Part shown: positions 1 to 53,361 of the stretch, piece after piece
Numbering within the stretch: the first letter of the stretch is position 1
Layout of the letters: every line of letters starts with the position of its first letter
Source: Acidobacteriota bacterium
GTDB lineage: Bacteria; Acidobacteriota; Terriglobia; Terriglobales; Acidobacteriaceae
NCBI GenBank assembly: GCA_021793405.1
Contig: JAJYSV010000024.1
Location: 1-53,361 of the forward strand
Direction of reading: 5' to 3'
DNA: 53,361 nucleotides
Notes under the pieces: generated by a model
Told to the model about the DNA's origin: nothing
Seen by the model: only the letters and a program-made list of their open reading frames with translations
The model's database searches: none
Translations under genes and position numbers: made by a program

Positions 1-154
1 GTTTGGTGATGCAGCGTGAATCTACCAGAACTCTGGTCCTCAACCCCTCTGGAAAGACAAGCGATGCAGCCGCACCGCCCGGGTTATTTGCGCCTTGACA
101 AAGCCTTCGTCCTTATCGAGGGCCACCATCAGATTCTCGTTGCCGCACAAGAAC

Positions 155-187
155 CGCAGGTCCCTCCACTCCGGTCGGGATGACAAA
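155..187. repeat. Possible dispersed intergenic REP-like element
   Basis: The core TCCCTCCACTCCGGTCGGGA (161-180) is a short imperfect palindrome (TCCC...GGGA) followed by TGACAAA. It resembles the 'CCCTC...GGGATGACA' sequences that I recall as scattered in acidobacterial intergenic regions. Only one copy is visible here, so repetition cannot be shown. The rest of 1-234, downstream of the exporter gene, contains nothing I recognise. Confidence 0.3.
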
Positions 188-234
188 TTGTTTTTGATCC
201 CACCCTTGCCGTTGAGGACGCGACGAGATTTGGG

Positions 235-1860
235 TCAATCCATCGGTTCCGCTGGCTTCGATCGAAAGCGCGGCTTTTTCATCAGATAACCGATGGGGAT
301 CAAGCACGCGGTCATTACAACCAGAATATGCACGGTGTCTACATACGCGAGGACAGTTGCCTGCTGCCGCATCATGTCATAGATCCGCAGGGCAGCGCCT
401 GTTGCCGCGTCGGCGGAGGAGTAGCCGCGGGCGTGCAGTGCGCCCGACATCCCCTGCTTGAAGGACATGTACGTGGTGGACGAGCCATACACATGCGCGG
501 ATAAAACCTCCTGGTGGGTCTGTGCGCGTCGCAACAGCATGGTGCTGATGAAGGAAACGCCGAGGCTGCCGCCAATGTTGCGCGCGAACGCTGTCAGTCC
601 GGAGACTTCATTATTTTTCTCCTGCGGAACGCCTACATAGGACATGAGGCTGATCGGCACAAACAGAAAGGGCATGCCCAGCACCATCACGACTCGCCAG
701 CTGACGGCGTTCCAGAAGCCGATGCTCAAGTTGAGATCGCCGATTCGCCAGATGCCGAATGTCAGCAGGCAGAATCCGAACGTAATCATCAGGCGCGGAT
801 CGAGCTTTTGTCCGAGGTAGCCGACGATGGGCAACAGCACGATCAGGACCACGGCGCCCGCGGAAAGCGCCATGCCGGCCTCCGTAGCCGTGTAACCCAT
901 CACTTCCTGCAGGAACTGAGGAATCATGACAGTGGTCGAATACAAGGCTGCGCCGACCGCCAGCATGACCACCTGACTCATCGCAAAATTGCGCCTGCGA
1001 TACAAGGACAGATCGATGACAGGATGTTTCGTCGTCCATTCCCGATAGAGAAACGCAATCAGGCCGAAACCGGCAAGCAGAGCGCAGGTGACGATGATGC
1101 GCGATCCAAACCAGTCGTCCTCCTGTCCTTTGTCGAGCATGATCTGGACGGCTCCAATGGATAGCGCCAGTAATCCCAGCCCGATGCCGTCGATACTGCC
1201 GACCGTCTTTCGCACTCTTTTCAAGTAGGGCGGGTCTTCCACAATCCGGCTGGTGAGCAGCAGAGAGATGATACCCACGGGAATGTTCAGGAAAAAAATC
1301 CAGCGCCAAGTGTAATTGTCGGTGATCCAGCCACCGATAGTGGGGCCGATGGCTGGCGCCACGACAACTGCCATCCCGTACAGAGAAAATGCCATGCTGC
1401 GCTTCTCGGGCGGGAAAGTGTCGGCCAGGATGGCGCGTTCGCTGGGCTGCAGGCCACCGCCGCCCATGCCCTGAACCACGCGAAAAAAAATCAACATGGG
1501 CAGAGATGTGGCGAGACCACACAGGAAGGAAGACGCTGTGAACAAGGCAACGCACATCATGTAAAAGCGTTTGCGGCCGATGCGGTTCGAGATCCAGCCG
1601 CTGATAGGCAACACAATTGCGTTTGAGACCAAATAGGAGGTCAGTATCCAAGTGGCTTCGTCGTAACTGGCGCCCACCGTGCCGGCAATATGGGGAAGCG
1701 CGACGTTGGCGATGCTGGAGTCGAGCGATTCCATGAACGTCGCCAACGTCACCGTAAAGGTGATAACCCACGGATTGAATCGCGGCGTCCAATGCTCGTA
1801 GTGAAACTCGCTGTCGTAGTCCTGCTCTTTGGCAGCAGGAACTACGGAAGACTGCGCCAT
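235..1860 (-). CDS. MFS multidrug exporter, DHA2 (EmrB/QacA) family
   Basis: A 541-residue inner-membrane protein of the 14-helix drug:H+ antiporter family. After a ~30-residue soluble N-terminus the first helix carries the family signature LDSSIANVALPHI. It is followed by the loop 2-3 motif GWISNRIGRKRFY and the antiporter motif C region (GPTIGGWI). Length and order fit EmrB-type exporters that work with an EmrA membrane-fusion partner, but no EmrA or outer-membrane partner lies next to it in the window. The ATG follows GGGAGCAGGC, a good ribosome site. The gene is divergent from meaB. The substrate cannot be read from the sequence. Confidence 0.93.
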   Translation of the reverse strand: MAQSSVVPAAKEQDYDSEFHYEHWTPRFNPWVITFTVTLATFMESLDSSIANVALPHIAGTVGASYDEATWILTSYLVSNAIVLPISGWISNRIGRKRFYMMCVALFTASSFLCGLATSLPMLIFFRVVQGMGGGGLQPSERAILADTFPPEKRSMAFSLYGMAVVVAPAIGPTIGGWITDNYTWRWIFFLNIPVGIISLLLTSRIVEDPPYLKRVRKTVGSIDGIGLGLLALSIGAVQIMLDKGQEDDWFGSRIIVTCALLAGFGLIAFLYREWTTKHPVIDLSLYRRRNFAMSQVVMLAVGAALYSTTVMIPQFLQEVMGYTATEAGMALSAGAVVLIVLLPIVGYLGQKLDPRLMITFGFCLLTFGIWRIGDLNLSIGFWNAVSWRVVMVLGMPFLFVPISLMSYVGVPQEKNNEVSGLTAFARNIGGSLGVSFISTMLLRRAQTHQEVLSAHVYGSSTTYMSFKQGMSGALHARGYSSADAATGAALRIYDMMRQQATVLAYVDTVHILVVMTACLIPIGYLMKKPRFRSKPAEPMD

Positions 1861-2094
1861 GCCTGCTCCCTAACATTTTTTCAATCGTAGCGACGGTGCG
1901 GATGAGACCCTGCGGCGGAACATTGCCAACCAAACAGGATGAAAATCCAATCTGGAAGAAGGAGCAGCCATCGCAAGGAAAGCTTGCTTACAGGATAATG
2001 CAAAGGATGCTGAAACGAAGGACCGCGACGCGAAGCCGCGCGCAGTTATGCGGAATGCAAGGTACGACCGGAACGCGATATCATCGCAACCAGC

Positions 2095-3117
2095 ATGGCA
2101 TCGGTCACGTCCCCGCAGGCGGTTCATCTGGAAGAAGCGGAAAATCTTGTCACCAGGCTCCGAGACGGAAATGTGCGCGCCTTGGCGCGTGCCATATCAC
2201 TGGTGGAAAACGATGCACCCGGAGCGGCGTCCGTGTTGTCGGCTTGTTTCCCGTTCACGGGTCATGCGCTGCGGATTGGAGTGACCGGTTCGCCGGGATC
2301 TGGAAAAAGCACGCTGGTCGATCGGTTGGCCAGCCACTATCGCGCGCAGCAGGAGACTGTCGGCATCGTCGCTGTCGATCCCACCAGTCCGTTCACTGGG
2401 GGTGCGATCCTGGGCGATCGTATTCGGATGCAAAGGCATCACGACGATCCGGGACTCTACATTCGCAGTATGGCGACCCGCGGGTTTCTGGGCGGGTTAG
2501 CCTCGACCACCGCGGACATCGCTTCCGTGGTCGAAGCCAGCGGCAAGACTCGTCTGCTGATCGAGACCGTCGGGGTGGGGCAGGATGAAGTGGACATTGT
2601 GCGCCTTGCGGATGTGACAGTCGTTGTGCTGGTGCCGGGCCTCGGCGACGACGTGCAAAGCATCAAGGCGGGCATCCTGGAGATTGCCGATATCTTCGTC
2701 GTGAATAAAAGCGATCGCGAAGGTGCCGACCGAGTCGAAAGAGAAATCCGCGCCATGCAATCGCTCGGCGGACATGCGGAGGGTTGGGTTCCGCCCATCG
2801 TGCGGACGGTGGCGACCACGGGAGACGGAACTGTCGCTCTGGCGGAAGCAGTCGAACACTGTGCCGAGTGGTTGCGGCGGACCGGAAGGCTGGAACAGAA
2901 ACGCGTGGCGGCCTGGCAGAAGCGGCTGATCGAAATGATCCGGCAAAAATTGGTGCGAGAGCTAGTTCATCATCGCCTGGGTATATCCGAACTGGAAGCC
3001 CATGCCCGGACCGTCGCCGCCCGGGGCGAGGACCCGTATAGGCTGGTAGACAGGCTGGTCCGCGGACTACTGGATTTGCACAAGGACAACCGGCAACATC
3101 CAAGTATCGAGGGGTAG
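2095..3117 (+). CDS. meaB: Methylmalonyl-CoA mutase-associated GTPase MeaB (ArgK family)
   Basis: A 340-residue G3E-family GTPase. In the family it loads and protects adenosylcobalamin in methylmalonyl-CoA mutase. Visible motifs are the P-loop GSPGSGKS (residues 65-72), VDPTSPF (95-101), the switch region ETVGVGQDE (157-165) and the guanine-specificity motif NKSD (204-207); length matches the family. The start lacks a clear Shine-Dalgarno sequence, but residues from about 10 onward align with normal MeaB N-termini. The methylmalonyl-CoA epimerase gene lies 166 bp downstream, which supports a role in the propionyl-CoA/methylmalonyl-CoA route. The mutase genes themselves are not in the window. 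Confidence 0.93.
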   Translation: MASVTSPQAVHLEEAENLVTRLRDGNVRALARAISLVENDAPGAASVLSACFPFTGHALRIGVTGSPGSGKSTLVDRLASHYRAQQETVGIVAVDPTSPFTGGAILGDRIRMQRHHDDPGLYIRSMATRGFLGGLASTTADIASVVEASGKTRLLIETVGVGQDEVDIVRLADVTVVVLVPGLGDDVQSIKAGILEIADIFVVNKSDREGADRVEREIRAMQSLGGHAEGWVPPIVRTVATTGDGTVALAEAVEHCAEWLRRTGRLEQKRVAAWQKRLIEMIRQKLVRELVHHRLGISELEAHARTVAARGEDPYRLVDRLVRGLLDLHKDNRQHPSIEG

Positions 3118-3283
3118 AGCGGTTCCAAGGTAAATGCATTCAGGGCGACTGGATCTTCGCGCAGATTTTCCTTAAAAAAGCTGCACTGCGTGGGTGTTGG
3201 CCGGTACAGTAACCGTGGAACAGTTCGAAGGGCGCTGTACGGGATGTAAATCGAGCCGGCGCCAGAAAGTTGGGAATAAGACG

Positions 3284-3697
3284 ATGTTTCGTATCGATCA
3301 TCTTGGAATTGCGGTAAGCGATTTGCGTCAAGCGCGCAGTTTTTACGAGCTTCTCGGGATGCCTATGGGACCAGAGGAAGTAATTGAACAGGAGCAGGTA
3401 CGCACGGTGATGATTCAGGCCGGCGAAAGCCGTATTGAGCTGCTGGAACCCACTTCGCCGGATTCAGTTATTGGAAGATTTATCGATCGTCGTGGAGAAG
3501 GGATGCACCATGTGGCTTTGCATGTCGATGACATCGAGGAGGTGTTTGCCGAGATGAAATATGCCGGAATGCGCCTGGTATCCGACGAGTTGAAGATTGG
3601 CGCCGGCGGCCATCTTTACTTTTTTGTGCACCCTTCCAGCACGGGCGGCGTTCTGGTGGAAATCTGTCAGAATGCAGAAGCGGACGTTGCCGTCTGA
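3284..3697 (+). CDS. mce: Methylmalonyl-CoA epimerase
   Basis: A 137-residue VOC-superfamily protein that interconverts (S)- and (R)-methylmalonyl-CoA. It starts FRIDHLGIAVSD with the first metal His at residue 6, has the second in GMHHVALHVDD and the C-terminal metal Glu in GGVLVEI. Translation could begin upstream at 3194, but those 30 residues match nothing in the family. The ATG at 3284 gives the normal compact N-terminus. The stop codon overlaps the tsaB start (TGATG), implying translational coupling. It sits after meaB, its usual metabolic partner. Confidence 0.92.
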   Translation: MFRIDHLGIAVSDLRQARSFYELLGMPMGPEEVIEQEQVRTVMIQAGESRIELLEPTSPDSVIGRFIDRRGEGMHHVALHVDDIEEVFAEMKYAGMRLVSDELKIGAGGHLYFFVHPSSTGGVLVEICQNAEADVAV

Positions 3698-4482
3698 TGC
3701 TGCTCCTCATCGTCGATACCGCGGGACCAACGGGCGGGGTGTTATTGGCACGTTGGGATGGCGACATCTTGGATCGAGCTGTCCGCCGCAGTGGAACCGG
3801 CACTTCGGACAATGGAATCGAAATTCTGAGCGCACGCAATTTGCAGCCGCGAGCATTTTCCGCGCAATTGATTCCCGCCATCGCCGAACTGTTTCAGGCA
3901 AGCGATCTGCTCCTTACCGACGTGGATGCCTTCGCGATCGTCTCCGGTCCCGGCTCATTTACTGGGCTTCGAGTTGGCCTGAGTGCCGTCAAGGCCATGG
4001 CGGAAGCCACCGGCAAACCGATCATTGCCCTTTCGCGTCTGGCCATTATGGTGTCCATGGCGGCCCGGTTCCAGCCACACGAGACCGCCGATGCGCCCAT
4101 GCACTCCGTCCTCGATGCCGGACGTGGAGAGTTTTACCATGGCATCTATCGGAATGCAGGCGAGGTCTGCATGACCGAGTCGTTCCAAACACTCGATGGG
4201 CTGCTGAATGGCATCCACAATCAGCCGGGCGATGTTGTCATTTCGGAGCCCACCGTGAAAATCGCATTGGGTGCCATCGGTCGAACTACGCTGCGCGAAA
4301 TTTCGGCGCCTACGGTGCAGGATGCGTTACTGCTGGCTGTGGCAGCATGGCAAGCCGATCAGTTTCAGGATTCCGCCAAGGTCGACGCAAATTATCTGCG
4401 CCGTTCCGACGCCGTGGTGGTGTCGAGAATCGAAGCGGGGCGCGCAACGTTGCCGGCAAATCCGCAGGATTTGCGGTCGTGA
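3697..4482 (+). CDS. tsaB: tRNA threonylcarbamoyladenosine biosynthesis protein TsaB
   Basis: A 261-residue ASKHA-fold protein (YeaZ family), the scaffold that dimerises with TsaD to make t6A37 in tRNAs reading ANN codons. Key features are the N-terminal LLLIVDTAG strand-loop and the signature IVSGPGSFTGLRVGLSAVKAMAEA (about residues 85-108), followed by PIIALSRLAIM. Its ATG overlaps the epimerase stop and its TGA overlaps the next gene's GTG, so it sits inside a tightly coupled run. Coupling of tsaB with rimI is common; coupling with a methylmalonyl-CoA gene is lineage-specific. Confidence 0.93.
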   Translation: MLLLIVDTAGPTGGVLLARWDGDILDRAVRRSGTGTSDNGIEILSARNLQPRAFSAQLIPAIAELFQASDLLLTDVDAFAIVSGPGSFTGLRVGLSAVKAMAEATGKPIIALSRLAIMVSMAARFQPHETADAPMHSVLDAGRGEFYHGIYRNAGEVCMTESFQTLDGLLNGIHNQPGDVVISEPTVKIALGAIGRTTLREISAPTVQDALLLAVAAWQADQFQDSAKVDANYLRRSDAVVVSRIEAGRATLPANPQDLRS

Positions 4483-5066
4483 GTTCGCCGGACTTGTCCT
4501 CCACGACGCAGCCGGTTCAGACGGCAAGCATCATCCGGCGCGCCGGGATTGCTGATATCGAAGCGGTTTGCGATGCAGCCTGGAAATTGGCGGATATCTC
4601 TGCGGCGGCGCACTGGCCGCGCACTGCCTACTATCCATATGTGACACTCGAAACGGCGGGAAGTGGACTGCAAGCGAAGGCAATGTTTGTTGCCTGCGTG
4701 GGCACGCCAGAGGGAAGAACACCTCCGACTTCACGCGAAAACCTCAATGCCATTGCAGAGCAGATAATCGGCTTCGCTGCCTTTTTCGCGATCACGGACG
4801 GAGGGGAATGTGCTCTGGAAAACATGGCCGTGGCGGAGCCATGGCGCAAACGGGGAATTGGGATGCGACTGTTGTCTGCCGGGCTGCTCTGGTGTCGAGC
4901 CCATTCCGGCTCCAGTGTGTGGCTGGAGGTGCGCGCCTCCAATCATGGCGCGATCGCTCTGTATGAGCGGGCAGGATTTTCGATTGTCGGACGCAGACCG
5001 GGCTACTACAGCGAGCCAGCGGAAACCGCGCTCCAGATGCAGAAGCTTCTGGGCCCTATCGCCTAA
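4479..5066 (+). CDS. rimI: GNAT N-acetyltransferase, RimI-like
   Basis: A 195-residue GNAT-fold acetyltransferase, probably the RimI enzyme that acetylates the N-terminal alanine of ribosomal protein S18. Acetyl-CoA-binding motif A is visible as ENMAVAEPWRKRGIGMRLL, followed by EVRASNHGAIALYERAGF and the RimI-like GYY segment near the C-terminus. The start is GTG, overlapping the tsaB stop as GTGA, with CAGGAT upstream. The reading frame is open far upstream, but that part is antisense or out of frame to tsaB and not coding. It is longer than the usual ~150 residues because of an insertion before motif A (about residues 45-95), so substrate specificity could differ. Confidence 0.85.
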   Translation: MSSPDLSSTTQPVQTASIIRRAGIADIEAVCDAAWKLADISAAAHWPRTAYYPYVTLETAGSGLQAKAMFVACVGTPEGRTPPTSRENLNAIAEQIIGFAAFFAITDGGECALENMAVAEPWRKRGIGMRLLSAGLLWCRAHSGSSVWLEVRASNHGAIALYERAGFSIVGRRPGYYSEPAETALQMQKLLGPIA

Positions 5067-5163
5067 CGCGATTAAAATTTCCCCTGTTGAAAACTCCCGG
5101 TTGCATCGGGGCTGACCCACGTGATACGTTGGCTGTCAATACGGAATTAGGAGGTGCTTCCTC

Positions 5164-5379
5164 ATGGAAACTTCCGTCGAGGCTTCACGCCCCGGAGCCA
5201 ATCCCTTGGGCCGCCTGGTCGAAGAACATCGGCAATACTCCCGCAAATTAGAAGCAATATTAGCCCATCCCTATCTGAGCGAAAGCGAGCAGATAGAGGC
5301 GGCGCGATTGAAAAAGCTGAAATTGAAGTTGAAAGATGAGATGGAGGGATACGCTCGTCTCTCCCGATCGACCGCATGA
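5164..5379 (+). CDS. Small coiled-coil protein, DUF465/YdcH-like
   Basis: A 71-residue charged, helical protein. The pattern LVEEHRQYSRKLEAI...(about 20 residues)...LKKLKLKLKDEMEGY matches the DUF465 (YdcH/SlyX-like) family, which has the same helix-turn-helix hairpin ending in a K-rich LKDE motif. The function of the family is unknown. An excellent ribosome site, AGGAGG, precedes the ATG. It stands alone between rimI and psd, 97 bp after rimI, and probably has its own promoter. Confidence 0.75.
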   Translation: METSVEASRPGANPLGRLVEEHRQYSRKLEAILAHPYLSESEQIEAARLKKLKLKLKDEMEGYARLSRSTA

Positions 5380-5430
5380 TTGCATGAATTGACAAGACAA
5401 AGCGTCTCAGAGGAAGTCTTCCCGCGGGGA

Positions 5431-5461
5431 TTGTCGCGGCGAACCGTATAAACCGTATAAT
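5431..5461 (+). promoter_or_regulatory. Candidate promoter of psd-pssA, near-leaderless
   Basis: A perfect TATAAT (5456-5461) lies 19 bp after TTGTCG (5431-5436). Transcription would begin near 5468, only a few bases before the psd ATG at 5474, so the message would be almost leaderless. That agrees with the lack of any Shine-Dalgarno sequence there. CCGTATAA is repeated twice in tandem around the -10. The spacing is long, so this is a moderate prediction. Confidence 0.45.
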
Positions 5462-5473
5462 TTGTTCTACGAA

Positions 5474-6169
5474 ATGGTTCGCGACGGATATTCTTACGGA
5501 TTGGTTTTTGGCGCGGTTGGTGTCCTGGTCTGGATTGCCACGCATTTGCTGTTGCTCACAGCAATTCCAATCCTGTTGGCCGCGTTTTTCCTGTGGTTTT
5601 TCCGCGATCCTGAACGCAACATACCAGAAGCGCCTGGCCTGATCGTCTCCCCGGCCGATGGCAAAGTTACCGCCATTGAAACCATCCAAACGCAAGCTGG
5701 CCCGCAGCGGCGCGTCAGCATTTTCCTGAGTGTCTTCGATGTCCACGTGAATCGCGCTCCGATCGCCGGAAATATCCAGCGCATTGACTATCAAAAGGGC
5801 AAATTTCTCAACGCAATGAATCCGGACTCGGCCACGCAGAATGAACGCAACTACGTGGAAGTCGCCGGCGAATTGTGTACCGTGGCCTTCACCCAGATTG
5901 CCGGCCTGCTGGCGCGCCGAATTGTGTTTCAAAAGCAGCTCGGCGACTGGGTGCATCGGGGTGAACGTGTGGGGCTCATCAAATTCGGCTCCCGCGTCGA
6001 TGTCGTGTTTCCTCTTTCCTGCGACCTTCAGGTGGGCATCGGCCAGCAGGTTCGAGGAGGCGCGTCCATCCTAGCCATCATGCCAGCCAGCGACGTGGAG
6101 GAAGAATTGCTGGCGGTGGTGTCCTCGGAGGCATCTCCGTTCGGTTTGGTGTCGGAGCCTGTGCGATGA
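5474..6169 (+). CDS. psd: Phosphatidylserine decarboxylase, short type
   Basis: A 231-residue proenzyme converting phosphatidylserine to phosphatidylethanolamine at the inner membrane. Two adjacent hydrophobic segments (about 10-42) precede WFFRDPER and SPADGKV. The self-cleavage site is FGS (171-173), where Ser173 should become the pyruvoyl group. Length and motif match the short Psd form of many non-enteric bacteria. A TTG at 5462 could extend it by four residues. I prefer the ATG because MVRDGY is the usual family start and the predicted transcript begins between the two. The stop overlaps pssA as ATGA. Confidence 0.92.
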
Positions 6170-7032
6170 GTGAGCCTAGCGGCCGTAAGCAGAGGCCAGC
6201 GCGACGCGGCATGTACATTCTGCCTTCGTTGTTCACTGCCGGTTCCATCGCCGCCGGGTTCTATGCGATCATGCAGAGTTTGCAAGGCTCTCCCCTCGAA
6301 CCGCATCACTTCGACAATGCCGCTCTGGTAATCGGTCTGGCGATACCATTCGATGGGTTGGACGGCCGCATTGCCCGGATGACGAATACCGCGAGCGATT
6401 TTGGCCGGGAACTGGACTCTCTGGCGGATGTGATCACCTTTGGCGTTGCCCCCAGCATTCTCGCCTACACCTGGGGTTTTCGCATGCTGCCGCCGACAAT
6501 GGACCCCGTACTGCGCCATCAATTGATGCAGATTGGCGCGGTTGTCTGCTTTCTGTTCTTGATCTGCGGTGCCTGCCGGTTGGCCCGCTTCAATACGAGC
6601 GCCGATGCACAGCCGAAAAATCCAGGTCGTCCGGATCGAAAATATTTCGTCGGTATGCCGATCCCCGCAGCCGCCGGAGTGATTGCCGCCTGCGTTCATT
6701 ATTTTCTGGGTACGCCGGTATTCAGCGGTACGGTCGCCATCGTCTGGATTGTTCTGATCGGGTTAGTGGGTTTTCTCATGGTGAGCACGTGGCGTTTCTG
6801 GAGTGGCAAAGAGATCACTCTGACCGGTCGCCATCCATTTCAACTATTGGTCCTGATTGGGGCGGTTGTTTCGGTACTCCTGCTCTTTTCCCAAGTTTTG
6901 CTCTTTATGATTGCGATGGGCTATATGTTCTCCGGACTGCTGGCCCGGGCAGCATACTCCTGGTCGCTTCGGCGTCGCCGCACCAGGAAGCCGGATGGCA
7001 CCATATCCGGTCCTTCGACACATAAAGCGTAG
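6166..7032 (+). CDS. pssA: CDP-diacylglycerol-serine O-phosphatidyltransferase
   Basis: A 288-residue integral membrane CDP-alcohol phosphotransferase making phosphatidylserine from CDP-diacylglycerol and serine, the substrate of the Psd encoded just before it. The catalytic signature DG-x2-AR-x8-G-x3-D-x3-D is complete: D66, G67, A70, R71, G80, D84, D88. Around it are about seven hydrophobic segments and a basic C-terminus. The ATG overlaps the psd stop, so the pair is translationally coupled and makes phosphatidylethanolamine in two steps. Confidence 0.94.
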
Positions 7033-7084
7033 TCTGCATTGATGCGCGTAGAAAAGCTTCAGGGATGAAACAGACAGAGGTTCC

Positions 7085-8218
7085 ATGTCAGAAAAGTCGC
7101 TAAGAATTGCGTTGGTTGGCGCCGGCACCCTGCTCGGCAAGGCTCTCAGCGATGAGTTGGCCGCATCCGCTTTCGGCTCTGCGGACCTTCGCTTACTCGA
7201 CGATGAAGATGCCGAGGGAAAGTTGGCGGCGGTCGACGACGAGATGACGTTGATTCAACGAATCGATTCGGATTCCTTCGAAGGTTGCGACTTCACTTTT
7301 TTTGCAGGTGACCCATCGCTCACGAAAAAATATGCGCGACAGGCTTTGCAGGCCGGGTCTTGCCTTGTTGATTTAAGCGGGGAACTGGAGAAGTCCCCGG
7401 GAATATTAGTACGCGCGCCGTGGATTCTGGAGCGGGCTGTTTCCGACTCGTTGCCGAAACAGGCGGCGCCAAGGTTGCCGGCACCCGATCTGCATACGCG
7501 GTCCGTAGTTTCCGCTCATCCGGTAGCGGTGTTGCTGGCGATGCTGGCAGCGCGCAGTCAACAGGTTGCTTCATTACACGGTATTTGGGCGACCCTGCTG
7601 CAGCCGGCTTCTGAGTACGGGCATGCTGCGCTGGAGGAATTGCATCAACAGACGGCCAACCTGCTGTCGTTCCAACCATTGCCAACTGAAGTGTTTGGCG
7701 GACAGACTGCTTTTACGCTGGCGGTTTCGTTCGGCGTGGCGGGGCAAGCGGCTCTGGACAGCGCGGCCGACAAGATCCGGCGACACTATGCGAAGATCGC
7801 TGTTGTCCCCGCGTCGTCTCTCGCGCTGCAGGTGATTCAGGTTCCCGTCTTTCACGGCTATGCATTGTCGGTTGCGGTCGAGTTTTCGCATCCTGTCGCG
7901 GCCACGGCGCTGGCGGAGGCGCTGGCTGGTTCTCACGTCCATATCGTCGCGGATGCCAACTCATTTCCGGGGAACGTACAGGCGGTCGAAGAGGAGGAAG
8001 CGCAGGTCCTGGTGCAACCCGTTTTCGAGCTTGCAGAAGAGTCCGCTGTTTCTCCCAGGGTAGCCGCGAAAAGCGCGGCTAAGCAAGAACCGGCAGCGGA
8101 GCAGACGAGCCGGTTCTGGCTGTGGATTGTCGCCGACAACCTGAAGTTCGCCGCCCGGAATGCCGTTGCGTGCGCTATTGAATTGAATCGCCTCCGCCCT
8201 CGCGGAAAGGTCCAGTAA
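7085..8218 (+). CDS. Aspartate-semialdehyde dehydrogenase homologue lacking the catalytic Cys (Usg-like)
   Basis: A 377-residue Rossmann-fold protein. The N-terminus IALVGAGTLLGKALSDEL and the mid-protein QPASEYGHAALEEL align with aspartate-semialdehyde dehydrogenase. Where the enzyme has NPNCST with the nucleophilic Cys, this protein reads SAHPVAVLL (about 143-151) with no Cys. The same loss defines Usg-1-type homologues, whose role is not established. A ~50-residue C-terminal extension rich in Glu, Ala and Lys follows the fold. It lies 52 bp after pssA with AGAGG before the ATG, so it may be co-transcribed with the phospholipid genes. Confidence 0.8.
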   Translation: MSEKSLRIALVGAGTLLGKALSDELAASAFGSADLRLLDDEDAEGKLAAVDDEMTLIQRIDSDSFEGCDFTFFAGDPSLTKKYARQALQAGSCLVDLSGELEKSPGILVRAPWILERAVSDSLPKQAAPRLPAPDLHTRSVVSAHPVAVLLAMLAARSQQVASLHGIWATLLQPASEYGHAALEELHQQTANLLSFQPLPTEVFGGQTAFTLAVSFGVAGQAALDSAADKIRRHYAKIAVVPASSLALQVIQVPVFHGYALSVAVEFSHPVAATALAEALAGSHVHIVADANSFPGNVQAVEEEEAQVLVQPVFELAEESAVSPRVAAKSAAKQEPAAEQTSRFWLWIVADNLKFAARNAVACAIELNRLRPRGKVQ

Positions 8219-8246
8219 CGGAATAGTCCAACCAAGGAGCCGGTCC

Positions 8247-9620
8247 ATGCACTGGATTTACCCGCACAGATGTAGCGCTCGGAATCGCATCTCCGCCGAT
8301 TCTTCCGCGGCCGTTCTTTTGTTGCCTCTGGTCCTGCTGCTTACCATGGCGTGCTCCGCGCAATCAACTCTTTCCCAGCCTGCGTTGCCAGCGGGCTTGC
8401 CGGATGTGCTTGCCATGAGCGACGGTTCCAAAATCACCACGCCAGCGCAATGGCAGGCGCATCGAGCGCAACTCTTGAAGCTGTTTACGGAGCAGGAATA
8501 CGGCGTTGCGCCGCCCCGTTCCAGGAACATGCGCTTTGTGGTCGTGGATGATACCCGCAAAGCGCTGGGCGGGATCGCGACCCGCAAGCAGGTGACGATT
8601 CTGCTGAACGGAACTTCCAGTGGGCCGAAACTTCATCTGCTGCTGTACATTCCAAATCAGGCACATCGCCCCCCGGTATTCATGGGCCTCAATTTCTGGG
8701 GAAATGAAACCGTCAATGCCGATCCTGGGATACTGATCTCCACGAGCTGGACGGAGGTTACAGAAAAGCATCCCAATGAGCCCTACACTGCGCCCTGTGT
8801 CAAGAACCATCGCGCCACGGCTGGCTGTCGAGGCATCGCCTCAGACAAATGGCCCATTGAAACCATGCTGAAGCGCGGCTACGCGGTAGCGACGGCGTAC
8901 CGAGCCGATGTCGATCCTGACTATATCGGCAGTTATCACGACAGTTTGAAAGCGTATTATCCGCAGTTGCAGGGAAGAGGCGATAACTTCTCGACGGTGG
9001 GAGCATGGGCCTGGGCGCTGCGCCGCATGATGGATTATCTGGAGACGGATCATGATGTGGATGCGTCGAGAGTGGCCGTCTTCGGGTGGTCTCGCCTGGG
9101 CAAAGCGGCTCTCTGGGCGGCTGCAACGGACCCGCGATTTGCCATGGCAATCAGTGACGATTCCGGCGCGGGCGGCGTGCGGTTATTTCACCGCCCTGGC
9201 GGGGAAACGATCCGCGATCTGAACACGCACTTTCCCTACTGGTTCTGCAATAATTTCAAACAATATAACGGCCTGGACAGCACGCTGCCCTTCGACCAGC
9301 ACATGATGATTGCCCTGATTGCTCCGCGGCCTCTGTATATTGCCAGCGCCATCGACGATCACTGGGCCGATCCGCAAGGAGAGTTCCTTTCCGGTGTAGC
9401 GGTCACCCCTGTCTACAAGCTTCTTGGAACCGACGGCTTGCCGACCACGCAGTGGCCACCTGTGAATCATCCCGTCATGGGGCAAATTGGCTACCATGTT
9501 CGCACTGGCGGGCACAACATCACGTTCTATGATTGGCAACAGTATTTGAACTTTGCCGACATGCACCTGAAGAAAGCCGGAACGGAGAAAACGGATCCCG
9601 GACCAAAAACAACTCAGTAA
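8247..9620 (+). CDS. Secreted CE15-like glucuronoyl esterase
   Basis: A 457-residue exported alpha/beta hydrolase resembling carbohydrate esterase family 15, which cleaves ester bonds between lignin and glucuronoxylan. A hydrophobic signal segment (about 21-36) ends in ACSAQS. Nucleophile motif GWSRLGK holds Ser282; the family SGAGG loop is at 306-310; RTGGHNITFYDW contains the catalytic His423. Where fungal enzymes have Glu before SGAGG this protein has Asp-Asp, and another acidic candidate lies in SAIDDHWADPQGEF (368-380), as in many bacterial members. AAGGAG precedes the ATG. The GH28 gene next door suggests joint work on plant cell-wall uronates. Confidence 0.85.
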   Translation: MHWIYPHRCSARNRISADSSAAVLLLPLVLLLTMACSAQSTLSQPALPAGLPDVLAMSDGSKITTPAQWQAHRAQLLKLFTEQEYGVAPPRSRNMRFVVVDDTRKALGGIATRKQVTILLNGTSSGPKLHLLLYIPNQAHRPPVFMGLNFWGNETVNADPGILISTSWTEVTEKHPNEPYTAPCVKNHRATAGCRGIASDKWPIETMLKRGYAVATAYRADVDPDYIGSYHDSLKAYYPQLQGRGDNFSTVGAWAWALRRMMDYLETDHDVDASRVAVFGWSRLGKAALWAAATDPRFAMAISDDSGAGGVRLFHRPGGETIRDLNTHFPYWFCNNFKQYNGLDSTLPFDQHMMIALIAPRPLYIASAIDDHWADPQGEFLSGVAVTPVYKLLGTDGLPTTQWPPVNHPVMGQIGYHVRTGGHNITFYDWQQYLNFADMHLKKAGTEKTDPGPKTTQ

Positions 9621-9721
9621 TGAAGCAAACGTATTTCTGCAATACGCCCGGCTAATCAAGCCGGACAATCCATCGCGCCGGGATGGAATATGAATCACGA
9701 TCTTAATAGTGAAGGAGCAAC

Positions 9722-11341
9722 ATGCAGACACCGAGAAGAGACGTACTGAAGCTTGCTGGAGGCGGGATTGCCGCCTCTTTGATGACCGCGCCTGCTTTGT
9801 TTGCGGCCAATCCATCCAATGCGTCCGGAGCCGGACGGAACGGCAGTGGTATCTATGATGTGCGGAGATACGGCGCGGTTGGCGATGGAACCACGATCGA
9901 TACGCCTGCGATCAACAAAGCGATCGCCGCCGCCGCATCTTCCGGGGGCGGCACGGTCCTGTTTCCTGCGGGCACCTATGCCTCATACTCGATCCATTTG
10001 CAGAGCCATGTCACGCTGTTTCTTGAGCAAGGGGCAATCATCCTCGCGGCGCCCGCGCCCGCGGAGGGAAATTCCGGCGGCTACGATGAGCCAGAGCCCA
10101 ATCAACCATGGCACATGTATCAGGACTATGGGCACAACCACTGGCATAACAGCCTGATTTGGGGTGAAGGGCTGAACGATATCTCGATCTGTGGGCCCGG
10201 TCGCATCTGGGGACGCGGGTTGAGCCGCGGTAACGGACCCGAATCTCACAATCCGGCAGATAGACGCACCAGCGGCGTTGGCAACAAATCCATCTCGCTC
10301 AAGAACTGCCACAACGTTGTGCTCAAAGATTTTCAGATCCTTCAGGGCGGCTGGTTCGGCATTCTGGTAACGGGAGTCGACAACCTGACCATCGACAATC
10401 TGACCATCGATACCAACCGCGATGGCATGGATATCGACTGCTGCCGCAATGTTCGCGTATCGAATTGCACTGTCAATTCTCCCTGGGACGATGCCATTGT
10501 TCTGAAGAGTTCATTTGCGCTGGGCTATGCGCGCCCCACGGAGAACGTCACCATCTCAAACTGCTATGTGACTGGCGCATATGAATTGGGAACTTTGCTG
10601 GACGGAACGCTCAAGAAATTTCCGGCTGGGACCAATGTCTCCCGCACTGGACGCATCAAGATGGGGACGGAATCGAACGGCGGCTTCAAGAATATTGCCA
10701 TTTCAAACTGCATTTTCGAAGGCTGCCATGGTTTGGCTCTCGAGACCGTCGATGGAGGGCTGCTGGAAGATATCGCTATCACCAACATCACCATGCGCGA
10801 TATTATGAGCGCTCCCATTTTCTTCAGGTTAGGCGCCAGAATGCGCGGTCCCGTCAATACTTCCGTCGGCCAGTTGCGCCGAGTCCTTATCAGCAACATT
10901 GTCGCGTCGAATGTGAACCCACAACAATGCTCCATCCTCAGCGGGATCCCCGGCCACATGATTCAAGATATCCAGATCGGCGATGTCTATATCCAGCATC
11001 AGGGCGGGGGAACGCGCGAACAGGCCGCTTTGCGGCTGCTGGAAAAGGAAAATGGATATCCAGAACCAACGATGTTCGGAATCACGCCGGCTCAGGGTTT
11101 CTATCTGCGCCACATTGAAAACCTCGACATGAGCCATGTTGAAATCGCTTCGCTCACTTCGGATGACCGCCCCGATTTCGTTCTGGATAATGTGAGCGGT
11201 GCAGAGTTTCTGCGGATCAGAACCCGGAAAGTGCAGGGAGTTCCTACCTTTTCCATGCAGAATGTGGACAATTTCAGTTGCTTGCTCAGCCGGGGAATTC
11301 CAGATACGACACTGGACCAGGTCACAGAGAAGACCCTCTAG
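9722..11341 (+). CDS. Tat-exported glycoside hydrolase family 28 (polygalacturonase-like)
   Basis: A 539-residue right-handed beta-helix enzyme of the pectinase type. The N-terminus RRDVLKLAGGGIAASLMTAPALFA is a Tat signal. DVRRYGAVGDGTTIDTPAINKAI is the usual start of the beta-helix. The GH28 acidic residues are visible in NRDGMDID (D234, D237) and WDDAIVLK (D256, D257), and the C-terminal RIKMGTES (311-318) carries the family RIK element. The classic GHG motif is not obvious, so the substrate may be a substituted galacturonan such as rhamnogalacturonan. AAGGAG precedes the ATG. Together with kduI at 21.6 kb it suggests use of pectin uronates. Confidence 0.88.
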   Translation: MQTPRRDVLKLAGGGIAASLMTAPALFAANPSNASGAGRNGSGIYDVRRYGAVGDGTTIDTPAINKAIAAAASSGGGTVLFPAGTYASYSIHLQSHVTLFLEQGAIILAAPAPAEGNSGGYDEPEPNQPWHMYQDYGHNHWHNSLIWGEGLNDISICGPGRIWGRGLSRGNGPESHNPADRRTSGVGNKSISLKNCHNVVLKDFQILQGGWFGILVTGVDNLTIDNLTIDTNRDGMDIDCCRNVRVSNCTVNSPWDDAIVLKSSFALGYARPTENVTISNCYVTGAYELGTLLDGTLKKFPAGTNVSRTGRIKMGTESNGGFKNIAISNCIFEGCHGLALETVDGGLLEDIAITNITMRDIMSAPIFFRLGARMRGPVNTSVGQLRRVLISNIVASNVNPQQCSILSGIPGHMIQDIQIGDVYIQHQGGGTREQAALRLLEKENGYPEPTMFGITPAQGFYLRHIENLDMSHVEIASLTSDDRPDFVLDNVSGAEFLRIRTRKVQGVPTFSMQNVDNFSCLLSRGIPDTTLDQVTEKTL

Positions 11342-11378
11342 GCAGGCTGCGAAACAAGCGAAGATGAAGATCAATCTT

Positions 11379-11395
11379 GCTCCGGCGCACGGAGC
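11379..11395. terminator. Weak hairpin between convergent genes
   Basis: GCTCCG / CGGAGC with a 5-base loop lies in the 106-bp gap between the convergent GH28 and alpha/alpha-barrel genes. No T-tract follows on either strand, so an intrinsic terminator is doubtful. Confidence 0.25.
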
Positions 11396-11447
11396 CTCGA
11401 CGGCCAGGGGCAGTCGCGTGTACAGTCCACAAAGGTTATTCAAATTG

Positions 11448-12806
11448 TCAGTTCGGAAGAGTTGCTGTCTTCGCAGGCTCTGCTGGCATTCCCATCTGAC
11501 GGCGAAGCCGTGCCATTGCCCAGCACCACCACGCAGTTTGCTCGCCGTTTCCGCCATCCTTCGTCTTCCAGGATGCATGTTCGAGTTCCGGGAGATCGCT
11601 GTCGTAAAGGAGGCTCGGCAGGTCATGATGCGCATCCTGCAACCACGCTGCTTCCATGTAGAGTGAGTATGTACCGTTGGCCTCCTCAATCAAATGGAGA
11701 ATCTGCTCGATGCGGATGTAATCGCCGTGGGCGCGAGAATAATCCATCTCCCAGGCTTGGCCCTTGCCGATGATCTGGTTGGAGAAGCCTCCGTCAGCAT
11801 AACTGTCGGTAGGCATCCAAGGGAGGCCGTGCGTTACTTTGAGCAGAGAATGTTGCATTGTGGCCACCGTGTTTTGCATCACCTGCGGGTCGACATCGGG
11901 CTCCCACCCTGCAGCAACGGGAGAGAACGCAACCCAGCCTAAACCAAGATAGGGGACACCGGCGGCAGAGTTCGGAAGGCGCATCTCCAGGTAGGTGAGC
12001 TTGCCATCGCGCACCGTTGTCAGGTTCTTTGTGACGCCATTTGAAATGATCGCCAGCTTCTCCTCCCACTCTTTTGCCTTTTGTGTGTCTCCGCGACGTC
12101 GCGCTACAGCCGCCATATCCTTCAGTGCGGCGCCAACAAAGCTTTGTGTGAGCAAATCATACGTGTCCCAGTAGCGGCCTTCGCGCGAGTGCTCGAAGGC
12201 ACCATTGCGAACCAATCCAAGTTGCGAAGGAAAGGACCCATAATCCAGGAAGGCCCGGCTGGTTGTACGAGACATGAGAGCGCTTACCTGGTTCCACGTT
12301 TGGTCTTCGAAGGTGGTGCGGCCTCGTCTCTGAGCCAGCCTGGCCCATCCAAGAATCACATGCGCCTGTCCGTCAATCTCGAATTCGTCATCTTCGATGG
12401 TGTAGCGATCTCCGGACTTGCCGATGACGTGTGGAACCAGTTCCAGGTTGTTTTGTTCCATGACCTGCAAGACGCAAGCGATGCTTTTCTCCGCCTCATC
12501 CACGCGCCCGGTTTCCAGAAAGAGCAGGCTAAGTGCCCCAATCGTTCGAGGAAACATGCCGCCGTAGGCGCCTGTAAAAGATTCAGGCACGAACCCATTT
12601 GGATCCATGCGATTGATGAGGCTCGAATATGTTCGTGAGTACAGACCTTCAAAGTAGGGCGAATGAAGTAGCTTCCATACGCGGACTTCAGCTGCGTGCT
12701 GCCTGACGGCGCTGGTTTCTCCATTGCCAGTCTGCGCGCCCAACATGGTGGTTCCCAGCGCGGTCGAGGCACACGACAACAAGGCGACATAGACGAGTTT
12801 GCGCAT
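11448..12806 (-). CDS. Exported six-hairpin (alpha/alpha-barrel) glycosidase-like protein
   Basis: A 452-residue protein with a Sec signal peptide (MRKLVYVALLSCASTALGTT, cleavage near LGAQT). The body has repeated helical pairs with acidic and aromatic loops, for example VPESFTGAYGGMFPRTIGAL, EIDGQAHVILGWARL, KGQAWEMDYSRAHGDY and the C-terminal GNGEQTAWWCWAMARL. This layout resembles six-hairpin glycosidases (GH125/GH88/GH105-like superfamily), but I cannot name a family, so the substrate is unknown. The gene is monocistronic, convergent to the GH28 gene and divergent from the cysteine leader. The ribosome site is weak. Confidence 0.62.
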   Translation of the reverse strand: MRKLVYVALLSCASTALGTTMLGAQTGNGETSAVRQHAAEVRVWKLLHSPYFEGLYSRTYSSLINRMDPNGFVPESFTGAYGGMFPRTIGALSLLFLETGRVDEAEKSIACVLQVMEQNNLELVPHVIGKSGDRYTIEDDEFEIDGQAHVILGWARLAQRRGRTTFEDQTWNQVSALMSRTTSRAFLDYGSFPSQLGLVRNGAFEHSREGRYWDTYDLLTQSFVGAALKDMAAVARRRGDTQKAKEWEEKLAIISNGVTKNLTTVRDGKLTYLEMRLPNSAAGVPYLGLGWVAFSPVAAGWEPDVDPQVMQNTVATMQHSLLKVTHGLPWMPTDSYADGGFSNQIIGKGQAWEMDYSRAHGDYIRIEQILHLIEEANGTYSLYMEAAWLQDAHHDLPSLLYDSDLPELEHASWKTKDGGNGEQTAWWCWAMARLRRQMGMPAEPAKTATLPN

Positions 12807-13011
12807 GATTCAGGTTCTGCCTTTCGTTTAACTTTGAATCTTGTTGTTTTGATGAGAGGCTTACTGGACGATCTGACAGATAAGTTGTACCAGATTGACG
12901 GTAAGGGTAGCGCAACCTTGATCGGACCAGAGATTTTGTACCAAGCCTTAGGGTTTCGGGAGCGAGACATACGAGACGATAAACGGGACTCGCCTGCGGT
13001 TAATTCCTCTC

Positions 13012-13041
13012 TTGACGCGCGATTCGATCGACATATATAAT
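13012..13041 (+). promoter_or_regulatory. Sigma-70-type promoter of the sulfite reductase/siroheme operon
   Basis: TTGACG (13012-13017) and a perfect TATAAT (13036-13041) are separated by 18 bp. Transcription should begin about 13047-13050, three to six bases before the leader-peptide ATG at 13053. The leader peptide would therefore be translated with almost no 5' UTR. This is among the best promoter matches in the window. It occupies the gap between the divergent alpha/alpha-barrel gene and the nirA operon; I see nothing else in 12807-13011. Confidence 0.7.
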
Positions 13042-13052
13042 AAGCCGCAGCT

Positions 13053-13139
13053 ATGAACCTGCCTGTCTCGACGATGTGTTGTATGTGCTGCATGTGTACC
13101 ATGCGGGCACATTCGCGCATCTTCTGGAGGGTTGGGTAG
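13053..13139 (+). CDS. Cysteine-rich leader peptide of the nirA-sirC-cobA operon
   Basis: A 28-codon reading frame whose residues 8-15 read MCCMCCMC: Cys codons at 13077-13082, 13086-13091 and 13095-13097, five in total. It begins just after the predicted transcription start, ends with TAG at 13137-13139, and is followed 36 bp later by a strong intrinsic terminator, ahead of a sulfite/nitrite reductase. This is the arrangement of an attenuation leader peptide that senses charged Cys-tRNA. Leaderless polycysteine peptides controlling cysteine genes are known in mycobacteria; I know of none described in this phylum. No Shine-Dalgarno sequence is visible, consistent with leaderless initiation. 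The protein product itself probably has no function. Confidence 0.75.
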   Translation: MNLPVSTMCCMCCMCTMRAHSRIFWRVG

Positions 13140-13186
13140 AGTCAAAAGCTGAAAAAGCTTGCAGTAGCCCAAAGCAAAAACCCACC
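13129..13186 (+). promoter_or_regulatory. Candidate antiterminator pairing of the Cys attenuator
   Basis: GGTTGGGT (13130-13137), the last codons and stop of the leader peptide, can pair with ACCCACC (13180-13186), the 5' arm of the terminator, with one bulged T. A ribosome stalled on the Cys codons leaves 13130-13137 free, so the terminator arm can be captured; a ribosome that reaches the stop codon covers it. A competing local pairing, TTGGGT (13132-13137) with GCCCAA (13167-13172), encloses a small AAGCT/AGCTT hairpin (13146-13160). No energies were calculated. Confidence 0.5.
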
Positions 13187-13214
13187 GCGGAAGAGCCGCT
13201 CAGGTGGGTTTTTT
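13176..13214 (+). terminator. Intrinsic terminator acting as attenuator before nirA
   Basis: The 5' arm is five A's plus CCCACC (13176-13186), the 3' arm is GGTGGG plus T's (13203-13213), making an 11-bp stem. An inner 4-bp stem GCGG/CCGC (13187-13190 with 13196-13199) closes an AAGAG loop, with a three-base bulge. A T-run ends at 13214. It lies inside the 5' region of an operon rather than at its end, as expected for an attenuator. The A/T arms could also make it work on the opposite strand. Confidence 0.85.
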
Positions 13215-13272
13215 AGTTTCGGCAGAATCCCCACCCTCTCAGCAACCATCAACAAGGGGAACAGGACTGCCG

Positions 13273-13434
13273 ATGACACAAAATCTTTATAAAGAGAAAT
13301 GCGATGAGCTTCCCGCCTCCAGCACGGAAGGGCGGCCATCCATCTCATTGAGCCATCGCGACATACTGGCACGCGGCATTCCTATATTCAACAACAGCGC
13401 ATCTACCGCCAACGCATCACAGGATGGACAATGA
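13273..13434 (+). CDS. Small hypothetical protein coupled to nirA
   Basis: A 53-residue reading frame (MTQNLYKEKCDELPASS... ending NASQDGQ). I recognise no family and no membrane segment or signal. Two things argue for a real gene: its TGA overlaps the nirA ATG as ATGA, and CAGGA lies seven bases before its ATG. It sits between the attenuator terminator and nirA, so it would be made only on read-through. Against it, the composition is low in conserved-looking motifs and the overlap could be chance. Confidence 0.42.
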   Translation: MTQNLYKEKCDELPASSTEGRPSISLSHRDILARGIPIFNNSASTANASQDGQ

Positions 13435-15161
13435 CAGGACCAATGACAGCGCCGACAGCGAATCCGACAATAGTAAAAGAAACATCAGCCCAACGGATGG
13501 AGCGCCTTAAGCGCCAGAAAAATCCATGGGAAGCCTTCGATGAAGTGCGAGCATTCGCCCGCCAGGGGCGCAGCAGCGTAGTGCCGGACTGGGCCTCCGC
13601 GTACTTCAAGTGGTGGGGCATCTACACCCAGGGAGATGGCGTTGGCGTCACCGGCGGGAAGGGTGGCGAAGGAAAAATGACGGACTACTTCATGATGCGG
13701 ATTGGCGTGCCGAATGGAATCCTTGACTCCCGCCAGCTTCGCACCATTGCGGAGCTGACCCGGCAGCACGCACGCAACCTTGCCGATATCACTGTCCGGC
13801 AGAACATTCAGCTGCACTGGCTCACCATTGAGTCGTTGCCGGAGATCGTCGACGCGCTGGATCGCGTCGGACTCTCTCCCAAGGGCGCGTGCGGCGATGT
13901 CTCCCGCAACGTCACTGGATGTCCGCTGGCTGGCATCGCCGCCGATGAAATTGCGGATGCGTCTCCATTGGCGCTCGGTTTGGCCCACATGCTGACGGCC
14001 AACCCAGAGTTCTATAACTTGCCGCGCAAATTCAAAGTGTCCATTGCCGGCTGCCGGCACTGGTGCACCTATCCTGAGATCAACGAAATTGGCTTGACCG
14101 CGATCGAGCGCAAGTCTGGCGGCGGAGTTGAGGTCGGCTATTCCATCCGCGTGGGAGGAGGACTTTCCAACCAGCCGCATCTGGGAGTTCGCCTGAACGC
14201 ATTCCTGCGACTGGATCAGGTCTTACCCGTCGTTCACGCCGTTACGGAATTGTTCCGCGACCAGGAGGTGCTGCGCGAGAGCCGCGAACGTGCCCGCTTG
14301 AAATATCTTTTTCTCCGTGAGGGGTGGGATGGGGAGCGATTTCTAGCGGAGGTCGAAGCCCGGCTGGGATATCGCCTCGATCCTGCTGTGGAAGAGCGCT
14401 TGCCGGAAGATATTTTTCGCGATCACGTTGGCATCCATCGGCAGAAGCAGGAGGGGCTCAGCTATGTAGGCGCATCGGTCCTGCGCGGCAGGCTTAGCGG
14501 CGATCAACTGATGGCCGTGGCCGAGTTGTCCGAACGGTTCGGCACAGGGGATGTGCGTTTGACCGTGATGCAGAATTTTCTGTTGATCAATATTCCTAAT
14601 GCGAAAGCAAATGAACTGGCGAGGGAACTGGAAGCGATTGAGCTTCGCGTGGAGGGGTCCAATTTCTGGCGCGGCGCCATTGCTTGCACCGGCACGGAAT
14701 TTTGCAAGCTCGCCATCACCGAGACAAAAGGATTCACGCGGTGGCTGGTCGAAGAGATGGAACAGCGTGTTCCTCAATTTGACCAGCAACTCAAGCTGAA
14801 TGTCACAGGTTGCCCCAACGGTTGCGGCCAACACTGGATTGCCGACATCGGCATCGAGGGCAAGAAGATCAAGTATGAAGGAAAAATGGTAGATGCCTAT
14901 TATTTCTGCCTGGGCGGTGCTGTCGGACTGCATCAAAGAACAGCCCGCCTGGTTGGCTACCGCTGCGCGGCGATAGAAGTTCCCGAGGCCATGGAGCGGC
15001 TATTGCGCCAATACCTTGCCGGTCGCGACGATGGAGAGAATCTGCGCAGCTACTTTGCCCGCCATAGCGATGCCGAACTGCGCGATCAGCTGGCAGGCAC
15101 TGTGTTCGAATCGGTGGCGCGCGATATTTCTCCCGGAGACGTTCCCTACGCGGCGGACTGA
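13431..15161 (+). CDS. nirA: Ferredoxin-dependent sulfite/nitrite reductase (siroheme, 4Fe-4S)
   Basis: A 576-residue cytoplasmic enzyme reducing sulfite to sulfide or nitrite to ammonia by six electrons. The two ferrite-like repeats are visible, with the siroheme/substrate-binding segment GDVSRNVTGCPLAG (about 155-168). The cluster ligands are complete as C-x5-C (Cys419, Cys425 in ACTGTEFC) and C-x3-C (Cys461, Cys465 in TGCPNGCGQ). AGGATGG lies before the ATG; a second ATG three codons later is possible. Sequence alone does not separate sulfite from nitrite reductase. The upstream cysteine-rich leader favours sulfite and assimilation. Two siroheme biosynthesis genes follow in the same operon. 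Confidence 0.92.
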   Translation: MTGPMTAPTANPTIVKETSAQRMERLKRQKNPWEAFDEVRAFARQGRSSVVPDWASAYFKWWGIYTQGDGVGVTGGKGGEGKMTDYFMMRIGVPNGILDSRQLRTIAELTRQHARNLADITVRQNIQLHWLTIESLPEIVDALDRVGLSPKGACGDVSRNVTGCPLAGIAADEIADASPLALGLAHMLTANPEFYNLPRKFKVSIAGCRHWCTYPEINEIGLTAIERKSGGGVEVGYSIRVGGGLSNQPHLGVRLNAFLRLDQVLPVVHAVTELFRDQEVLRESRERARLKYLFLREGWDGERFLAEVEARLGYRLDPAVEERLPEDIFRDHVGIHRQKQEGLSYVGASVLRGRLSGDQLMAVAELSERFGTGDVRLTVMQNFLLINIPNAKANELARELEAIELRVEGSNFWRGAIACTGTEFCKLAITETKGFTRWLVEEMEQRVPQFDQQLKLNVTGCPNGCGQHWIADIGIEGKKIKYEGKMVDAYYFCLGGAVGLHQRTARLVGYRCAAIEVPEAMERLLRQYLAGRDDGENLRSYFARHSDAELRDQLAGTVFESVARDISPGDVPYAAD

Positions 15162-15187
15162 GTCGCCGTGGAAGAAGAAGGAGCAGC

Positions 15188-15820
15188 ATGAATCTTTTGC
15201 CGATATTTTTGAAGCTGGAGCGCAGAGCTTGCCTGGTTGTGGGCGCCGGTAATGTCGCGTTGGAGAAAATATCCAGCCTGCTACATGCAGATGCATCACT
15301 CCGCGTGGTGGCTCCGGCCGCGTGTGAAGAAGTTGAGCGACTCGCGGCGGCGGGCAAGATTGTGTTGACACGTCGGGAGTTCCAGGAGTCCGACCTGGAA
15401 GGACAATTTCTCGTTGTCACAGCGACCAATTCCCGCGTCGTGAATCGTTCCGTGTACCTGGCTGCGCAACAACGCGGGCTGCTATGCAATTCAGTCGACG
15501 ATCCACCGAACTGTGACTATTACTTTTCCTCGGTTGTGCAACGAGGAAAGTTACAAATTGCCATTTCGACGGCTGGAGAGAGTCCGGCGTTGGCTCAGCA
15601 GTTGAGGCAGGATATCGATGCCCAGTTACCGCAGGATACTGCGGCGTGGCTCGATGAACTCGGCAGTCTAAGGCGAGAGATTCTGGCGACGCATCCTGCC
15701 GGGAATGAACGGAAAGCCCTGCTGCATTCACTGGCGCAACGTTCGCTGTGTGCCCTGGACGAATGCCCATCTCGAAAACTTGCCTTCCCAAAAAATTCAC
15801 TTCAGGAGCATACGCGATGA
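15188..15820 (+). CDS. sirC: Precorrin-2 dehydrogenase / sirohydrochlorin ferrochelatase-type protein
   Basis: A 210-residue single-domain member of the Met8p/CysG N-terminal family. It oxidises precorrin-2 to sirohydrochlorin with NAD and may insert iron to give siroheme. The Rossmann motif VVGAGNVALEKISSLL comes early (about 17-32), followed by FLVVTATNSRVVN and the conserved LQIAISTAGESPALAQQLR segment. AGGAG precedes the ATG. The methyltransferase half is a separate gene (cobA) that overlaps the stop as ATGA, unlike enteric CysG where both are fused. No separate SirB ferrochelatase is in the window. Confidence 0.9.
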   Translation: MNLLPIFLKLERRACLVVGAGNVALEKISSLLHADASLRVVAPAACEEVERLAAAGKIVLTRREFQESDLEGQFLVVTATNSRVVNRSVYLAAQQRGLLCNSVDDPPNCDYYFSSVVQRGKLQIAISTAGESPALAQQLRQDIDAQLPQDTAAWLDELGSLRREILATHPAGNERKALLHSLAQRSLCALDECPSRKLAFPKNSLQEHTR

Positions 15821-16611
15821 CGACAGCACGGAAAGGCACCGTTTATCTAGTAGGCGCGGGTCCCGGCGACCCGGAATTGTTGACCCTGAAGGCGGCCGAC
15901 TTGTTGGCGACCGCGGATGTGGTCCTGCATGACGATTTGGTTCCCCAGGCGATTCTCGACCGCGCTGGTACTCAGACACGGGTGGTGAGCGTGGGGAAAC
16001 GTTGCGGCAGCCGTCGCATCACGCAGGAGCAGATTCATGCGCTGATGATTATGGAAGCTCGGCGCGGGTCCAGCGTGGTTCGATTAAAGAGCGGCGATCC
16101 GCTGATCTTTGGGCGCGCAGGCGAAGAGCTCGATGCGTTGGAAAAGGCCGAGATTCCATGCGAAATTGTCTCCGGCGTGACCTCCATGTTCGCCGCGGCG
16201 GCGGCGGCCCGGAAGTCTCTGACCGATAGACGCAGTGCATCGAAAGTAATTTTGACCACGGCGCACCACGCCTCGAACAGCAGTGGTACGGACCGGCCCT
16301 CCTTCTGGCGCGGTCCTTTGCCAAACGACGCCACGCTGGGAATCTATATGCCTGGACGGGATCTTCGCGCGCTGGCCTGGGACATGCTCCAGGGCGGGAT
16401 GCCGCCTGAACTGCCCTGCGTTGTGATGAGCCAGGTTTCCTTGCCGGGTGAGGATCGTCGAACCACCACGCTTGGCGGGCTTGGAGATGTAGTGCCGGGT
16501 CCCGCCCCGTTGCTGGTGTTGGCAGGCTGGCCCCTTGCGGATCGGCCCGAAGCTTCGTTTCCAGAGTTTGCCCAGACTGAATTCGCTCAGACTGCAGCAC
16601 GCATGGAATGA
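15817..16611 (+). CDS. cobA: Uroporphyrinogen-III C-methyltransferase
   Basis: A 264-residue SAM-dependent methyltransferase converting uroporphyrinogen III to precorrin-2, the first step toward siroheme. Motifs are GTVYLVGAGPGDPELLTLKA (about 7-26), VVRLKSGDPLIFGRAGEE, SGVTSM near the middle, and GIYMPGRDL. The ATG overlaps the sirC stop (ATGA), with AGGAG upstream in sirC; an in-frame upstream start at 15748 would lie entirely in sirC and is not used. As the last gene of the nirA operon it supplies cofactor for the reductase. Confidence 0.92.
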   Translation: MTTARKGTVYLVGAGPGDPELLTLKAADLLATADVVLHDDLVPQAILDRAGTQTRVVSVGKRCGSRRITQEQIHALMIMEARRGSSVVRLKSGDPLIFGRAGEELDALEKAEIPCEIVSGVTSMFAAAAAARKSLTDRRSASKVILTTAHHASNSSGTDRPSFWRGPLPNDATLGIYMPGRDLRALAWDMLQGGMPPELPCVVMSQVSLPGEDRRTTTLGGLGDVVPGPAPLLVLAGWPLADRPEASFPEFAQTEFAQTAARME

Positions 16612-16669
16612 TGGAGCTTCCAATCTCGCCATCTTGAATCAGGATTACCTATTGAGGCCCATACCTAAC

Positions 16670-17854
16670 CTAGTGGATGGGCACATTCTGCACGACGCGG
16701 CTAATTACGCCGGTAGGACTGGGCGCATCCGGTTTGAGGTTGCAGTGGATTGAGAAAAAAAGCCCTAGCATCTGGCCGAAGATGACGTCGAGGGGCGGCC
16801 GATATGCATCTGGGATCGAAGTCCGCAATCCGGATGTGAGGAGGTATTCGCATTCCTTCCGAATCTCGCTGGTCGCTTCGATCTCCACCGCGACACGTGT
16901 CTGTACGACACCTTTTTTTCCGATTTCCCTCAGCAGGTCGGCTTCATAGTGCTGCCGTCGGCGATCGCCGGAAACGTAGCAGACGAACAAGGTCTCTGCA
17001 TTCAATGCAGCCAAAGGGCCGTGCCGCAATCCAAGGGCGGATTCGGACATGGACTGGATGCGACCCGCGGTGAGTTCGGAAACCTTCAAGGCGGACTCGG
17101 TGGCAACCGCTTTCATCGCTCCCGAGCCGACAAAGCAAACCCTGGTATAGGGCCCTTCGGCCAGACTGGCCGCGCACTGGTCGGCCACCTCGAGGAACTT
17201 TTCTCCCGCGGCTGACAGGGATTGCAGGATAGGCTCGTATTCCTCCAACGTCCAGGTATTGGCAAGGCATTGACCGCAGACAACCATGTTCGAGAAAGAA
17301 CTCGTCATAGCCAGTCCGCGATCATTGACGGCGTCATCCAACAAAAGCCCGAACACCCGCGGTTCGTTCCGGTGGTCCACAATCATTTTTCCCGATGCAT
17401 TGCAGGAGACAACCAGATGGGAAATGTTCAAGTACTCCTTCAGCGCCTTGTCCAGCACGGTGACGCCTTCGGGGCTGTCGCCCGATCTCGAGAAGGATAT
17501 CCACAGGTAGCTCCGGTCGCGCAGGATGTAATCCTCAAAATTGGTGAGCAGGTCTGTGCTGGCGACTGCGGTCACCTCGCACTGCCATTTCTGCCGCAAC
17601 AGCGCGACCAGGGACTGGCCAATATAATCGGAGGTGCCAGCTCCAATGAGAAAAACGATTGGGCGTTGGGTGGAATCCGGACCAATCCCGTTGGAATGTA
17701 AAAAGGCCTCGATTTCTGAGCGACGTTGCTGGAAATTCATGAATGTCGTGGCCCAAGTATGGGGCTGTTGAGCAATTTCGCCGGGAGTATGGGACAACCC
17801 GCGTTTTTCCTTTTCTTCTTGGTCCAAGTGGATGAGACGCAGCAAGTTCGTCAC
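16670..17854 (-). CDS. agaS: SIS-domain sugar isomerase/deaminase, AgaS family
   Basis: A 394-residue cytoplasmic protein with two sugar-isomerase (SIS) domains. The first contains PIVFLIGAGTSDYIGQSL and WISFSRSGDSPEG (phosphosugar-binding Ser/Thr loops); the second has VCFVGSGAMKAVATESALKVSEL and the catalytic-region SESALGLRHGPLA. Order and length match AgaS, which deaminates/isomerises galactosamine 6-phosphate in N-acetylgalactosamine use. The start is GTG with GGAG ten bases upstream. It is divergent from a PfkB kinase, as expected for tagatose-6-phosphate-type metabolism, but I did not find an AgaA-type deacetylase. Confidence 0.87.
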   Translation of the reverse strand: MTNLLRLIHLDQEEKEKRGLSHTPGEIAQQPHTWATTFMNFQQRRSEIEAFLHSNGIGPDSTQRPIVFLIGAGTSDYIGQSLVALLRQKWQCEVTAVASTDLLTNFEDYILRDRSYLWISFSRSGDSPEGVTVLDKALKEYLNISHLVVSCNASGKMIVDHRNEPRVFGLLLDDAVNDRGLAMTSSFSNMVVCGQCLANTWTLEEYEPILQSLSAAGEKFLEVADQCAASLAEGPYTRVCFVGSGAMKAVATESALKVSELTAGRIQSMSESALGLRHGPLAALNAETLFVCYVSGDRRRQHYEADLLREIGKKGVVQTRVAVEIEATSEIRKECEYLLTSGLRTSIPDAYRPPLDVIFGQMLGLFFSIHCNLKPDAPSPTGVISRVVQNVPIH

Positions 17855-17950
17855 AGCTCAATTACTCCTTTGGAGCCTGATATCGCAGGAAACCGGACTC
17901 AAAAAACAGACACCACAACAATGATAAGATAACAAAACGGAATTGATCAT

Positions 17951-17971
17951 AACTTAGAAGATACAACTTAG
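17951..17971. promoter_or_regulatory. Direct repeats in the agaS/pfkB divergent region
   Basis: AACTTAG occurs twice, at 17951-17957 and 17965-17971, with a 14-bp period, in the AT-rich 148-bp gap between the divergent agaS and kinase genes. Such spacing fits an operator for a regulator shared by both genes, perhaps the DeoR protein at 20.7 kb. The motif does not match the inverted repeat near that regulator's own promoter. Confidence 0.35.
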
Positions 17972-18002
17972 CAACCCGTTAGTGATGTACCTCAGCTAAA
18001 AA

Positions 18003-18968
18003 ATGGCACCCCACGATAAACGATACGACGTCAATATTGCTGGCGAAATTAATCTTGATTTGATCATGTACGGTTTGCCGGAGAACATCCCTTTAGAACG
18101 AGAGATTCTGGCCACAGATTTCCGCCTCACTCTCGGGGGTTCATCGGCCATTGTTGCGCATAACCTCGCGACTCTTGGGGCCAGGGTGGGCTTTACGACG
18201 CGCGTAGGCAAAGACGAATTAGGCCGAATCGCACTCGAACGCTTGGCAGAAAGCGGGGCAGATCTGTCCCAGATTGTCTATGCGGCAGATGCAACCAACA
18301 CTGGCGTCACGATTCTGCTGCACCACGGCGCCTACCGCCGGATCCTTACCTATCCCGGTACCATGAGCGGTATGTCCCGGGCCGACCTCAATTTCGAGTA
18401 TCTGGCCTCGGCACGCCACTTCCACTTGTCCTCTCTTTTTCTGCAACAGGCTCTGGCCCCCGATCTGCAGGCGTTGTTTCGTGACTTGAAGCGTGCCGGA
18501 CTCACGATTTCCCTGGATACGAATGACGATCCGGAAGACCGTTGGGATGGCGTTCTGCAGGAATTGCTGGAGTACGTCGACGTATTGCTTCCAAATGCCA
18601 ATGAAGCCTGCCGGATTGCCCGGTGCGACACTGTCGAGGAAGCACTGCATGCGTTGTCCAGCCGCGTGCCGTGCGTTGCCGCCAAGTGCGGCGCTCGTGG
18701 GGCGCTGGTTCAGATCGGTGATCGACTCCACCGCGTTCCTCCGCTCAAAGTGAATCCCGTGGATACCATCGGCGCGGGGGATAGCTTCGATGCGGGTTTT
18801 CTGTGCGGTTACGTTCGCGGTGCGGACCCGCTGGAGTGTGCTGCCGCGGGCAACATTACTGGTGCGCTATCCACCTTGCGGCCGGGGGGCACGGAGGCAT
18901 TTCGGGATTCAGCGTTTCGCGAAAGCTTCCTGCGGGAACATCAATTCCCATTCATGGACTGCCGGTAG
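18003..18968 (+). CDS. PfkB-family carbohydrate kinase
   Basis: A 321-residue ribokinase/PfkB-fold kinase. The N-terminal substrate-side motif is visible as LTLGGSSAIVAHNLATLGA and the C-terminal PfkB signature as DTIGAGDSFDAGF (anion hole GAGD with the catalytic Asp). It lies divergently from agaS, so its likely substrate is a ketose or ketose-6-phosphate from amino-sugar degradation, for example tagatose 6-phosphate. That is inference from context, because PfkB proteins are hard to assign. No clear Shine-Dalgarno sequence is visible before the ATG. Confidence 0.87.
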   Translation: MAPHDKRYDVNIAGEINLDLIMYGLPENIPLEREILATDFRLTLGGSSAIVAHNLATLGARVGFTTRVGKDELGRIALERLAESGADLSQIVYAADATNTGVTILLHHGAYRRILTYPGTMSGMSRADLNFEYLASARHFHLSSLFLQQALAPDLQALFRDLKRAGLTISLDTNDDPEDRWDGVLQELLEYVDVLLPNANEACRIARCDTVEEALHALSSRVPCVAAKCGARGALVQIGDRLHRVPPLKVNPVDTIGAGDSFDAGFLCGYVRGADPLECAAAGNITGALSTLRPGGTEAFRDSAFRESFLREHQFPFMDCR

Positions 18969-19146
18969 CATTTCCACAAACGCAACGGCCGATTTCGGTT
19001 CCCTCATGCAGGCTGCCAGTCCAACGCGCTGACTCTCTGTATTCCGGTGTGCAATTAGTTCAGCACCATCCGGATGCGCGCGAGAGACATACAACCTGCG
19101 CAAACGCATCTAGAAAGTAACTATTCGTCACAAAACAAAAGATATA

Positions 19147-20442
19147 TTAGCGGGCGGAGCACCATTCGTGCACGAAAACAAGCAGCACCTTTGCGGCATC
19201 AATGAGCGAGTCGATCTCGACATACTCGTCCGCCGCGTGCGTGTTGCCGCCTCGTGGTCCCCATAGGACGGCGGGAGTCCTGGTGACCATATGGAAGATA
19301 TACATGTCGCAGGGGGCCTCAAAGCCAACCACCGGCGGCGTCTTGCCCAGCACTCTGGCGGCGCAATCGGCTAGCTCGGTGACGAGCGAATCCTCGGCGG
19401 GAATCGCAGATCCGGGCAGCCATCGGGACGGAAACATAACGTCGGGCGGTTGTACAAAGGGGCTATTAGGCGCGCTGGAGAGCGATGCGATCCACTCCAA
19501 AAATTCCCGATCGATGTCTTCGAGCTTTTCGCCTGGCATGGCCTGCCAATAAATTTCCAGCTTGCATTTTTCCGGAATCGCGATCGGCTCTTTGGTTCCC
19601 CATGGCGCGGTGAAGACTTTCGTGACACTCACGGGGACGGGATCGGTGGCGTCGCCGTACAGGGGATGAGGCTTGGCGTGCATACGGCGCTGATCGGCAA
19701 AATCTTTGAGCTTCGCCAGCAGGAACGTCAATTGCTCTATGACGCCAGGAGAAGGCGGCCCTTCGCTCAGGATTCCACCAGAAGCTTCCAGTGTGACATG
19801 GGCGATGCGGCCGCCGCGGTGCGCGGGACAAATCCGCAGGAACGACGGCTCGGAGATGATGGCCGCATCCGCATTGAATCCTTTGAGGCGGCCAGCGATG
19901 GTTCCGTTTACGCCGCCAAACTCTTCATCCACCACCGACTCGAATAGAACGTCTCCTGTCAAAGAGAGATTTAGTTTATGCAGACACTCCATTACGAAAA
20001 GGTGGGTCGCCACCCCCCCCTTCATGTCGTTGGAGCCGCGTCCATAGAGAAGGTTTCCTTCCACGGCTCCGCCGAACGGATCTCTCTTCCAGGGGGCGGA
20101 GCCGACAGGAACCGTGTCGATGTGACCGGAGAGCAGCAGCGATCGACCGTTGCCCATGCCCTTGCGGCGTGCTCCTACGTTGGGACGATTGGCATATTCC
20201 CGACCTGGCCTGTATAAAGGATGATCCTTCAGTCCTGGCACCTGATCGAAGGTGTAGGAAGTTGGGTCGCATCCCAGAGTGGCCAGAAACCGGGCAATGT
20301 ATTTTTGGCATGCGCCCTCGCTGCCCGTAGGCGGAGTATTTTCCGAAGGGATGCGGACAATGTCCTGAAGTATTTGGACCAGGCGGTCGGCGTGTTGTTC
20401 GACATAGGAAGTGAGTGCGTCTTGAATTGCCAAGTCATTCAT
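19147..20442 (-). CDS. M20-family metallopeptidase (ArgE/DapE/carboxypeptidase type)
   Basis: A 431-residue two-zinc amidohydrolase of the ArgE/DapE/ACY1/CPG2 family. Zinc-binding and catalytic signatures are SGHIDTVPVG, YGRGSNDMKGG, the Glu pair in VVDEEFGGVNG, SEPSFL, and the C-terminal His in GGNTHAADEY. An inserted dimerisation domain lies between about residues 205 and 320. The family removes acyl or amino-acid groups, so in this setting it might deacylate an N-acyl amino sugar or a peptide; no specificity can be read. The start has no good ribosome site. It is divergent from the DeoR regulator. Confidence 0.85.
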   Translation of the reverse strand: MNDLAIQDALTSYVEQHADRLVQILQDIVRIPSENTPPTGSEGACQKYIARFLATLGCDPTSYTFDQVPGLKDHPLYRPGREYANRPNVGARRKGMGNGRSLLLSGHIDTVPVGSAPWKRDPFGGAVEGNLLYGRGSNDMKGGVATHLFVMECLHKLNLSLTGDVLFESVVDEEFGGVNGTIAGRLKGFNADAAIISEPSFLRICPAHRGGRIAHVTLEASGGILSEGPPSPGVIEQLTFLLAKLKDFADQRRMHAKPHPLYGDATDPVPVSVTKVFTAPWGTKEPIAIPEKCKLEIYWQAMPGEKLEDIDREFLEWIASLSSAPNSPFVQPPDVMFPSRWLPGSAIPAEDSLVTELADCAARVLGKTPPVVGFEAPCDMYIFHMVTRTPAVLWGPRGGNTHAADEYVEIDSLIDAAKVLLVFVHEWCSAR

Positions 20443-20510
20443 TCGCGCGGCCCTCGTGGCGTCAATCTATTCTGAGATCTTCGCGTCAGACATTTCGATC
20501 TATTGCGTAT

Positions 20511-20565
20511 TTGACGCACTCGCTCTTTCGAAATTACATCATAACGGAAAGGCGCAAGTGCGTCA
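20511..20565 (+). promoter_or_regulatory. Promoter flanked by a 9-bp perfect inverted repeat upstream of the DeoR gene
   Basis: TGACGCACT (20512-20520) and AGTGCGTCA (20557-20565) form a perfect inverted repeat with 36 bp between. A candidate -35 TTGACG (20511-20516) overlaps the left arm and a weak -10 TACATC (20535-20540) lies 18 bp after it, between the arms. This suggests looping or double-site autoregulation by the DeoR protein, or control of the divergent M20 gene. The rest of the 287-bp gap shows nothing else clear. Confidence 0.45.
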
Positions 20566-20729
20566 TACCCTTCTAGATCGCGCTAACTCTGGGACATATG
20601 CCCAGAAATAGACAGCAACGGAACTCAGGAAAGCGATGATAAACGGTTGCCGCAGCGAAAAGTTCGTGAATAATGGATTGGCAGCAAGATATTACGAAAG
20701 CCAAGCAGCTGTTTTACAGGAGGCCAGTC

Positions 20730-21569
20730 GTGAGCACCGTGCAGAAAAGTGGCCGAAATCCGAATAGGTCGCAGAATGATTCGTTGACCATGTCGGATAG
20801 CGACCCCATGCTGATTGAAGAGCGCAGACAATATATATTGGCGCTCGCACAGAGCAAGGGCCGCGTCCTCGTACGAGATCTTTCCAAAACCTTTGGTATT
20901 TCCCAGATCACGATTCGAAAAGACCTGGACCATCTGCAGGCAAAGGGGCTGCTGCAGCGCAGCCATGGAGGTGCATTGCCGGCACAACCCGGCGCGTTGT
21001 TCGATCCGACATTGCAGGAGAAAGAAAAAAGTCATCGCAGCGAGAAGATGCGTATTGCGACCGCAGCCGCGAAGCTGGTCAAGGAAGGACAATGCGTCAT
21101 GCTCGACTCCGGCACGACGACTACGGCTGTGGCCCAGGCATTAAAAAAATTCTCGCATTTGACAGTGATTACCAATGGCGTCAATATCGCGGCGGAACTG
21201 ACGGGGACCAACTTTGATGTGATCCTTACGGGCGGAATCGTGCGAAAGAATTCCTTTTCCCTGGTTGGCCCGTTGGCGGAAGACATGCTGGAAGAAATGC
21301 ACGCGGACATTCTTTTTCTAGGAGTTGATGGTTTCGATACCGAAATTGGACTAACCACGCCGAATCTGCTGGAGTCGCGCGTGAACCGGGCCATGGTCAA
21401 AGCGGCGGCAAAAGTGGTGGCGGTCTGCGATTCAACGAAATTCGAGCGCAGAAGTCTGTCCCGTATCGTACCGACGACGGCAGTTCATCAGGTCATCACC
21501 GATACCAATCTACGGACGGAAATCGCAGCCGCCCTGCGCGATCTGAATATTGACCTGATTCTCGTCTAG
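20730..21569 (+). CDS. DeoR-family transcriptional regulator (AgaR-like)
   Basis: A 279-residue repressor. The N-terminal HTH reads IEERRQYILALAQSKGRVLVR..FGISQITIRKDLDHL, and the rest is a DeoR sugar-phosphate sensor domain with LDSGTTTTAVAQAL, VITNGVNIA and the conserved LTGGIVRKNSFSLVGPLAE. The open frame extends upstream to 20673, but GTG at 20730 has AGGAGG at ideal spacing and is the better start. DeoR proteins usually bind a phosphorylated sugar made by their own pathway, so it probably governs agaS, the kinase and/or kduI. Confidence 0.9.
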   Translation: MSTVQKSGRNPNRSQNDSLTMSDSDPMLIEERRQYILALAQSKGRVLVRDLSKTFGISQITIRKDLDHLQAKGLLQRSHGGALPAQPGALFDPTLQEKEKSHRSEKMRIATAAAKLVKEGQCVMLDSGTTTTAVAQALKKFSHLTVITNGVNIAAELTGTNFDVILTGGIVRKNSFSLVGPLAEDMLEEMHADILFLGVDGFDTEIGLTTPNLLESRVNRAMVKAAAKVVAVCDSTKFERRSLSRIVPTTAVHQVITDTNLRTEIAAALRDLNIDLILV

Positions 21570-21647
21570 CGATGTTCTGTGCATCTACCCATTGCGTGAC
21601 GCCGAAAAGTGAACGGATCGAGCCGCTAAGCAAACTATGAGGGATAG

Positions 21648-22478
21648 ATGAAAATACTGCAGATGCCAGATCAGATTCGTTACGCAACCATGACGACCGA
21701 CCAACTGCGGGCGTCCTTTCTTCTGGAGGACCTTTTCGAGCCGGGCACGATCCAGAACGTGTATGTAGATTTGGATCGGACCGTGATCGGCTCAGCGGTA
21801 CCGCTCCAGCGACCGCTTGCATTGCCGACTTATCCGGAATTGCGTGCGGATTCCTTTACAGAACGGCGCGAACTCGGCGTGTTGAACATTGGGACCAAGG
21901 GCGAAGTGCGCGTCGACGCCGAAACGTTTGAGCTAAATCATCTCGATTGCCTGTACATCGGTCGCGGCAAGCACGAGATTGTCTTTACGAGTGACGACGC
22001 TGCACGTCCGGCGGAGTTTTATCTGCTGAGCTACCCGGCGCACGTCGAATATCCGACCCGGTTATCGAAACGCGAGGAGCTAGAACCGGTTTCGTTGGGA
22101 GCTTCCGCAACCGCTAACGCGCGCCAGATCCGAAAGCACATCCATCTGGAAGGCGTGCGAAGCTGCCAGTTAGTGATGGGGTTTACGGAGATGCAACCCG
22201 GCAGCGTGTGGAACACAATGCCGCCCCACACTCACATGCGGCGCTCTGAAATCTATTTGTACTTCAATATTCCGGCGGATGACCGGGTGATTCATCTGAT
22301 GGGCCCAGCGCAGGAAACGCGTCACCTTGTGATCGCGAACAAGCAAGTGGCCATATCTCCCGGATGGTCGATGCATGCCGGGGTGGGAACAAACAGCTAC
22401 ACGTTTTGCTGGGGCATGGGCGGCGAGAACCAGGTATACAACGACATGGACCCAATTCCGATCAAAGATATACGCTGA
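21648..22478 (+). CDS. kduI: 5-dehydro-4-deoxy-D-glucuronate isomerase KduI
   Basis: A 276-residue cupin-fold isomerase that converts 5-keto-4-deoxyuronate (from unsaturated uronates of pectin or glycosaminoglycans) to 2-keto-3-deoxygluconate precursors. The zinc ligands are clear: His194 and His196 in PPHTHMRRSE, Glu201, and His243 in GWSMHAG. These match the E. coli enzyme with a two-residue offset, and the length (278 in E. coli) agrees. GAGGG precedes the ATG. It follows the DeoR gene by 78 bp. No KduD or polysaccharide lyase is in the window. Confidence 0.95.
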   Translation: MKILQMPDQIRYATMTTDQLRASFLLEDLFEPGTIQNVYVDLDRTVIGSAVPLQRPLALPTYPELRADSFTERRELGVLNIGTKGEVRVDAETFELNHLDCLYIGRGKHEIVFTSDDAARPAEFYLLSYPAHVEYPTRLSKREELEPVSLGASATANARQIRKHIHLEGVRSCQLVMGFTEMQPGSVWNTMPPHTHMRRSEIYLYFNIPADDRVIHLMGPAQETRHLVIANKQVAISPGWSMHAGVGTNSYTFCWGMGGENQVYNDMDPIPIKDIR

Positions 22479-22599
22479 CTGAATTGGCGAGCATCGGGCA
22501 ACGGTATGCTTTGCCGGCGGTCGAACGAAACCGGGCGACACGCATGGAGTGTGCCGCGCTTCATTGGACGACGGAATACTGAATTGAGGAGAAAGCAGA

Positions 22600-23067
22600 A
22601 TGAAACTCATCTGGGGGATGGCGATGGCATTGACGGCAATGACGGCACTGGCACAGAGCGGGGGAGTGAATCATTATTCCGCCGCAAAGTTGCAGCGGAT
22701 GGCACAGAAGCTGGAGCAACAGGCGACCTCGGATAGGACGGGTATTGCGGCTAAAACGCTGGAGAAGTATCCGGGGCATTTCACCATGCTGACGGTGCGG
22801 ACGAGCAGCGGGGGCGCCGAGATGCATGCGCACGATGCGGACATCTTCTTCATTGTCGATGGACAGGCGGCACTGACGACCGGCGGAACAATCGTTGATG
22901 CCAAGACGACGGCACCCGGTGAAACACGGGGGACGAAAGTCGAAGGCGGAGTGACGCAGCAGTTGGGTAAGGGAGACGTGGTTCATATTTCACCGAACAC
23001 GCCGCACCAGATGACGATTGCCAAAGGTCACAGCGTGACCTACTTTGTCGTAAAGGTCCACGAGTAA
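22600..23067 (+). CDS. Secreted cupin-domain protein
   Basis: A 155-residue protein with a short Sec signal (about 1-19, ending TALAQ) and one cupin domain. The metal-type motif 1 is MHAHDADIFFIVDGQAAL and motif 2 is GDVVHISPNTPHQM. It may bind a small ligand or act as an isomerase or dioxygenase in the periplasm, but the enzyme class is not visible. GAGGAG precedes the ATG. The 283-bp gap downstream (23068-23350) shows nothing I recognise. Confidence 0.78.
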   Translation: MKLIWGMAMALTAMTALAQSGGVNHYSAAKLQRMAQKLEQQATSDRTGIAAKTLEKYPGHFTMLTVRTSSGGAEMHAHDADIFFIVDGQAALTTGGTIVDAKTTAPGETRGTKVEGGVTQQLGKGDVVHISPNTPHQMTIAKGHSVTYFVVKVHE

Positions 23068-23350
23068 GCACTGCTGCCGGAAAGCTGCGCGCGGTTTTCT
23101 CTGAGACCATCGTGCAGGAATGCGGCGCATCGGAGTTTCCAGATGCGGCTGCGCGATCCATTTCAATTTCAGGCGCTTGGATGTGTGACGGGAAGGAACT
23201 GTCATGTCTCCGGCATCGCCGCTTCTGTGATGGGCACCTTGAGTAGAGCTATTGCATCCCCTCTGGAGATGTCGGGGTTCTGATCGCGGCAGCATGAGAT
23301 TTCGATGGTATAAAGGATTGGCCAACTTTCTGCTAGAAGGAGTGTTTTGA

Positions 23351-24310
23351 ATGTCTTCTTCACGTCGTCATTTTCTCGCGGGTCTGGGCGCTGTCGCCGC
23401 CGCCGCTGCCGTTCCTGGTTCCGCAGCGAGCGCTCTTGCGGGTCCCGCGTTGCTATATCCGCCGACGGATTTATCGTGTTTCGATTTGCCATTGCATCAC
23501 GGAGCGGCGGACATACGAATCGGATATGCAGCCATTCCCTGGAAGGAAAAAAATCAGCAGGCGATCGAAGAGATTTCCGCACTGGGATATCCCGGGATTC
23601 AGCTGCTTGCGAATGTGTTGGATGATTATCCCGATCCGCACGCCCTCAAAGACATGTTGGAGAAGCACAATCTTACCTTCGTCGCATTGTCCAGTGGAAC
23701 TGCTCCGATCGATCCGGCGCTAGAGAGCAAGACTTTGGAAACCCATGCCGCCCACGCCCACTACCTGCATGAAGCAGGCGGAGACTACCTGCAAATCGTA
23801 GGTCCGTCGAGCAAGGGAACCACGTTTACGGCCAGTGACTATCGTCGAGAAGGGAAATTGCTGACGGAGATTGGCAAGCGCGCCGCGGACTATGGAGTGC
23901 GAACAGGATTTCATAATCACATGGGCACGATGGGCCAAACGCCGGAACAGGTGGACGCGATTCTCGATGCTGCCGATCCGCGCTATGTCAAGCTGGAACT
24001 CGATGTCGCGCATTATGTGCAGGGAGGGGGCGACCCGGCGGCTGCGATTCGCAAATATGACAAGCGATTGCTGTTTCTCCACCTGAAAGATGTCGAGCAC
24101 GCGGACACAAAAAATGGCTATCAATTTGTCGAGCTTGGCCAGGGAAGAGTGGACTTTGTTGCCATTTTCGACGCGTTGCACTCGATCCATTTCAGGGGGT
24201 GGGGCGTGGTGGAACTGGATGGAGAGAAGCCCGGTGCGAGTCGGATGCCGAAAGAGTCGGCGGAGATGAGCGACCAATATTTAATTCATGAGCTAGGAGT
24301 GCAGGTATGA
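23351..24310 (+). CDS. Tat-exported sugar phosphate isomerase/epimerase-like TIM barrel
   Basis: A 319-residue protein of the AP-endonuclease-2/xylose-isomerase-like superfamily (IolE/Hyi type). The N-terminus SSRRHFLAGLGAVAAAAAVPG is a Tat signal. The metal-site region shows VRTGFHNHMGTM, LELDVAHYVQGG and FLHLKDV, with the C-terminal Glu in VVELDGE. Tat export suggests a folded, metal-loaded enzyme acting on a periplasmic sugar. AAGGAG precedes the ATG. Its stop overlaps the next gene, a related barrel with no signal peptide. Confidence 0.85.
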   Translation: MSSSRRHFLAGLGAVAAAAAVPGSAASALAGPALLYPPTDLSCFDLPLHHGAADIRIGYAAIPWKEKNQQAIEEISALGYPGIQLLANVLDDYPDPHALKDMLEKHNLTFVALSSGTAPIDPALESKTLETHAAHAHYLHEAGGDYLQIVGPSSKGTTFTASDYRREGKLLTEIGKRAADYGVRTGFHNHMGTMGQTPEQVDAILDAADPRYVKLELDVAHYVQGGGDPAAAIRKYDKRLLFLHLKDVEHADTKNGYQFVELGQGRVDFVAIFDALHSIHFRGWGVVELDGEKPGASRMPKESAEMSDQYLIHELGVQV

Positions 24311-25185
24311 GCTGCCCATTTCGACTTGCTGTGATCAATGATGAAATCACGCAGGATTTTGGACGCGCTTGCGAGATCGCGTCTAAGGATTTTGGACTGA
24401 GCTGGATCGAGCTACGTGGCATGTGGAACAAGAACATCGTCGACCTGGACGCAGCGGAGATAGCGGAAAGCCGGAAGATTCTGGAAAAAAACAATCTGCG
24501 GGTCACCGATATTGCCAGCCCGCTGTTCAAGGTGGATTGGCCGGGTGCTCCTTTGCCCAAAGGAAGGAAGCGCCGCGACCAGTTCGGCGCTGATTTCGAT
24601 TTCAAGCAGCAGGACAGCGTGCTGGAGCGCTGCATTGAACTGGCGAAGGCGTTTCAAACGGACCGCATACGCTGCTTTGATTTCTGGAGGCTGGACGATC
24701 AGGCGCCATATCGGGCGGCAATCAACGATAAGCTGCGCGAAGCGGCGGAACGCTGCGCGAAGAGCGACAAGATTCTGCTGCTGGAAAATGAAATGTCGTG
24801 CAATACGGCAACCGGCGAAGAGTCGGCGGCTGTTCTGCGCGCAATTCCGAATAAGAACTTTATGTTGAACTGGGATCCAGGAAACGCCGCAGCGCTGGGA
24901 AGTACGCCCTATCCGCATGGCTTCGATCTTCTGCCAGAACATCGCATTGGGCATTGCCATTGCAAGGATGTGGTGCGCAAACCCGGCGGCGGGTATGCGT
25001 GGGCTCCCGTAGGCGGCGGAATTGTCGATTGGGTCGGGCAGTTTCGCGCATTCAAGCGGGATGGATATCACTATGCCGTCAGCCTGGAAACGCATTGGCG
25101 CGGCGCGGGTACTCCAGAGGCTTCGACGCGCATCAGTATGAAGGGCTTGAAACAGACACTGCAAAAGGCAGGGATTACCTGCTAA
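24307..25185 (+). CDS. Cytoplasmic sugar phosphate isomerase/epimerase-like TIM barrel
   Basis: A 292-residue xylose-isomerase-like TIM barrel. Metal-site positions are visible as LLLENEMSC, LNWDPGNAAA, IGHCHCKDV and the C-terminal Glu in VSLETHW. No signal peptide is present, in contrast to the preceding paralogue. The ATG overlaps that gene's stop (ATGA), so the two are coupled. The substrate cannot be assigned; the pathway context is sugar or uronate catabolism. Confidence 0.83.
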   Translation: MSCPFRLAVINDEITQDFGRACEIASKDFGLSWIELRGMWNKNIVDLDAAEIAESRKILEKNNLRVTDIASPLFKVDWPGAPLPKGRKRRDQFGADFDFKQQDSVLERCIELAKAFQTDRIRCFDFWRLDDQAPYRAAINDKLREAAERCAKSDKILLLENEMSCNTATGEESAAVLRAIPNKNFMLNWDPGNAAALGSTPYPHGFDLLPEHRIGHCHCKDVVRKPGGGYAWAPVGGGIVDWVGQFRAFKRDGYHYAVSLETHWRGAGTPEASTRISMKGLKQTLQKAGITC

Positions 25186-25273
25186 CCGGCGGGCAATTCT
25201 GCGTTCCGCGCGACTGATACAAACTTATCTATCTTGCCGGGTATTCTGTGGCCGGCACAGGAGCAAGCGAGCC

Positions 25274-26566
25274 ATGGAAGAGGGAGCAAAGAAAATCGAT
25301 CGTCGCGAATTTATTGGTCAAGTCGGTATGGGCGTGGCTGCTCTAGGCGCGTTGCCCAGCACGCAACTGTTTGGATTGAATGCGCGGGCGATTGGAGCGA
25401 ACGATCGAATCCGTATCGGGTTGATTGGAGCCGGGGACCGCGGACAGCAGGACTTACGGGACGCTTTGAAGCAGCCGAATGTCGAGTGCGTAGCGGTTGC
25501 TGATGTTTTTTCGCATCGCCGTGAGCAGGTCAAGGGCTACCTGCCGGACGTCGAGACCTATGATGATCCACGGCGGTTGCTGGACCGCAAAGACATCGAC
25601 GCTGTCATCAATGCCACCCCTCTTCATTTGCACGCAAAGTATTTTCTAGCCACGCTAGCGGCGGGAAAGGATCTCTATTCCGAGAAGACGATGACCTGGG
25701 ATATTCCCGAAGCCGTGGCCTGTCGCAATGCAGCCAGAGCATCGAAGCAAGTGGTGCAGATCGGCCTGCAGCGCGAAAGTTCCGGGGAATTGGCCGACGC
25801 CAAACAGTGGATTCAGAATGGGTCGACTGGAAAAATCACAATGGTCGAATCGTGGATGAGCCGCAACACTCCCATTGGGCGCGGGCAGTGGGTGCGCCCG
25901 GTGCCGAGCGACTGCAACCCTGACCATGTCAACTGGGACCTGTTCCTCGACGGACGTCCGAAGATACCGTTCGACGGATACAAATTCATTAACTGGCGGC
26001 TGTTCTGGGAGTTTTCCGGTGGTAATGTGACCGAGAACATGGTCCATCAGATTTCATGGATCATCAGCGCGATGAACCTGCAAGTGCCGAAGGCCGCGAC
26101 CATGATGGGCGGCGTTTTTTCGGAAAAGGATGGACGCCAGGTTCCGGATACCATCGGCGTATCGCTTGAGTATCCAGACGACGTGCTGGTCTTGTGGCAA
26201 TCCACGTTCAGTAATAGCCGTTATGGTTTCGGAGAGCACTTCCTGGGAGACAAAGGCACCATCGAGCATGTAAGCGGCTCAACGGACATGGTACGGGGCG
26301 AGTCCAAGGAAAGCGTTCGTTACTACCCGGAGAAGATCAACAATCCAAGTGGAGCCGCAATCGAGGGACAAAATCCGGGCGTCAACCACATGGCGAACTG
26401 GTTTGCGTGTATTCGAGATCGCAGACAGCCGAATGCCCCGGTCGAAATCGGGTACCTGTCGGCCATCGCCGCGCATATGTCGAACCTGGCTTATTTGCAT
26501 CAGCGGCGCATCACGCTGGAAGAGGCTATAACGGCGAAACCGGAAGCGTGGATGCGGCCGTCCTAG
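25274..26566 (+). CDS. Tat-exported Gfo/Idh/MocA oxidoreductase
   Basis: A 430-residue NAD(P)-dependent sugar oxidoreductase. A Tat-like signal (DRREFIGQVGMGVAALGALP) precedes the Rossmann fold (GLIGAGDRGQQD). The catalytic-region Glu-Lys appears as YSEKTMTW rather than the usual EKP. The C-terminal domain includes FSGGNVTENMVHQISW, as in acidobacterial and planctomycete family members. It lies 88 bp after the two barrels and may follow them in a pathway. The stop codon falls within an 11-bp inverted repeat shared with the next, convergent gene. Confidence 0.88.
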   Translation: MEEGAKKIDRREFIGQVGMGVAALGALPSTQLFGLNARAIGANDRIRIGLIGAGDRGQQDLRDALKQPNVECVAVADVFSHRREQVKGYLPDVETYDDPRRLLDRKDIDAVINATPLHLHAKYFLATLAAGKDLYSEKTMTWDIPEAVACRNAARASKQVVQIGLQRESSGELADAKQWIQNGSTGKITMVESWMSRNTPIGRGQWVRPVPSDCNPDHVNWDLFLDGRPKIPFDGYKFINWRLFWEFSGGNVTENMVHQISWIISAMNLQVPKAATMMGGVFSEKDGRQVPDTIGVSLEYPDDVLVLWQSTFSNSRYGFGEHFLGDKGTIEHVSGSTDMVRGESKESVRYYPEKINNPSGAAIEGQNPGVNHMANWFACIRDRRQPNAPVEIGYLSAIAAHMSNLAYLHQRRITLEEAITAKPEAWMRPS

Positions 26567-26595
26567 CGTGATGGCACAGAGGGACCATCACGCTA
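26564..26595. terminator. Shared bidirectional terminator hairpin
   Basis: TAGCGTGATGG (26564-26574) and CCATCACGCTA (26585-26595) form a perfect 11-bp stem with a 10-base loop. Its outer triplets are the stop codons of the two convergent genes: the TAG of the oxidoreductase and, on the other strand, the TAG of the permease. No T-tract follows, so termination may need extra factors, or the hairpin may protect 3' ends. Confidence 0.6.
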
Positions 26596-27339
26596 ATTCA
26601 AGACGGGCAGCAACGAGGCGCGTCCGACGATAAAGATGATGCCCATGGCGAGGCTGTAGATCGCCGTCAACGCGGAAACGACGCGGAGAAATTTTGGGCG
26701 ATGGCGCGACATGCCAAACAAACCCGCGGCCGATGCAGTCATGATTGCATTCATCGTCAACAGGCCGATGAGAAACATTGCCAGGCCCAGCATACCCAGG
26801 GCAGCTCCACCCAGGTTGGCGGCAAGCAGGAAAATCATCAATTGGCTTGGAGTTTCAGCGCCGAGCCCATGAACGATGCCAATCACAAATACTGACCGTA
26901 CGTCGAAGTTGCGGGGCGCGGAGTACGCTTCTGGCGGCACTCCGTCTTCGCGGCGCTTGAAAACCAATCGCGCTCTATGATAGCCGGCGTGCAACAGCAT
27001 GTAGCGGCTTTTCGGCAACGTGTCTTCGGGGCGAAACACCAGTGTTCCCAGCACGTAGATGCCGAGAAGCAGCAGAGTAAAACCGACCAGGCGTTCCGCC
27101 CACCGATCGATGCCAGCGGGCAGGTTGATTCCCAGCACGATGACGATGGAACCAAGTGCAGCTACGGTGATGGCATGGCCGAGTGCATACACCATGCCGA
27201 GTTTCATGGCGAGGCGTTTAGAAGATTGAACGCTGACGACATCTGTGATTGCGGCGATATGGTCGTAGTCGAAGCCGTGGCGAAAACCCAGCACGGCTGC
27301 GGTGAACAAGGCGGCGTAAAGGGTGGTATGCGTCGTCAA
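26593..27339 (-). CDS. Nickel/cobalt permease-like membrane protein (NicO/HoxN type)
   Basis: A 248-residue integral membrane protein with about six hydrophobic helices. The first helix holds RHGFDYDHIAAITD (His21, Asp24, Asp26, His27), close to the H-x4-DHI metal signature of NiCoT nickel transporters. A second motif is VHGLGAETPSQ. It is the last of a run of minus-strand genes after hypF-C-D-E, which makes nickel supply for NiFe-hydrogenase maturation the likely role. The start is TTG with AAGG upstream. Specificity for nickel rather than cobalt is inferred from context only. Confidence 0.8.
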   Translation of the reverse strand: MTTHTTLYAALFTAAVLGFRHGFDYDHIAAITDVVSVQSSKRLAMKLGMVYALGHAITVAALGSIVIVLGINLPAGIDRWAERLVGFTLLLLGIYVLGTLVFRPEDTLPKSRYMLLHAGYHRARLVFKRREDGVPPEAYSAPRNFDVRSVFVIGIVHGLGAETPSQLMIFLLAANLGGAALGMLGLAMFLIGLLTMNAIMTASAAGLFGMSRHRPKFLRVVSALTAIYSLAMGIIFIVGRASLLPVLN

Positions 27340-27408
27340 AGTACCTTTCGTAAAGGATTGCCGGTTGATTCAATTCGGATTTCGGCGCAATTCGCCGCAT
27401 AGCCAGTG

Positions 27409-28566
27409 CTAGCAAATTCGTGGGAGCTGCTCGCCGAACATGACATCTAGAATGCGCGTGCCACCGACACCGGTCTCCATCCTCACCATGCCTGGATGTT
27501 CGGAGATTACTTCTCCAATAATCATCGCATTCTGACCCAGTGCATGGTTGCGCATTTGCTGGAGGACGGAGTCCGCCGCTTCCGGGGCGACGATGGCGAC
27601 AAGCTTTCCTTCATTCGCTACGTATAACGGATCGAGTCCTAGGATTTCGCAGGCGCCTCGGACGCTTTCCCGCACTGGAATGGAAGATTCGCGAAGGAAC
27701 ATGCCGACTTTGGATTGGGAAGTAATCTCGTTCAAAGTTGTCGCCACGCCTCCGCGCGTTGGATCGCGCAGGCAGTGGATGGGATGCTCGCTCTGATTCG
27801 CGCCGATCGTGTCGCAGGCATCGAGCATCGCATCGACGAGTCCATGCAAGGACGCGCAGTCGCTTTCGATGGCGCCTTCAAATTCCAGGTTCTCCCGCTG
27901 AGACATAATCGCCATGCCATGGTCGCCAATGAACCCGCTTAATAAAATCTTGTCACCGGGACGGGCGCGGCTGGCGGAAATGTCGACGGGGCGTTCGATT
28001 ATGCCGATGCCTGTCGTAGTGATAAAAATCTTGTCGCCTTTGCCGCGATTTACAACCTTGGTATCGCCGGTCACGAGCTGGACTTGAGCCGCGCACGCAG
28101 CGGTACCCATCGAGTCGACAACGCGGCGCAAGTCTTCGGCGGCCAGCCCTTCTTCCAGGATGAACGCAGCCGCCAGATACAGTGGGCGCGCGCCACTCAT
28201 CGCCAGATCGTTGACTGTTCCGTTGATGGCAAGCGTTCCGATATCGCCGCCGGGGAAAAAAATCGGCGTGACCACAAAGGAATCGGTGGTGAAGGCAAGC
28301 CGGCTGCCGTTGATTTGAAGCACGGCCTGATCGTCGAGTTTGTCGAGGATTGGATTGGTGAACGCGGGCAGAAATACTTTGTTGATCAACTCCGCTGTAA
28401 GCTTGCCGCCGCTGCCATGACCGAGGACAATATTTTTATGTTGAAAGATTGGCAGGGGACAGCTTCCTAGCAACGGAGAGGGGATCTCAGCAGCCTGATT
28501 TGCGGAATCGGGTTGCGAATTCGCGTCGGTGGCGGGTTGGTTCTCCGCGGAGTTCGGTCGATTCAC
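27409..28566 (-). CDS. hypE: Hydrogenase maturation protein HypE
   Basis: A 385-residue enzyme that dehydrates the carbamoyl group on its C-terminal Cys to a thiocyanate, the source of the CN ligands of NiFe hydrogenase. The PurM-like fold shows [38 protein letters not shown] and [15 protein letters not shown]. The C-terminus is PRIC with the essential Cys last. The N-terminus is about 40 residues longer than usual, low in complexity and rich in Asn, Pro and Ser. The GTG start overlaps the hypD stop (GTGA), giving translational coupling. Confidence 0.95.
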
Positions 28567-29702
28567 GCAACGCCCCCGACAGAATGAACCGGGATGTCGA
28601 CGCTCTCATTCTTTTTCAGGTGGCGGCCATAAGCGTAGTAGGCCGCGCAGGCGCCTTCGGCGGAGACCATGGTTGCACCAAGCGGGCTTTGCGGTGTACA
28701 CAGGGTGCCAAACGCGGGACAGTCTTTCGGCTTTTTGATCCCGCGCAGAATTTCTCCGCTGATACAAATCTCCGATTCGCGCGTGTCGATCTGCGCCACG
28801 TCGAACAGCTTCTCGGCATCGTGTTCGGCGAATTCCGGCCGCAGATGATAGCCACTCTTCGGGATGGTGCCGATGCCGCGCCACTTTCTATCGCCGATTT
28901 GGAAGACCTGAAAGACCAATTTCTGTGCCGGCTTGTTGCCATCGCGACCGAGAATGCGGGAGTATTGATTTTCAACTTCGCCGCGCTCCGTCTCCAACTG
29001 ACGAATCGTCATCAATGTGCCTTGCAGAATATCAAGAGGCTCGAAACCGGTAATCACAATCGGCACATGGAAGCGCGCGCTGATGGGTTCGTACTCCTCA
29101 TAGCCCATGACCGCGCAAACGTGTCCGGGGCCAAGAAATCCCTGGACTCGGTTCTGCGGAGATTGGAGGATGGCCGCCAGCGCGGGAGGCACGAGAACGT
29201 GCGAAACCAGCAGGGACACGTTTTTCAGCCCATCCTGCCTGGCGCGCCAGGCTAGCATTGCGTTGGCGGGAGCGGTGGTTTCAAATCCAATGGCGAAGAA
29301 GACCACCTTCTTGTCCGGATTGGCTTGTGCGATCTTGATGCAATCGAGGGGGGAATAGACGACACGAACGTCGCCGCCCTCGGACTTGATGGTGAACAGG
29401 TCACCCTCCGATCCGGGCACGCGCAGCATGTCTCCGAAGGAACAGAAAATGACATCCGGACGGCGCGCAATCGCGTGGGCCTTGTCGATCATTTCCAGCG
29501 GCGTCACACAGACTGGGCAGCCCGGTCCATGGACCAGTTCCACTCCGTTTGGCAGCAGATCGTCGATCCCATTTCTGACGATGGAATGAGTCTGACCGCC
29601 GCAGACTTCCATAATGACCCAAGGCTTGGTTTGCACGCGGCGAATTTCGTCGACGACTTTGCGAGCGATTCGGCTATCACGATATTCATCCAGGTATTTC
29701 AT
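28563..29702 (-). CDS. hypD: Hydrogenase maturation protein HypD
   Basis: A 379-residue iron-sulfur scaffold on which Fe(CN)2CO is assembled with HypC and HypE. Motifs are [41 protein letters not shown] and the C-terminal 4Fe-4S region with Cys in [21 protein letters not shown] and [10 protein letters not shown]. An upstream start (29741) is possible, but ATG at 29702 follows AAGGAGG at ideal spacing and gives the usual MKYLDEYRD. It overlaps the end of hypC by 17 bp. Confidence 0.95.
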
Positions 29703-30006
29703 CGCGGCCCTCCTTGCCTCCGATTGTTTTCGTCGGCGCACGGTTTTCCTGTTCCTCCACGACTGGCGCCATCAGTTCCGTCAACTGGTCCATCTCTTCC
29801 AACAATTGGTAAGTGCGGTGCGCTTCTTCCTCATCAACCTTGCTTATGGCGAATCCGACGTGGACCAGAACGTACTCACCGATCTTGGTGTCCGGCACAT
29901 ACTCCAGGCAGGTTTCGCGGACGATGCCGCCGAACTGCACTTTCGCCATTCGCATACCATGCCGATCGAATGCTTCCACGACTTTTCCGGGGATGGCCAG
30001 ACACAT
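29686..30006 (-). CDS. hypC: Hydrogenase maturation chaperone HypC
   Basis: A 106-residue chaperone beginning [11 protein letters not shown], where Cys2 binds iron, then [15 protein letters not shown] and [22 protein letters not shown], the full HypC/HupF domain. A ~20-residue charged tail overlaps hypD. AAGGAGG precedes the ATG. The gene lies 15 bp after hypF. Together with hypD and hypE it makes the CN/CO-iron centre. Confidence 0.95.
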
Positions 30007-30021
30007 ATCTTGCCTCCTTGT

Positions 30022-32382
30022 CTATTCTTCCTGACGCAGAATTTCATTCGCAATCGCCGCTTGCCCAAGAGAGATTCCTCCGTCATTGGGCGGGACCAGT
30101 GCGTGCAGGAAAACCTGAAACCCATCACTATCTAAGTCTCTTACAGTGCTATTTAGCAAATACATATTTTGAAACACTCCGCCGCTGAGGCAAACACGGG
30201 TCAGTCCTTCCTGCTGGCGAAGGCGCCGGCAGAGCTCGAGAATGGCGGCGGTAATTGTGTTGTGAAAGCAGGCCGAAATATAGCCGACTGGCTTGCGCAG
30301 AGTAAGATCGCGCACAATTTCTTGCAGCATCGGCCGCATATCCAATTGCATTGGCTCAGTTTGTTCTATATGGAAGGAATAGCTTAGGCTTACTCCCGGC
30401 TGCGCTGCCGATTCCAGGGCAATGGCGGCCTGGCCTTCAAAGGTAACTTCTGAGCCCAGCCCGACCATGGCAGCCACGGCATCGAACAACCGGCCGCTGG
30501 AAGAGGTTTCAATGGTCTGGATGTGGCGGGCGATCATGGCATCGACCAGGGCGACTTGTTTTTCCGGGACATCCTCGAGAAAATCGAGCGCCGGCAGTGG
30601 ACTGGAGCCGAATGCGTCCCGCACATAGCTGAGTGCCATGCGCCAGGGTTGGCGCACCGCCGCATCGCCGCCGGGCATGGGGAGATAGCGCAGGTGCGCA
30701 CGCCGCTCGAATCCGGCCAGGTCGGCAATGAGGAATTCTCCGCCCCAGATTTTTCCGTCGGTCCCATATCCCGTGCCATCGAACGCGACGCCAATCACTT
30801 TGCCTCGCACATGATTTTCCGCCATGCAACTGGCAATGTGGGCGTGATGGTGCTGCACGCCAATCTTGCGCTCAATCGGCAAATCCTGCGCGAACCGAGT
30901 GCTGCGATAGTTCGGGTGCAGGTCATAGGCCACGGCCCGCGGCTCGATGCGAAAAAGCTTTTTCAGGTTGGAGAGAGTTTCCTGAAAGAAACGCAATGTC
31001 TCGTAATTTTCAAGGTCGCCGATGTGCTGGCTGAGGATTGCGTAGCGGTCTTTCGTCAGGCAGAAGGTATGCTTCAATTCGGCGCCGCAGGCCAATGTTT
31101 CGCGCAGCGGAGTTCCGAGAGCGACCGGCTGCGGCACATATCCGCGGGAGCGTCGCAGGACGCGCTCGCGCCCGTGAAATGTGCGCACTACGGAGTCGTC
31201 GGCGCGCATATAAATATCGCGATTGTGGAACACGAACCAATCGGCCACCGAACCGAGCCTCTGCCATGCTTCTTCGTTCGCTGTGACAATCGGTTCCTCA
31301 CTGAGATTGCCGCTGGTCATGACCAGCGCAGGGAACTCCGAGGGCTGCCGGGGGGAATCGCTGAAGAGAAGATAATGCAAGGGCGTATACGCCAGCATGA
31401 CGCCGAGGGAATCGTTGCCGGGCGCAATTGACGGCGAGAGCCTCGACTCGCGGCGACGCGGCAGAATCACGATGGGCCGGCGCGGGCTCTCCAAGGCTGC
31501 GCGGTCGGCATCCGCGACGACGCAGAACGTTTTCACCGTGGCGAGGTCGCGCGCCATCAATGCAAACGGTTTATCGCTGCGGCGTTTGCGATGGCGCAGC
31601 AAATCGACGGCGGTATCGTTCTGCGCATCGCACGCGAGCAAAAATCCTCCCAGGCCTTTGATCGCTATCAGTTGGCCGGCACGCAACAAGTCTCGGACCT
31701 TTCGCAGGGTGGCGAGGGAGGAATTTTGACTGTTGGAAAAGTCACTGGCCGCGGGCAGATGCGATCCGGCGCCATGCTGGCGATTTTCGACCAGCACCAG
31801 GGAGGGGCCGCATGCCGGGCAGGCATTTGGCTGGGCGTGGAATCTGCGGTTGCCGGGATCGTCATATTCCGACTGGCATAGGTCGCACATGCGAAAGGGG
31901 GCCATCGTCGTTTTCGAGCGATCGTAGGGTATGTCCTGAACGATGGTGTAGCGCGGGCCGCAGTTGGTGCAGTTGGTGAAGGGATAGCCGTAGCGGCGGT
32001 TTGCCGGGTCGCTGAAGTCACGCCAGCAATCTCCGCAGGTGGCCACGTCTGGAGAGATCAGCGAAAAAGCGTGGTCTTGGTCCACGAGGCTTTCACGGAT
32101 GAAAAAATCGCTTGCATTTTGCAAGGGAACTTCGGTCAGGGAGATCTCCGTGATCTGCGCCAACGGGGGTGGACTGGTTCGGAGGGTGGCTAGAAATTGA
32201 TCAATGCCACCGTCCGAGCCTTCCACCTCGACGGTCACACCGGACGAGGAGTTGAGGATGTAGCCGGCCAATCCGAGGGAATGCGCCAGGTTGTAGACAA
32301 ATGGGCGGAAGCCGACACCCTGCACCACTCCCCGAATGAAGATGCGCTTACGTGCTGTCGGGAGTGAGCGGGTTGTGGCCAT
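30022..32382 (-). CDS. hypF: Carbamoyltransferase HypF
   Basis: A 786-residue multidomain protein that moves carbamoyl from carbamoyl phosphate to HypE. In order: acylphosphatase domain (FIRGVVQGVGFRPFVY, about 14-100), two zinc fingers (CGDCWRDF...NCTNCGP and CDLCQSEYDDP...CPACGP), a YrdC-like ATP domain (IAIKGLGGFLLACDA), then the Kae1-like carbamoyltransferase domain (HHHAHIASCMAEN, GVAFDGTGYGTDG, CLSGGVFQNMYL). Length is normal, with no broken domain. It is first in the minus-strand hyp run. AGGAT precedes the ATG. Confidence 0.96.
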   Translation of the reverse strand: MATTRSLPTARKRIFIRGVVQGVGFRPFVYNLAHSLGLAGYILNSSSGVTVEVEGSDGGIDQFLATLRTSPPPLAQITEISLTEVPLQNASDFFIRESLVDQDHAFSLISPDVATCGDCWRDFSDPANRRYGYPFTNCTNCGPRYTIVQDIPYDRSKTTMAPFRMCDLCQSEYDDPGNRRFHAQPNACPACGPSLVLVENRQHGAGSHLPAASDFSNSQNSSLATLRKVRDLLRAGQLIAIKGLGGFLLACDAQNDTAVDLLRHRKRRSDKPFALMARDLATVKTFCVVADADRAALESPRRPIVILPRRRESRLSPSIAPGNDSLGVMLAYTPLHYLLFSDSPRQPSEFPALVMTSGNLSEEPIVTANEEAWQRLGSVADWFVFHNRDIYMRADDSVVRTFHGRERVLRRSRGYVPQPVALGTPLRETLACGAELKHTFCLTKDRYAILSQHIGDLENYETLRFFQETLSNLKKLFRIEPRAVAYDLHPNYRSTRFAQDLPIERKIGVQHHHAHIASCMAENHVRGKVIGVAFDGTGYGTDGKIWGGEFLIADLAGFERRAHLRYLPMPGGDAAVRQPWRMALSYVRDAFGSSPLPALDFLEDVPEKQVALVDAMIARHIQTIETSSSGRLFDAVAAMVGLGSEVTFEGQAAIALESAAQPGVSLSYSFHIEQTEPMQLDMRPMLQEIVRDLTLRKPVGYISACFHNTITAAILELCRRLRQQEGLTRVCLSGGVFQNMYLLNSTVRDLDSDGFQVFLHALVPPNDGGISLGQAAIANEILRQEE

Positions 32383-32550
32383 GGGAAATCCTGCGCCGTG
32401 TGCGCGAAGCCCGGGTTGTGCCCAAGTCTACCGCTGCAATCAGGGTATATGAGAGGGGAAGTTGTCGGCGAACGTTGTCTCTAGACCCGCAGGCCCCTTA
32501 TCCACCGTCTTTTTGAGTGAGGAATTGAGGAGTCGCACATCGCGCAGAAG

Positions 32551-32922
32551 ATGTTTGGCATCTATCTCCGGATGAAATGGATTGTTGTTGCGGTATTCGG
32601 CCTGGTGGGTCTGAGCGGTTGCACTGCGCCGAATCCAAGTCCCGCTCAAATACGTCAGGATACCGCGAATGCTACGGCGGAGGCGGCTCGCGATAGCAAG
32701 GCGGTCGCGCAAGGAATTGTCGAGGGACTGAGGAGGAAAGGGCCGCTGAACATCAATCGCGCAAGCAAGTCGGACCTAGAAACATTGCCCGGAATCGATA
32801 GCACTGCCGCAGACAGAATTATTGCCGGCCGTCCGTATAACAATTCGGCGCAGTTACTTCGGCGGCACATCGTGACGCGAGCGGAATACGACCGAATCTC
32901 AAGCCGGATCGAGGCGCATTAA
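32551..32922 (+). CDS. Helix-hairpin-helix lipoprotein, ComEA-like
   Basis: A 123-residue protein with a lipoprotein signal ending VGLSGC and a helix-hairpin-helix DNA-binding motif LNINRASKSDLETLPGIDSTAADRII (about 74-99). That combination resembles ComEA, which binds incoming DNA at the membrane, but competence genes are not nearby. The alternative start at 32572 (MKWIVVAV) would give a tighter signal peptide. No strong ribosome site is visible before either. It lies alone between divergent hypF and the convergent sulfatase. Confidence 0.8.
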   Translation: MFGIYLRMKWIVVAVFGLVGLSGCTAPNPSPAQIRQDTANATAEAARDSKAVAQGIVEGLRRKGPLNINRASKSDLETLPGIDSTAADRIIAGRPYNNSAQLLRRHIVTRAEYDRISSRIEAH

Positions 32923-32991
32923 CGCCGGCATTGACGCGAATTCGGTGCTGTCTGCATGCATCCGGCCTCGCAGAGCGATGCACCGGCTGTC

Positions 32992-34503
32992 TCAGACCAT
33001 CGATAAATTTGTCTGGGACGCGGCCAGCAAGCGGGTCAGTTCAGTTTTCATTTGCCCCAATACCTCCCGATTCGACGCCTCGGCGATTACGTTCTTCTCC
33101 TCCTTGGGATCCGATGAAAGGTCGTACATCTCGTCCATGCCAGAGAGCGTCGGATAGTGAATGTACTTCCACTTGCCTTGGGAAACGGATTGCCAGTCGG
33201 GTACGCCTGGAACGAATTTCTCCAGGAAATATTCACATAGAAAAGAATCCCGCAATGGAGCGTCGGAGTTGCGGAGGACGGGGAGCAAGGAACTTCCGTG
33301 CATCGGCGTGGGGGACTTCACTCCGGCGAGATCGAGCAGCGTCGGAGCAATATCGATATTGAGCACGTTCTGATTCCGTTCGCTTCCTGCGGGAATCAGT
33401 TTTGGATAGCGCATCAAGAGGGGCACGCGAACGGATGGCTCGTAGGCCCATCGCTTCTCTTCCTTTATTCCATGCTCGCCCATGAGATAGCCATGATCGC
33501 TGGTGAAGATGAGGATCGTGTTGTCCAGTTGCCCAGTGCGCTCCAAGGCATCGAAGATCATCCCGACGCCTCGATCCATCGAAGCGACGCAACGTGCGCG
33601 GTCGCGGGTTACAGAAGCGAGATCCGAGGGACGGCCAAACCGGGATTCCATGGGTTCGGGCGTGACCCCCTCAACACGCAGCACATCGACCGGAGGCGGA
33701 TTGAGATGCAGAACCGGCTTGCCTTCCAGATCGCCAGCGGTGATGGCCGGCACATCGTAGGGCGCGTCTTTGTAGAGTTCGTCGTCTTGCGGGGCTGGCA
33801 GGTAGGGAAGATGCGGCGCCTTGTGTCCAATGTGCATCACGAACGGCTTGCTGTGCGGTTGCTCAATGAAATTGACGGCATACTCATTGAGAAAATCTGT
33901 GGTGTATCCACGCTTTTGCTCGCGGACGCCGTTGACGTTGAAGATAATGTTTTGGTAGAGGCCAACTGCTTTGAAGCTGACCCAGTAATCGAATCCGGGG
34001 CGCACTGTGTCGTCGAATCCCATGTGCCACTTGCCTACAAAGGCGCTCTCATAGCCGTCGTTGAAGAGAATGCGTGAGAAGGTGGGCAGCCGATGGCTAA
34101 GTTCAGCCTCGCCATCCTTATCGTTGTTCACAATCCGATGGCTATGGACATACAGCCCGGTTTGATAGCTGGCGCGGCTTGGAGAGCAAAGAGGCGTGGT
34201 GCACCGCGCGTTGTTAAACTTCACCCCTTCCCGGGCAATCCGGTCCAGATGCGGTGTCTTCGCATATGGGTGGCCGGTACAGGAGAGGTCATCATACCGG
34301 AGGTCGTCCGCAATGATGAATATCATGTTGGGCCTTGGGTCACCTTGTCCAGATTTGGGTGAGCGCGGCGCAGCGGTATGGGACTGCGTCTTGGCCGCTC
34401 CAAGCGCAAGTGCAGCGCTGGCGGGCGCCGTTTGAGCGGCGGCCAGAAGAAGCCCAGAATTGAGCAGGCTGCGTCGAGTGATCTTCGTGTCTCTATTTAT
34501 CAT
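32992..34503 (-). CDS. Secreted sulfatase (formylglycine type)
   Basis: A 503-residue family S1-like sulfatase. A Tat-type N-terminus (KITRRSLLNSGLLLAAAQTAPA) precedes MIFIIADDLRYDDLSC (metal Asp pair at 66-67). The formylglycine motif C-x-P-S-R is intact as LCSPSRAS with Cys106. Later motifs are FVGKWHMG, FTSDHGYLMGEHG and the C-terminal YDLSSDPKEEKN. It desulfates a sulfate ester, likely a glycan, in the periplasm; the formylglycine-generating enzyme is not in the window. AGGAG precedes the ATG. Confidence 0.93.
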   Translation of the reverse strand: MINRDTKITRRSLLNSGLLLAAAQTAPASAALALGAAKTQSHTAAPRSPKSGQGDPRPNMIFIIADDLRYDDLSCTGHPYAKTPHLDRIAREGVKFNNARCTTPLCSPSRASYQTGLYVHSHRIVNNDKDGEAELSHRLPTFSRILFNDGYESAFVGKWHMGFDDTVRPGFDYWVSFKAVGLYQNIIFNVNGVREQKRGYTTDFLNEYAVNFIEQPHSKPFVMHIGHKAPHLPYLPAPQDDELYKDAPYDVPAITAGDLEGKPVLHLNPPPVDVLRVEGVTPEPMESRFGRPSDLASVTRDRARCVASMDRGVGMIFDALERTGQLDNTILIFTSDHGYLMGEHGIKEEKRWAYEPSVRVPLLMRYPKLIPAGSERNQNVLNIDIAPTLLDLAGVKSPTPMHGSSLLPVLRNSDAPLRDSFLCEYFLEKFVPGVPDWQSVSQGKWKYIHYPTLSGMDEMYDLSSDPKEEKNVIAEASNREVLGQMKTELTRLLAASQTNLSMV

Positions 34504-34578
34504 GGTTTCTCCTCTGCGAATTATCCGATTTATTTCTGTTGCCTGCCCTCTGAATAATTTAACCGAAGTATCACGATC

Positions 34579-34895
34579 TCATATAAACCACGGGCTGACT
34601 GCTGGAGATCCCAGAGGGCGCTCCGGGTCTGGTTTTCCGGCGAGCCAGCATCGATGCAGTGATCTGCGCTTGATGAGCAGGAAGAGCACTGGCACGAGAA
34701 TCATGACGTGGATCGTGGATGTAATTCTTTCCCTACGATTGGCTCTGCGATGGGTTTCATCACGTCCGAGCCGATGTCTGCTTCCCAGAGGATCGGCGCG
34801 AGGTTGAGGATGACCGCCGTTACGGTCATCAGGTCAGGCTGCAGGCGCTGCACCGCGCCTTCAGCGAGGGCCTGCTTCAAACCGGCTTCCGTCAT
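34579..34895 (-). pseudogene. Remnant of a CzcA/CusA-type heavy-metal RND efflux pump (C-terminus)
   Basis: The minus strand reads MTEAGLKQALAEGAVQRLQP and later SDVMKPIAEPIVG, the end of the last cytoplasmic loop and penultimate helices of CzcA-like pumps. The frame then shifts near GGGAAAGAATTACATCC, and the shifted frame continues ITSTIHVMILVPVLFLLIKRR, the typical CzcA C-terminal helix, before a stop at 34579-34581. Sequence further upstream has in-frame stops and no RND match. It is a frameshifted fragment of roughly one hundred residues, not a working gene. Confidence 0.75.
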
Positions 34896-35113
34896 CGCAG
34901 AGTCCTACTACGTCTCGCTGGAATGCTTCATCCAGGCACACCACCATCACGATCTCGCCAAGTGTATGTCCGTGAAGCTCTGGCCGGTTCTAGGGCGACC
35001 CCCGATACTTGCCCGGGCGGATATAGGTAAACCTCCAAAGATGACGGATCAATAAGTACTACCTATGGGGTCTACTCTACTTAGGCAGCTACCCGCTAGG
35101 TAAAATTCATGAC
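34896..35113. other. Non-coding gap beyond the RND remnant
   Basis: The 610-bp stretch 34504-35113 has no intact gene. It contains the promoter side of the sulfatase (34504-34578), the RND remnant (34579-34895) and this part, where I see no family, promoter or hairpin of note. The remnant suggests an insertion or deletion joined two blocks here. Confidence 0.5.
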
Positions 35114-36535
35114 TCATTTCGCAACAGTTGGTTGCGGAGCAATTAAATCCGTAGATGGATGTGTGGGAAGAACCAGTGCCGGAATCGGTGTCTGATCAAA
35201 ATCAAAGTCTTTTGTAAGGTCGCCTAAGATAGGAACATCTTCGCGTACTGTGGGACGCGGATCCGGCCTTCCATCCGTCTCTGGGTTAAGCCGCGCGCCT
35301 CCCATGAAATCATCCTCGATAAATTTCAGGTAGGCATCGAAGCTAAGAATCTGGTGATCGATGTAATGCGGCTTGGCATAGGGTGAAATTATCAAGGCCG
35401 GGACGCGCAGACCATAGCCGTTTTGATCCACGACGGGAGGAGCTACATGGTCATAAAATCCACCCCAATCGTCCCAGGCCAAAAAGATGGCGGTGCTGTT
35501 CCAATCCGGCCCCTGCATGACGGCATTGATCAGGCCGGTGACCCAACTCTGACCTGCGCTGACCAATGCGGGAGGATGTTCGCTGACTGCGAATGCGGGA
35601 GCTATCCATGATACGGAAGGCAACGTACCTTCTCGAGCTTGTTTGTAGAAATCATCCAGCGGCTGGACGCGCGATAGGTCATTATCATCCTTTACCGTAT
35701 CGAAATATGGGAGTGGGTTCCATATTTCCGGAGTGCAAAACCGCTCCGACTTGGTGTCTCCCTCGCATCCAGGTCCCCCCGGTATCACGTAATAGCCCCA
35801 TGTCACTTTATATTTGTGTAGCAGATAGGTCAGGTCCGTCCAGGCATAAATAGGTTTTGTTCCCAGAGGCCCCCCACGTCCACCGCTAAACTTATTTCGG
35901 CGAAAGGTATCATCGGGTTCTATTCCAGGATCATCGAGTGCATTCACGCAACTCATCGGATCGTCGTGCTTAGTGCAATACGCCGACCATGCCGATAACT
36001 CATACAAATGAGCCGGCAGGCTCCAAGATGCATTCGGTTCGAACATGTGATCCTGGAGCACGAAGGTGCGCGCATAGGCCCAGTAATTCGGGATATCTCG
36101 CCCATCGTGATATCCCATCACGTCCGGCTCCGCCGAGTTGCTACAACCGGGGTCCGCGGCCGCAAGGCAGCCCTTACGACCCTTTTGTGCAGCGATTTCA
36201 AAGCCATCCATTTTTCCGTTGTCGATGTCCAGCATACTACCAACAGCCATATGCGGACCTCCGCCATTTGCGTCATTTCTATCGTGATAGGGGCTCATAC
36301 ATTGACCTGTTTTCAGATCAGGGTTACAGACAGTAAAAGCGCCATCCTTCGTCGGAAGTCCGTCGGCTCCCGGGAAAGTTCCGAAGTAACTGTCAAAGGA
36401 TCGATTTTCCTGCATGATAATAATGATGTGACGGATCTTGTGAATACCCTGCGGGGCGGATGTTCTACTTTGAGCCGAGCAGTTTATAGAAAGAAAAGAG
36501 ATACTTAGCCCGATGTAACACATCTTCTTGAACAT
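35114..36535 (-). CDS. Secreted phospholipase C/acid phosphatase-like phosphoesterase, copy 1
   Basis: A 473-residue protein of the bacterial phospholipase C/AcpA branch of the alkaline-phosphatase superfamily. A signal peptide ([23 protein letters not shown]) is followed by [13 protein letters not shown] (metal/nucleophile region, about 37-48), [30 protein letters not shown] and FIEDDF. The family hydrolyses phosphate esters or phospholipids. An earlier start at 36670 is open, but ATG at 36535 has GGAG upstream and gives a clean signal. It is a tandem duplicate of the next gene upstream. Confidence 0.9.
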
Positions 36536-36784
36536 ATTTACTCTCCTATGCGAATCCAACCAGGTATGAGATATGACCGACGGACGGCGCCAAACGGGAC
36601 GTTGGGTTAGCGCAACGGGCTGAGAATCCGCCCCAGTGTGTGATGTGGCGATGTGCTGTAAGTCGATCATGATCTCTTCGGCTTATAACTCTTGCATGTC
36701 ATTTCCTCAGCTCCTTGCAGACAGCATCTTCTTCCTTAACTATCGGGGCAGTGGCGGACTTGTTATGCGCGATCCAACACATGG

Positions 36785-38245
36785 CTATTGTTTCTTTGAG
36801 ACCGATTTAGGAGGAATTAAGTCAGTCTTCGGGTGTTCTGAAAGAATTAATGGAGGGCGCGGTGTCTGGTTAAAATCAAAATCGTCCATCAAATCACCCA
36901 AGATGGGAATATCCTCACGAACTGTGGGCCTCGGATCCGGACGACCGTCAGTTTTTGGATCCAGTCTTGATCCTCCTAGAAAATCATCCTCGATGAACTT
37001 CAGATACGCGTCGAAGCTGAGGGTGTGATGGTCGATGTAATGAGGTTTCGCGTAAGGAGAAATGACCATGGCGGGCACGCGTAAACCATATCCATTGATA
37101 TCTACAACAGGTGGCGCCATATGGTCGTAGAATCCGCCCCAATCGTCCCATGCCAGAAAGATGGCGGTATCCTTCCAGTCCGGCCCCTGCATGACAGCGT
37201 TAATCAGGCCGGTAACATAAGTCTGGCCTACGCTTACCAATGCAGGCGGATGTTCACTGACATCTTGTGAGGGAGAAATCCACGATACGGAGGGCAGCGT
37301 GCCTGCGCGTGCTTGCTTATAGAACTCTTCCATGGGCCGGATATTTGAAAGCTGTCCATCATCCTTCACCGTGTCGAAGAATGGCAGCGGATTCCACCAT
37401 CCTTCGGTTCTCTTTCCCATCTCCTGGCGCGTACAAGGGCCAACTCCATCATCGCAATCCGGATTGGTGCCTTTGAACACATAGTAGCTCCAGGTCACGT
37501 GATGAGCATGCAACAAATACGTGATGTCTGTCCAAGCGTAGATGGGCTTGGTTCCTGGAGGTCCATTCCTTTCACCGCCGAATTGTTGAGCGCGATGGGA
37601 ATGATTAAATGCACCCTTAAAGTCGGGGGGCATTCCCGGAGCGTTCATCTCGTTGACGCAACTCATCGGATCGTCATGTTTTGTGCAATATGCCGACCAC
37701 GCTGACACTTCAAATAGATGGGACGGCAAGCTCCACGAGGCGACCGGCTCGAACATATGATCCTGCAAGACGAAAGTGCGCGCATAGGTCCAGTAATTTG
37801 GGATATCTCGACCATCGTGATATCCCATCACGTCCGGCTCTACTGAGTTGGTGCAGACAGGATCATCTGGGTTCCCGCAGCCCTTGGAACCTTGTTCGGC
37901 CTGGGTGATAAAGCCGTCCAAGCGGCCATTGTTAATGTCTAAAAGCATGTTGGCAGCATTGTGCGGACCACCTCCATTCTCGTCATTCGTATCATGATAT
38001 GGACCCTTGCATTGGCCCGTACGCGGGTCAGGATTGCAGACTGTGAATGCCCCATTCTGCATGGGTAATCCATCGGCTCCTGGAAACGTGCCGAAGTACT
38101 CGTCGAAGGATCGATTTTCCTGCATGATAATGATGATGTGACGGATCTTGTGTATACCTTGCGGAGCGGACGCTCCACTCTGCGCCGAGCAGCATATGGT
38201 AAAAAAAGACATACTAAGTCCGACGAAACACAGCTTCTTCAACAT
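36785..38245 (-). CDS. Secreted phospholipase C/acid phosphatase-like phosphoesterase, copy 2
   Basis: A 486-residue paralogue of the preceding phosphoesterase, sharing the same signal layout ([23 protein letters not shown]) and the motifs [42 protein letters not shown] and YLKFIEDDF. Differences are concentrated in mid-protein loops (an extra segment around [13 protein letters not shown] and [14 protein letters not shown]), which may change substrate. ATG at 38245 follows AGGAGATTGAAT; a TTG two codons upstream is less likely. The two copies are 249 bp apart on the same strand. Confidence 0.9.
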
Positions 38246-38450
38246 ATTCAATCTCCTGTATTCTCACGATCGGGTGAAACCTTGGAGGGCCATTCGATCT
38301 TGTACGGTCCCTTCGTCGTTATTGGAAATCATTCGCTGCATGCTCGCATCCATCCAAGGTCAGGTTGCGAACTCCGCGAGGTGTTTGCATCGCCGGAAGA
38401 AGGCGCGTGCATCCTTCAATGTATAAGCAGGCTCCTCTGCAGCATGCAGA

Positions 38451-39983
38451 CTATCCCTCTGTTGGTTGGTGCCATGCGAACAATTCTTTTCGCAACCGCT
38501 TGACCGTGTGCAGATGTTCCGGTTGGCCTGCTAAATTGCGCATTTCTTCCGGATCCGAGCCCAAATCGTAAAGTTCATCTATGTCATGAACCCAGTATGT
38601 ATATTTGTAGTCTCTCTCCCGAACCATATACTTTGCATTGTGGTTGCCTAGACTGTACTCAGCAAAGACGGGTCCATAGTTTTTCTTGGAACGAGGTTGT
38701 CGCACGAGGTCGGCAAAACTCTTTCCATCGCTCGGGCCGGGAAACGGTACGTTGCACAAATCGGCCAATGTTGCCGAGAGTGAAATCAGACTGAGAGGCG
38801 TGTCGCATAGGGATGGAGCGCTTCCCGGCATACATATCGTCAACGGCACGCCGCACGACCCCTCATAGAATTGGAACTTATCCCAAAGGCCAAGATCGCC
38901 GAGCATTTCTCCGTGATCCGCGGTATAGACAATTATGGTGTTACGGTCCAGTCCTAATCGGCGGAGAGCGTGCAGCACCTGCCCCGCACAATCATCCATT
39001 TGCGCAAGATTGCCATAGTAATAGGCCATCCTTTTGCGCGCTTCGGCTGGATCTTTCAGCTCTGGCGTTACGGGGCAATCCTCAATATAGTGGCGCACCT
39101 CCTTGGGTAGATGGTTCATATCTGCTTTGCCCCAGGTGGATGAAAGCTTCATCTGCTCCGGCTGGAACATATCTGCGAACCTCTTTGCGGGCATAAAAGG
39201 GGCATGCGGCTTGAGGAACGAAGAGATGAGGAGGAACGGCTCATTACTGCGAGCATATTCTTCAAGAAATCTAACCGATTCTCGAGCGACGAAATTGTCG
39301 AAATGATCTTCCTCTTCTAGTTCCGAGATCCTTCCAACCGCGGCGCGGCCCAATCGATTATCCGGTTTTCGAAGCCCTTTCCATGGATCGCCCTCTATCT
39401 GCCAGAGACTATCAATCTGTGGCAGACCTGCTCCGGAATTGGGTCGGCCTACTTCATCTGCATACAAGTTCACCTTGGGCCCCAAATACTGGAGCCAGTC
39501 ATTAAACTCCAGCTGATAGTTGAAGCCGTGGGTCTGCGCATCGACGAAGTGCATTTTTCCGATGAGTGCTGTCAGATAGCCAGCACTGTTGAAACGATCC
39601 GCGATGGTTTTGTGTTTCGGGGAGAACGCCTTTGAGTTCCCCCTGGTCTCAAGATGGTGTGTGTAGAGCCCAGTCATAATGGAAGCCCGTGATGGCGCAC
39701 ATATGGGATTGGTGCAATAGGCATTAGTGAAGCGAATGCTTTTCCGGGCCAGATTATCGAGATTGGGCGTAATTGCTACAGAGTCTCCGCACACACCCAT
39801 GCAACTGCGCTTATGTTGGTCCGACATAAGGACGAGCACGTTGGGTCTCGGCATCTGCGCCATTGGCGTTTCAGGTTCAGCGGTGCGAGTACTAGCAGCG
39901 ATCGGTGCGGGATAGCCATCAACCTTGACGCCGAAAGCGCCTAGCGTAGTTGCTGCTACCGATAGGAATTGTCGTCTGTTCAA
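38451..39983 (-). CDS. Secreted sulfatase (formylglycine type)
   Basis: A 510-residue S1-type sulfatase. The N-terminus NRRQFLSVAATTLGAFG is a Tat-like signal. NVLVLMSDQHKRSCMG carries a metal Asp; the activation motif is intact as ICAPSRASIMTGLY (Cys95). Then come LIGKMHFVDAQTHG and YTADHGEMLGDLGLW. It closely resembles the sulfatase at 50.8 kb along its whole length (identical blocks such as IGKMHFVDAQTHGF), so the two are paralogues. The start is TTG with AGGAG ten bases upstream. Confidence 0.92.
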   Translation of the reverse strand: MNRRQFLSVAATTLGAFGVKVDGYPAPIAASTRTAEPETPMAQMPRPNVLVLMSDQHKRSCMGVCGDSVAITPNLDNLARKSIRFTNAYCTNPICAPSRASIMTGLYTHHLETRGNSKAFSPKHKTIADRFNSAGYLTALIGKMHFVDAQTHGFNYQLEFNDWLQYLGPKVNLYADEVGRPNSGAGLPQIDSLWQIEGDPWKGLRKPDNRLGRAAVGRISELEEEDHFDNFVARESVRFLEEYARSNEPFLLISSFLKPHAPFMPAKRFADMFQPEQMKLSSTWGKADMNHLPKEVRHYIEDCPVTPELKDPAEARKRMAYYYGNLAQMDDCAGQVLHALRRLGLDRNTIIVYTADHGEMLGDLGLWDKFQFYEGSCGVPLTICMPGSAPSLCDTPLSLISLSATLADLCNVPFPGPSDGKSFADLVRQPRSKKNYGPVFAEYSLGNHNAKYMVRERDYKYTYWVHDIDELYDLGSDPEEMRNLAGQPEHLHTVKRLRKELFAWHQPTEG

Positions 39984-40195
39984 AACTTGCTCGCTCCTTT
40001 GTGCGCCGCCGAAAGAAGGATCGCCATGCCGATATGTTGTATGCTAGATGTTCTGCCCAGAACACCTAGCTAGCTTCACCCACTTATCTCGGGAAAATAC
40101 ACGCTTGAGTAAGTCGCAAGTCATCGGAATGTCTCATTACCGATCCGAATGCGCTTCTACCTTAGAAATGCGGCGAAGCGGCATACCATATATAG

Positions 40196-41809
40196 CTACT
40201 TTGCATTGCGACCTTGCGACGTATCGAGGCTAGGCTTGGCATTGAAGCTTCCTGCGGTTATCCCCTTCCCGGAGGCAATATACTCTTTCATTGTTGCGGA
40301 CATCTGTCGTGCTTTGTCCGGGTATTTATCTGCGACATCTGTCAGCTCATTCGGGTCCTTTTCAAGGTTGTACAACTGCGGCTTATAGGTGTCGAGCGGC
40401 GCGCCGGGCGCGACGTGATACTTCTCCTGGTGGGCTTCCGGTTTCCATATTTCGCTATAGGCCCATTCCTGGTTACGAACGGCTCCTACCCAGCCATAGG
40501 TCTGCACCACACTATCCCGCACCTTGCTTGTTTCTCCGGTTACCAGTGGCCATACATCGGTGCCCGTCACTCGTGAAGGCGGCTTCAGTCCCAACAGATT
40601 CAAAAGTGTCGGCATTACGTCGGGTACTTGGACGAAGCCGGGGACCTTTTTGCCCGCGTATTGGTTCCCTGGGGTTCGGATCAGCAATGGAATATGGGTT
40701 ACCTGACCTCGAAGTTTGTCCGGCCCCTTGATGAACTGCCCGCGCTCACCCAGCATGGCGCCGTGATCGGACATGAACACGACGATGGAATTTTCAAAGA
40801 GTCCGAACTGGTCGATCGTATTCAGCAAGTTCCCGACCCAATAGTCGACGCAGTTGACAGAACCCGCATAGTTAGCCCGGAAACGATTCTTCAGGTCATC
40901 CGAAAGAGGAACTGTGTCATAGGGAGGCTCGACGAAACTGGGGTTGGTTGCCCCGGGCATGTATTTTTCCAAAAAACGCTGTGGTGGGTCCCATGGCTCA
41001 TGAGCGTCAAAGAATTCTACCTGCAGATAAAAAGGTTTCTGATCGTGATTTTCGTTCAGCCAGCGAATGGCATTTTGGGCAGTGATTTGGCTGACGGATT
41101 CTCCTTGCTGCTTCCAAAGGTTCCGATTGGCCTTATATTGACTCAACATGCGATGCAGGCCGGGAGAGCGGGCCAAATAATCGCTCGAAACCAGGTCACT
41201 CACATCCAGCAGGCCGTGAGGGGAAGTTCCGTAGTAGTCAAATTCCAAGCCACGTACCCACTGCCAGGTATGGAACCCGCGATGAAAATTCCTGTCAGGT
41301 TTGAATTGATGATAAAGACTGCTGATCAGCGCATTGACATAGCCGGACTCGTTGAGGGTCTCACTGAGGGTGATATCTTCGTTGTATAGTTGATGCCAGC
41401 CCGGGAGTTGGACCGAATCGTGCTGCGGATAGTAATTCGCTGGAATCACTCGCCGACCTGAGTAGAGTGTCCGGCGAATGACGATTGTGGGCATCCCCTC
41501 GGGATAGGCATCCTGAAAGATAACAGACTTTTCGGCAAACGCATCGAGGTTGGGCGTCTCGAGGTTCTCCAACCACTTCGGTCCGTAGCAGGTGAGGTTA
41601 TCGTGACGGAACGTATCGCTGACAATCACAATCAGATTGAGGTTGTTCCCAGCCTGCTTCGGGGGCCTTTCCCAGTCGGCACCACACTGTTCCGCGCTAG
41701 TCGCTGCCGGGTCGGAATCCGCCCATACCCGCCCGCCGCCTGCACCGACCGCTACCCCCGCCATCGCACCCTTCAAAAAGTTCCGTCGTGAATAGACTTC
41801 TTTTTCCAT
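40196..41809 (-). CDS. Sulfatase-family hydrolase without the formylglycine Cys
   Basis: A 537-residue member of the sulfatase/alkaline-phosphatase fold with a Tat-type signal (YSRRNFLKGAMAGVAVGAG). Fold motifs are present: LNLIVIVSDTFRHDNLTCYG, FMSDHGAMLGERG, LRGQVTHIPLLIR and the C-terminal YNLEKDPNEL. Where sulfatases have C-x-P-S-R this protein reads EGMPTIVIRRTLYSG (about 104-118): no Cys or Ser, but Thr108. It may be a phosphodiesterase-like or phosphonate-type hydrolase using Thr, or inactive. ATG at 41809 has AGGAGG at ideal spacing; the ATG two codons earlier is too close. It lies 163 bp after the left receptor gene. Confidence 0.85.
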   Translation of the reverse strand: MEKEVYSRRNFLKGAMAGVAVGAGGGRVWADSDPAATSAEQCGADWERPPKQAGNNLNLIVIVSDTFRHDNLTCYGPKWLENLETPNLDAFAEKSVIFQDAYPEGMPTIVIRRTLYSGRRVIPANYYPQHDSVQLPGWHQLYNEDITLSETLNESGYVNALISSLYHQFKPDRNFHRGFHTWQWVRGLEFDYYGTSPHGLLDVSDLVSSDYLARSPGLHRMLSQYKANRNLWKQQGESVSQITAQNAIRWLNENHDQKPFYLQVEFFDAHEPWDPPQRFLEKYMPGATNPSFVEPPYDTVPLSDDLKNRFRANYAGSVNCVDYWVGNLLNTIDQFGLFENSIVVFMSDHGAMLGERGQFIKGPDKLRGQVTHIPLLIRTPGNQYAGKKVPGFVQVPDVMPTLLNLLGLKPPSRVTGTDVWPLVTGETSKVRDSVVQTYGWVGAVRNQEWAYSEIWKPEAHQEKYHVAPGAPLDTYKPQLYNLEKDPNELTDVADKYPDKARQMSATMKEYIASGKGITAGSFNAKPSLDTSQGRNAK

Positions 41810-41972
41810 GAGCATTCCTCCTTGGTGCAGGTTCCATGCTAGTACTCATTGGCGGTGATGTGGATCTTCCCGGCGCCACATTCCGACTGTTGTAGTCGCC
41901 AGGGGTAAGATCCACTCTCTAAGAGGATTCAAGGTTATCGTCGAAGCAGCCAGGGCATATCTGAGGCGGCTT

Positions 41973-44900
41973 CTAGTACAACAGTTTGAATCCGAGTTGA
42001 ATGGTTCGGGGTGAGTTTTGCTGGGCGCTCACAACTCCAAACTGTGCCGATCCGAACGAAGTATTCGGCGGTGCAAACGTGGGCGTGTTGTCCATATTGA
42101 AGGCATCTACTCTTATCTGGAGATTCATCTTGCTGGTGAGCTGAGTGTTCTTATGGAGCGATATATCGATGTTACGGATCCAGTCGCTTCGAAGATCATC
42201 GAAGGTTCTGGGAGTATTACCGAAGTGGAAGGCAGGTGGAGTGCTAAACGCAGACGTGTCAAACCACTTGGCCACCGTATGGTTACCTAGTGCTGGATTT
42301 TTCCCATTCCAGTTCGGTCGCTGACCACCGCCCTGAGAGTCTGTGCCATTGGTGGCCGAGGTGATGCCCAGCGGATCTCCGCTGATGAAGGAGGTTATGG
42401 CGCTCAATTCCCAACCGCCAAGCAAATGGCCGGCAAGTCCGCCCCCCTCGCGGAAGAATGGAAGCTGATATACGGGACCGGCCACGAGTCGGTTGGTTTG
42501 ATCGAGTAACGAAGTGCTCATTTCAGCTTTCAGGTTGTTATAGTCCTGTATGTTGCCTCCACCAAGACTCTCTCCGCTGAACCCGCCGCTGCTCTGATCC
42601 ATTAGCTTGGACCAGGTATAAGCCGCGAGGAAACTGAAGCCGTTGCTGAACCGCTTTTGCAGCGTGACATTGAGCGCGTTGTAGTGTGCTCCTGCCCAGC
42701 TAGCACTCAGACTCGTCACGCCAGTAAATTGAGGGTAGGGACGGAGTAGTTGAGCTTGCGAGACCTTTGGAGCCGCGAGTTGACCCGTGGCGATCTGCCC
42801 ATAAAACGGATTGGGTACCAACGTCTGCAATCCGGTTCCCAAGGCTAGGGCTGAGTCGGGCAATTGATCCAATTCCAGATTCGCTTCCTCATGTACAAAA
42901 TGCGTTCCAACGTACCTCACATCCAATATCCAGTTGGCTGCGAGTTGTTGCTGGATCCCGAGGTTCCATTGAACGGCGTACGGGGTTTTTAGCATGCTCC
43001 GTTCCGTCGCAGATATGGTCTGGCCGAGCAGTGTCGCCGAGCCGAGGGAGCTGCCGGAGACGGGAACCAGCCCGGACGGATATGGGTCACTGAGTGTATC
43101 GTAGGGTGTTACACCATCGAGAGTCGTCACCATAGAGGTCGTAGCGGTAAATCCGCTGATTCCGTAATTGGACGGCTGCGAGGCGCCAGCTCCCCACAAA
43201 GTGTCGTAGAAGACACCTCCGCCGCCACTCACAACGGTTTTGGGTCTGGCATGCCACGCGAATCCTAAGCGCGGCGAGTAATGATTGGGCTGCGTGTTGG
43301 AGTCATAGCGCGAATTCCCATTTACACCCACAAAAGAGAGCGCGCCATGCAATCCCTGTACGCCGGTCAGTGGGACTGATGCATTGGATACGAAGTTGGT
43401 AAGCCGGTTGAACCGTTCTGTATACGGTGTTTCAAACTCATAGCGCAACCCGAAGTTAATCGTCAATGAGTTGCTAGTTCTCCAGTTATCTTGGATGAAT
43501 GCCGAGTAGTATTTGGTCTCCAGCGCCAGAGCGGGTGATGGCGCTACTCCGCCGCTAGCCGGAGTGCCCAATAGAAAGGAGGCGAGCGCGTCACCGGCTG
43601 TTGCCGAGGCTTGAGAGGCGATCGGCCCTTGCGTGAATGCGGGGGTGAAGGCGAAATTCGTGCTGTTGTCCCCAGTCTGAAGAATATTGGCTTGCAAGAG
43701 CCGGAGATCCGTCCCCATGTTCAGTTCATGCCTTCCAAAGGTTTTGGTAACGTTCGCCTCGACGGCAAAGGTATTCGAATAGGATGAGATCAAACCGGTT
43801 GAGCCAAGCGCATAGTTTTGGGAAACATTGGCGACGGAACCACTGACGCCATAACCTGTTATCGTTTCCACTGGGAACGCGGCGGGAGCGCCGATCTCAG
43901 TTGCAAGCCCGGCTGGAAAACCCAGCGTACCAATGTCGAATCCCTGGCTTACCGGGCCGCGATGGTTGCCAAGACGGGCAAACGAGGCACGAATCGTACC
44001 GAGAAGTGTTGACGAGAAAGCATGGTTAGCTCCCACGATGGCGTTATATCGATCAAATACCTGCGGTCCGAAACCAGGCCCCCCGTCATTGCCTGGACCG
44101 TAGGGATTTGGCCGAGTATCGGGCGTGTTGTTGTAGGAATAGCGGGCAAACATGGTCGTTTTTGCGTTGAAGACTTGATCGACGCGCCCAGAGAACTCAT
44201 TCTCATGAATGAGAACCTCATCGGCGAGGACGTAATTGTTTACACCGAGAGTGGTTAGATTAGGCTTAGGGAAATACTTGGCCATGTTCACGGCGATTGG
44301 GTTGAGTAGGTTGGGTGGAATAATATTCCCAGTGAATGCCTGGCGAGTATTGGAAGAGGTAGTGAATGGATTGTAAATGGTGACGTGCTGGCCCTTGCTG
44401 TTGGTATCCTGGCTGAAGTCCCCGGTCAATTCCTCAGGAGTGGGTACGTGTCCCGTGTAGGTATTCCCTTGATCGAAGCGTACGTACTCCAACCCAAGAA
44501 GGAAAAATGTCTTATTGTGGCCGTTATAGAGCTTTGGGATGACGACGGGACCTCCCACTACGCCTCCGAATTGGTTGAAAGTCAACGGAGGTCCAGGCTG
44601 TCCGGCGGCCTTGGCAAACCAGTTGTTTGCCGTCAGCTTGGCATTTCGGTAAAACTCGTATGCGGTGAAATGCAAGTCGTTGGTTCCAGCCTTGGTGGCC
44701 ACATCGTAAATGCCGCCTGAAGAACGTCCGAATTCAGCGCTGTAGTTATTCGTCAGTACTTTGAATTCCTGAACTGTATCCGCAATGGGATAAATAACCG
44801 GCTGGTTTTGTACGGGGGCACTGTTCGGAGCACCATCCAGCAGGAAATCGTTGGCCGTTGCCTGGGCGCCATTGACGGAAATCGAGGATGTGCTGATTAC

Positions 44901-45527
44901 GTCCACGGGAAGGTTATTCATCCCTATGGATCCTCGTACACCAGGTACAAGTTCGCCCAGCGCATAGGCATCCCGGCCCAACAATGGCAACGTTACGACA
45001 TCGCGGCCGCCGATCACCTGACCGGTGGAACTTGTCTCGGTTGCCAGCAGAGGTCCTTGTGCCGTTACGATGACCGTCTGCTTGACTGCACCTGGCTGAA
45101 GCGTGATATTGATTTGCAATGTTTGCTCGACCTGCAACTGTATACCCGTCCGAAGAACGGTTTGGAATCCAGGAGACGTGGCCGAAATCGAGTAGGGACC
45201 GGGCAGCAAAGCCGGTACGGTATAGTAGCCGACCTGATTGCTCTCGACGACACGCTGTTGTCCTGTCTCAATCTCTCGGATGGTCAGGGTTGCGCCCGGA
45301 ACCACCGCTCCATCCTGGGTTGTAACTCTGCCCGTGATCTGTCCAGTTTGGGCAAATGCTGGGACATAGGCGATCATCGCCAGGGATGCTAACAGCAAAC
45401 AGTGAAGGGCTGCCCTGCATACGCGACGAAAAGAGGCATGGCGCAATGCGGTGATCATAGGCATTTTAAGTTCCACTTGCCGCAAAAATGATTTGTTCTG
45501 AGCTTGGGATGAAAACGTTTGGTCCAT
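41973..45527 (-). CDS. TonB-dependent receptor-like outer-membrane protein (left copy)
   Basis: A 1184-residue outer-membrane transporter of the Oar/TonB-dependent type common in Acidobacteriota. Signal peptide (about 30-61, ending VPAFAQ), a carboxypeptidase-regulatory-like domain (GQITGRVTTQDGAVVPGATLTIRE), a plug (VISTSSISVNGAQATANDFLLDGAP) and a long beta-barrel ending in an aromatic residue (FKLLY), as needed for BAM insertion. A TTG four codons upstream overlaps the ribosome site GGAGG, so ATG at 45527 is the start. No SusD-like lipoprotein is adjacent. It probably imports a glycan or its breakdown product for the sulfatases encoded after it. Confidence 0.92.
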   Translation of the reverse strand: MDQTFSSQAQNKSFLRQVELKMPMITALRHASFRRVCRAALHCLLLASLAMIAYVPAFAQTGQITGRVTTQDGAVVPGATLTIREIETGQQRVVESNQVGYYTVPALLPGPYSISATSPGFQTVLRTGIQLQVEQTLQINITLQPGAVKQTVIVTAQGPLLATETSSTGQVIGGRDVVTLPLLGRDAYALGELVPGVRGSIGMNNLPVDVISTSSISVNGAQATANDFLLDGAPNSAPVQNQPVIYPIADTVQEFKVLTNNYSAEFGRSSGGIYDVATKAGTNDLHFTAYEFYRNAKLTANNWFAKAAGQPGPPLTFNQFGGVVGGPVVIPKLYNGHNKTFFLLGLEYVRFDQGNTYTGHVPTPEELTGDFSQDTNSKGQHVTIYNPFTTSSNTRQAFTGNIIPPNLLNPIAVNMAKYFPKPNLTTLGVNNYVLADEVLIHENEFSGRVDQVFNAKTTMFARYSYNNTPDTRPNPYGPGNDGGPGFGPQVFDRYNAIVGANHAFSSTLLGTIRASFARLGNHRGPVSQGFDIGTLGFPAGLATEIGAPAAFPVETITGYGVSGSVANVSQNYALGSTGLISSYSNTFAVEANVTKTFGRHELNMGTDLRLLQANILQTGDNSTNFAFTPAFTQGPIASQASATAGDALASFLLGTPASGGVAPSPALALETKYYSAFIQDNWRTSNSLTINFGLRYEFETPYTERFNRLTNFVSNASVPLTGVQGLHGALSFVGVNGNSRYDSNTQPNHYSPRLGFAWHARPKTVVSGGGGVFYDTLWGAGASQPSNYGISGFTATTSMVTTLDGVTPYDTLSDPYPSGLVPVSGSSLGSATLLGQTISATERSMLKTPYAVQWNLGIQQQLAANWILDVRYVGTHFVHEEANLELDQLPDSALALGTGLQTLVPNPFYGQIATGQLAAPKVSQAQLLRPYPQFTGVTSLSASWAGAHYNALNVTLQKRFSNGFSFLAAYTWSKLMDQSSGGFSGESLGGGNIQDYNNLKAEMSTSLLDQTNRLVAGPVYQLPFFREGGGLAGHLLGGWELSAITSFISGDPLGITSATNGTDSQGGGQRPNWNGKNPALGNHTVAKWFDTSAFSTPPAFHFGNTPRTFDDLRSDWIRNIDISLHKNTQLTSKMNLQIRVDAFNMDNTPTFAPPNTSFGSAQFGVVSAQQNSPRTIQLGFKLLY

Positions 45528-45847
45528 GGCCGCCTCCAAAAATTATGAGTCTCGCGACTCTTTTCTAAGCAGGGGAGGAACGCAGGCAAGCATCTTCCTC
45601 AGGTGCGATTTTGTCAACGTTTTTCACGGTTGTTTGCAGTAATTTGACGTGTTAAAAACGGACTTTCCGATGGTTGGGAGCGTTCCAGCTACGCAGTTCC
45701 ATCGCATGTCGCGGGCCAAAAGGTTGGGAAGTCGGGCATAGAGTGCCGAAGGAGAAATTGAGGGGATGATCGATTACACTTCTCGGAAATTCTGGCGCCG
45801 ATTCTACGCGTGAATCCTTCAGAAGAGGTGAACAGAAGTTGTATGTA
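45528..45847. other. 320-bp gap holding the left receptor promoter/operator
   Basis: Between the regulator's stop and the left receptor there is no gene. The recognisable content is the A-tract repeat element (45610-45648) and a likely -35 TTGACA on the minus strand (45617-45612). Nearer the regulator (45660-45847) I see no hairpin or family match. An AGTCTCGCGACTC palindrome (45547-45559) lies just upstream of the receptor ribosome site and could form a stem. Confidence 0.5.
45610..45648 (-). promoter_or_regulatory. Operator-like element of the left receptor, shared with the right receptor
   Basis: Read on the minus strand, 45630-45610 contains CCGTGAAAAACGTTGAC and is identical over 21 bp to 47157-47177. 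It includes a TTGACA -35-like hexamer. A-tract half-sites recur: GTCAAA from 45648, TGCAAA from 45638, GTGAAA from 45627, GACAAA from 45615, spaced 10-12 bp. Such helical phasing is typical of sites bound by OmpR/PhoB-type winged helices. It lies 82 bp before the receptor ATG. Confidence 0.65.
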
Positions 45848-47113
45848 TCAATGCGTGCGAATCGTAACCAACCTAGCTTCCATTGGGACCCCACCGACAA
45901 TCGTGGTCTCCAATAAAGCCTCAAAAGGACGAATTTCTCCGTTTTTAAACGAGGCAGCCCGCAACAATGCCGCGACATCGTCGGGGCGACAAGCGTATTC
46001 GACTGCGGCCTCTGTCCCCAGTGTCGATACTCCGCTGAAGATTAGAATCCATTTGCCTTGCTGCAAGCCTGGCAACAGCGAGAGTACCGCGTAATCCTTC
46101 GAGAAAAAATACTTTGGTCTGGAATACAACTTAGGTTCGCCCGGTTTTGGGTGATCGTTGATGAAGCCGGCAGAATCGGGATCCGCAAGCAGAGTGAAAT
46201 CGTTCATGGAGGGGAGCATGTTCAACGCAGGGTTTTGCGCACGCGAACCGATAAATATGAGATTGGTCGATCGAGCATCATCCCAAGTCACCAGATGACT
46301 GCGTTTCAGAATGAACGTGGCATGGTGTGCGTCGAACAACTGGGTCAGTTGGTGAATCGCCATCACGGCACCGGTTCCCGTGTAGAGAAGGCTGCCGTCC
46401 TCCCGAACCGACTGGTTCGAGTCCGCTACCGTCTCTGCCGGCGCCACTTGAAATCCATTCTTGGAATCGCCTACGAACAAGGCATTGCTGTAGATCACAA
46501 GCGGTTGACTTTCGGACAGGAACGGGCCCCACAATGTTTCCATTCCCGATTCGACTGCCCGTGATTTCGATTGGCCCGGCCAAATGTTCGCAGCGAGGAG
46601 GATAACAAGGAAACACACCGCAATCGCCAGCCAGATTTTGGCCCGTCTGGCTAGTGCAGGTTCAGAGACGATCGGGGCGGCAGGGGCAACGTATATCTCC
46701 TCACGCAGCGGCGGGGGTTCCACAGGATGCGGAACCGAGAAATGCTGTCCACGTGGCTGGAAGACTGGAAGGTAATGCCCCTTGGGAATTTCGATAATTA
46801 TTTCCTCATGCGCGCCTTCCCCCGAAAAGTACTCGTCCAGTTTTCGGCGCAACAGACGGGCATGGGTGCGGACAATGCTGTCTTCGCTTGAGTTGTAACC
46901 GGGAGGACGCTGAAAAACATGGATTCCAATCTGCTGCTCCGTTACATCGTTCGGTGAATCGCGAATCGCACATTCCCCCACATAGAGCAAAAACTCCTTT
47001 AGCCGCGTTGAATTACGGAATTGCTGGCTGGACGCAATCCGCTGTAGAAGCGCCCATCGAGGATCTTTCGATACAGCGGCATCAATTTCCGAAATAAAAG
47101 AACCCTTTCTCAT
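45848..47113 (-). CDS. Membrane-anchored winged-helix regulator
   Basis: A 421-residue one-component regulator. Residues ~22-118 match the winged-helix domain frequent in acidobacterial proteins (STRLKEFLLYVGECAI..TEQQIGIHVF..EDSIVRTHARLLRRKL..IEIPKGHYLPVF). A proline-rich linker leads to a single membrane segment (about 160-177), then a ~240-residue external domain I do not recognise. The layout resembles CadC/ToxR-like proteins: DNA binding inside, sensing outside. It lies between and divergent to one of the two receptor genes, with the repeat element in its own promoter region. Its ribosome site is weak. Confidence 0.78.
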   Translation of the reverse strand: MRKGSFISEIDAAVSKDPRWALLQRIASSQQFRNSTRLKEFLLYVGECAIRDSPNDVTEQQIGIHVFQRPPGYNSSEDSIVRTHARLLRRKLDEYFSGEGAHEEIIIEIPKGHYLPVFQPRGQHFSVPHPVEPPPLREEIYVAPAAPIVSEPALARRAKIWLAIAVCFLVILLAANIWPGQSKSRAVESGMETLWGPFLSESQPLVIYSNALFVGDSKNGFQVAPAETVADSNQSVREDGSLLYTGTGAVMAIHQLTQLFDAHHATFILKRSHLVTWDDARSTNLIFIGSRAQNPALNMLPSMNDFTLLADPDSAGFINDHPKPGEPKLYSRPKYFFSKDYAVLSLLPGLQQGKWILIFSGVSTLGTEAAVEYACRPDDVAALLRAASFKNGEIRPFEALLETTIVGGVPMEARLVTIRTH

Positions 47114-47148
47114 TTGCCACGCGAGGCTACCATACCATTAATTCACCT

Positions 47149-47177
47149 GTCAAATCACCGTGAAAAACGTTGACAAA
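47149..47177 (+). promoter_or_regulatory. Operator-like element of the right receptor and the regulator
   Basis: 47157-47177 is identical to the left-receptor element in the same orientation relative to the receptor gene. GTCAAA (47149), GTGAAA (47160) and GACAAA (47172) are spaced 11 and 12 bp. TTGACA (47170-47175) could be a -35 for the receptor, though no good -10 follows. It is 36 bp upstream of the divergent regulator start, suggesting autoregulation. The GTCAAA half-site is 10 bp closer to GTGAAA here than in the left copy, one helical turn. Confidence 0.65.
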
Positions 47178-47345
47178 GCCACTTCCAGCGAAGATCGTTG
47201 TCCACGGTTGATCCCGCATAGAAAACGGTGCTGGATTTGCATCTGTGGCTGGATTACAAGCCAAGATGTTGCGCTAAGCCTGCCTAAGTTGCTGATACAC
47301 GCCGAGCAGGTCGCGCAGAAGAACTTTCGTTAGGAGGCTATATCC

Positions 47346-50300
47346 ATGAATGAATCTGGTTCCAAGCTACAGAGCAGGTCACTTTCAACCGCAATGTTAC
47401 GGACAGCTTTGTTTGCTGTGCTTGGTTGTCTCTTTCTTTCTATTCCTATGCTTCACGCCCAGGAGACGGCTTCGATCGTTGGCACGGTTACGGATCAGTC
47501 CGGCGCTCTCCTGACCGGTGCCCAGGTAACTTTGGTGAACGAGGCAACGCATTTCACGCGTGTCGTTGAAACCAATACAAGCGGTCAGTATGTTGCGTCC
47601 GCGATTCCAACTGGGAGCTATGCGATAACCGTCGACAAAACAGGATTTAAGAAGCTGCAACGTACCGGTGTTCAGCTGACGTTGGCCAGTACACTGACCG
47701 TCGATCTGCAATTGAGCGTCGGGGCAATGACCCAAACGGTGGCGGTTACTGGGACAGCGCCGCTGTTGCAGACACAATCGGCAGCCGTATCGGGTCTGGT
47801 GGATAGTCGGCAGATGTTGGCGCTTCCCTTGGTGAGTCGCGACTTTACCGACCTCGTTCTGCTTACTCCGGGAGCCCATATAGGGACAGCTACGAACCTC
47901 GCATTGGGACAAGGCGCTTATTCGATGCGCGGAGGCGATAATTACAGTGTGAACGGCTCGGTGGCCGCCGGCAACACCTACATGGTGAACGGTATTTTCG
48001 ATCGGATGCTTTGGCTGAACACTCTAGTCATTGTGCCCATTGTGGATTCTGTCCAGGAATATCGCGTCATGACCAGCAACTACTCCGCCGAATACGGAGA
48101 CGCCGCGGGCGCGTTGACCAGTGTTGACACGAAGTCCGGCAGCAACAATTTTCATGGCGACGCGTGGGAATTTCTGCGCAACACCGACCTGAATGCGAAC
48201 GACTATTTCAACAATAGGAATCACGTTGCAAGACCTGGATTCCATCGCAACCAGTTCGGATTTACCCTGGGAGGACCCATTCTCCGCAACAAGACATTTT
48301 TCTTCGTTGATTACGAAGGCATTCGGGCCTCGCAGCCTCTAACTGCGACCTCCACTATACCAACAGTTGCGGAAGATCAAATGGTCGAGACGGGGAATTT
48401 CGCCAATTTTGGAGCCACGATCTACAATCCATATTCAACGACCACGGTGGGTGGAACAACGGCCCGCAACGCCTTCAGCGGGAACCAGATTCCCTTGAAT
48501 CTTCTCGATCCGGTCGCCGTCAACACGATCAAGCTTCTGCCCGCGCCCACTAACTCGGCAGCGACCAACAATTACGTTTACAACGCTCCGGGAACCCAGC
48601 AGACAAATCAATTCGATGTTCGCATCGACCAGAACGTCGGCGCGTCGGACCGTCTTTTCTTCTACTACGACTACGACAAGAGCAACTTCGTGAGGCCTGG
48701 TATCATTCCGTCGCCGGCCAAGAGCCCCATTCCGATTGGCCCCTATCTCTCCACCAGTGGCGACGGCGGAATTACGGAGCCGCTGTTCAATCAGGACGCG
48801 ACCTTGGGCTACACCAAAGTGATTGGCAGTAAAATTGTCAGTGAATCGCATCTGGGCCTGGTTCGCTGGAATTCGCAGATTACGCCATTGGGAGAGAAGT
48901 TCAACACGGCGACGGCACTCGGGATGCCCGGCATCAATTTCAACAAACAATCGGGTGGTATGCCCGCATTCACGGTTGCTGGACTCACAGTAATTGGAGA
49001 TAGCTCGACCTTTCCGGAGGACAGCGCGGTTACTTCCGTGCAGGGGGACTCCGCGCTCACAGTCATCCGCGGGACGCACACTCTGCAATTCGGAATTGTG
49101 GCGCTTCGTCATTGGTTCAACGGATTTTCAGGTTTTCCGGATCGGGGAGCGTTCGACTTCAATGGCCAGTTTACGAGCCAGATAAATGCTCCCAGTTCGA
49201 AGACAGCGCTTGCCGACTTTGCGTTGGGAGCAATGGATTCCGGAAGTCGCAATTACCTGGATGGGTCCTTCGCCATGCGTTTTTGGCAACTGTCGCCATA
49301 CATTCAGGATACCTGGCGCGTCACCGACCGCCTTACCGTGGATGCTGGTCTTCGTTGGGATTTCGATTCGCCCCCCTACGAGAAGCACAACCACTGGGCC
49401 AATCTTGATATTAAGACCGGACAGCTTCTGATCGCCGGAGTTAATCACAACGGCAGGACCCTGCGCAACTTCGATCTGGAGACGCCGGGACCACGCCTGG
49501 GATTGGTCTATGCCCTGACGTCAGACCGTAAGACCATGCTCCGCGCCGGCGGCGGTCTTTCTTACGTATATGAGGATGTAGGAGGCAATCAACTCTATAA
49601 GAACCTTCCGTACTATTCGGCCCAGACCATTGTCACAAGTATCAACAGCGCGCCTACGCAAACCCTCCGCCAGGGGCTTCCTATCCCGGTTGCACCCGTC
49701 AATGAGACGGAGGCTCAACTCTCCGTAGGAAGTCCCGTAGCCTGGAATATGAACCTGAAACATTCCCAGGTCGCGTCGTGGAGTCTGGGCATCCAGCGGC
49801 AGTTAACGAACACCATTATGGCGGATGTGAGCTACGTCGGGACCCGCGGTAACCGGATTTTGATCAACAGCGTCAATCTAAACCAAGCTGCCCCAGGACC
49901 GGGCCCCGCCGGTCCGCGCCGTCCTTATTACACAATCAATCCCAAACTGGTAAACATCTCCTACTTGACAAGCTGGGGCGGTTCAAAATATCAGTCTCTC
50001 CAAGCCCACATCGAGAAGCGTTTTTCGAGAGGTCTCACCTTCGGCGCTTCCTATACCTACTCTTCTTACCTCACCGACTCGGGCAATCCAAACGGCGGAG
50101 GTAACAGCAACTACCAGAACGATCAATGCATTGCTTGTAACTGGGGTCCAGCGCCCGACGACAATACGCATGTGATATCCATCAACCATGTCTACGCGTT
50201 TCCCTTTGGCGCTCAACGGAGCTATTTGACGCACGGCTTCCTTTCCTATCTGCTGGGAGGCTGGAATCTGAATGGAATCTGGAGCTTTCAAACCGGAAGC

Positions 50301-50717
50301 CGCTTCACCCCCATTCTTGCGTCGAATGTCTCAAATCAGGCCGGGGGTGGGAATCAACGTCCGAACCGGATTGGCAGCGGGAGCTTGCCGTCAAGCCAAC
50401 GGAATATCAATCATTGGTTCAATACCGCCGACTTCGTGGCTCCCCCGCAGTACACTTTCGGAAATTCGGGGACAGGCATTCTCACCGGACCCAACTATTT
50501 CGATGCGGATCTCGCGCTGATCCGCAATTTCCACCTTCCTAAAGAATCTAACCTGGAAATTCGTTCCGAGTGGTTCAACGCATTGAACCATACGAATTTC
50601 GGTACTCCGAACGCTACCATCGGGACTGCTCCGGCTGGCACGATCGCCAGCACCGTCGTAGGGCCGGGTGGCACTTCGGCGCGAGTCATCCAGATGGCTG
50701 CGAAATTTATTTTCTAG
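47346..50717 (+). CDS. TonB-dependent receptor-like outer-membrane protein (right copy)
   Basis: A 1123-residue outer-membrane transporter with the same architecture as the left copy: signal peptide (ending MLHAQ, about 39), carboxypeptidase-regulatory-like domain (SIVGTVTDQSGALLTGAQVTLV), plug with NYSVNGSVAAGNTYMVNGIF and SNYSAEYGDAAGALTSV, and a barrel ending KFIF. It is clearly homologous to the left receptor but diverged, so not a recent copy. AGGAGG precedes the ATG. It is followed by two sulfatases on the same strand. The ligand is unknown; context suggests a sulfated saccharide or oligosaccharide. Confidence 0.92.
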   Translation: MNESGSKLQSRSLSTAMLRTALFAVLGCLFLSIPMLHAQETASIVGTVTDQSGALLTGAQVTLVNEATHFTRVVETNTSGQYVASAIPTGSYAITVDKTGFKKLQRTGVQLTLASTLTVDLQLSVGAMTQTVAVTGTAPLLQTQSAAVSGLVDSRQMLALPLVSRDFTDLVLLTPGAHIGTATNLALGQGAYSMRGGDNYSVNGSVAAGNTYMVNGIFDRMLWLNTLVIVPIVDSVQEYRVMTSNYSAEYGDAAGALTSVDTKSGSNNFHGDAWEFLRNTDLNANDYFNNRNHVARPGFHRNQFGFTLGGPILRNKTFFFVDYEGIRASQPLTATSTIPTVAEDQMVETGNFANFGATIYNPYSTTTVGGTTARNAFSGNQIPLNLLDPVAVNTIKLLPAPTNSAATNNYVYNAPGTQQTNQFDVRIDQNVGASDRLFFYYDYDKSNFVRPGIIPSPAKSPIPIGPYLSTSGDGGITEPLFNQDATLGYTKVIGSKIVSESHLGLVRWNSQITPLGEKFNTATALGMPGINFNKQSGGMPAFTVAGLTVIGDSSTFPEDSAVTSVQGDSALTVIRGTHTLQFGIVALRHWFNGFSGFPDRGAFDFNGQFTSQINAPSSKTALADFALGAMDSGSRNYLDGSFAMRFWQLSPYIQDTWRVTDRLTVDAGLRWDFDSPPYEKHNHWANLDIKTGQLLIAGVNHNGRTLRNFDLETPGPRLGLVYALTSDRKTMLRAGGGLSYVYEDVGGNQLYKNLPYYSAQTIVTSINSAPTQTLRQGLPIPVAPVNETEAQLSVGSPVAWNMNLKHSQVASWSLGIQRQLTNTIMADVSYVGTRGNRILINSVNLNQAAPGPGPAGPRRPYYTINPKLVNISYLTSWGGSKYQSLQAHIEKRFSRGLTFGASYTYSSYLTDSGNPNGGGNSNYQNDQCIACNWGPAPDDNTHVISINHVYAFPFGAQRSYLTHGFLSYLLGGWNLNGIWSFQTGSRFTPILASNVSNQAGGGNQRPNRIGSGSLPSSQRNINHWFNTADFVAPPQYTFGNSGTGILTGPNYFDADLALIRNFHLPKESNLEIRSEWFNALNHTNFGTPNATIGTAPAGTIASTVVGPGGTSARVIQMAAKFIF

Positions 50718-50828
50718 AATGTTCCGGTGCGATGGCGGCGATTCGCAATCATCGCGCAACGATGGCTCACAACCATACAGGCTCTCTCGTCTCCGCAGGA
50801 TGGGGCAGCTTCTCATAGGAGAAATAGC

Positions 50829-52367
50829 ATGAGCGATATTGATCGCAGAGAGTTTTGTCTGGGGCTTGGAGCCTTATCGGTTACGCATAAGGGCCTCGGA
50901 CAACCTCTGGTTAAGGAAGCTTTTCAAGCTGGGAGCTCGCCGGCGAACGGAATCCCAGGCAAACGCAAGAATGTGCTTCTCATCATGTCCGATCAGCACC
51001 AGCACGAAGCCCTGGGGATTCGGGGAGATACCATCGCAAAAACTCCGAATCTGGATGCCCTGGCGCGCAGTGGGGTGCGTTTCGATCACGCTTACTGCAC
51101 GGATCCGGTGTGCGTGCCATCCCGGGCCTCCCTGTTTACAGGTCTCTATGCGCACCATCACAAGACGTATGACAATTCAATGCACTGGCCCTTCGAGCAC
51201 AAGACAATCGCCCACGCGCTTGCCCAAGCGGGATACATGACCGCCTGCATCGGCAAGATGCACTTTGTCGATGCACAAACACATGGGTTCGCTTACAAGC
51301 TGGACTTTAACGACTGGTATCAATATCTGGGCCCCAAGACCAAGCTGCGAGCGGAGGAAATCGTCTACCCGAATTCCGGGTCCGGACTCCCGCAAATCGA
51401 CGATCTATGGCGGGACCATGGCGACCCATGGACGGGAATCATAGAAAATGACAATCGCGAAGGATATGTTTCCGTCGGGCGGGTCTCGCCGCTGGCTGAG
51501 GAAGATCACTTCGAGAGTTTCGTAGCGCGTGAGTCGATCCGCTTCTTAAAAAACCATGGAACCAAGCAGCCCTTCTTCCTAACCTGTTCGTTCCTTAAGC
51601 CGCACGATCCTTTTATGCCGGCGCAGCGATTTGCCCGGATGTTTCACGGAGAGGAAATGAACTTGCCAGCGACCTGGGGCAAGGTCGATCTTTCTACCGT
51701 GCCCCGATTCGTTCAGGAGCTAATCCGTTACAACGGTGCGACCCCGGAACTCATCGCCCCCGATATGGCAAAGTTGCGTATCGCGCTGTACTACGCCAGC
51801 CTTGCGCAGACGGATGATTGTGTCGGAAAAGTGTTGCAGGAGTTGCACAATCTGGGTCTCGACGAGGATACCGTTGTTCTTTACACCGCGGATCACGGGG
51901 AGATGCTTGGATCGCATGGACTATGGCAAAAAGATCTCTTTTACGAACCTTCGGCTGGCGTTCCGCTGATTGTTCGTGCGCCCGGGGTAACTCCAGAGAA
52001 CGCAGTGTGCAAAACCCCTGTCAGCCTCGTGCAGGCGTTTCCAACTTTGACCGATTTGTGCGGACTTGCTGCGCCTGCTGGATTGGACGGTTCAAGCTTC
52101 GCCGATGCTCTCCGCAATCCACAAGAAACACGGGACAAGGAAATTTACGCGGAACTTGGTTTATCTGGCCGTCACGCGGGATACATGATTCGCGCTGGGA
52201 ATTTCAAATACTGTTATTACGAGAACGACACGCCGGAACTGTACGATCTACAATCGGATCCGGATGAAATGAAGAACCTTGCTATGCTGCCCCAATACAA
52301 AAACAAAGCGCAGGAGATGCAAGCCCGGCTCTTCGCCTGGCATCGTCCTGCGGAGAATCGATCTTAG
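50829..52367 (+). CDS. Secreted sulfatase (formylglycine type)
   Basis: A 512-residue S1-type sulfatase with a Tat-like N-terminus (DRREFCLGLGALS). The metal Asp lies in VLLIMSDQHQHEALG, and the activation motif VCVPSRASLFTGLY is intact with Cys95. TACIGKMHFVDAQTHG and YTADHGEMLGSHGLW follow. It is the paralogue of the sulfatase at 38.5-40.0 kb. An upstream ATG (50727) is open, but AGGAGA before 50829 and the signal sequence fix the start. It lies 111 bp after the receptor. Confidence 0.93.
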   Translation: MSDIDRREFCLGLGALSVTHKGLGQPLVKEAFQAGSSPANGIPGKRKNVLLIMSDQHQHEALGIRGDTIAKTPNLDALARSGVRFDHAYCTDPVCVPSRASLFTGLYAHHHKTYDNSMHWPFEHKTIAHALAQAGYMTACIGKMHFVDAQTHGFAYKLDFNDWYQYLGPKTKLRAEEIVYPNSGSGLPQIDDLWRDHGDPWTGIIENDNREGYVSVGRVSPLAEEDHFESFVARESIRFLKNHGTKQPFFLTCSFLKPHDPFMPAQRFARMFHGEEMNLPATWGKVDLSTVPRFVQELIRYNGATPELIAPDMAKLRIALYYASLAQTDDCVGKVLQELHNLGLDEDTVVLYTADHGEMLGSHGLWQKDLFYEPSAGVPLIVRAPGVTPENAVCKTPVSLVQAFPTLTDLCGLAAPAGLDGSSFADALRNPQETRDKEIYAELGLSGRHAGYMIRAGNFKYCYYENDTPELYDLQSDPDEMKNLAMLPQYKNKAQEMQARLFAWHRPAENRS

Positions 52368-52458
52368 ATCTACGGTTCATGTAGCGGATCCCTTTGAGCT
52401 GGAAATCCCTTCGCAAGCTGGATCGAGAAAAACATCCGAGGACGCAGAGGCTCTTGAT

Positions 52459-53361
52459 ATGAAACTCGAAGATGATGGCCAACAAAACTCATTACTGCGG
52501 CGTGTCTTGGCTCGGCGCGACTTTATCAAAGATTCTCTGGTCGGTGTTGCCGGTGCAACATTGACGGGGTCCGCTGTCGATAATGCTCTTGGTTTGAGTA
52601 ACTCCGCGACGAACCGGCCTCCGAATATTCTCTACATTCACTCTCACGACACTGGCCGCATGACGAGCCCTTTTGGTTACGATGTTCCCACTCCCAATCT
52701 CCAGCGGCTGGCCACCGAAGGTATCCTTTTTCGGCAGATGTATTGTGCTGCGCCGACATGCTCTCCCAGTCGAGCCAGTCTGTTGACTGGAGAGTGCCCG
52801 CACAGTAACGGTATGTTGGGACTGGTGAATCGCGGCTTCTCCATGAACAACTACCAACATCACATTGTCCACACACTACGTCGAGAAGCCGGATATCATT
52901 CGACCCTAATCGGTCTGCAGCATGTAGCGAAGAATCCCGAGACCATTGGATACGACCATGTAGAGGTTATCCCAGGCAATCATGTGGAGCAAGTCACGCC
53001 GGCTGCGGTTCAATTCCTCCGCAATAAGCCCCAGCAACCTTTCTGGCTGACCGTCGGCTACTTCGAGACCCATCGCAAATATCGCCAGGCGGAACCCCAG
53101 GATGATTGGCGCTATATTCTACCTCCGCCTCCTATTCCTGACGCTCCTGCTACCCGCAGAGATATGGCGGATTTTCATGCGTCAGTGCGGAAGCTTGATT
53201 GGGGTGTTGGACAAGTCTTGGCGGCTCTTGATGCGGCAGGACTGGCTGAAAATACGCTTGTCATTTCGACCACCGATCACGGGATCGCTTTCCCCAAGAT
53301 GAAATGCAATTTATACGACGGCGGGATGGGCGTTCATATGGTCATGCGTGGCCCACAAGGA
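52459..53361 (+). CDS. Sulfatase, heparan N-sulfatase-like (cut by window end)
   Basis: An open frame from ATG 52459 to the end of the window, 301 codons with no stop. The N-terminus LLRRVLARRDFIKDSLVGVAG is Tat-like. PPNILYIHSHDTGRMTSPFG places HSHD where many sulfatases have a DD pair, as in N-sulfoglucosamine sulfohydrolase relatives. The activation motif is TCSPSRASLLTG (Cys101), then LDAAGLAENTLVISTTDHGIAFPKMK. AGAGG precedes the ATG. The C-terminal half is missing. It follows the previous sulfatase by 91 bp and is likely in the same operon. Confidence 0.9.
   Translation, partial: MKLEDDGQQNSLLRRVLARRDFIKDSLVGVAGATLTGSAVDNALGLSNSATNRPPNILYIHSHDTGRMTSPFGYDVPTPNLQRLATEGILFRQMYCAAPTCSPSRASLLTGECPHSNGMLGLVNRGFSMNNYQHHIVHTLRREAGYHSTLIGLQHVAKNPETIGYDHVEVIPGNHVEQVTPAAVQFLRNKPQQPFWLTVGYFETHRKYRQAEPQDDWRYILPPPPIPDAPATRRDMADFHASVRKLDWGVGQVLAALDAAGLAENTLVISTTDHGIAFPKMKCNLYDGGMGVHMVMRGPQG

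Follow-up and report, generated by a model that had tools for sequence, protein, structure and literature searches.

The enterobacterial trp, his and leu attenuators place a leader peptide with codons for the cognate amino acid ahead of a biosynthetic operon and follow a protector/antiterminator/terminator logic. For cysteine, polycysteine leaderless short ORFs in Mycobacterium smegmatis were reportedly studied by Canestrari and colleagues in 2020. In 2005 Seliverstov et al. had predicted Cys-run leader peptides for Mycobacterium, P. acnes and B. longum; they describe the Mycobacterium cys leaders as devoid of conserved terminator hairpins and the attenuator elements as also missing in P. acnes and B. 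longum (PMC1262725). The mycobacterial Cys-run leaders are noted again in another report (PMC4633059), and short accounts of the M. smegmatis polycysteine leader work appear in PMC9031893, PMC9094748 and PMC13236596. The uORFC-8-2 motif (PMC8632094, 2021) is described as a tandem-Cys uORF with an intrinsic terminator before cysS in Rhodobacterales, for which attenuation by Cys-tRNA was proposed. In three acidobacterial genomes, an average of 13.3% of genes were predicted to be leaderless (PMC3160421), and when attenuators were surveyed in 2010, almost none of those predicted in phyla such as Acidobacteria could be linked to a function (PMC2965389).

The window analysed here, meaning the whole 53,361-nt stretch of acidobacterial DNA, carries a short Cys-rich ORF and a terminator ahead of nirA-sirC-cobA. 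Its relatives with named records point to the phylum Acidobacteriota. The features found or predicted in this region are as follows:

13012..13041, + strand, sigma-70-type promoter TTGACG-18-TATAAT, 11 of 12 consensus positions
13053..13139, + strand, leader ORF of 28 codons, MNLPVSTMCCMCCMCTMRAHSRIFWRVG, with its ATG 11 nt past the -10 box
13061..13132, + strand, protector hairpin of the ribosome-free leader (predicted fold), the Cys codons pairing with the following leader segment
13077..13097, + strand, putative regulatory Cys codons 9, 10, 12, 13 and 15 (TGT TGT ATG TGC TGC ATG TGT)
13119..13138, + strand, candidate antiterminator left arm (segment 2), AUCUUCUGGAGGGUUGGGUA, from duplex and nascent fold
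13178..13214, + strand, intrinsic terminator, hairpin 13178-13211 and U-run 13209-13214
13179..13194, + strand, candidate antiterminator right arm (segment 3), overlapping the terminator 5' arm and loop
13273..13434, + strand, fused remnant of 162 bp, a cysD start joined to a cysH tail, from comparison with the same-genus genome G062
13431..15161, + strand, nirA, siroheme sulfite (or nitrite) reductase, PF01077 and PF03460
15188..15820, + strand, sirC-like precorrin-2 dehydrogenase (CysG N-terminal domain), TIGR01470 at 155 bits, cut-off 62
15748..16611, + strand, cobA, uroporphyrinogen-III C-methyltransferase, TIGR01469 at 221 bits, cut-off 185

The -35 box (TTGACG, 13012-13017) and the -10 box (TATAAT, 13036-13041) lie 18 nt apart, and comparable boxes and spacing are seen in relatives of this locus. 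From the promoter position, transcription would start at about 13047-13049, and the 11-nt spacing of the ATG predicts a nearly leaderless ORF, in which the Cys codons begin at 13077, 13080, 13086, 13089 and 13095. The terminator hairpin reaches -22.4 kcal/mol (z -5.7 against shuffles); absent from a simple pattern-scan list, it was found by folding and by a dedicated terminator finder. The entire leader RNA folds at -70.3 kcal/mol (z -3.85), and the duplex between 13119-13138 and 13179-13194 is worth -17.8 kcal/mol (z -2.7 against shuffles). No Rfam family scored above its gathering threshold in the window or in eight relative loci. A preliminary description of this DNA had proposed a near-consensus promoter, a 28-codon frame with five Cys codons and a stop codon, a strong intrinsic terminator after that stop and nirA-sirC-cobA behind it; all of these are present where it placed them, and the gene identities are backed by family scans. 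The pairing it drew between the leader 3' end and the terminator 5' arm was also borne out, and is longer than claimed.

The reductase obtains its best scores with NCBIfam NirA-type models, yet stays under their cut-offs. The assignment of sulfite as substrate therefore rests on operon context: the operon partners in relatives point to sulfite rather than nitrite. The true start of cobA is probably downstream of 15748. The remnant between the terminator and nirA, whose start lies about 217 nt beyond the terminator, yielded no family match of its own in the family scans. It was assigned by comparison with G062: a 305-nt stretch reaching from the leader into cysD is 79% identical at the DNA level, the cysH/nirA junction gives a 21-nt match (E 0.003), and the proteins were compared by eye. 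The fusion leaves the window's leader and nirA close together. Because a cysD start is joined here to a cysH end, the bodies of cysD, cysN and cysH have probably been deleted between the terminator and nirA, or else the assembly is wrong there.

In the same-genus genome G062 the leader, MKFPTSRMGCLCCTCNVQTQFHAFCRVGV, follows a TTGACG-18-TACAGT promoter with its ATG 11 nt past the -10 box, has a terminator resembling that of the window, and heads a full cysD-cysN-cysH-nirA operon; in G138 the leader MKFPTSRMGCLCCMCNVQTQFHAFCRVGVS precedes cysD. The genome G114 has two separate leaders, one before cysD and one before nirA. The preliminary description had named the loss of Cys codons in close relatives, with the surrounding sequence conserved, as grounds for giving up its reading; the opposite is seen, since four of the five window Cys residues are kept in two same-genus genomes (MKFPTSRMGCLCCTCNVQ..., MKFPTSRMGCLCCMCNVQ...), while 15 of the 23 non-Cys residues differ between G062 and the window by hand count. 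The window's own genome contains a second leader, MVSKLSILDCRMQCNCCCSNDACWRGCEHCR, with nine Cys, located on contig C63 (L174:1178-1273; L239) before the only full cysD-cysN-cysH set found in this genome. Its terminator is weak (-8.8 kcal/mol by the terminator finder) and its -35 poor, and it passes the relaxed rule only. Across the same genome the pattern TGYTGYNNNTGYTGY gave 71 matches, against 19 for a reversed control. The first 20 of these 71 were discarded as leaders, none having passed the anatomical detector; among the remaining matches, the window's own was the one studied.

To place the window among its relatives, nirA loci were drawn from two sources: the best 80 of 323 loci from a contig scan, and the window's family, where 112 of 150 genomes gave a match and the best 30 loci were taken together with the upstream DNA of 60 more. 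After six duplicates were dropped, 164 distinct loci remained, from which a main set of 125, nearly all Acidobacteriota, was formed; it includes L009 and L024, labelled Opitutia and Verrucomicrobia. Kept out of it were L053-L081 (26 actinobacterial, one Binatia, one Blastocatellia and one Nitrospirae), the loci labelled as other phyla (L028, L038, L039, L040, L043, L045, L047, L050 and L051), and L049 (Acidobacteriales), with upstream DNA of 77 nt only. To count as a leader, a short ORF had to hold 3 or more Cys in a stretch of 8 residues, lie no more than 450 nt ahead of the nirA match and be judged credible.

By this main rule, a Cys-rich leader adjoins nirA in 106 of the 125 loci, which are related to one another and are not independent trials; the figure follows from setting aside by hand 19 loci with no credible leader within 450 nt, and becomes 107 with L052, whose adjacent leader was missed by the first scan and found later. 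In seven more of the 125, the leader lies farther upstream or before cysD. Those of L002 (before cysD-cysN-cysH-nirA) and of L017, L026, L102 and L109 (before a YeiH-like gene and nirA) pass the detector, the genes being named by eye; the genomes of L082 and L083 have a leader before cysD, that of L083 on a different contig from nirA. In five loci (L024, L027, L088, L090, L126) a weaker leader emerges when the rule is loosened to 2 Cys in 6, which also picks up one of the 29 loci L053-L081 and, among shuffles, 2 of 318. Neither rule recovers a leader in the remaining six (L123, L128, L132, L135, L149, L161), where L123 has less than 700 nt of upstream DNA.

The anatomy around these leaders is equally recurrent. 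A terminator (at or below -9 kcal/mol, with at least 4 T among the first 6) follows 104 of the 106 leaders; when the same stretches were shuffled with dinucleotides preserved, 19 of 212 gave one. The two without a terminator by this main criterion are L005 and L021, and that of L021 was found in a later detector run. The first start codon (ATG, GTG or TTG) lies 5-12 nt past the best -10 in 96 of 106 loci (47 of 530 when the upstream stretch is shuffled under an identical rule), and the -35 begins with TTG in 103 of 106. From such spacing the 5' ends of the leader mRNAs are predicted to coincide with the start codon or to precede it by a few bases, which makes these mRNAs look leaderless.

When complete anatomy was defined as promoter, spacing, ATG, 3 of 8 residues alike and terminator, and each amino acid was tried in turn on the 125 upstream regions, Cys gave 90, followed by Ala (24), Met (11), Arg (9), Ser (9) and the others (7 or fewer). 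For Cys, the count was 0 in 1000 dinucleotide shuffles, which led us to reject chance as the origin of the anatomy, and 0 in the 29 loci L053-L081. On 51 loci totalling 451,108 bases, searched on both strands, the detector returned 37 matches, of which 35 are leaders upstream of nirA; of the other two, one is the divergent leader of L009, which precedes a YeiH-family gene, and one was put down to chance. The match MRCSCIGRCPG in L045 was not accepted as a leader and is attributed to chance.

Codon usage sets the leaders apart from the genes that they precede. UGU accounts for 383 of 596 leader Cys codons (64%; 104 loci), against 49 of 562 (9%) in nirA genes, where Cys codons are mostly UGC (91%) in genes with enough sequence. 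This preference may reflect selection for slow decoding, or a constraint imposed by RNA structure or composition. From one lineage to another, the leader sequences and the terminator arms diverge strongly. In L015, L016, L032 and similar loci, a conserved element surrounds the leader stop codon (GCTGACCTAAG...CTTAG..TCGGC), between the antiterminator arm and the terminator; it looks like a small hairpin.

What sequence comparison brings out is thus a predicted Cys-coding leader, its promoter spacing, its terminator, their conservation and their association with sulfur-assimilation operons; translation of the leader, stalling, the switch, its direction and its signal are what we infer from them. 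With considerable confidence, we read the whole as transcription attenuation mediated by the ribosome, with charged tRNA-Cys as the signal sensed. Transcription would begin only a few bases ahead of the AUG, and the near-leaderless 5' end would take up a ribosome. With ample Cys-tRNA, the ribosome would pass the Cys run, reach the stop codon and cover segment 2, whereupon the terminator would form and nirA-sirC-cobA would be off. With scarce Cys-tRNA, it would stall in the Cys run and leave segment 2 (13119-13138) free to capture segment 3 (13179-13194) before the terminator 3' arm is made, and the pairing of segments 2 and 3 would let transcription continue into the sulfite reductase and siroheme genes. 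If so, cysteine shortage would probably raise the output of sulfur-assimilation enzymes.

Folding models of the nascent RNA are consistent with such a switch to a varying degree. The terminator 5' arm is paired upstream at 0.4 or more in 98 of 104 loci with the ribosome at the first Cys, against 21 of 104 with the ribosome at the stop codon; for the window the corresponding values are 0.58 and 0.01. In 92 of 104 loci this pairing is stronger than the average for shuffled upstream sequence, the margin in the window being modest (0.58 against 0.44). At equilibrium the terminator dominates in either ribosome state, with mean P of 0.83 and 0.94 (window, 0.96 in both), and the switch would therefore have to be kinetic. 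When the segment 2 of a locus was compared with segments taken from other clusters, its own paired better in no more than 26 of 45 terminator-arm clusters, a marginal result (p 0.026). The CTGGC class, with 33 loci, shows modest covariation that falls short of significance over its 30 distinct rows. Since equilibrium folding, the cluster comparison and the weak covariation speak against a wider claim, these models support a convincing antiterminator for the window's cluster and several lineages, without establishing it as general. The attenuator reading of the preliminary description is accordingly largely right, although the antiterminator does not convince in every lineage.

Other explanations of the same arrangement were weighed against attenuation. 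As in mycobacteria, Cys stalling could alter access to, or coupling with, a downstream start, the terminator being incidental or constitutive, and accounts of M. smegmatis do describe its leaderless Cys-run ORFs as controlling downstream translation (PMC9031893, PMC13236596). We regard translational control of this kind as improbable here, given a terminator that follows 104 of 106 leaders, and stands also before cysD, cysP and YeiH-like genes, whereas the mycobacterial cys leaders are reported to be devoid of conserved terminator hairpins (PMC1262725); the window's nirA, moreover, lies some 217 nt beyond its terminator.

Even less probable is a functional Cys-rich peptide that binds metal or thiols and whose gene merely shares the operon. 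Some leaders are indeed very Cys-dense, with up to 8 in 8 residues (L120), but length and non-Cys positions vary widely among lineages, two adjacent Cys may suffice in some leaders, the codon choice is strongly UGU, and the terminator stands between the ORF and the operon. We assign the same slight probability to a terminator that sets basal expression or answers some other signal (riboswitch, T-box or protein), with an ORF that plays no role. The thermodynamic dominance of the terminator in both ribosome states would suit it; against it stand the lack of any Rfam match in the window and eight relative loci, the residue control that singles out Cys, and the Cys codons that outlast the rest of the peptide in close relatives. 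Attenuation by ribosome stalling at Cys codons is thus the reading that we carry forward.

The leaders are not confined to nirA: the targets seen comprise nirA, cysD, cysP, cobA-cysH and YeiH-like genes. Both genes for a sulfate-binding protein (cysP) above cut-off in 31 genomes (L322, L323) are preceded by a Cys leader and terminator, which stand there ahead of sulfate ABC transporter genes. On the reverse strand of L009, about 310 nt upstream of nirA, a divergent Cys leader, MQSLSCCRWCSPLRAHG, heads a YeiH-family (PF03601) gene; the record is labelled Opitutia, yet its nirA is close to acidobacterial ones. Among the best loci returned, leaders were found in 0 of 30 SulP loci and 0 of 19 YeiH-family (PF03601) loci, and a single weak match in 30 cysKM loci (L262) was taken as chance. 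Upstream of nirA in L054, an actinobacterial frame ends in MRRHVDFLRVRSAICR, which we take to resemble the single-Cys leader peptide type of Streptomyces.

Leaders also head nirA-containing cobA-cysH operons at two acidobacterial loci more distant from the window, L061 (labelled Blastocatellia) and L231 (of the same phylum); these leaders start with TTG or at a later ATG. Fifteen of the matching genomes in the phylum sample fall outside the family; 11 of them were examined farther upstream, and one (L231) yielded a leader. No leader was found close to nirA in L216-L222. In the phylum group of the L047 genome (labelled Gemmatimonadetes), 17 of 200 genomes gave a match, and a leader is present at 2 of these 17 loci by the strict rule (L351, L353) and at 5 by the relaxed rule (adding L338, L345 and L347). 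The gene after the leader in L353 is cysH-like (PF01507). Further, L342 combines a Cys run with a terminator but shows no clear promoter, and the frames of L337 and L340 are very rich in Cys, their terminators being poor according to the terminator finder. With such gemmatimonadote leaders upstream of nirA or cysH, the Cys-leader logic probably extends to a second phylum, Gemmatimonadota.

A literature search, made mostly outside subscription journals, found no description of a cysteine attenuator in Acidobacteriota or Gemmatimonadota; the principle is known, the setting is new, and the combination of features was not found described. More tentatively, and with a confidence that stops a little short of an even chance, we suggest a widespread, perhaps ancient cysteine-attenuation regulon of near-leaderless polycysteine leaders and terminators in at least Acidobacteriota and Gemmatimonadota, where the AUG at the 5' end and UGU codons read by wobble would have been selected for fast loading and stalling against a strong terminator. 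If true, this regulon would govern sulfate uptake, activation and reduction together with siroheme synthesis, and mycobacteria would share its leaderless logic with a different output. An acidobacterial attenuator now has a clear candidate signal, target and anatomy, found at most sampled nirA loci of the window's family. The combination of a terminator with a leader rich in Cys may also help annotation, as a marker of sulfur-assimilation operons. The arrangement unites the leaderless polycysteine ORFs of mycobacteria with the terminator-coupled Cys codons of Rhodobacterales cysS, and this union of two separately known features prompts the question whether attenuation benefits from a leaderless start, and whether attenuation by cysteine evolved more than once.

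Compared with the trp, his and leu attenuators, the leaders described here share cognate codons and a terminator before a biosynthetic operon, and differ in the amino acid, cysteine, in their near-leaderless start and in an antiterminator that is not demonstrated in every lineage. With the mycobacterial leaders they have in common a short ORF, runs of Cys codons, a place at the head of cysteine or sulfur operons and a Cys supply that would be read by ribosome speed. The mycobacterial ORFs are leaderless; for the acidobacterial ones a very short 5' leader is predicted (start 5-12 nt past the -10). A terminator follows nearly every acidobacterial leader, unlike the mycobacterial cys leaders, which are reported to lack a conserved terminator hairpin (PMC1262725). 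The acidobacterial leaders may thus work like the mycobacterial polycysteine family, yet we do not file them with it. Tandem Cys codons and a terminator with a U-run they share with uORFC-8-2, which is reported only before cysS in Rhodobacterales, with two Cys usually at positions 14-15 (PMC8632094); here, by contrast, the leaders head sulfate-assimilation and siroheme operons, in other phyla, and their Cys runs are often longer.
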